From NCBI GenBank assembly GCA_937929825.1, contig CALFUV010000014.1:1-38856 (forward strand): a stretch of DNA of 38,856 nucleotides. The letters run 5' to 3'. Of this stretch, positions 1 through 38,856 are shown one piece after another. Each line of letters starts with the position of its first letter. The first letter of the stretch is position 1. The notes under the pieces were generated by a model. It ran no database searches. It was not told the origin of the DNA and worked only from the letters and a program-made list of their open reading frames with translations. This stretch comes from an uncultured Patescibacteria group bacterium. Its GTDB lineage: Bacteria > Patescibacteriota > Patescibacteriia > Veblenbacterales > UBA10138. The position numbers were made by a program, and so were the translations under genes.

Positions 1-1
1 T

Positions 2-631
2 GATATTTCCATAAAAAATTTGCGTTATAAAAATATATTGCGCGATGTAAGTTTGGATATAAAACAGGGAGAATTTTTAACCATTGCCGGTGCTTCTGGA
101 GCGGGGAAATCTACGCTGTTGCGCAATTTAGTCAGCTTGTATAAACCAGACGGTGGGAGCATAGAAATAGGCGGGGTTAAAAATGACAAAATAAGAAAAT
201 ATGGAAAAGAATCCGTTTATTCCATAATGTCTTATTGCAATCAAAATCCGCAAATTTTTGAAGGAATGACTTTGCGTGAAAATCTTTTGTTGTGGTCTAA
301 CGAAGAAACTGATGACGAGAAAATAAAGAAAGTGTTGGAAGATTTACATTTGGAAAAATTCATTGGGAAACTTAATGAGGAAGTTAAAAATTTGTCGGGT
401 GGTGAAAAAGTTAGAATTGGAGTAGCTCGCACTCTAATTAAGGGTGCAAAAATTATGTTACTTGATGAACCAACAGCGAGTCTTGATTCTCAAGCCGCGA
501 CAGAAGTTAGAAAAATTATTAGCGAAATAAGTGAAAAATATTCTGATACGACAATCATTTGTGTTTCTCACGATGAAGAATTGATTAAATCAAGCAAGCG
601 ATCAATCAATATGACAGAGTTGCAAAAATAA
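2..631 (+). CDS. ABC transporter ATP-binding protein, 5' truncated by window edge
   Basis: Walker A GASGAGKST, signature LSGGE, Walker B IMLLDEPTASLD, H-loop VSHDEE. The frame stays open upstream of the listed start (DISIKNLRYKN...). Confidence 0.9.
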   Translation, partial: DISIKNLRYKNILRDVSLDIKQGEFLTIAGASGAGKSTLLRNLVSLYKPDGGSIEIGGVKNDKIRKYGKESVYSIMSYCNQNPQIFEGMTLRENLLLWSNEETDDEKIKKVLEDLHLEKFIGKLNEEVKNLSGGEKVRIGVARTLIKGAKIMLLDEPTASLDSQAATEVRKIISEISEKYSDTTIICVSHDEELIKSSKRSINMTELQK

Positions 632-691
632 GCCCGCCCGAATTTCGCCAAAAGAAAACAGCGGAGCAGTCAATTCCGACAAAGTTAGTTG

Positions 692-779
692 TGGTGCCCA
701 GGAGAGGACTCGAACCTCCATGGGATTGCTCCCGCTACCACCTCAAGGTAGTGCGTATACCAATTCCGCCACCTGGGCA
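692..779 (-). tRNA. tRNA-Leu(GAG)
   Basis: Reverse strand TGCCCAGG...CTACC TTGAGGT GGTAG...GGTTCGAGTCC...CTGGGCACCA; long variable arm; encoded CCA. Confidence 0.93.
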
Positions 780-843
780 TATTATTAATTTACTAATTTA
801 AAATTAACAGCCAACAGAGGCTCTATTAGGCGATTAGTTGGTA

Positions 844-1194
844 TTATTGGTTTTTAAGTTTTTTTATTGCCTCTTCTTTAACTTTTTTACCGTAATTTCT
901 CATGTAATAAAGCTTGGCTCGCCGCACGCGCATTTGTTTTACAGTTTCAATATTAGTGATTGTTGGCAAATGAAGGGGAAAAATTCTTTCTACGCCAACG
1001 CCGTTGGATATTTTACGTACAGTAATGGTAGCGTTTGGACCTTCTTCGCCCCGTTTAGCAATCACTAAACCCTCAAAAATCTGGATTCGTTCTTTTTCTT
1101 CACCCTTGGTATTGAATTCTTTAATTTTTTGATGAACACGTACTACTTGACCGGGTTTAATTAAATTATATTTAAGGTTGTTTTCTTGAGACAT
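844..1194 (-). CDS. rplS: 50S ribosomal protein L19
   Basis: Protein has [29 protein letters not shown]...[24 protein letters not shown], typical L19. Confidence 0.95.
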
Positions 1195-1251
1195 AGTTAG
1201 TCGAATTAAGTCTATTAAGCCAAATTAAGATACCTTATTATAATATTATAG

Positions 1252-1833
1252 TCAAGCCCTATTCTCAATATGTTTTTTGATAATTTTTACCACTTTATTA
1301 ACAGTTTCCGGTAATTTTTGCCAGCGATTAATTACTATATAATCATATAATTTCATGGCTTTGAGTTCTTTTTTAGCCTCTTGCCAACGATAGGCTTTTT
1401 GTTTAGTTGTCATTTTATAGGAGGCATAAATTCTTTTTTTTATTTCTGCAGGTGATTCGGCAGTAATGAATATTAGAATACAATTGTTAATCAATTTATT
1501 TATTTTAGTCGCGCCTTGTACATCCACGTTTATTATAAGGTTGTAACCTTTATTTAGAGCAGAAAGTATTTCTTTTTTAGGAGTACCAAATTTATATCCT
1601 CGTACACAAGCCCATTCTAGCAGTTGATTGGTTTTAATAAGTTTATTAAATTGTTTATCAGTTAAAAAATTTAATTGTTGTCCATTTTTTTCGCCCGGTC
1701 GGCGTGGGCGTGTAGTGTTGGTAACAATACTTTTTAAGTTTAAACTCTTAATTTTTTTTATAGCGGTTATTACCGAATCTTTACCAACTTGTGATGGTCC
1801 GGAAATAATGAAAAGTGTACCTTTTTTCTTCAT
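1252..1833 (-). CDS. gmk: Guanylate kinase
   Basis: GPSQVGKDS P-loop, TTRPRRPGE and NVDVQGA motifs of guanylate kinase. Confidence 0.85.
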   Translation of the reverse strand: MKKKGTLFIISGPSQVGKDSVITAIKKIKSLNLKSIVTNTTRPRRPGEKNGQQLNFLTDKQFNKLIKTNQLLEWACVRGYKFGTPKKEILSALNKGYNLIINVDVQGATKINKLINNCILIFITAESPAEIKKRIYASYKMTTKQKAYRWQEAKKELKAMKLYDYIVINRWQKLPETVNKVVKIIKKHIENRA

Positions 1834-2774
1834 GATAATAAACTTAGAAAATTATTAAGTTCTGCCGGCAAGGGGGAAGTAAAAGTTTTTTTTGTGCCCT
1901 CTAAATCAATAAATGATAATTGGTATGAGTGCAAGAATATTCTACCCGGGTTATTTTTAAAATTTATTTTAGCCGGACGATATAATTTATCACCCACTAA
2001 AGGATACCCTAAGGCCGCTAGGTGGGCTCTGATTTGGTGGGTGCGTCCGGTTTCCAAATTTATTTTTAATAAAGTGCATTGCTGATATTCTTTTTCTACA
2101 ACATAGTGGGTTATGGCCTCTCGTGCTTCTTGGTCTCCAAATTTTCTGGCTGCAATTTTGCCGTGATTTCTTTTTGAGCGAGCCAAAGGAAATTTTATAG
2201 TACCGGAGGGTTGTGATACTCTGCCAATCACTAATCCCAGATATTCTTTTTTAACAGATCTTTTGGCGAATTGTTGTTTAAGATGTTCAAACATATCATT
2301 AGTTAGAGCAACTACCAGTAAGCCGGATACTTCTTTATCAAGTCTATGTACTATTCCGGGGCGTAAAGAATTTTCCCCGATAGTTTTTAGTTCGGGAAAT
2401 TGTGTTATCAAACTTTCAATTAGAGTTGGTTCGGTTACACCGGGGGCTGGATGTACCACTATTCCGGCCGGTTTATCTACTACAATATAATCACTAGTTT
2501 GACAAATTATTTTATAAGGGACTGATTTGTTTGGTTTTAAATGAGGTTTGATTGGTGTTTTGCTTATTGTCCAGGTAATTATTTCTCCGGATTTTAGGAA
2601 AAAATGAGCTGGTACTTTTTTATCATTTACTTTTATAGCACCAGATTCAATAGCTTTCTGAATAAAATTTCTGGACCAATCTTCATTCATAATACCTCTC
2701 ATAAATTTATCCAGCCGTTGGCCGCGTGCTTCTGAGGGTACAATTAATGAATTTGTAGTCATAACTTTATTCAT
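1830..2774 (-). CDS. RluA/RluD-family pseudouridine synthase with N-terminal S4 domain
   Basis: GQRLDKFM..., catalytic HRLDKEVSGLLVVA, GRTHQIRAHLAALGYPLVGDKLY; overlaps gmk start. Confidence 0.92.
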   Translation of the reverse strand: MNKVMTTNSLIVPSEARGQRLDKFMRGIMNEDWSRNFIQKAIESGAIKVNDKKVPAHFFLKSGEIITWTISKTPIKPHLKPNKSVPYKIICQTSDYIVVDKPAGIVVHPAPGVTEPTLIESLITQFPELKTIGENSLRPGIVHRLDKEVSGLLVVALTNDMFEHLKQQFAKRSVKKEYLGLVIGRVSQPSGTIKFPLARSKRNHGKIAARKFGDQEAREAITHYVVEKEYQQCTLLKINLETGRTHQIRAHLAALGYPLVGDKLYRPAKINFKNNPGRIFLHSYQLSFIDLEGTKKTFTSPLPAELNNFLSLLS

Positions 2775-2893
2775 TAATTAAATTATAGCAGGTTATGGTA
2801 TAGGCTGGCAGATATAAAAACTCTTCGATTCTTAAAAGGCGAAGGATGGTTGAAGGTGGTTTTAAGAGGCGATTATTTAACAGTTATTTTTTA

Positions 2894-4402
2894 TTAATAA
2901 TAATTATTAATATTAATTTTATATTCGCGTAGATATTGTTTAGCTTGTTTTTTATTTTTTATCCTTCCTTCTAGTTGAGCCTCTTCAATAATTTTTAACA
3001 GTTGTCCAATTTGTGGACCGGGTTTAAGTTTGAGTTCTTTCATAATTTCCTTCCCGTTAAGTAATAATTTTAGTTTGCCCTGTGTTAATTTTTGATTAAC
3101 TTCATTTATACGTTTTTGTAGTTGATATAATCTAGGTAATAATGAACTGCCGTCAATTGGGCGGGTGCCGTACATATCAGCAAAGATTACTTGTTGTAGT
3201 TCTAATCCTTTTACAGGATCAGCCAGAAAATAACGATAAATAGTGGTAGGTTTAAAAATTTCCGGTTCACCATGTGCCAATAGTAAATGGTTATTAACTA
3301 ACCATGTAATCGTTTCAGTTTTTATTTGTCCAGCCATAGAGTCTGTATAGCTGGTAAGTTTAAGCCTTTGACAAATATTGGGCACTAAACGAGCCCCAGC
3401 CACATCATGCCCATCGGTGCGAATTCTATCAACGCCATCTTTTTTAGGTGTTTTGAGTGTAAGCGGTTTGCCAATGTCATGTAGAAGCGTGCCTATTATT
3501 ACATTTAAACTAGGTTTGTTTTTACCAAAAAATTTTTGCCACTCTAGATTTTCAAATGAAGTTAAAGCAAGTTTAGTGTGTTGCCAAACATCACCCTCGC
3601 TATGCCACTTACGAGGTTGAGGTGTTTTATGCAAGGCAGTTACTTCCGGTAGAAGTTCTGACATAAAACCTGTTTTATCAAATAAGTCCATGGCCAAAAA
3701 AGGATTGGCAATAAATGATTTAAGCAGTTCGCGTGCTATAATCTCCCGCGGAACTAGCCAATTTCCTTCTTTTTTGCCCAAACTAGTTTTATGACTTAAA
3801 ACTGACAGGTTTTTTAAAGTGGCTGACTCAATTTTAAATCCAAGTTGACAGGCAAATCTTATGGCACGTAAAGTGCGTGATAGATCTTCTTTAAATCTTT
3901 GTTCTGGATAGCCAACAGTTTTAATTTTTTTATTTTTAATATCAAATAATCCTCTGGCAGGATCAATGATACAGCCATTAGATAGATTAAGCGCCAGTGC
4001 ATTAATAGTGAAATCGCGGCGTAATAAATCATCTTGAATCGGCAAATCGGGGTTACTTTTAATTTTAAAATCTCGGTATTCTCCTGTACCCATAGATACA
4101 TGTTCAGTACGCGGTAAAGCCACATCAATTACTTCTCCTTTCCAGCCAGCTGGCTGCCATTTATAAACACCAAAGGTTTTACCAACCAAATTTACTTGTC
4201 CTCGTTTTGCCAGCCACCGTTCTAAAGTTTTAGCCGGTATACCACTTACCACCAAGTCATAATCTTTAGTTATTCTTTTAAGCAGTAAATCACGTACTGC
4301 CCCACCTACTAGATAAACCCGAGCTGGTTTAAGATCATTATTAATACGCGCTCCAATTTTTCGTAAATGAGATGGTAATTTTTTTATTAGTCCTTTAATC
4401 AT
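2894..4402 (-). CDS. cca: CCA-adding enzyme / tRNA nucleotidyltransferase with HD domain
   Basis: YLVGGAVRDLLLKRITKDYDLVV, RRDFTINALA, DLSRTLRAIRFACQLGF, plus HD motif LLHDIGKPLT. Confidence 0.9.
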   Translation of the reverse strand: MIKGLIKKLPSHLRKIGARINNDLKPARVYLVGGAVRDLLLKRITKDYDLVVSGIPAKTLERWLAKRGQVNLVGKTFGVYKWQPAGWKGEVIDVALPRTEHVSMGTGEYRDFKIKSNPDLPIQDDLLRRDFTINALALNLSNGCIIDPARGLFDIKNKKIKTVGYPEQRFKEDLSRTLRAIRFACQLGFKIESATLKNLSVLSHKTSLGKKEGNWLVPREIIARELLKSFIANPFLAMDLFDKTGFMSELLPEVTALHKTPQPRKWHSEGDVWQHTKLALTSFENLEWQKFFGKNKPSLNVIIGTLLHDIGKPLTLKTPKKDGVDRIRTDGHDVAGARLVPNICQRLKLTSYTDSMAGQIKTETITWLVNNHLLLAHGEPEIFKPTTIYRYFLADPVKGLELQQVIFADMYGTRPIDGSSLLPRLYQLQKRINEVNQKLTQGKLKLLLNGKEIMKELKLKPGPQIGQLLKIIEEAQLEGRIKNKKQAKQYLREYKININNYY

Positions 4403-4507
4403 ATTTAAACCATAGCAAAGATTTATTTTTGAAAACAGACCTAATTATTATTTATGATTATTGAGATAATATAATATGAATAATTACTATATATAAAATA
4501 TTATTAT

Positions 4508-4531
4508 GGAATATTTCGCGCGAAACATTCC
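4508..4531. repeat. Near-perfect palindrome GGAATATTTCGCGCGAAACATTCC
   Basis: 12-bp arms with one mismatch (a G-U wobble if transcribed from the minus strand); shares core TTTCGCGCGAAA with 4925-4970. Confidence 0.85.
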
Positions 4532-4583
4532 TTAGGTTAAAAAACTTAGAGTTTGGTGAAAATAAAATTATTATAACATTAAA

Positions 4584-4868
4584 CTAGCTTTGTTTATTTG
4601 TGTTAATAAATTTTAATAGCTGACGTTGAATTTTATTTGGCGCATTATCAATTTGGTAAAGAACATCAACACCGCGGCGTTCATTTTGTGTAAAGCCGCT
4701 TTGAGTTAAGAGTAGTAGATGTTTGTGAGTTGATTTTACAGACAATCTTATGTATGCGGCAATTTCTTTAAGAGGTGTAGCGCCATGTTTGTGCAGGTAA
4801 TTTAGAATTTGCAAACGTTTATTATTAGCCAGAACACGAAAAATTTTGGAGTGAGTATATATATTCAT
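4584..4868 (-). CDS. Small ArsR-like winged-helix transcriptional regulator
   Basis: KIFRVLANNKRLQILNYLHKHGATPLKEIAAYIRLSVKSTHKHLLLLTQSGFTQNERRGVDVLYQID matches the ArsR wHTH pattern. Confidence 0.75.
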   Translation of the reverse strand: MNIYTHSKIFRVLANNKRLQILNYLHKHGATPLKEIAAYIRLSVKSTHKHLLLLTQSGFTQNERRGVDVLYQIDNAPNKIQRQLLKFINTNKQS

Positions 4869-4924
4869 GATATAAGTTAATTACAATAATAGATAGTTAT
4901 AATAGAATTATTTTTTCATTATAA

Positions 4925-4970
4925 TTATTACCCTAGTAAGGTTTCGCGCGAAACCTTACTAGGGTAATAA
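4925..4970. repeat. Perfect 46-bp palindrome TTATTACCCTAGTAAGGTTTCGCGCGAAACCTTACTAGGGTAATAA
   Basis: Direct reading: 23-bp arms, no spacer; lies upstream of the ArsR-like gene. Confidence 0.95.
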
Positions 4971-5080
4971 GGTAAGTAAAAAGTACGGAAATTAGACGAT
5001 TGTTAAAATTACAAAATATTTTTCCTATCAACAGACAGGTAAAAATTTTGACTGAGTGTAAATTATCTAAAATCAGATCT

Positions 5081-5157
5081 TGGTGCGCGCACCTGGACTT
5101 GAACCAGGGACCTTCACAATGTCAATGTGACGCTCTAACCAGCTGAGCTATGCGCGC
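5081..5157 (-). tRNA. tRNA-Val(GAC)
   Basis: GCGCGCATAGCTCAGCTGGTTAGAGCG TCACA TTGACAT TGTGA ...TTCAAGT...TGCGCGCACCA. Confidence 0.95.
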
Positions 5158-5369
5158 TTGGTACAAAGATTGTAATTTATTTAGTTAACTTTATCAAGAA
5201 TACTATTTATTTCAATATTTAACTTAAGATTTTAAATGTTCAAGCAGTACCATTAATTCTGTCTAGTTTATTCTGTTAAAATCTTCAGTCGTGAAGGAGA
5301 TTATATTCTTTAATAAAAGTGCTTATTTTTATAAAGATTTAGGTCAATTGGTAATTTTATAAATAGGGT

Positions 5370-5444
5370 TGGTGCGCGCGCCTGGATTCGAACCAGGAAC
5401 CGATCGTGTATAAGACGATTGCTCTACCGTTGAGCTACGCGCGC
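5370..5444 (-). tRNA. tRNA with TAT anticodon, tRNA-Ile(UAU)
   Basis: GCGCGCGTAGCTCAACGGTAGAGCA ATCGT CTTATAC ACGAT CGGTTCCTGGTTCGAATCCAGGCGCGCGCACCA; 7-nt anticodon loop gives UAU. Confidence 0.9.
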
Positions 5445-5487
5445 TTAGTTATTATCTGCTTAAGATATTTTACTGCTCTAAGGTGTA

Positions 5488-6630
5488 TTACTCAAGTGGT
5501 TTTAGGATACTTTTAATATAATCAATAATTTTCTTTTCTGCTTCTATCACCGAGCAGTTAGTTAAGGTGGTGTAAGCAGTGTGTTGATCTCCTTGGGGAG
5601 CAAATGGTTTAAGCAGATCATCTGCCCGGCGTCCAATGCCCGCATGTAAATAAACAGACGTATATCCAGGATTTTTTTCGTAGATGATAACAACAGTTTT
5701 TGCTTCAACTGCTCCCAAAATTAAATCTTCCACTACGCCCGGCAAATCAGATTCATCAGCGCCTGATTTTATAAAATCTTCAGGAGTTAATACAGACCAA
5801 ACCAATTTGCGCGCTGAATCGCTCTTTAGTCGTGCCAGAACTCTACCCCATAACTTTAAGGTGGGAAGTTTTTTAGTGCGTAAAAGATGAGTAACAACCT
5901 CTTCACGCCGTGCCCCCAAGGTTATTAATTTACTAGCCTTTTCTAAGGTGCGAGGAGTAACTTGTGGACTGGTAAAATTTTTACTAGCCATAGTAAGTGA
6001 AGTATAAAGGCAGGTAGCTATATTAGCATTCAATAATTCTGGTTTAGTAGTCTCGATAATTTCCATTATCAATTCTGCTGAAGAAGCTAGATTAAAATCT
6101 ATTAAATTAACTTGACCAAAATGTTCATTATGCGCATTGTTATCTATGTTAATGATGGTTGTTTGGTAGAAAAACTCAGTGTTATCTTGAAAAAGTGAAC
6201 CCAAGCTATTTAGATCGGGGGTGTCTAAAGTAATTATTAAATCATAGGCAAAGTCGGACGATTGAGTAGTTAGATCTTCCCCAGTAAAGCTGCCTTGTTC
6301 GGGAGTAATATAGATATTTAATTTTTCTTTTTCTAAACTGTAGCTTAGGTCCTTAAGTCGTTTATTAGCCAAATTTAGAGAAATAATAAATTTTCTTAAA
6401 CTAACAGGTTGACTGGCTATACGCTTTACATTAGGTAAAAAACGTAAATTACTCGGCAATTCAAAATCAGTTGAAACAATATCTGTTCTTTTGCCTAAAT
6501 TTTCCAAAAAAATAGCCAAAGCCAAACTTGAACCTACAGCTATTAAAGCCTTGGAACGAGGAAAGGTAATAAGTATATTTCTGGCAGAATTTATAACCGC
6601 CTGAACTTGTTGTATATCTGTTCTTGCCAT
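5488..6630 (-). CDS. Degenerate DHH/DHHA1-family protein (NrnA/RecJ-like paralogue)
   Basis: Same architecture as the 9222-10190 protein (LIITLDTPDLNSLG; TLKLWGRVLARL), but DHH is replaced by IDNNAHNEHFG and the GGGH motif is lost. Confidence 0.7.
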   Translation of the reverse strand: MARTDIQQVQAVINSARNILITFPRSKALIAVGSSLALAIFLENLGKRTDIVSTDFELPSNLRFLPNVKRIASQPVSLRKFIISLNLANKRLKDLSYSLEKEKLNIYITPEQGSFTGEDLTTQSSDFAYDLIITLDTPDLNSLGSLFQDNTEFFYQTTIINIDNNAHNEHFGQVNLIDFNLASSAELIMEIIETTKPELLNANIATCLYTSLTMASKNFTSPQVTPRTLEKASKLITLGARREEVVTHLLRTKKLPTLKLWGRVLARLKSDSARKLVWSVLTPEDFIKSGADESDLPGVVEDLILGAVEAKTVVIIYEKNPGYTSVYLHAGIGRRADDLLKPFAPQGDQHTAYTTLTNCSVIEAEKKIIDYIKSILKPLE

Positions 6631-6773
6631 AAAAAATAAGTTAGCCGTCTAACTTACCCAATTATAGTAGGTTTGTCAATTGTTTTTGGGTAAGTTGATT
6701 ATTTAACTAATAGTTGACTTTTTTGTCAAGTCGACGTAAATTTAACAAGCCATTAGATAAAAAAGCTGATTTT

Positions 6774-8762
6774 ATGAATATAACCGAGCTTGCCCGTCGA
6801 TTAAAAATTCCTACCGAACAGCTTAGAGATGAGCTGCCGCGGCTAGGTTTTGATATTGGCCGTCGGGCTATAAAAATAGACGATACTGTAGCTGAAAAAG
6901 TAATTAAGATATGGTCGGAACGTAAGAAAAAACAACACACGGAAAATTATGTAGTGGTGCAAAAAAGATTAGAAGACAAAGCGAATACCAAACAAAGTGG
7001 CCGCGAGGTTCAACTGCCATCTACTTTAACACCAAGAGAATTTGCTGACATACTTGGTTTGCCGGTTACTACTGTTATTGGGGAGCTATTTAAAAACGGA
7101 GTTATGGCTACCATTAATGAAAAAATTGATTTTGAAACAGCTTCTATTATTGCTCAAGATTTGGGTTTTACTACTGTACCAACCAATCAAACAGATACAA
7201 TAGATCAAGAGGCTGTTGCTTCCGCTTCTTTAGCTGAACTTTTAAGGGCAGATAATTCTACTAAAATTAATCGACCACCGGTGGTGGTAGTTATGGGACA
7301 TGTTGATCACGGAAAAACTACTTTACTTGATGCTATTAGAGAAACTAATGTGGCGGCCACAGAAAGCGGAGCTATTACTCAGCATATTGGCGCTTATCAA
7401 GTGGAGACTAAGGGCCGGAAAATAACTTTTTTGGATACTCCCGGCCATGAAGCTTTTTCAGCCATGCGTTCCCGGGGCGGTCGGCTGGCTGATGTGGCTA
7501 TAATAGTAATAGCCGCAGACGACGGTCTTCAACCGCAAACTATTGAAGCGATTGAAATATCTCAACGTGAAAAATTACCGTTTTTAATTGCTATTAATAA
7601 AATAGATCGGGAAAACGCCGATATTGAAAGAATTAAAAAATCTTTAGCTGAGCTTAATTTATTGCCGGAAGAATGGGGGGGAAAAACAATTTGTGTGCCA
7701 ATTTCTGCCAAAAACAGGCAGGGTATACCAGAACTTTTGGATATGGTTTTATTGTTGGCTGATATGGAAAAATTAGAAGCTAATCCTAATCGTTTGGCGG
7801 TTGGAACTATTATTGAGGCTAGATTGGATAAGGGGGAAGGGCCAGTAGCTACTGCTTTAGTACAGGCTGGTACTCTGCGAATAGGAGATTATTTAATAGC
7901 TGGGCAGGTGGCAGGTAAAGTTCGTTCTATGAAAAATTATTTAGGACAAAGTGTTGAGAGCGTTGGCCCTTCTACGCCAGTAAGGGTGCTTGGTTTAAAA
8001 CAATTACCTCAGGCTGGAGATATTTTTCAGGTAGTGGATGATGAAAGGATTGTACGTGAAGTTTTAAAAAAATCACCACGTTATCAGAGTTTAGTTACTT
8101 CACAACAATTGGAAAGTGAAAATGAAGATAGACCATCAAACGTTAGTTTAAATGTAGTTCTTAAAACTGATGTACTTGGTTCACGGGAAGCGATTACCGC
8201 TTCATTTAAGGAAATTTCATTGCCAGAAGTAACTATAAAAGTAGTTAAAGCTGGTTTAGGCAGTATAACAGAGGCTGATGTGATGTTTGCTCAAGCCAGC
8301 CAAGCTATGGTATTGGGATTCAATGTCCCTATTAAACCAGAGGCTGAACTGTTAGCTAGGCAGAGCCAGATATTTGTTGGTTCTTATAAAGTGATTTATG
8401 ACCTATTAACACAAGTAAAAAAACAATTATCATCTTTATTGAAGCCGGAATTAGTCAGAAATCAAATTGGTGAAGCAGTAGTTTTGAAAATTTTCCGGCG
8501 CGGTAAAAAAGAAATGATTGTTGGTTGTCGGGTTGAAAAGGGAGTAGTCAGGCCAAAAACTAGTTTAACTGTTTTAAGGCAGGAAAAAATTGTAGCTGAA
8601 AAATTATTATTATCAGAAATCAGACTAGGTCGGGAAGTGGTTGGTGAGGTGGCAGAAGGAGGAGAGTGCGGATTACTTGTTATTGGTCAACCTATTATTG
8701 AGGAACGTGATAAGTTGGAAATATACCATGAGGAAATTAGACAACGATCTATTAGGGATTAG
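6774..8762 (+). CDS. infB: Translation initiation factor IF-2
   Basis: VMGHVDHGKTTLLDAI, DTPGHEAFSAMRSRGG, INKIDR; start taken at MNITELARRLKI. Confidence 0.97.
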   Translation: MNITELARRLKIPTEQLRDELPRLGFDIGRRAIKIDDTVAEKVIKIWSERKKKQHTENYVVVQKRLEDKANTKQSGREVQLPSTLTPREFADILGLPVTTVIGELFKNGVMATINEKIDFETASIIAQDLGFTTVPTNQTDTIDQEAVASASLAELLRADNSTKINRPPVVVVMGHVDHGKTTLLDAIRETNVAATESGAITQHIGAYQVETKGRKITFLDTPGHEAFSAMRSRGGRLADVAIIVIAADDGLQPQTIEAIEISQREKLPFLIAINKIDRENADIERIKKSLAELNLLPEEWGGKTICVPISAKNRQGIPELLDMVLLLADMEKLEANPNRLAVGTIIEARLDKGEGPVATALVQAGTLRIGDYLIAGQVAGKVRSMKNYLGQSVESVGPSTPVRVLGLKQLPQAGDIFQVVDDERIVREVLKKSPRYQSLVTSQQLESENEDRPSNVSLNVVLKTDVLGSREAITASFKEISLPEVTIKVVKAGLGSITEADVMFAQASQAMVLGFNVPIKPEAELLARQSQIFVGSYKVIYDLLTQVKKQLSSLLKPELVRNQIGEAVVLKIFRRGKKEMIVGCRVEKGVVRPKTSLTVLRQEKIVAEKLLLSEIRLGREVVGEVAEGGECGLLVIGQPIIEERDKLEIYHEEIRQRSIRD

Positions 8763-9114
8763 CGAATCAGCTGGTTCTCGTCGTTTACCTAAACTGGAAA
8801 GTTTATTACGAAGTGAAGTGGGGGCAGTAATGGAGCGTGAATTAGAAATTCCGGCCGGTAGCTTACTAACCATTACTGCCGTTAGTGTTTTGCCAGATTT
8901 AAGTGAGGCTAAAATTGGCGTTAGCGTGTTGCCTGTAGATCAAACTGATAAAGTTTTTAAAATTTTACTGGCAGCAGCATCGCATCTGCAAAAATTAGTT
9001 AATCAGCGTTTGCGACTTTACCGTGTACCGTATTTGAATTTTTATCTTGATAATTCATTAGCAGAAGCTGATAAAATAGATCAACTGCTTGACAGTTTAA
9101 ATAACAAGATGTAG
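8728..9114 (+). CDS. rbfA: Ribosome-binding factor A
   Basis: Follows and overlaps infB; MERELEIPAGSLLTITAVSVLPDLSEAKIGVSVLP is RbfA-like; start moved to MRKLDND. Confidence 0.8.
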   Translation: MRKLDNDLLGISESAGSRRLPKLESLLRSEVGAVMERELEIPAGSLLTITAVSVLPDLSEAKIGVSVLPVDQTDKVFKILLAAASHLQKLVNQRLRLYRVPYLNFYLDNSLAEADKIDQLLDSLNNKM

Positions 9115-9221
9115 GCTACTAAGTTCCGTTTTTATAAAGGAGTTGTTATATAAATAGAAAGTAATTGATATCTCTGTGGATATTATTTTGTTAATTGGAT
9201 TTTCCTATTATTTTTTCTTCC

Positions 9222-10190
9222 ATGATTGTTGTAAATGATTTAAAAAAACTTACTAGTTTAGTTAATAACGCCCACAGAATTTTAGTTGGCAGTCACGCCA
9301 AATGTGCTGACGCTACCGGTGCTGTTACAGCCATTAAACTTGTTTTAACTAGACTAGGTAAACAAGTAACATCTTTTTTGCCTGAACCAGTGGCTGGCAG
9401 TTTAATGTTTTTACCTGCTACCGAAGATATAATTACAGATTCTGAAAAAATAAATTTTAAGGATTACGATTTATATTTATCTGTGGATGCGGCTGAACCA
9501 AAACTAACTGGTTTGGCTGAAAAATTTAATGAGCGACCTCGTGATTTGGTAACAATTAATTTTGATCATCATCATACTAATACCTTTTGGGGTGATGTAA
9601 ATATAGTTGATAAACAAGCTTCAGCCACCTGCGCCATGGTCTATGAGTGGTTTATGTTTGCTGGTTGGTTAATAGATAGCCGAATAGCCACCAGTCTTTT
9701 AACAGGTATTTTGGCTGACACTGGAAATTTTTCCAATCCTGCTACCAACGATACTTCATTAAAAGCCGCAGCTGATTTGCTGGCGCGAGGAGCTAATGCC
9801 CGTCGGATTTTGCGTCAGGTGATGGGCAATAGAACATTAGCTGAACTTAAAATTTGGGGACGTATTTTTGAACGTTTACGCGAATACCAAGAAATAGGAT
9901 TGGTAGTAACAGTTATTAAACAAAGCGATTTTGAAGAGTTGGGAGCCAATGAGGAAATGTTGGAGGGGGTGGCTAATTTTTTAAATGATTTATCAGGCTA
10001 TCGTGCAGTAATGGTTTTAAGAGAAAAATCCGATGGTACAGTAAAAGGTAGTTTACGCACTACAAGTGATGATGTGGATGTGGCGGCGGTGGCTAAGCTT
10101 TTTGGTGGTGGGGGGCATAAAAAAGCCGCTGGTTTTAGTCTGCCTGGCAAGTTGGTGCAAACTGACCAGGGCTGGAAAATAGAAGCTTGA
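9222..10190 (+). CDS. DHH/DHHA1 phosphoesterase (NrnA-like oligoribonuclease/pAp phosphatase)
   Basis: NFDHHHTNTFWGDVN, GILADTGNFSN, GGGGHKKAAGFSL; infB-rbfA-nrnA order. ATG at 9222 preferred over the TTG at 9195. Confidence 0.9.
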   Translation: MIVVNDLKKLTSLVNNAHRILVGSHAKCADATGAVTAIKLVLTRLGKQVTSFLPEPVAGSLMFLPATEDIITDSEKINFKDYDLYLSVDAAEPKLTGLAEKFNERPRDLVTINFDHHHTNTFWGDVNIVDKQASATCAMVYEWFMFAGWLIDSRIATSLLTGILADTGNFSNPATNDTSLKAAADLLARGANARRILRQVMGNRTLAELKIWGRIFERLREYQEIGLVVTVIKQSDFEELGANEEMLEGVANFLNDLSGYRAVMVLREKSDGTVKGSLRTTSDDVDVAAVAKLFGGGGHKKAAGFSLPGKLVQTDQGWKIEA

Positions 10191-10326
10191 CATTAATTAG
10201 TTGAACTAAAATTGAAATTAGTATTATCTTTTTAAGAACCTTTTTAGAGGAGACAATCATCAAGTTATAAGATTGATTTATAGTAATTTTTATAATCAGT
10301 GTTTATAAATTAAATATAAGTTTTTC

Positions 10327-10355
10327 TTGCTTTTATCTTCTAAAAGAGTTATGAT
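10327..10355 (+). promoter_or_regulatory. Predicted sigma70-type promoter of clpP
   Basis: TTGCTT - 17 nt - TATGAT (overlapping GATAAT) ending about 10 nt before the clpP ATG. Confidence 0.55.
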
Positions 10356-10364
10356 AATGTTTGT

Positions 10365-10961
10365 ATGACAAAAGGTTTAAATCTAATACCAATGGTGGTG
10401 GAACGATCGCAAATGGGCGAACGGGCTTATGATATTTATTCTAGACTCTTAAAGGAGCGTATTATTTTTATTGGTGATCCAATTGGTGATGATTTAGCCA
10501 ATTCGGTAATTGCCCAATTGTTGTTTTTAGATAGCCAAGACCAGAAAAAAGACATTAAGATTTATATTAATACCCCGGGCGGCATGGTGACTTCAGGTAT
10601 GGCAATTTATGATACTATGCAATATGTGAAAAGCGAAGTGGTAACCGTGTGTGTTGGTATTGCTGCTTCTATGGGTGCGGTTTTATTAGCAGCCGGTACA
10701 AAAGGTAAAAGATTTATTTTACCTAATGCTGAAGTAATGATTCATCAGATTATGGGGGGAGCTGAAGGACAGGCGACTGATATTAAAATTCGTGCTGAAC
10801 ATATTTTGCGTTTGCGCGATAGAATTAATAAAATTTTAGCTAAACATACAGGTCAAGAATTAGCGAAGATAGAAAAAGATACTGACCGTGATTATTTTAT
10901 GACAGCTGAGGAGGCGGTGAAGTATGGCATTGTTGATAAAATAATTAAGCCCAGTCGATAG
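10365..10961 (+). CDS. clpP: ATP-dependent Clp protease proteolytic subunit
   Basis: [33 protein letters not shown] (Ser), [15 protein letters not shown] (His), [20 protein letters not shown] (Asp). Confidence 0.97.
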
Positions 10962-11000
10962 AATATTCTAAAATTTGTAATTAAAATTGGTTTTGGGTAT

Positions 11001-11023
11001 GGGCTTGCCAAAAGGCCCTTTTT
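11001..11023 (+). terminator. Putative intrinsic terminator after clpP
   Basis: GGGC...GCCC followed by TTTTT. Confidence 0.5.
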
Positions 11024-11244
11024 AATATATACTTCTAAAAGCTAACTTTTAATAAACTTTGGTTGTAACAGCTTGTGATTTAATCTTCAAATTCTGGTTA
11101 AATATCATGTATTTATTAGATAAATTTGTAATTGAGATTTTGCGTTGTCAACAGATAATTTTTTGTTTTGGCAGTTAAGACTACCAGAATTATAATCACG
11201 ATTACATAAAGTTGTTGCAACCCTAGGAATAGGGATAATTTAAT

Positions 11245-12774
11245 ATGACTGTAGATATTATTCCAGTAGCTTTTTTAGCAGCTGGTTTGGCGGTTGGTCT
11301 TACCGGTGGTTATGTTTTACGTAAACTTTTAGCGGTTAAATCTAAAGATGCGGCTGAAGCCCAAGCTTTGAGCATAATTAATGAGGCGCGTAATCAGGAA
11401 AAAGATATTTTAATTAAAGCCAAAGAGCAGTCTTTAAAAATAATTGAGGAAGCTAAACAAGAAGAATCTACGCGCCGTAAAGAACTGCAACATTTGCAGG
11501 AGAGACTGGAAAAAAGAGAAGCAGCTTTTGACCAAAAACTATTGGAACTTGAAGCTGACAAGCAAAAAGCTGAAGAGGAAAGATTAAGATTTGAAAGTGC
11601 TCGTGAAGAAATAAAAAAGATCAGGGAAGATCAGCTGGCAAAATTAGAAAAGATTTCTGGTTTTTCTCAAGAAGAGGCTAAAAAAGTATTATTTGATTAT
11701 ATTGAAGAAAAAAATAAGGAGGATTTAGCCCTGCGTATCCGTAAACTGGAAGAAGTTTCTACTAGCGATATTGAGCGTCGCGCCAAAGTAATGTTGGCTG
11801 GTGTTATGGAAAGAATTGCCGCTTCTCATGCTATTGAAACCACTACCAGCGTGGTTAATTTGCCCTCAGATGATATGAAGGGCCGTATAATCGGCAAAGA
11901 AGGCCGGAATATTAAAGCCATTGAACAATTAACTGGTGTGGAAATAATTGTTGATGAAACACCGGGAGCCATTGTGCTTTCAGGTTTTAATCCTATCAGA
12001 CGTCATGTGGCTAAAAAAGCCTTAGAAGCTCTTTTGCAAGACGGACGTATTCATCCGGGTCGTATTGAAGAAGCGATTGAAAAAGCTAAAAGGGAAATTA
12101 CAGAAGATATTAAAAAAGCCGGTGAGGAAGCGGCTTATGAAGTAGGTGTAGCTGGTCTCGACCCCAAACTTATTCAATTATTGGGAAGATTAAAATTCCG
12201 TACCAGTTATGGCCAGAATGTATTGCAACACTCTAAAGAAGTTGCCTTATTATCAAAGCTTTTAGCTGAGGAATTAGGAGCTAATGTAAATGTGTCAGTT
12301 AAGGGCGGATTATTACATGATATTGGCAAGGCTGTAGATCATGAGATTCAAGGATCACATCCGGAAATAGGCTATGACATAATGAAAAAATTTGGTTTAC
12401 CAGAAGAGATTGCTTATTTAGCGATTGCTCATCATGAAGATAACCCCAAAACACTGGAAGGTGTTATTACTAAAGTGGCAGATGCTGTTTCTGGAGCTAG
12501 GCCGGGAGCCCGTAAGGATACATATGAAAACTATTTACAGCGTTTACAGGAATTAGAAGACGTTGCCTCTGGTTTTGAAGGAGTGGATAAAGTTTATGCT
12601 ATTCAGGCTGGTCGTGAAGTGCGTGTTTTTGTAAAGCCGGGTGAAATTGATGATTTTAAGGCAGTAAAAATGGCGCGTGATATAGCGGATAAAATTGAAC
12701 AGGAACTTAAATACCCAGGAGAAATAAAGGTAAATGTTATCCGTGAAACCAGAGTTATTGAGTATGCCAGGTAA
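11245..12774 (+). CDS. rny: Ribonuclease Y
   Basis: N-terminal TM helix, coiled coil, KH segment MKGRIIGKEGRNIKAIEQLTGVEIIVDETPGAIVLSGFNPIRR, HD segment LLHDIGKAVDHE. Confidence 0.97.
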   Translation: MTVDIIPVAFLAAGLAVGLTGGYVLRKLLAVKSKDAAEAQALSIINEARNQEKDILIKAKEQSLKIIEEAKQEESTRRKELQHLQERLEKREAAFDQKLLELEADKQKAEEERLRFESAREEIKKIREDQLAKLEKISGFSQEEAKKVLFDYIEEKNKEDLALRIRKLEEVSTSDIERRAKVMLAGVMERIAASHAIETTTSVVNLPSDDMKGRIIGKEGRNIKAIEQLTGVEIIVDETPGAIVLSGFNPIRRHVAKKALEALLQDGRIHPGRIEEAIEKAKREITEDIKKAGEEAAYEVGVAGLDPKLIQLLGRLKFRTSYGQNVLQHSKEVALLSKLLAEELGANVNVSVKGGLLHDIGKAVDHEIQGSHPEIGYDIMKKFGLPEEIAYLAIAHHEDNPKTLEGVITKVADAVSGARPGARKDTYENYLQRLQELEDVASGFEGVDKVYAIQAGREVRVFVKPGEIDDFKAVKMARDIADKIEQELKYPGEIKVNVIRETRVIEYAR

Positions 12775-12837
12775 ACAAAACAAAGAAATATTAGTTAAGA
12801 TATTATTAATCCATGATTCTTGATCAATTTTTATTAT

Positions 12838-13635
12838 ATGAAAATACTTTTTTTTGGTGATATAGTAGCACGACCGGGGAGATTGGCTGTAGCACAAGTT
12901 TTGCCAGAGTGGCAAAAAGATTATTCACCAGATGTAATAATAGGTTGTATTGATAATTTGGCGCATGGAAAGGGAGCCACCGAGAAAACAGTGCAGGAAT
13001 TATTAAACCTTGGCTTTCACGCTTTTACCACTGGTGATCATGTTTTAAATTCAGACAAAGGTGAACAGTTGGTCAGTCAAGAAAATTTGCCAATAGTTCG
13101 TCCACTTAATTTACCCGAGTCTACTCCCGGTTTAGGCTGGCGTATAATTAAGATCGTTGATCAAGAAATTATTTTAGTTCATTTGATTGGTCAGGTTTTT
13201 TTGCCAGGCGATTATATTTCACCTTTTAAGGCTATTGATAATTTACTTAATTCCTCCGTCTTAGTTGATAAAAAAAATATAATAGTTGATATTCATGCTG
13301 AGGCTACCAGCGAAAAAGTTGCTTTGGGTTGGTATTTGAATGGCCGGGTAACTGCAGTTTTAGGAACACATACTCATATTCCAACATGCGATGAGTGGAT
13401 AATGCCGCAAGGTACGGCTTATATTACTGATGTTGGCATGACTGGTATAAGGGAAAGTGTACTTGGTGTTAAGACTGACATTATATTGAATCGTTTTATT
13501 TATGCCGGTACAGATCGTTTTGAGCCAGCAGAAACAGGTACAGTTTTAGTTAGAGCAGTGATTATTGATTTTAATCCTGATAGCGGTCACGCTAAATCAA
13601 TTAAGCGTTTAGAAAAAACAGTGACAATTACCTAA
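12838..13635 (+). CDS. YmdB-family metallophosphoesterase
   Basis: MKILFFGDIVARPGRLAV...IDNLAHGKGAT...FTTGDHVL...DIHAEATSEKVALGWYLNGRVTAVLGTHTHIPT; adjacent to rny as in many bacteria. Confidence 0.9.
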   Translation: MKILFFGDIVARPGRLAVAQVLPEWQKDYSPDVIIGCIDNLAHGKGATEKTVQELLNLGFHAFTTGDHVLNSDKGEQLVSQENLPIVRPLNLPESTPGLGWRIIKIVDQEIILVHLIGQVFLPGDYISPFKAIDNLLNSSVLVDKKNIIVDIHAEATSEKVALGWYLNGRVTAVLGTHTHIPTCDEWIMPQGTAYITDVGMTGIRESVLGVKTDIILNRFIYAGTDRFEPAETGTVLVRAVIIDFNPDSGHAKSIKRLEKTVTIT

Positions 13636-13693
13636 TAAACTGCTATTATTTAAGAGTAATTAGCCTAAATAAGCCCAGAAAGGGGGTGAAGAT

Positions 13694-13969
13694 ATGAATA
13701 AAGCAGAGTTAATTGAACAAATCGCCATCAAGGTTCAGCTTACAAAAAAGCAGGCCGAGGAAATGATTGATGCTTTTACGGATATAGTCACAAACACACT
13801 TAAGAATAGAGGTGAGGTGACCATTACAGGTTTTGGTACTTTTCTTTCCCGTGAACGCGCAGCTCGTATGGGGGTCAATCCTCAGAATCCATCAGAAAAA
13901 ATGCAGATTCCAGCGGTGGTAGTACCAAAATTTAAAGCTGGTAAAGCCTTAAAAGATGCCCTTAAGTAG
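13694..13969 (+). CDS. hup: HU family DNA-binding protein
   Basis: MNKAELIEQIA...TGFGTFLSRERAARMGVNPQNPSEKMQIPAVVVPKFKAGKALKDAL; strong SD AAGGGGGTG. Confidence 0.97.
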   Translation: MNKAELIEQIAIKVQLTKKQAEEMIDAFTDIVTNTLKNRGEVTITGFGTFLSRERAARMGVNPQNPSEKMQIPAVVVPKFKAGKALKDALK

Positions 13970-13984
13970 TATTTTAACAGTTAT

Positions 13985-14245
13985 TTATAAAAGACGTTTA
14001 GCGCGGATTAATGTCGCCGCGCGAAAGCTCTTGTGTTTTGAGCTCGTTGAAGGTAGAAATTTTACTTTTTAAATTTTTTAAAAAGTAAAAAAGTAGAGCC
14101 TTCCGGGGTGCGCCCGTTAAAGCGTTTTTATGAAGTGGATCCGATAATTTTGGATCAAGTAAGGTGGTACCTCCTGCAATTCGCAAAGTTGCGAAAACGG
14201 GACCTTACCTATCTCTGTTTAATGGAGTTAGGTTTTTATTTTTTT
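13985..14245 (+). promoter_or_regulatory. T-box-like leader upstream of valS
   Basis: CGGGGTGCGCCCGTTA, then T-box sequence GTAAGGTGGTACC (14159-14171) pairing with ACCTTAC (14202-14208); followed by hairpin ACCTATCTC/GAGTTAGGT (14207-14233, one mismatch) and a T-tract abutting the valS ATG. Stem I/specifier not resolved. Confidence 0.75.
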
Positions 14246-17182
14246 ATGAAAGAATTACCTAAGGCTTATTCACCTCAAAATTACGAATCAGGAATTTATA
14301 AACAATGGGAAGATTCTGGTTTTTTTAATCCTGATAATTTAAATTATCAGGGCGAGCCTTTTAGTATTAGTATGCCACCACCTAATGCTACCGGTATACT
14401 GCATTTGGGTCATGCTGTAATGCTGGCTATACAAGATTTAATGTCTCGTTATTGGCGTTTACGAGGTAGGCGTACCTTATGGTTACCGGGTGAGGATCAT
14501 GCTGCCATTGCTACACAAAATGTAGTGGAAAAAAAACTTTATAAAGAAGAAGGAAAAAATAGATTTGATTATGGACGTGAAGAATTTATGCATCGGGTTA
14601 ATGAATTTGTGAATAATTCACGCTCTACTATTAAAGATCAAATTAAAGCTATGGGAGCATCCTGTGATTGGTCGCGTGAGCGTTATACTTTAGATGAGGG
14701 ATTATCACGTGCTGTTAAAGAAGCATTTATTCGTATGTATAATGACGGCTTAATATATCGTGGTAAACGCATAGTTAATTGGTGTTATCGGTGCGGTACA
14801 ACTTTAGCCGATGACGAGGTTGAATATAAAGAACAAAAAACACCTTTTTATTATTTAAAGTACGGACCTATAATTATTGGTACAGCTAGACCGGAGACTA
14901 AGGTATTAGATAAGGTTATTATTGTTCATCCGGATGACGAGCGTTATAAAAAATATATTGGCACAAGTTTTGATGTGCCTTGGATAGATGGTATAGTACG
15001 TGCTCAAGTGGTGGCTGATAAAATAGCTAAGATAGAAACCGGTACTGGTGCCATGACTATAACACCAGCTCATAGTTTTGTGGATTTTGAATTAGCACAA
15101 AAATATGGTTTTGAAATAGTGGAAATAATAGGACCTGATGGTAAAATGACCCAAAATGCTGGTAAATTTGCTGGTCTTAATGTAAAAGAAGCACGTGTCG
15201 CGATTTTGGAAGAATTACAAAATAAAGGTTTGGTAGAAAGGATTGACAATGATTATATTCATAATCTTTCGGTGTGTTATCGTTGCGGTACGGCGGTGGA
15301 GCCATTGCCTTCTGAACAGTGGTTTGTGGCGGTAGATAAACCGTTTCGTCGCAGATTTTTTAAAAAAATTACCTTAAAAAAAATGGCGTTGGCGGCTGTT
15401 AAAGAGGAACGCATAAAAATTATACCAGAAAGATTTATTAAAGTTTATGAACACTGGATGAATAATTTGCATGATTGGTGTATTAGCAGACAAATTTGGT
15501 TTGGGCACAGAATTCCGGCTTGGCAGTGTCAGGACTGTAAGGAATGGCAAGTAATAGCTAGCAGGCCTACTAAAATAATTTTTAGTCGTCATGGTTTAAC
15601 TGATTGGAATAAAAAAGAACGTATTCAGGGTGATACCAATATACCCCTGGATGAATCAGAAATTGAATTAATTTATAAAAAGGCATATGAATTGAAAAAT
15701 AATGATATACAGGTAATAATTAGTTCTCCTTTAATGAGGGCTAGGCAAACAGCCAATATTTTTGCTGAAGTTATTAAGGCGCCGATTATAGTTGAAAAAA
15801 GAATTAAAGAGAGATATTATGGTACTTTTGAGGGAAAACTAGTTGCTGAATTAAAACAAGATCATCCTGATTATTATAAAAATAAATTATCTTACCATGT
15901 GGCTGAGGCTGAGAGCTATCAACAGATTAAGCAACGTTTAATACCTTGGCTTTCAGAGGTAGTTATTAAATTTCAAGGCCAGAAAGTATTGATAGTTACT
16001 CATAATGCTATTATGCGAACTTTAAAATGGATGATAGAAGGAGGTACAGAAAAAGAATTATCTGAATTTAAACCACGATTTGATGAACCCTTACAATATG
16101 AGCTTATTGGTAGTTGTAAAAAATGCGGGTCTTGGCGTATGAAACAAGACGAGGATACTTTGGATACTTGGTTTTCTTCTTCCTTATGGACATTTTCCAC
16201 GCTTGGTTGGCCCGGAAAAACCAAGGATTTATCTACTTATCATCCTACATCAGTCATGGAAACAGGTTATGATATATTATTTTTTTGGGTTGCACGTATG
16301 ATTTTAATGTCAGCTTATTGTTTAGGAGATATACCGTTCCGTACTGTTTATTTGCATGGTTTAGTACGGGATAAGCAAGGTAGAAAAATGAGCAAGTCTT
16401 TAGGTAATGGTATTGATCCTATAGAAATGATAGGTAAATATGGCGCTGATGCGTTAAGACTTTCTATGATAATAGGAGTTACACCGGGAAATGATTTTAG
16501 ACTTTATGACGAGAAGATCGCTGGTTATCGGAATTTTGTAAATAAACTTTGGAATATTGTACGCTTTGCCAATTTAACCACTGAATTGAAAGTAATGGAA
16601 GTCCCGCCAGAGCCAAAAACTTTGGCTGATAAATGGATTTTGTCCCGTTTTAGTAAAGTTGCCGATTTAGTAACCAAGAAAATTGAAAGTTATTCTTTTT
16701 CTGAAGCTGGTGAAACTTTATATGATTTTACTTGGCACGAGTTAGCAGATTGGTATTTGGAAATTACTAAAATAGAAGGCCGTAAGCAGGAAATATTATC
16801 CTATTTAATTAGTCAACTTTTAAAACTTTGGCATCCATTTATGCCCTTTGTTACCGAAGCTTTATGGCAAGAAACTTTTGGTAATCAAGCAGGATTGTTA
16901 ATAGTTCAATTATGGCCCAAAAATTTACCCGCTATTGATAATAAATCCGAAATTGAATTTACGTCAGTGCAGGATATAATAATATCATTGCGTAATTACC
17001 GAGCAGAAATAAAGCTTGATAAAAAAATAAAAGTTAAATTTTGTTTAGTAGGTAAAATATTAAATAAAAATGAAGAGATGATTATTTCTGATTTAAGAAC
17101 AGGAGCAGAATACGACAGTTCAATTGCAGAAAAATATTCTAAGAAAGTAGATTTTAAAGATTTTAATTTGTTAATAAGTTAA
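14246..17182 (+). CDS. valS: Valyl-tRNA synthetase with inserted histidine phosphatase domain
   Basis: PPPNATGILHLGHA (HIGH region), GRKMSKSLGNGIDP (KMSKS), QDEDTLDTWFSSSLW. Insert has RHGLTDW, SSPLMRARQTA, ERYYGTFEG, VTHNAIMR. Start moved from 14108 because that ORF extension reads through the leader. Confidence 0.95.
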   Translation: MKELPKAYSPQNYESGIYKQWEDSGFFNPDNLNYQGEPFSISMPPPNATGILHLGHAVMLAIQDLMSRYWRLRGRRTLWLPGEDHAAIATQNVVEKKLYKEEGKNRFDYGREEFMHRVNEFVNNSRSTIKDQIKAMGASCDWSRERYTLDEGLSRAVKEAFIRMYNDGLIYRGKRIVNWCYRCGTTLADDEVEYKEQKTPFYYLKYGPIIIGTARPETKVLDKVIIVHPDDERYKKYIGTSFDVPWIDGIVRAQVVADKIAKIETGTGAMTITPAHSFVDFELAQKYGFEIVEIIGPDGKMTQNAGKFAGLNVKEARVAILEELQNKGLVERIDNDYIHNLSVCYRCGTAVEPLPSEQWFVAVDKPFRRRFFKKITLKKMALAAVKEERIKIIPERFIKVYEHWMNNLHDWCISRQIWFGHRIPAWQCQDCKEWQVIASRPTKIIFSRHGLTDWNKKERIQGDTNIPLDESEIELIYKKAYELKNNDIQVIISSPLMRARQTANIFAEVIKAPIIVEKRIKERYYGTFEGKLVAELKQDHPDYYKNKLSYHVAEAESYQQIKQRLIPWLSEVVIKFQGQKVLIVTHNAIMRTLKWMIEGGTEKELSEFKPRFDEPLQYELIGSCKKCGSWRMKQDEDTLDTWFSSSLWTFSTLGWPGKTKDLSTYHPTSVMETGYDILFFWVARMILMSAYCLGDIPFRTVYLHGLVRDKQGRKMSKSLGNGIDPIEMIGKYGADALRLSMIIGVTPGNDFRLYDEKIAGYRNFVNKLWNIVRFANLTTELKVMEVPPEPKTLADKWILSRFSKVADLVTKKIESYSFSEAGETLYDFTWHELADWYLEITKIEGRKQEILSYLISQLLKLWHPFMPFVTEALWQETFGNQAGLLIVQLWPKNLPAIDNKSEIEFTSVQDIIISLRNYRAEIKLDKKIKVKFCLVGKILNKNEEMIISDLRTGAEYDSSIAEKYSKKVDFKDFNLLIS
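15571..16105 (+). other. Histidine phosphatase (phosphoglycerate-mutase-like) domain inserted in ValRS
   Basis: TKIIFSRHGLTDWNKKERIQGDTNIPLDE...IISSPLMRARQTANIFAE...IKERYYGTFEGK...VLIVTHNAIMRTLKWMIEGG between CQDC and CKKC knuckles. Confidence 0.92.
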
Positions 17183-17185
17183 TTT

Positions 17186-17854
17186 ATGTTAGAAAATAAA
17201 AAATATAGAGAATATGTTATTGAAGGGCAGTTTGAAAAAATAGAAATCGCTCATAAATTAATAGATGAAGTTATGCAAAGAAGCATTAAGATTGGCGAAG
17301 GTCAAAATGCTAATGTTTATTTTTCAGTTGATAAAAAAAGACAGGATTTTTGTATTAAACATTTAAAAGAAACTCCAGGCAGGCGTCATTATCAAAGTAT
17401 AGATTGGGAAATGAGATTGCAAGATAAAGCCCGTAAGCTTGGTGTAAAAGTTCCGCAGCCAGTATTAGCATTAATTACCGAAGATGATAACGCTTTTATG
17501 GTAATGGAAACTGTTAAGGGCAAGACTTTAGAGGAAATAATGTCTGGGTTAGCCAGTTTACCGAATACTTACAACGCTGATGAATTTTGGAATAAAATGG
17601 AAAAGATGATCAGTAAGATGCATGAAAATAATTTATATCATCGCGACTTACATCTTGGGAATATTATGATTGATTTTCAATCAGGCGAGCCGGTATTGAT
17701 TGATTTTGGTTGGGCAGCTTATGTACCGGGCGGTGATGATCCATATAGAGAAATTAATACCAATATTAATCATCAGGAGGATTTTCCTAATGATGATGTT
17801 CAGTTAAAGAATTGTAAACGTCAATTTATGGGATACTTGACAAGATTTGGTTAA
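17186..17854 (+). CDS. Small eukaryotic-like/RIO-like protein kinase
   Basis: IGEGQNANVYFSVD, FCIKHLKE, YHRDLHLGNIMID, VLIDFGWA; starts 3 nt after the valS stop. Confidence 0.85.
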   Translation: MLENKKYREYVIEGQFEKIEIAHKLIDEVMQRSIKIGEGQNANVYFSVDKKRQDFCIKHLKETPGRRHYQSIDWEMRLQDKARKLGVKVPQPVLALITEDDNAFMVMETVKGKTLEEIMSGLASLPNTYNADEFWNKMEKMISKMHENNLYHRDLHLGNIMIDFQSGEPVLIDFGWAAYVPGGDDPYREINTNINHQEDFPNDDVQLKNCKRQFMGYLTRFG

Positions 17855-17884
17855 TAAGTTATTCTTAATTTTTAACTAAAACAA

Positions 17885-18118
17885 ATGAAGGAAAAAAGCA
17901 TGAAAATTGAATATAGTGACAGCTTTATTAGTAGGGCTGTTGATATTTTAAAACAAATGGTCGCCACAGATAGAAAAACTGCACCTTATGGACCACCTTT
18001 TAACAACTTCTCAGTTGTTATAGGTGAGACAGATAAATCTATTGTGGCCATCATTGATGTGCCAGAAGATATTAAAGAAAAAATAGGAGATAAAAAAGTA
18101 TATTTGGTAACTGAGTAG
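17885..18118 (+). CDS. Small hypothetical protein
   Basis: Open frame after the kinase; SD-like AAGGAAAAAAGC precedes an internal ATG at 17900; ends just before a strong hairpin. Confidence 0.6.
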   Translation: MKEKSMKIEYSDSFISRAVDILKQMVATDRKTAPYGPPFNNFSVVIGETDKSIVAIIDVPEDIKEKIGDKKVYLVTE

Positions 18119-18125
18119 TTTTTTT

Positions 18126-18150
18126 ACGGGTAGCTTATATAGCTACCCGT
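18126..18150 (+). terminator. Putative terminator hairpin ACGGGTAGCT-TATAT-AGCTACCCGT
   Basis: 10-bp perfect stem between convergent genes, followed by TTCTATTCT. Confidence 0.7.
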
Positions 18151-18152
18151 TT

Positions 18153-19832
18153 CTATTCTGCCACTCGGAAGACTTCTTCTACTGTGGTAATACCCGCTAA
18201 AGCTTTAAGCAAACCATCTTGTACCATAGTGATCATACCGTTGCGTACAGCAATTTCCTCCAGTTCAACCGCCGAAGCTTTATTAGCAAAAATAAGTTTT
18301 TCAATTTCTGAACTCATGGTCATTATCTCGTAAATACCTATTCTACCTTTATAGCCAAGATTGGCGCATTTATCACAACCCCTTCCATGCATGAAATTAA
18401 GTTTTGTTAAATCAACTTTTACACCGCTTAAGGGGGATATTTCACTTAGGATTTTTTTAATACGATTTAAAGTTTCAGGCTCCAAACTAAACTCTTCTTT
18501 ACAATCAGGGCAAATACGACGCACTAAACGTTGGCCGATAATACTGTTGATTGCTGGCGCTAGTAAAAAAGGCTTGGCGCCCATAGCTAAGAATCTAGGT
18601 ATAGCCCCAGCGGCGGAGTTAGTATGAATAGTGGAAAGGACTAGGTGCCCAGTTAAAGCTGCGTTAATAGCGATGTCAGCAGTTTCAAAATCTCGAATTT
18701 CACCTACCATCACTATATCCGGATCTTGACGTAAAATAGCTTTTAAACCGCGGGCAAAGTCATAATTTTTAGAATAGTCAACTTGACTTTGATTTATACC
18801 CTTAAGCTTATATTCAATTGGATCTTCTAAGGTGATTATTTTAGTATCTGACTGATTAAGTTTATTAAGTATGGCGTAAAGAGTGGTAGTTTTACCCGAA
18901 CCAGTCGGACCGGTGGCCATAATCATACCATTAGGTCTTTCCACCTCGCGTTTAAGGTCATCATAAGCTTTGCCGGTTAAGCCAAGATCATCAAAATTTA
19001 ATCCGGTGGCTGATGAGCGCAGTAAACGCATGACTACTGATTCGCCATAAGCTGTGGGAATTGTAGAAACACGAACTTCTATAGTGTCATTTGATAAGTG
19101 AATCGTAAAACGACCATCCTGTGGTGTTTCAGTAATATTAATTTTGAGTTTAGACAGAAGTTTCAGTCTGGAGATAATTTGCGGCCATAATTCTTGTTTG
19201 ATATTAGCAGCCACGTAGAGTGAACCATCAATTCTGTAGCGCACTATAATGCCGGATTCCTCCGCCTCTACATGAATATCAGAAGCTCTAAGTTCTAAGG
19301 CACCGGCAATTAAAATCGTTACCAGCTCTGTAAGAGTAGCTTTTTTCAGCATATCGTTAACACGAGTAAAATCTTTAATAGTTCCGCTGTATTTTTTTAT
19401 TTCATTTTCAGATATGGTAACACCTGTTTTTATTGAGCGCGTTTTGGCTAAACCAGTGTAAGCTTTAAAAACAATTTCCAAACTGTTATCAGAAATAAGA
19501 TAAATAAGATAATGGCCGGGGCGTCTTTGTTTTAGATTATCTACATAATCTTTTATTTCCGGATTATTTGGTTGAGTGCTGCCTAATCTAACTTCCTGTT
19601 CATTAACCAGCAAAGGAACCAGCTTCAGCCGGCGAGCATCTTCTTCTGGTATCAAACGCAGGCTTTCTTGAGCTAAAGGAAAGTGTTGAACATTTAGATA
19701 TGGTAAGCCAGTCGCTAGGGCTATTTGTTCTACTTCATGTTCACGTTCTTTAAGTTCAATCTCATGTATTTTTTCCTTAAACTTTTCACTTATTTCTTCG
19801 CTGGCTAAATGGATAATGGGTTTGCTGTTCAT
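18153..19832 (-). CDS. GspE/PilB-type secretion/pilus assembly ATPase
   Basis: GPTGSGKTTTLYAIL, ITLEDPIEY, LRQDPDIVMVGEIRDFETADIAINAALTGHLVLSTIHTN, C-terminal CPDC...CDKC zinc knuckles. Confidence 0.95.
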   Translation of the reverse strand: MNSKPIIHLASEEISEKFKEKIHEIELKEREHEVEQIALATGLPYLNVQHFPLAQESLRLIPEEDARRLKLVPLLVNEQEVRLGSTQPNNPEIKDYVDNLKQRRPGHYLIYLISDNSLEIVFKAYTGLAKTRSIKTGVTISENEIKKYSGTIKDFTRVNDMLKKATLTELVTILIAGALELRASDIHVEAEESGIIVRYRIDGSLYVAANIKQELWPQIISRLKLLSKLKINITETPQDGRFTIHLSNDTIEVRVSTIPTAYGESVVMRLLRSSATGLNFDDLGLTGKAYDDLKREVERPNGMIMATGPTGSGKTTTLYAILNKLNQSDTKIITLEDPIEYKLKGINQSQVDYSKNYDFARGLKAILRQDPDIVMVGEIRDFETADIAINAALTGHLVLSTIHTNSAAGAIPRFLAMGAKPFLLAPAINSIIGQRLVRRICPDCKEEFSLEPETLNRIKKILSEISPLSGVKVDLTKLNFMHGRGCDKCANLGYKGRIGIYEIMTMSSEIEKLIFANKASAVELEEIAVRNGMITMVQDGLLKALAGITTVEEVFRVAE

Positions 19833-19876
19833 AACTATTTAAACATTAGCAGTTTACAGCTCAATAAACAAGAAAA

Positions 19877-19896
19877 CACGCTAATTAATTAGCGTG
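19877..19896 (-). terminator. Putative terminator CACGCTAATTAATTAGCGTG
   Basis: 20-bp palindrome followed on the minus strand by TTTTCTTGTTTATT, downstream of the 19918-20949 gene. Confidence 0.7.
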
Positions 19897-19917
19897 AGTT
19901 TAAGTTTAAACCGAGGT

Positions 19918-20949
19918 TTATTTATTTTGTACAGTTTTTGAAGGCTTTGGTAAAGATTTAGGATTATGACTAAACCACTTTTCTAAGTAATTTGGGATAT
20001 CGTCAGCAGCTCTTACTAATTTTGGTACTACTTGACCTTGTTTGAGTTTTTTATAAAGAATAGTCCAAGCTGAATATTGAAAAGTGTTAAACCACGCCCC
20101 AGCTGCCAACACTAGAAGTATTTGTGGTAGATACATAATTATAGTGGCAAAATTTATGCCTCTTAGAGCAAAAACCACAGGTGCTGTTATTAAACTTTTT
20201 GCTACTAGACTAAAAATCACCAAACTGACAACAAAATTGATAATGAAAAGTATTCCGGCCATTTCCAGTGAGGTAAGCCAATTACGGAAAAAAAGATTAA
20301 TAGCGTATTTTAAGGAGGGCCACCAATCTTGATTTTCAAGGACCACTGTAATTACTGCATATTTTATTATGAAGGATATAATAATTGCCAAGGGTACGAA
20401 TATTAAGTAAGAGATGATAATTAATGAATCAAATTCTGTCCTACCGCCACGAGCTAAGTATGAAATAAAAAATGGTAGCACCGAAACGGCTAGTAATAAC
20501 CAAATGGTAAAACGAGTCAAAAAATTCAAGAGTAAAATTGGCCAAAAATGAAAATTACCCTCAATAGCTTTTTGAGTGAAGCGCGGCGATTGCCCGTCAT
20601 CAATTTCTGATACTGATTTTATTAAAGCAGCCTGTGAAATAATTATTAGCCATAATAAAATAAGCAGACAAACTATAATAAGAAAAATACTTGTTAAGAT
20701 CGGCGCTGGGGCGACAGCTAACGATTGCTGTACCTGTGTCCAAGTAAAATTTAATTTTTCAGATATTAGAGTCTCGCGAATGCCTACTAGATAATCACCT
20801 TGCCTGGAAACATGATCCACTGCTGATATTAAAGCTCCGTATTCTCCGTCATTGCCAAGTAGGACGGCAAATAAACCAAAGGGCCATAGCCAAGCATAGC
20901 GCCATAAAATATGCCATGCTTGTTTAATAATATCTCGATATATGCGCAT
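19918..20949 (-). CDS. Multi-pass membrane protein of unknown function
   Basis: Several hydrophobic segments (SIFLIIVCLLILLWLIII; GILFIINFVVSLVIFSLV); no family recognised. Confidence 0.75.
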   Translation of the reverse strand: MRIYRDIIKQAWHILWRYAWLWPFGLFAVLLGNDGEYGALISAVDHVSRQGDYLVGIRETLISEKLNFTWTQVQQSLAVAPAPILTSIFLIIVCLLILLWLIIISQAALIKSVSEIDDGQSPRFTQKAIEGNFHFWPILLLNFLTRFTIWLLLAVSVLPFFISYLARGGRTEFDSLIIISYLIFVPLAIIISFIIKYAVITVVLENQDWWPSLKYAINLFFRNWLTSLEMAGILFIINFVVSLVIFSLVAKSLITAPVVFALRGINFATIIMYLPQILLVLAAGAWFNTFQYSAWTILYKKLKQGQVVPKLVRAADDIPNYLEKWFSHNPKSLPKPSKTVQNK

Positions 20950-21015
20950 AGGTTTTAATTAAAATAAGAAAATTACCCTCTTATATTATAACACTTTGTC
21001 CATAATAAGCGAAAT

Positions 21016-22833
21016 TTACTTAGCCATCAAAGCCTCAAACTCTTCCCGTTCAATAACTTCATTGGCAATTAGTCTATTGGCAATAAGTTCAAGTTTAGTT
21101 CTTTTTTGCTTAATGATATTTTGAGCTTGTCGGTAAGCTGTTTTTAAATAATGAGATACTTCGTCATCAATAGCTTGGGCAATTTTTTCACTGTAATCAC
21201 GCTGTTCGGATATCTCACGTCCTAAAAAGATCAATTCTTCTTTTAATCCAAAAGTGCGTGGTCCGAGTTTTTCTGACATGCCGAATTCCGTTACCAACTG
21301 ACGAGCCAAGCGAGTAGCTCTTTTTAGATCGTTTTGTGCACCAGTTGTTACTTCGCCAAAAATTTCTTTTTCCGTAGCATGACCCGCTAGCATAACTGCT
21401 AAATCAGCTTCAAATTCAGATTTAGGATGCATATGTTTATCTTCAGTTGGCAGTTTTAAAGTATAGCCGCCAGCTCGCCCTCGTGAAATGATAGAAATTT
21501 TATGTACCGGATCAGCTGCCGGCAGGTAATGTGCTACTAAGGCGTGACCAGCTTCATGGTAGGCAGTTATTTTTTTCTCTTTTTCAGAAAGCAGGTGACT
21601 TTTTCTTTCTGGGCCAAGCATAACTTTTTCTAATGCTTCTAAACATTCAGTTTGGTTGATTTTTTTCTGGTTTCTGCGGGCAGCTAGAATAGCGGCTTCA
21701 TTAAGCAGATTGGCCAAATCTGCACCAGAGAAACCCGGAGTTCTTTCTGCAATAACTCGCAAATTAACCTCCTCAGCCAATGGTTTTTCTTTGGCATGCA
21801 CCTTAAGAATAGCTTCTCGATCTTTAATATCAGGCTGATCTAAAACTACTTGACGATCAAATCTCCCTGGTCGTAAAAGCGCCGGATCTAAAACATCAGG
21901 TCGATTAGTGGCGGCCATGACAATAACATTAGTATTAGCCTCAAAACCATCCATTTCTACTAAGATCTGGTTAAGTGTTTGTTCGCGTTCATCATGTGAG
22001 CCCCCCAGCCCCGTGCCTCGTTGTCGGCCTACCGCATCGATTTCATCCACAAAAACTATGCACGGAGCAGCTTTTTTAGCTCGAGTAAAAAGGTCACGTA
22101 CTCGAGAAGCGCCTACTCCCACAAACATTTCCACGAATTCTGAACCAGAAATATGGAAAAAAGGCACATCAGCCTCACCAGCGACTGCCCGTGCCAGCAA
22201 TGTTTTACCAGTTCCTGGAGGACCCATTAATAAAACTCCTTTAGGGATTCGTGCTCCTAAATTTAAGAATTTTTGAGGTGACTTTAAAAATTCAACTACT
22301 TCTTCAAGTTCTTGTTTAGCTTCCGATACCCCGGCTACATCTTTAAAAGTTATCCTATTTTTCTTTTCCAGAAAACTAACTTCTTTTGCTCTGGCCTGAC
22401 CAAAAGACATAGCGCGAGAGTTGACTCCTTGAATTTGTCGTGACATGAAATAGATAAAACCAATTAATAAAAGTATAGGCAGTAAAAACGGCAATAGAGT
22501 TGTTAGCCAAAAAGATACGCCGGAAGGTTCTTTTATTTGTACTTCCAAACGTTTAAGTTTAATAGGATCAACCCCGTAGTTAGCTAAAAGTTGTGACAGA
22601 GAATCACGCGCCTCTTTTTTAGATGATATTACCCGACTGTCATTTAGAGTGGCAGTTAATTTATCACCTTCCACTACTACAGCAACGGCTGATTCATTGT
22701 CTATAGCTGTAATAATCTGATCAAGACTAACCATCTCTGAACGTGAACTGCCGTTTTCATATAATGAGAATAGACTGGCCAAAAGTAGAAAAACTAGGAA
22801 AAATACCAAAAAGTTTTTTATTATAGTGCGCAT
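21016..22833 (-). CDS. ftsH: ATP-dependent zinc metalloprotease FtsH
   Basis: [49 protein letters not shown], two N-terminal TM segments. Confidence 0.97.
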
Positions 22834-22928
22834 ATTATATATTTCTTACACTAATCCAGTATAAACTTGAAAATAGTTTGGGGCAAGTCCAAGAAAATAG
22901 TCCTAATTATTAAAGCAGGAGCTAAGGT

Positions 22929-24098
22929 TTAGACTGTTTCCGTGTTAATTGGTGTGACAGATTGTTCCTTAACGTCTTTGTTAGATTCATTTTTCTTTTC
23001 TACTGCTTTTAATGATAAACCGAGCCTATGTTCTTTGGGATCCATTGAGATTATTCTCCAGGTTTTAGTTTCACCAACTTTAATTATTTCTAGAGGATCT
23101 TTAATTGGTTTGTCAGATAATTCTGAAACATGTGCTAAGCCGTGTATTTCTGGATCTAGTTCCACAAAAACACCAAAGGGATTAACTTTTAGTACCTTGC
23201 CCTGAACTATATCATCAAGATGGTACTTATCTTCCACATTTTTCCAAGGGTCTTCTACTAAACGACGAAAGGAAAGTGATATTTTAGAGCCATCAACATT
23301 GATTATTTTTGCTTTAACTATATCACCTACTTTTATCACATCGCGAGGATCGTCTATTCTTTGCCAGGCCAGTTCAGAAATATGTACCAAACCTTCTAAT
23401 CCCTGTCCAAATTCCACAAAACAACCAAAATCAATTACACCTGAAATTTTTCCTTCTATTACATCGCCAACTTTGAATTGATTTAATTTGTCTTTTTGCT
23501 TTTCTTCCCAAGCAGCTCTTTCAGAAACAATTAATTTTTCCTCATCTTCCTGAACTGTAATAATTTTAACTTCCATCTCACGTCCGATTAATTGTTTAAG
23601 TAATTCTAATATTTTACTTTTATCGCCACCTTCTACCCGAGGATAATTTTCAACTGCTAATTGTGATACTGGCAAAAACCCGTCTACTTGACCAAGTTTA
23701 ATCATTAAACCGCCTTTATTGGCATCAATTACCCGAACCTTAACTATTTCTCCACGACGCTTAAGATTTTCCAAATTACCCCACGCTTTTTGATGTCCGG
23801 CATGACGGAAAGAAAGTTCAAGTTCACCGCGTTCGTTTTCCAGCTCCAGAACAGTTGCTGAAACCTGGTCACCGATTTTTAAGTTAGAATATTCGCCAGA
23901 TTCATCAGTTAATTCACGCCCCCTGACAATACCGGTAGTAAAACCGGGAATATCCAATCTTACTTCACGCTTGCCAATATTAATTACTACACCTTCGACT
24001 ATATCACCTACTTTAGGCACTGTAGGAGCATCACCAGAAGAGAGCAATTGCTCCATAGTAGAATTAGTTTTGACTTCCAATTTTTTTCGTTTAGTCAT
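22929..24098 (-). CDS. rpsA: 30S ribosomal protein S1-like (multiple S1 domains)
   Basis: Repeated S1 motifs such as GDVIEGKISGVIDFGCFVEFGQGLEGLVHISELAW and GKVLKVNPFGVFVELDPEIHGLAHVSELS. Confidence 0.9.
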   Translation of the reverse strand: MTKRKKLEVKTNSTMEQLLSSGDAPTVPKVGDIVEGVVINIGKREVRLDIPGFTTGIVRGRELTDESGEYSNLKIGDQVSATVLELENERGELELSFRHAGHQKAWGNLENLKRRGEIVKVRVIDANKGGLMIKLGQVDGFLPVSQLAVENYPRVEGGDKSKILELLKQLIGREMEVKIITVQEDEEKLIVSERAAWEEKQKDKLNQFKVGDVIEGKISGVIDFGCFVEFGQGLEGLVHISELAWQRIDDPRDVIKVGDIVKAKIINVDGSKISLSFRRLVEDPWKNVEDKYHLDDIVQGKVLKVNPFGVFVELDPEIHGLAHVSELSDKPIKDPLEIIKVGETKTWRIISMDPKEHRLGLSLKAVEKKNESNKDVKEQSVTPINTETV

Positions 24099-24109
24099 AT
24101 AAAATAAAA

Positions 24110-24240
24110 AAAGAACCTTACCCGTCGGAGTTTAGTCCGAGCAGGCTTCTGGGGGTTACCTTGTTTGACAAGTGTCCCAGAAGACAAATTAGAAAACTGC
24201 TTTTTAGGCACAAGTATCTTAGCCTAAAACAGTTTTTTTA
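24110..24240 (+). ncRNA. Candidate structured RNA between divergent rpsA and MBL genes (strand provisional)
   Basis: Hairpins 24125-24140 (TCGGA/TCCGA), 24146-24183 (CTTCTGGG/CCCAGAAG), 24193-24239 (AAAACTG..TTAGGC/GCCTAA..CAGTTTT followed by T-run on + strand). Confidence 0.45.
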
Positions 24241-24325
24241 GCAAGCCCGGATTGAATTGAGGTTTATTTGATTCAGGAAGATCCTTGCCAGCAAGGTGTT
24301 TTTAGTGCTAAAATTAGGCCAGATT

Positions 24326-24979
24326 ATGTTAATTCAATGGTTTGGTCAGGCTTGTTTTAAAATTCAGACTAAACCCGGACCTAATGGTGAGGTAACGGTT
24401 GTTTTTGATCCTTTTGAGGTTAGTAAAGTTGGTTTGGCTCTGCCCAAAATGATGGCAGATGTGGTAGCCATCACACATGATCACTTTGATCATAATAATA
24501 TAGATATAATCAGCGGTGAACCAGTGGTTATTAATGGTCCGGGAGAGTACGAGATTAAGCAAATCTTTTTTTATGGTTTTGCCGGTTGGCATGATGATAA
24601 ACAGGGTGCTGAACGTGGGCCTAATACTATTTATTTACTAGAAAGCGAAGGAATATCAGTGGCTCACTTGGGAGATATTGGTCAATCTGAATTAACTAGT
24701 GATCAATTGGAATATTTAGAAGGAGTGGATATACTTCTTATTCCAGTGGGCGGCAAATATACTGTGGCTGCTAAACAAGCTATAGATTTGGTTAATCAAA
24801 TAGAGCCACGCATTGTTATCCCAATGCATTATAGATTGCCTGGTTTAAAAATTGATTTAGATAGTGCTGAAAAATTTATAAAAGAATTAGGGTTAACTCC
24901 TCAGGTAGAACAAAAGTTTAAAATAACCAAAAAGGATTTGCCACAAGATGAAACCAAGTTGGTGGTTCTTAAACCCTAA
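24326..24979 (+). CDS. MBL-fold metal-dependent hydrolase (UPF0173-like)
   Basis: WFGQACFKIQT, AITHDHFDHNN, AHLGDIGQ, IPMHYR. Confidence 0.85.
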   Translation: MLIQWFGQACFKIQTKPGPNGEVTVVFDPFEVSKVGLALPKMMADVVAITHDHFDHNNIDIISGEPVVINGPGEYEIKQIFFYGFAGWHDDKQGAERGPNTIYLLESEGISVAHLGDIGQSELTSDQLEYLEGVDILLIPVGGKYTVAAKQAIDLVNQIEPRIVIPMHYRLPGLKIDLDSAEKFIKELGLTPQVEQKFKITKKDLPQDETKLVVLKP

Positions 24980-24987
24980 ACACGGTT

Positions 24988-25209
24988 ATGCTAGTCAAAA
25001 GTCGGCATTCTTCTCATCACCTCACCATGCCGCCAAAACATCATCTGGGTTTATTTATAATTTGTTTAATACTTACCATAATCTTTACAGTTTTTACTAT
25101 TTGGTTCAATCTAAAAAAAGAAACAACTTCTGAACAGGGATTATTTGAATATATTCAGGAAAAATTTGAAGAAGGTTTATCTGAAAAAAATCCTCTAATA
25201 AATTTATAA
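24988..25209 (+). CDS. Small single-TM hypothetical protein upstream of gyrA
   Basis: [23 protein letters not shown] segment; ends 2 nt before the gyrA start. Confidence 0.6.
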
Positions 25210-25211
25210 TT

Positions 25212-27689
25212 ATGACAGCTGAAAAAAAACAAGTAGACAGTCAATCCACGACACCAATAAACAGACTTGTACCTCGTCCTATAGTTGAGGAGATGCAGGA
25301 ATCATATTTGGATTACGCCATGAGTGTAATTGTGGCCCGTGCCTTGCCTGATGTACGTGATGGTCTTAAACCAGTGCATAGGCGTATTCTTTACGCCATG
25401 TGGGATATAGGCTTAAAACCACAAGCTAAATTCAGAAAGTCAGCCACTGTGGTTGGAGAAGTTTTGGGTAAATATCATCCTCATGGTGATGCGGCAGTTT
25501 ATGATTCGTTAGTTCGTTTGGCGCAACCCTTTTCCATGCGACAAGTGTTAGTTACTGGCCAAGGTAATTTTGGTTCAATAGATGGAGATAGCGCGGCGGC
25601 TATGCGTTATACCGAAGCCAAGTTGGCACCTATAGCCGAGGAGTTGTTAAGTGATATAGATAAAGAAACAGTTAATTTTATTCCTAATTATGATGGTTCT
25701 ACAAAAGAGCCAGCTGTTTTACCGGCTAAATTACCAAATTTGCTTTTAAACGGCACCATGGGCATAGCGGTTGGTATGGCCACATCTATTCCACCACATA
25801 ATTTAGGAGAAGTAGTTGATGCCACGGTGTATTTAATAGATAATCCCGAAGCTAGTATAGACGAGCTTATGAAATTTGTGCAGGGGCCAGATTTTCCGAC
25901 TGGCGGAGCTATTTTTAATAAAGCCGATATTAAACAATCATATGCTACAGGTAAGGGGTCTATAGTAATGCGCGCTACAACGGAAATTGTGGAAGGTAAA
26001 AACGGTTTTCAAATTGTAGCTACCGAGCTACCTTATCAAGTAAATAAAGCTGAGCTGTTAATACACATAGCTGAATTAGTAAAGGATAAAAAGATAGAAG
26101 GTATTAAAGATTTACGGGATGAATCTGATAAAGACGGAGTTCGTGTGGTGGTGGAGCTTAAAAAAGATGCTTATCCACGTAAAATCCTGAATCAGCTTTA
26201 TAAGATGACCAACTTCCAAACCAGTTTTCATGTTAATTGTTTGGCTTTAGTAGACGGTTTACAGCCGCGTGTTCTTACTCTTAAAAATGTTCTGGAATAT
26301 TATTTAAAGCATCGACAAGAGGTAGTAAGGCGTAGAGCTGAATATGATTTGAATAAAGCTCGTGATCGGGCCCATATTTTACAAGGTTTGGTAATGGCTT
26401 TGGAAGATATTGATCGCGTTATCAACACTATTAAAAAATCCAAAGATAAGGAAGATGCCCGAGTGAATTTAATAGCTAAGTTTAAATTTTCCGAACGCCA
26501 AGCAGAGGCTATTTTGGAAATGAGATTATCCCAGCTTGCTAATTTGGAAAGATTGCGTGTAGAAGAAGAATTGAAAGAAAAGAAAAAGTTGATTAAGGAA
26601 TTGGAGGAATTGTTGTCCCACCCCAAGAAGATTTTAGAAGTTATTAAGCAAGAGCTTATTGATTTGAAAGCCAAATATGCTGATAGACGTCGGACTAAAG
26701 TATTTGCTGGAGCAGTTGATAAATTTACTCAGGAAGATCTTATTCCTAATGAAGCTACGGTGATAATTATTACTCGTGATGGTTATATTAAACGTCTTCC
26801 TCCTGATACTTTTAAAGCCCAAGGACGTGGTGGCAAGGGGGTTATTGGATTAACAGCTAAAGAAGAGGATGCAGTAGAACATCTTTTTTCTACTACTACA
26901 CACGCTGATTTGCTTTTCTTTACCACTCGTGGGCGTGTATTTGAACTTAAAGCTTATGATGTTCCACAGTCTTCGCGTACAGCTAAAGGACAAGCAGTAG
27001 TTAATTTTTTGCAACTGGCACCAGAAGAAAAAGTTTCCGAAGTTCTATCACTTACCGACTGGGAAGGCTATAAGTTCCTTATCATGGTTACTAAACATGG
27101 CATCATTAAAAAAGTTACTATAAATGCTTTTGCTAATGTTCGTCGTTCCGGTTTAATAGCTATTAAATTAAAACCTTCCGATCAGTTATTATGGGTAAAG
27201 CCTTCTACCGGAGACGACGAAGTGATGCTGGTAACATCGCGTGGACAAAGTATACGCTTTAAAGAAAAAGCCGTGAGGCCAATGGGACGTTCCGCTGCCG
27301 GGGTTAGAGGCATGAAATTGAAGGGAGGTGATGAGATCACCGGCATGGATTTGATTACTGAAGGCAAACCCAGTCCAGATGAACAATTATTGGTTATAAT
27401 GACCAATGGTTATGGCAAACGTACTAAATTAAAGGAATATAAAGTGCAAAATCGTGGCGGTAGCGGCGTTCGTACGGCGCACGTGACTTCTAAAACCGGG
27501 CAAGTTATTTCTGCGTTTGTGGTGAACGCGCGACGAGAAAAAGAAGATTTAATTGTGATGAGTGAAAAAGGACAGGTTATCCGATTGCCCCTAAAAGACG
27601 TTTCCGTTCTTGGGCGTGACACTCAAGGAGTGCGTATCATGCGTTTTAAAGAAACTGGTGATCAAGTAGCTTCAGTTACTTTTGTTTAG
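25212..27689 (+). CDS. gyrA: DNA gyrase subunit A
   Basis: [50 protein letters not shown], multiple C-terminal beta-pinwheel repeats. Confidence 0.96.
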
Positions 27690-27727
27690 TAATTTTTCTA
27701 ATTAGGTTAGTATAGTTAGTATCTATC

Positions 27728-27763
27728 AGTCGTATTTTTGTCCACCTGGATAAAAATACGACT
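27728..27763. repeat. Hairpin IR-L: AGTCGTATTTTTGTCCACCTGGATAAAAATACGACT
   Basis: 36-nt inverted repeat 3 nt from the stop of the PaaX/Cas2-like gene; about 28/36 identical to the reverse complement of 28366-28401. Confidence 0.9.
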
Positions 27764-27766
27764 ATA

Positions 27767-28354
27767 CTAATGTGAGTAAAATTTTGGCGGATTAAGAAAA
27801 TTTTTAGACTGAAATACATTAACCCAATAATGCAATTTTGTTTGCTTGATATAGTTGGCTATAAGCTTATAAGTGTCGACGCGACTCGCCCAAACGCTCT
27901 GTTGTAGTTTAATAAAACCGCCTTGTCGCAAAAGCCAGCGGAATTTTCGCCGTGCCTGATTTTGTGAGCGTGGAATATCAAATATTACAACTGTAACAAG
28001 ACCGTCAGTTCTGGTTATTGCCTGTTTAAGTTTAGTGGTTAATACAGTTTGCGTGCCTTTGGCTGTGAGAGTAATCATTAGCCGTCGACCAATTTTTTCT
28101 GCCCGCAGATAGTTTTGTTCTTTTAGGCGTTTTAAAGTAAGCTTGGTAAAATATTCGTTTTCTAATTTTTTATTTTCCATAATTAACTCACGACCTCCCA
28201 GGATAAAAGATCGCTGATGTGAACGTATAGTATTAAGGAAAGTATAAAAATCAATAGTAGTTTTGCCGGTTTGGGCGAGTAGAGATAGTAGTACCTTAGT
28301 GGCAGGTTTTCGCTTTTTTAATTGCATAATAATTAGTTGTGTTAGTATTTCCAC
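27767..28354 (-). CDS. PaaX-like regulator / Cas2-like ferredoxin-fold protein
   Basis: N-terminal winged-helix-like region and C-terminal VTVVIFDIPRSQNQARRKFRWLLRQGGFIKLQQSVWASRVD, the pattern shared by PaaX C-terminal and Cas2. An ATG at 28329-28327 (MQLKKRKPATK) may be the true start. Confidence 0.75.
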   Translation of the reverse strand: MEILTQLIIMQLKKRKPATKVLLSLLAQTGKTTIDFYTFLNTIRSHQRSFILGGRELIMENKKLENEYFTKLTLKRLKEQNYLRAEKIGRRLMITLTAKGTQTVLTTKLKQAITRTDGLVTVVIFDIPRSQNQARRKFRWLLRQGGFIKLQQSVWASRVDTYKLIANYIKQTKLHYWVNVFQSKNFLNPPKFYSH

Positions 28355-28365
28355 TATAGCAATAT

Positions 28366-28401
28366 AGTCATTTTTGTGTCTAGGTGGACATAAAAATGAC
28401 T
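28366..28401. repeat. Hairpin IR-R: AGTCATTTTTGTGTCTAGGTGGACATAAAAATGACT
   Basis: 36-nt inverted repeat immediately upstream of the PaaX/Cas2-like gene; inverted copy of IR-L with covarying stems. Confidence 0.9.
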
Positions 28402-28523
28402 ATTAAGATTATTTATATATTATTATAGATTTATATCTAATTAATTTAGATATAGATAAATAGATTTATATGTTTAAATAATCTAATGTTGGCAGTACTT
28501 ATGGCATTTTTTAAGAAAATAAA

Positions 28524-28549
28524 AACACTACTGGATGTCCAGTAGTGTT
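28524..28549 (-). terminator. Intrinsic terminator AACACTACTGGA-TG-TCCAGTAGTGTT
   Basis: 12-bp arms followed on the minus strand by TTTATTTTCTT; ends the small membrane protein unit. Confidence 0.8.
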
Positions 28550-28567
28550 AAATTTTGGCTCCATTCT

Positions 28568-28780
28568 CTATTCTCTGAATACACCAGAGCGAATTAGTAG
28601 CCAAAAATTTATTAGCCCCAATTTTCCTAGCAACAACATCATTACCGCTACTAGGTTTTTATCTTCTATCCATAGGTTGGTAGAAAGTAACAATAAGATT
28701 CCCAAGGTTAGGCAGTATAATCCACCGCCTAATAATAAAAGCCCTAAACCTGCTATTAGGATTTTTATTAGAATTTTTAT
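28568..28780 (-). CDS. Unannotated small (~70 aa) membrane protein, apparent AUA start
   Basis: Minus strand GGAAGGAGG-AAAAA-ATA AAA ATT CTA...: (M)KILIKILIAGLGLLLLGGGLYCLTLGILLLLSTNLWIEDKNLVAVMMLLLGKLGLINFWLLIRSGVFRE*; followed by a terminator. Absent from the ORF track because it lacks an early ATG/GTG/TTG. Confidence 0.65.
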   Translation of the reverse strand: MKILIKILIAGLGLLLLGGGLYCLTLGILLLLSTNLWIEDKNLVAVMMLLLGKLGLINFWLLIRSGVFRE

Positions 28781-28880
28781 TTTTTCCTCCTTCCCTATAT
28801 TTACCCTTAGGGAGCGGGTTTTTATTTTTATTTAATTTATTTAATTATAAATTATTAGTTCGATTAAAATTTGGTGTTTA

Positions 28881-29028
28881 TTCCTTCCCACTAATCTGGG
28901 GTAGAGCAGTATACCTTTGCCCGCAGGCTGATATACCAAGAATTAATACCCTAGCATTTAGTTAGTATTACACCAACTCATAAAGCTATGATTAATTCCT
29001 CCTCCCCTCCCAGGTTAGTGGGAAAGAA
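28881..29028 (-). ncRNA. Candidate structured RNA (5' leader element or 6S-like rod)
   Basis: 20-nt closing arms TTCCTTCCCACTAATCTGGG (28881-28900) and CCCAGGTTAGTGGGAAAGAA (29009-29028); inner GAATTAAT/ATTAATTC; apical AGTTGGT/ACTAACT with a G-U favouring the minus strand; side hairpin GUAUA..GCC-UGCG-GGC..UAUAC. Confidence 0.65.
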
Positions 29029-29070
29029 CTGCTTGTCGCTATTCACTTTTTAAATATCAAATAACATCTA

Positions 29071-29099
29071 AACATAGCTCATTTAGGTTATTTTGTCAA
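29071..29099 (-). promoter_or_regulatory. Predicted promoter for the structured RNA / small ORF unit
   Basis: Minus strand TTGACA - 17 nt - TATGTT. Confidence 0.65.
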
Positions 29100-29172
29100 G
29101 GCTTGAGGAACGAAAATTAGTTTGTGGCTAGGTTAATATGGTTCCATGAGGATTGGATAATAATTTTAAGGT

Positions 29173-29200
29173 TTGACAAGTTGGCTAAAACCGCTATAAT
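29173..29200 (+). promoter_or_regulatory. Predicted promoter of the rpmF operon
   Basis: TTGACA - 16 nt - TATAAT. Confidence 0.8.
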
Positions 29201-29259
29201 CACTTAAGCTTTTGTCCCAGTTTTGGGATTTTATAATTAGGATTTAAAATATATTATAT

Positions 29260-29520
29260 ATGGGGTTACCTGGCCATAGGAGAACATCATCACACAAGCG
29301 TCGTCGCGCTTCCCATTTTGCATTGAAACCTTTAATTTTTACTGTTTGTTCGCATTGCAAACAGTCAGTATTGCCTCATAAGGTTTGTGTTAATTGTGGT
29401 TATTATCGTGGCCGTCAAGTTTTGAAATTGAAGTCAAGGTTGGTAGGCAGAGCTCGAGCCAGAGCAGCGGCGGTTGAAGCTAAGAATCAAGAAGATAAAG
29501 ATAATAAGGAACAAGAGTAA
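29260..29520 (+). CDS. rpmF: 50S ribosomal protein L32
   Basis: [18 protein letters not shown]...[26 protein letters not shown]. Confidence 0.95.
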
Positions 29521-29524
29521 AATC

Positions 29525-30040
29525 ATGTCTAGTCGCCATCTTGCTCGCACCGTTGCCATGCAAACACTATTTCAGTGGGATTTTAATGGCAAACAAGATG
29601 AGTTAATAGAATTGTTGAGAAAAAATATGCCAGAATTCGCTCCGGGATTAGCTGATGATGGTTTTGCCGAAAGATTAACACGCGGTTTAATAAAAAACCT
29701 ACCCGAGATAGACGCTATTATTCAGCGCTTAGCTCCGGAATGGCCAGTGGATCAAATTACAGGTATAGATAGGAATGTTTTACGTATTGGAATTTATGAA
29801 CTTAAATTCGGACGTGAAATTCCACCGAAAGTAGCTATAAATGAAGCTATAGAATTAGCCAAAGCTTTTGGTTCAGATACTTCCAGCAAATTTGTAAATG
29901 GCGTATTAGGCAGCCTTTATAAAGAAATGGAAGCCGAAGGTCAAGTACCGATTGAAGATTTTAAGCAGGTGTATAAGAAGACGGTAGATGATGATATTAA
30001 AATAGAAAACAGTAATACATTATCAAAAGAGATCTCTTAA
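29525..30040 (+). CDS. nusB: Transcription antitermination protein NusB
   Basis: [20 protein letters not shown]...[54 protein letters not shown]; start moved to ATG 29525. Confidence 0.95.
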
Positions 30041-30132
30041 GAAACTTAAGAACAATAGAAAAATATTAAAATATTAAAAAATAAAAATACAAATTATAAA
30101 TTAATAGACTTATTTACTAAAATTAATTTTCT

Positions 30133-30828
30133 ATGAAAGATTTTTCTTTATTGGAGAGGCGACTGGGAGTTTCCTTTAAAGATATTGATCTTTTAAGGCA
30201 AGCCCTAGTCCACCGCTCATACTTAAATGAAAACCCTGGTTTTTCTTTGCCACACAACGAACGTCTGGAATTTTTAGGCGATGCCGTTCTGGAGCTGGTG
30301 GTAACTGAACATTTATACAAAAATTACCCCAATCCTGAGGGTGAACTAACTAATTGGCGGGCGGCTTTGGTAAACGCCATAATGCTTTCTCGGATTGCAC
30401 GCGACCTTGAGTTAGAAGATTATTTATATTTATCACGAGGCGAAGCTAAAGATGCTGGTAGTAAAGCTCGGCAATATATATTAGCCAACGCCATAGAAGC
30501 TGTTATTGGTGCTATTTATTTGGATCAGGGTATGGCTATAGCGGCTGAATTTATAAGTCGTGAGGTGTTGATAAAATTACCTGAGGTATTAAAGAATAAA
30601 ACATACCTTGATCCAAAAAGCCGTTTTCAGGAATTAGCCCAGGATAAAGTGGGAATAACGCCGCATTATTTAGTTTTAGATGAACAGGGACCGGATCACG
30701 CTAAACAATTTCGTGTTGGTCTTTATATTGGTGAAGAGTTTGTGGCAGAAGGTTTAGGTTCTTCCAAACAAGAAGCTCAAGTATCTGCAGCTGAAGCCGG
30801 TTTAAAAGTAAAAAGCGAATGGCAATAA
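30133..30828 (+). CDS. rnc: Ribonuclease III
   Basis: HNERLEFLGDAVLELVVTEHLY, ANAIEAVIGAIYLDQG, C-terminal dsRBD. Confidence 0.96.
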   Translation: MKDFSLLERRLGVSFKDIDLLRQALVHRSYLNENPGFSLPHNERLEFLGDAVLELVVTEHLYKNYPNPEGELTNWRAALVNAIMLSRIARDLELEDYLYLSRGEAKDAGSKARQYILANAIEAVIGAIYLDQGMAIAAEFISREVLIKLPEVLKNKTYLDPKSRFQELAQDKVGITPHYLVLDEQGPDHAKQFRVGLYIGEEFVAEGLGSSKQEAQVSAAEAGLKVKSEWQ

Positions 30829-30856
30829 TTATTAATGAATCCAGTTAACAACTGCC

Positions 30857-33466
30857 ATGTATTTGCAAAAGTTGGAAATTCAAGGGTTTAAATCATTTGC
30901 TCAAAAAATAACACTGGAATTTAACCGCCAGTTAACAGCTATTGTGGGGCCAAATGGCTCTGGTAAAAGTAATATAGCCGATGCCGTACGTTGGGTATTG
31001 GGCGAGCAGTCTGTTAAACTATTGCGTGGCAAGCGCGCCGAAGACGTAATTTTTGCCGGTTCTGATTTAAAATCCCGTCTTGGGATGGCTGAGGTATCTT
31101 TGCATCTCAATAATGAAGATGGTCTTGCGCCTGTTGATTTTTCCGAAATAGTCATTACCAGACGGGTTTTTCGTGACGGCCAAAGTGAATATTTATTGAA
31201 CGGTTCGCAAGTTCGTTTGCAGGATATTCAACTACTTTTGGCTAGCGCTAATTTTGGACAAAAAACATACAGTGTCATTGGTCAGGGTATGGTTGATTCG
31301 ATTCTTCTTTCCTCCCCCGCAGAACGTAAAGAATTTTTTGAAGAAGCCACTGGTATAAAGCAGTATCAAATAAAAAGAGAGCAATCCATTGCCAAATTGC
31401 TTGCTACTTATGATAATTTGGAGCAAGCTACTAGTTTATTGCAGGAGATTGAGCCGCGTTTACGCAGTTTAACCCGCCAAGTTAAAAGACTAGAAAGAAG
31501 AGAGGAGATTGAACGTGAATTAAATGAATTACAGAAGGTTTATTATCGTTGGCGTTGGCATGAGTTAGAAAAAAGGCGAGTGGAAGTATTGACTAGAGTT
31601 TCACAACTTAGTGTTTCTTTGCGAAACAAACAGGCTAGTATGAGAATAATTCAAGATAAGTTGGTTGAGTTGGAAAAAAGAAGTAACCAAACATCTAAAT
31701 GGCAGGAGTTGGAATCACGTCAACTTGATTTGCGACAAAAAATAGCGTCATTAGTTCGTCAACAGGCATTGGCACAGGCTAGGATAGAGTTGGGACATAT
31801 AACAAAAGGCAAGGGAGAAATTGCTATTTTACAACAAAGACAGGAAGAAGTGTTGTATGAACTTAAAACCACAATTGATAAAATTACCTTAATTGAACGT
31901 GATATTATTGAGCAACAAAAGCAGTTAAATATTGCTGGGCAAGAGCAAATTAAGGTAACTGCCAGTTTTTCTCGTTTTCAGCTTGGCGGATATCCTTGGT
32001 TGGAACAGGAATTGGAAGTAGTTTTAGGCGAACAAGCTGAGTTTAGACGAGAATTAATGAGCGCTACAGCTTTGGGGCAAGTTAAACAATTAGTCGTTAA
32101 ATTGATGAATTTGGAAGAAAAAATCAAAGTGTTATTAAAAAAGATAAAACAATCAGGTCAAATGTCTTTGGTTGATTTAGATCGTTTAATGAATGAGCGC
32201 GAATCAGCGGTCGCTAGGGTGGTAGAACTTAAAGCTAATTTGAAATCATTGGAAAAAGAACAATTAATGCTCAAGAGCAAACAAGATCAGTTGCAAAAAA
32301 TATTGGAGAGAATAAAGAATGAGCTTGGCAACCAAAAGAATGTGGCTAGTCAGGATAGTAGTAAAATAAATTCTGAGTTGATAAAAACCGAATCAGAACT
32401 GAAATCAGTGATGTTAGAAATAGCTGATTGGCAAAATCAATCTCAGGGCAGAGAGGCAGAGCTTTTTAAACTTCAGCGTGAGCTTAATTCTGCCCGCGAG
32501 GAGGAGCGTCAATTGGAGCAAGATTCACATGAGGCCGACTTAGAATTAACAAGATTGGAAACCAAACTAGAGGATTTGGAAAGGGAAATGGCACAGGAAA
32601 TAACTGCAGAATTAGTAAGGTCTATAAAAGAGTCGGGTGAAGTTAAGATTTTAAATGAAGGTGAAGTTGCTTTGGAGATTCAAAAATTAAAGCATCAATT
32701 GGAATTAACCGGTGGAATTGAGCCAGAGGTAATTAGTGAATATCAACAAACCAAAACCCGTTTTGATTTCCTTTCTGCACAAATGGATGATTTGCGAGCG
32801 GCCGCAGCTAGTTTGGAAAGCATTATTCGTGATTTAGACGTGACTATTGAAAAAAAATTTTTAGCCAGCTTTAAAGATATAAACGAAAAATTTACTCAGT
32901 ATTTTAAAATACTTTTTGGCGGCGGTAAGGCTCAATTAGTTTTACAAAAAGCTGAAATATCAAAAACTAAACCAGCCAATGTTTTAGATGTTGATGATAA
33001 ATTAGAAGATGAATCAGATGATGAAATAATGCCTAGGGCTAAAGAAAAATTTATAGCCGCCGAGAAAATAAGATCATCTCTTTTTTCCGGCGTGGAGATA
33101 AGTGCCACACCGCCCGGCAAAAAATTATCTTCCATTACTGCGCTTTCCGGTGGCGAAAAGGCTTTAACTTCAATTGCTTTAATATGTGCCATTATATCTC
33201 ATAACCCCTCGCCTTTTGTAGTATTAGATGAAGTTGATGCGGCTTTAGATGAAGCTAATAGCGAGCGTTATGCTGCTATTTTAGATAGTTTGATGGATAG
33301 GACTCAATTTATAACCATTACTCATAATCGAGCTACTATGCGTCGGGCTAATATTCTTTATGGAGTAACCATGGGCGAGGACGGCGTTTCTAAATTATTA
33401 TCCGTTAAGTTTGATGAAGCTGATGAATTAGCGGCTACCAAAAGCAATAGTAAAGTTAAGTTATAA
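30857..33466 (+). CDS. smc: SMC-like chromosome segregation ATPase, short, no recognisable hinge
   Basis: GFKSFAQKITLEF, VGPNGSGKSNIADAVRWVLGEQS, TALSGGEKALTSIALICAI, FVVLDEVDAALDEAN; 869 aa. Confidence 0.88.
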   Translation: MYLQKLEIQGFKSFAQKITLEFNRQLTAIVGPNGSGKSNIADAVRWVLGEQSVKLLRGKRAEDVIFAGSDLKSRLGMAEVSLHLNNEDGLAPVDFSEIVITRRVFRDGQSEYLLNGSQVRLQDIQLLLASANFGQKTYSVIGQGMVDSILLSSPAERKEFFEEATGIKQYQIKREQSIAKLLATYDNLEQATSLLQEIEPRLRSLTRQVKRLERREEIERELNELQKVYYRWRWHELEKRRVEVLTRVSQLSVSLRNKQASMRIIQDKLVELEKRSNQTSKWQELESRQLDLRQKIASLVRQQALAQARIELGHITKGKGEIAILQQRQEEVLYELKTTIDKITLIERDIIEQQKQLNIAGQEQIKVTASFSRFQLGGYPWLEQELEVVLGEQAEFRRELMSATALGQVKQLVVKLMNLEEKIKVLLKKIKQSGQMSLVDLDRLMNERESAVARVVELKANLKSLEKEQLMLKSKQDQLQKILERIKNELGNQKNVASQDSSKINSELIKTESELKSVMLEIADWQNQSQGREAELFKLQRELNSAREEERQLEQDSHEADLELTRLETKLEDLEREMAQEITAELVRSIKESGEVKILNEGEVALEIQKLKHQLELTGGIEPEVISEYQQTKTRFDFLSAQMDDLRAAAASLESIIRDLDVTIEKKFLASFKDINEKFTQYFKILFGGGKAQLVLQKAEISKTKPANVLDVDDKLEDESDDEIMPRAKEKFIAAEKIRSSLFSGVEISATPPGKKLSSITALSGGEKALTSIALICAIISHNPSPFVVLDEVDAALDEANSERYAAILDSLMDRTQFITITHNRATMRRANILYGVTMGEDGVSKLLSVKFDEADELAATKSNSKVKL

Positions 33467-33583
33467 ATATCATTTATGATATTTTCAGAATTTTTATAAC
33501 CAAGGAAAGGATGTGGAGATTTAAGTTTGAGTAGTCCAAGCATACTCAAGGGGATACCTTAAGAAAAGATATATTAATTAGTC

Positions 33584-33612
33584 TTGACGTCAGAGAAATT
33601 ATTAGTTATCAT
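33584..33612 (+). promoter_or_regulatory. Predicted promoter of rpsP
   Basis: TTGACG - 17 nt - TATCAT. Confidence 0.6.
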
Positions 33613-33675
33613 TATTCTGCTTAATTGTTTTATTAATTGTTACTTAAATTAATTACTCATTTATATTTCTATATT

Positions 33676-34008
33676 ATGTTAATGATTCGTTTAGCTCGTA
33701 CTGGCAAAACCAAGAAGGCTTATTTTCGGGTGATTGTTTCCGAAAAAACCAAAGATACTCACGGTGATTATCTTGAAGTTTTGGGACATGTTGATCCGCA
33801 TACTGAACCTCGTCAGGTGGTGCTTAAAGCTGATCGAATAAAGCATTGGTTATCAAAAGGTGCTAAAACCTCGGCTTCAGTTCACAACATGTTAGTGGAA
33901 AATGGAGTGATATCAGGCGAGAAAATACGAGTTTGGAAACCAAAGAAAAAAGAAGGAGCAGAGAATAAAACTGAAGAAAATACGCCTGCCGAAATGCCGG
34001 TTAGTTAA
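33676..34008 (+). CDS. rpsP: 30S ribosomal protein S16
   Basis: IRLARTGKTKKAYFRVIVSEKTKDTHGDYLEVLGHVDP; start moved to 33676. Confidence 0.95.
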   Translation: MLMIRLARTGKTKKAYFRVIVSEKTKDTHGDYLEVLGHVDPHTEPRQVVLKADRIKHWLSKGAKTSASVHNMLVENGVISGEKIRVWKPKKKEGAENKTEENTPAEMPVS

Positions 34009-34363
34009 ATAATCTTTTTTAAGATATCCTGCGAATGTGGGATTTTTGAAATAAATAACACGGTGAATTTACGGTTAAAGATCTCATGTCAATTTAGAAA
34101 AATTTTTAACAAAAATAATCACTTAAATTTAACAAGCTTTATATATTATATTGATATTTAGAGGACTGAAAAGATTCTTAGCCAATCCGGCTAAAAGATA
34201 AAAAATTGATTTACTGGAATTATTATTAAAGTTTAACTAAAATTAGCTCGATTTTAGTTACTTGGTGAGAAAATAATCATATTTCGAGCTTCTAGTGGTA
34301 ATAAAGGCTCTATTATTTAGTATATTTTCATGTCATGTAAGGAGTTTTGTTGAAACACAGGGC

Positions 34364-34392
34364 TTGCTTTTTAAGCATAAAGGCTTTATAAT
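34364..34392 (+). promoter_or_regulatory. Predicted promoter upstream of the KH gene
   Basis: TTGCTT - 17 nt - TATAAT. Confidence 0.5.
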
Positions 34393-34550
34393 TAGTAACG
34401 TAACTCTTTTTAACAATTTTTGAAGATATTTAGGAGAATATTGTACGGCAGTAAAGGTCGAACAGCCAAGCAATTAATCCAATAAATAACTTACTAATTG
34501 TTTTTAGAGTTAAAGCACTTTATTAATTTTTTATAATTTACTGTAACGAT

Positions 34551-34898
34551 ATGGCAGATGAGTCACATAAGGATCAGCAGTTCATTGACTACGTCGTGAA
34601 AGCGCTGGTCGATCATCCCGAAAGCGTCAAGACCGAAAGAACGGTTGACGAAATGGGGGTTCTAATTACACTATATGTTAATCCCGAGGATATGGGCCAA
34701 GTAATTGGTCGCCAGGGGCAAACAGCTCGCAGTTTGCGCACTCTGTTGCGTGTAGTGGGCGCTAAGAATAATGCCCGGGTTAATTTGAAGATATATGAGC
34801 CAGAAGGTGCTCAACGACCCAAGCGTTCTCGAGAAGAGCGTGAGGCTATGAATGGAACCGCCTCTGATACCTCGATTGTGGACGATCTTAAAATATAA
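34551..34898 (+). CDS. KhpA-like KH-domain RNA-binding protein
   Basis: DYVVKALVDHPESVKTERTVDEMGVLITLYVNPEDMGQVIGRQGQTARSLRTLLRVVGAKNNARVNLKI; rpsP-KH-trmD order. Confidence 0.93.
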   Translation: MADESHKDQQFIDYVVKALVDHPESVKTERTVDEMGVLITLYVNPEDMGQVIGRQGQTARSLRTLLRVVGAKNNARVNLKIYEPEGAQRPKRSREEREAMNGTASDTSIVDDLKI

Positions 34899-34908
34899 AA
34901 TTTATTTC

Positions 34909-34938
34909 AAACTACCCCGCTTGATTGCGGGGTAGTTT
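34909..34938 (+). terminator. Hairpin AAACTACCCCGC-TTGATT-GCGGGGTAGTTT
   Basis: 12-bp perfect stem followed by GCTTTT. Confidence 0.8.
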
Positions 34939-34975
34939 GCTTTTAGAGAGATATTAAGTTACTATTTATTCGTTT

Positions 34976-35647
34976 ATGAAAAGGTTTGATATTATCACCA
35001 TTTTTCCTCATTCACTTGATTCTTATTTTGGTACCAGTATTTTAAAACGTGCGCAAGACAAGAAGATTATTAAAATTCAGATGCACGATTTACGAAAATG
35101 GTCGCATAATAAATGGGGTAAAATTGACGATAAACCATATGGTGGTGGTGTGGGTATGGTGATGTTAGCTGAACCAATTTTAAGGGCAATTCAGGTTATT
35201 AAAAAAGGTAAAAGGGCGCGAGTAATATTATTAGCCGCCAATGGCAAACAATTTAAACAAAAAGATGCTCTGAGGTTAGCTAAGTATAATCAGTTGATAT
35301 TTATTTGTGGCCGGTATGAGGGTGTGGATGCGCGTGTAGAAAAGTTTATAGATGAAAAAATATCAGTCGGGCCTTATGTTATGACCGGTGGCGAACTAGC
35401 GGCGGGTATTATTATTGATGTTGTTTCTAGACTTGTTAGAGGTGTGGTTGGCAAGCAGGAGTCAGTTATCAACGAGTCTTATAGCATTGAAGGTTATTTA
35501 GAGCATGATCATTATACTCGGCCGGAAGTATTAGTTTGGCAGGGTAAAAAATATCGAGTGCCAAAAGTATTATTAGAAGGGCATCATATGAAGATAAAGG
35601 AGTGGCGAGATAAAAAATCAAAAGTAAAAAATAGGAATGCTATTTAG
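34976..35647 (+). CDS. trmD: tRNA (guanine-N1)-methyltransferase TrmD
   Basis: FDIITIFPHSLDSYFGTSILKRAQDKKII, DDKPYGGGVGMVM, CGRYEGVDARV, YVMTGGELA. Confidence 0.97.
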   Translation: MKRFDIITIFPHSLDSYFGTSILKRAQDKKIIKIQMHDLRKWSHNKWGKIDDKPYGGGVGMVMLAEPILRAIQVIKKGKRARVILLAANGKQFKQKDALRLAKYNQLIFICGRYEGVDARVEKFIDEKISVGPYVMTGGELAAGIIIDVVSRLVRGVVGKQESVINESYSIEGYLEHDHYTRPEVLVWQGKKYRVPKVLLEGHHMKIKEWRDKKSKVKNRNAI

Positions 35648-35654
35648 CATTCCT

Positions 35655-36065
35655 TTAATTAATCAATTCTGATTTGATGAATTTATTTATTATTTTTTCA
35701 TCCAAATCCCCAGAGGGTGCAAGTTTATATTCCTTGGTCTTATTTGTGAAATTAAATTTTATTACCCGATCAATTACTTCAGGATAATAAAAAATAAGAT
35801 TATCAGGCACCCAGTTGCCGATTAATTTTTTCAATCTTATCCGTAGATGGCATTTTGGAGGCCAACCAGTTGGTTTTATTTTTATCAATATTTCATGATT
35901 TCCCGTGGTGTCTTTTTTTTCAGTTATTATTTCGCCAGTAAAGGCGTTTATATCAGGGATAGAATTTAATCGGATATGACCATACTCCAAAAGAAATATT
36001 TTGAATGTATGAACTATAGCACTCAAAATAAAGTCAAGTTCATGAATTTCAAAAATTTTTTTCAT
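35655..36065 (-). CDS. Hypothetical protein
   Basis: 136-aa open frame, no recognised motif; AGGAG in the leader (minus strand AAAAGGAGTATAAAATG). Confidence 0.6.
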   Translation of the reverse strand: MKKIFEIHELDFILSAIVHTFKIFLLEYGHIRLNSIPDINAFTGEIITEKKDTTGNHEILIKIKPTGWPPKCHLRIRLKKLIGNWVPDNLIFYYPEVIDRVIKFNFTNKTKEYKLAPSGDLDEKIINKFIKSELIN

Positions 36066-36255
36066 TTTATACTCCTTTTAGCACTTTGTGTGCCAATGAT
36101 GTTTGTTTAACATTTCCACTCTGGCGGTGGCTTTTTAAAAGGACATTTTATACGCACTGACTATAGCAGATTTTATAGAATAGTCAAAAAGTGGTGTTAG
36201 GCAAAAGGTTAAATCTTTACTAATTTTAGTTAGATATTAATTTATTAAGATAGAC

Positions 36256-36284
36256 TTGACAAATATCTTATAGGCAGGTACACT
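36256..36284 (+). promoter_or_regulatory. Predicted rRNA promoter
   Basis: TTGACA - 17 nt - TACACT upstream of 16S. Confidence 0.5.
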
Positions 36285-36367
36285 AATCTTGCTTAATTAA
36301 TAACCCTTTAAAACCGGCCAAATTCTTCTCTGTTAGAAACCCCTTGAAATATAAGGGGAAATAAGGA

Positions 36368-36430
36368 GCAGAAAAAACAGTGGTACTTCTTCCGCTAGGC
36401 GGGATTAACGAGTATCTCTGTTTTTTCTGC
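36368..36430 (+). other. Compound stem-loop in the 16S leader region
   Basis: 13-bp arms GCAGAAAAAACAG/CTGTTTTTTCTGC; inner GGTACT/AGTATC and CCGC-TAG-GCGG. Confidence 0.75.
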
Positions 36431-36478
36431 GCTCAATAATATAAATTATTAAAAGAGTGTCGAAAAAAGTTGTACATT

Positions 36479-36501
36479 AACAAAGTGATAGGAAAAGCCA
36501 G
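36479..36501 (+). other. 5' arm of pre-16S processing stem
   Basis: AACAAAGTGATAGGAAAAGCCAG pairs with CTGGTCTTTTCCTCTCACTTTGTT at 38225-38248. Confidence 0.8.
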
Positions 36502-36612
36502 ACTGTCAATTTTGTTTTATGTGTCCAAAGCATAAACACCTAGACTTCCTGATTTATTTCGGGATCCACCCGCTAGGTTAAATAAGTGGTGGCTGAAGAG
36601 CTATCTTCAAAT

Positions 36613-38124
<1,512 letters not shown>

Positions 38125-38224
38125 TAGGGAGTAAAAACCTTAGGGTGATACATTCTACCAAAAGATTTATCTGGCGATGTAAATGTATTGCTATTTTTTG
38201 GTCGAGTTCTAAATTTTTAGAACG

Positions 38225-38250
38225 CTGGTCTTTTCCTCTCACTTTGTTAG
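38225..38250 (+). other. 3' arm of pre-16S processing stem
   Basis: CTGGTCTTTTCCTCTCACTTTGTTAG, complementary to 36479-36501. Confidence 0.8.
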
Positions 38251-38256
38251 TGGACA

Positions 38257-38282
38257 AAAACCTCCTCCCAAAAGGAGGTTTT
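38257..38282 (+). terminator. Intrinsic terminator downstream of 16S
   Basis: AAAACCTCC...GGAGGTTTT. Confidence 0.7.
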
Positions 38283-38359
38283 AAAATAGTTTTTTCTGGC
38301 GGCAGTCAAGCTTGATTTTCATAATAATATCTGTTAAGCTATGGTGGTAAATTTATACA

Positions 38360-38436
38360 GGGCGTGTAGCTCAGTTAGTTAGAGCACTTCACTGATAATG
38401 AAGAGGTCCTTGGTGCAATTCCAAGCACGCCCACCA
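38360..38436 (+). tRNA. tRNA-Ile(GAU)
   Basis: GGGCGTGTAGCTCAGTTAGTTAGAGCACTTCACTGATAATGAAGAGGTCCTTGGTGCAATTCCAAGCACGCCCACCA; full cloverleaf, CCA encoded. Confidence 0.95.
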
Positions 38437-38555
38437 GAAACTATTTGAGTGGTTTTTAATTTTTTATAGTTTATTTATTGTTTTGACAATATATAAAATA
38501 AGATATCTTAAAATTATTATAAAAAAATAATTTAAAACAAAATAAGGAGTTAAAC

Positions 38556-38732
38556 TTGAGAACTGAATTTTTTAAACTATCTCCAGATGAGATAAATGAT
38601 TTAGACAAACAAAAATTCAATGACGACCAAGAGGCTGAATTTATGATGCAAAAAGCCAGAGTTTTCAACGAAAAGTCACGTTTAGTGATGGATATGTTCT
38701 GGGCATCAATTAAGGAAATTTATCGACTTTAG
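38556..38732 (+). CDS. Small hypothetical protein (58 aa), TTG start
   Basis: SD AAGGAG-ttaaac-TTG; MRTEFFKLSPDEINDLDKQKFNDDQEAEFMMQKARVFNEKSRLVMDMFWASIKEIYRL*. Confidence 0.55.
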   Translation: MRTEFFKLSPDEINDLDKQKFNDDQEAEFMMQKARVFNEKSRLVMDMFWASIKEIYRL

Positions 38733-38856
38733 GATAAGCCCAGTGTGGGGATTAGAAAAGGATGGATAATTGTTTGGTCAGAACCAGATCCACCTAATAT
38801 ATTAGATATATTAGGAAATATTATTTAAGTAGAATAATTTATTTATATTTATACCT

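Follow-up and report, generated by a model that had tools for sequence, protein, structure and literature searches.

Aminoacyl-tRNA synthetases that carry extra domains are already known. They include the isoleucyl-tRNA synthetase (IleRS) of NCBIfam NF040702, a class Ia synthetase to which a GNAT domain has been joined as an additional enzyme domain. Histidine phosphatases, too, occur joined to an RNA-related enzyme; in the mycobacterial RNase HI–acid phosphatase fusion (PRK07238 / Rv2228c type) the phosphatase is terminally fused to RNase H. Other histidine phosphatases, such as PhoE/YhfR (1H2E) and the phosphoserine phosphatase of H. thermophilus (4IJ5/4IJ6), are free-standing.

Here we describe a valyl-tRNA synthetase (ValRS) with a histidine phosphatase nested inside it. 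It is encoded on a stretch of 38,856 nucleotides (contig CALFUV010000014.1; hereafter the window) from an uncultured Patescibacteria group bacterium, whose genome is 0.80 Mb in size and 98% complete. The window protein has all the elements, the fold and the above-cut-off score of bacterial ValRS (TIGR00422 / NF004349; T. thermophilus 1GAX), but it contains about 180 additional residues, which form an enzyme domain within the second zinc knuckle. With PhoE/YhfR and the H. thermophilus phosphoserine phosphatase this domain has in common the whole catalytic set and the fold (TM 0.84–0.88 on the query), at 28–29% identity; unlike these it is embedded in a synthetase. It also differs from the mycobacterial fusion in being a nested insertion, and from the NF040702 IleRS, whose extra domain is an acetyltransferase and not a phosphatase; here the likeness lies in the presence of an added domain. 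None of the open-licence papers searched reports a histidine phosphatase as part of ValRS or IleRS, nor was the pattern described below found in them, namely an intact phosphatase repeatedly captured in these two enzymes, as many as three times in one protein, and exchanged at fixed sites among close relatives.

The valS gene and its inserted domain

The features of the locus, all on the + strand, are as follows.

13976–14209, +: probable T-box leader of valS, with a AAGGTGGTACC antiterminator element
14246–17182, +: valS, valyl-tRNA synthetase, 978 aa; ATG start, stop at 17182, open frame throughout
15527–15538, +: CQDC, first half of the zinc knuckle, from the sequence; aligned to T. thermophilus ValRS 417–425
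15563–16105, +: inserted histidine-phosphatase (branch 1) domain; Pfam core 15575–16069
15587–15595, +: RHG motif; R at 15587, His at 15590–15592 the presumed nucleophile (phosphohistidine)
15737–15739, +: second catalytic Arg (SSPLMR), conserved in 91 of 91 embedded domains
15809–15811, +: catalytic acid Glu (KERYYGTFEG), E or D in 90 of 91 embedded domains
16001–16003, +: second catalytic His (VTHNA), conserved in 90 of 91 embedded domains
16115–16126, +: CKKC, second half of the zinc knuckle, from the sequence; aligned from T. thermophilus ValRS 436
17186–17854, +: small gene with a protein-kinase fold (Bud32/RIO/APH-like), 3 nt downstream of valS; a family-limited neighbour

Judged by its sequence, the window protein is a complete ValRS, and it is predicted to charge tRNA-Val. 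The HIGH-type motif (HLGH), the KMSKS motif, the editing elements (TARPET, D280) and the anticodon-binding region are present, as seen in the sequence, in invariant alignment columns and in a match to Pfam Anticodon_1. The protein exceeds the cut-offs of both NCBIfam models (NF004349, 909 against 704; TIGR00422, 874 against 612), and these matches come in two pieces with Pfam His_Phos_1 between them. T. thermophilus ValRS (1gax) likewise aligns in two blocks, with the break at its residues 425/436, and is the best solved structural match of the modelled whole protein. AlphaFold, run on 32 ValRS sequences, gives the whole window ValRS, insert included, a mean pLDDT of 91.1 and a pTM of 0.84. 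The mechanical open reading frame over valS begins further upstream, at a GTG at 14108.

An earlier note, made from the DNA alone, had proposed that a histidine phosphatase with intact catalytic residues lies inside an unbroken ValRS frame. Each part of this proposal holds: the frame is open from the ATG at 14246 to the stop at 17182, and Pfam (His_Phos_1, E 2.8e-38, residues 444–608), matches to sequences of solved structure and AlphaFold with Foldseek concur on the domain. Its placement between CQDC and CKKC was correct within a few codons; the phosphatase domain therefore splits the second zinc knuckle. The profile and AlphaFold checks that the note had suggested were run and matched the histidine phosphatase fold, so that the failure to match which it named as refuting was not seen. 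The note had also ventured some roles, which have the standing of guesses: the insert might act on a by-product of aminoacylation, on the phosphate of a tRNA or nucleotide, or on ValRS that has itself been phosphorylated. The catalytic set is complete (R 15587, H 15590, R 15737, E 15809, H 16001). The best solved sequence relatives of the insert are PhoE/YhfR (1ebb/1h2e, 1.5e-15) and the phosphoserine phosphatase 4ij5. Modelled by itself, the insert has a pLDDT of 97.2, and Foldseek matches the model to 4ij6 (TM 0.86–0.88), 1h2e (0.84) and also phosphoglycerate mutases, with a probability of 1.00. On the strength of sequence and model, it is assigned to branch 1 of the histidine phosphatase superfamily, of the PhoE / phosphoserine-phosphatase type, and is predicted to be active.

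A particular substrate does not follow from this assignment. The insert falls short of the equivalog cut-offs for the alpha-ribazole phosphatase CobC (TIGR03162; 104 bits against 163), the phosphoserine phosphatase PspA (73 against 350), GpmB (71 against 261) and the phosphoglycerate mutase dPGM (75 against 225). Because every equivalog cut-off tried was missed, the substrates of known phosphatases cannot be transferred to it.

The catalytic residues are retained in embedded domains that are otherwise only about 20–45% identical. Among 91 such domains, collected with phosphatase-derived queries so that decayed copies may be under-represented, the nucleophile His and the second Arg are present in all 91, the second His and the acidic residue (E/D) in 90 each, and the first Arg in 88. 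Three ValRS are without the first Arg, which is replaced by Val in one clade. The region from FEGK to GES, which shapes substrate choice, varies strongly between subtypes, and this argues against one shared small-molecule substrate. Short free-standing phosphatase genes also occur in several genomes; these resemble one (locus L269, G003:C6:19094-19573) that has SHG for RHG and groups with a VHG subtype embedded in other ValRS.

Inserts in the synthetases of related bacteria

The earlier note had also called for a search of Patescibacterial ValRS for the insertion, and had named a chimeric assembly as an outcome that would undo its reading. The insertion recurs in independent genomes and the chimera outcome is absent. 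By the author's tally of long-frame matches in 286 genomes of the Patescibacteria class to which the window belongs, a phosphatase is present in ValRS in about 26 and at the equivalent site of IleRS in about 45; the two inserts are found together in one genome (4 expected, p 0.06). Further ValRS cases occur in other groups of the phylum, and named carriers are found among the Veblen-, Komeili- and Kerfeldbacteria. In none of 46 control genomes (mostly Bacillota, the rest being one Daviesbacteria genome and members of other phyla) does a ValRS match extend across an insert; the phosphatase matches listed for these controls are separate short frames, except for one frame of 452 aa. An assembly chimera or sequencing artefact is thus ruled out by recurrence, and we give it practically no weight: the frame is unbroken, and identical junctions are seen in many independent genomes and classes, including the named assemblies L102–L105. 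The existence of a ValRS without an insert in the same genus (G007, 78% identical to that of the window outside the insert), together with the independent carriers, means that the window case is due neither to chance nor to chimerism.

Insertions of the phosphatase into the middle of a protein were observed in ValRS and IleRS alone. Histidine-phosphatase fusions are also found elsewhere in the phylum, with a DedA-like membrane protein, an MFS transporter, a 2-hydroxyacid dehydrogenase and a PEP-synthase-like protein (L294, L295, L296 and L293, respectively).

The insertion sites differ in what they hold. Within the family of eight genomes to which the window belongs, valS contains the phosphatase in the window genome (G000) and in G005; an ASCH-like domain occupies the same site in G001, G002 and G004, G005 has both domains, and G003, G006 and G007 have no large insert there. 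The ASCH-like occupant scores 15.6 bits (E 0.027) against Pfam PF04266, below the gathering score of 21.2, and is therefore called ASCH-like only. The loci with it at this ValRS site are L005, L006, L007, L256, L257, L259 and L260, and L265 has it at a second site. A second ValRS site, between LGWP and FHPT, is occupied by one phosphatase in G043 (L292) and by an ASCH-like domain in G172. Multiple occupants are also found: phosphatases in tandem (loci L044 and L220), with two in the G330 ValRS, two phosphatase copies in the IleRS of Candidatus Peribacter, and three phosphatase domains at three different sites in the IleRS of G511 (L298:2667-7382; E 2e-45, 1e-32 and 3e-32). The ValRS of G499 (L218:1833-5660) has a serine-hydrolase and a phosphatase at the zinc-knuckle site, while its editing region holds a HAD-type domain.

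A tree built from 112 phosphatase domains pairs the window domain with that of G005 as sisters (SH-aLRT 96), and both lie within a supported ValRS clade (98) drawn from four families; several further ValRS and IleRS clades are well supported and stand apart from it. When mapped onto a tree of ValRS bodies from which the inserts were left out, the phosphatase subtypes are scattered, and an AU test rejects the window's subtype as a single clade (p 7e-118). One ancient insertion followed by vertical inheritance is incompatible with this tree. Closely related synthetases may have different occupants: G060 (phosphatase) and G019 (ASCH-like) have ValRS that are 81% identical, while for G000 (phosphatase) and G007 (none) the figure is 78%. 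Losses and transfer of whole valS genes also contribute to the pattern, and both trees come from quick searches and have long branches in places; for these reasons no exact numbers of gains are claimed.

The inserts are thus exchangeable modules (phosphatases in one to three copies, ASCH-like domains and, rarely, HAD or serine-hydrolase domains) at a few fixed sites of ValRS and IleRS, and the case in the earlier note is one of these recurrent inserts in Patescibacteria. We regard this architecture, and the exchange of modules in the two synthetases, as close to certain.

The kinase gene and the leader of valS

The gene that follows valS at once in the window encodes a kinase-fold protein, raising the idea of a reversible switch in which the insert would undo a phosphorylation, by this kinase, of ValRS or of its tRNA pathway. 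The same gene follows the phosphatase-bearing valS of G005. In G004, however, it comes after a valS that has no phosphatase, and it does not adjoin the other phosphatase-bearing valS genes examined. As it is found after valS in three of the eight family genomes (the window, G004 and G005), one of them phosphatase-less, a kinase–phosphatase operon was rejected as a general explanation. The insert has no conserved or general partner in the kinase, and a switch of this kind is improbable. In G007 (L183:2604-3452) and G001 (L202:2601-3551), genes of unknown family stand directly after valS, at the place of the kinase.

Upstream, the probable T-box leader matches Rfam RF00230 with 40 bits (E 2e-7), below the gathering score of 93, and has a fold z-score of -5.0. 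A GGTGGTACC element is also found upstream of several related valS genes. A possible GTC specifier of the leader lies at 14013–14015 and matches the tRNA-Val GAC gene at 5081–5157.

Possible roles of the inserted phosphatase

The explanation we consider most likely, and hold tentatively, is that the insert is an active phosphatase which acts in cis, its target being a phosphorylated group on the synthetase or close by. This reading is favoured because the phosphatase has been captured repeatedly by both ValRS and IleRS, at multiple sites and in multiple copies, and has retained its catalytic residues. A compact, catalytically intact domain of this type would work through a phosphohistidine intermediate, in place at the synthetase. 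The phosphorylated group would either belong to the synthetase or be delivered to it; candidates are the end of a tRNA, an inhibitor that is phosphorylated or a phosphoramidate, and a residue of the enzyme itself. Dephosphorylation would then protect charging with valine or isoleucine, and the rapid exchange of modules is more in keeping with a challenge that changes than with a metabolic step that stays the same. A bolder version sees the two Patescibacterial synthetases as platforms for fast-exchanging protective modules, a built-in counter-toxin layer in which nested phosphatases (and ASCH-like domains) mend tRNA ends that have become phosphorylated or break down phosphorylated inhibitors of the synthetases; this we think rather unlikely. 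PADLOC matched no defence model to the synthetase or to the phosphatase domain, and its kinase matches were generic.

The main rival, which is a serious possibility, is that a housekeeping enzyme is parked in the synthetase: a general small-molecule phosphatase would sit in a permissive surface loop, uncoupled from charging, with ValRS and IleRS serving as tolerant and well-expressed sites. Several observations agree with this. The ValRS insert is the sole histidine phosphatase of the window genome and the only one in 14 of 25 genomes with a phosphatase in ValRS; separate phosphatases are somewhat rarer in such genomes (11 of 25, against 20 of 29; Fisher p 0.10), the ValRS and IleRS inserts seldom occur together, and the embedded subtypes are diverse. 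Histidine phosphatases are moreover fused to DedA, MFS and other proteins, so that fusion alone implies no role in charging. Nevertheless, 9 of 30 related genomes that have no synthetase insert also have no histidine phosphatase, which is therefore not essential. Against parking also stand the finding of mid-protein insertions in ValRS and IleRS alone and the occupation of the same two sites by an ASCH-like domain, and the presence of two or three copies in one synthetase is hard to account for in this way.

Two further explanations concern the synthetase reaction and its architecture. The insert might hydrolyse AMP or another leaving product of aminoacylation and so pull the reaction forward. 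It lies close to the reaction that releases AMP, and histidine phosphatases can have broad specificity; this benefit should however hold for every synthetase, whereas the insertions were seen in ValRS and IleRS alone, and nucleotide-specific features were not recognised in the insert. Removal of a by-product is thus very improbable. We judge it just as doubtful that the insert is a structural or tRNA-contacting spacer without catalysis. An ASCH-like fold can take the same site and three ValRS have lost the first Arg, but such a spacer would not explain why five catalytic positions are kept near-perfectly over 91 highly diverged domains.

Whichever group is acted upon, the recurrent gain, loss and swapping of inserts suggests an accessory function in protein synthesis that has not been described. 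The preferred reading, a phosphatase active in cis, can be tested with no more than one recombinant protein and a point mutant of it. The ValRS and IleRS inserts also provide a natural example of insertion sites tolerated by essential enzymes. Their recurrent capture points to a chemistry of phosphate, so far unrecognised, that surrounds the charging of tRNAs with valine and isoleucine in a very large group of bacteria.
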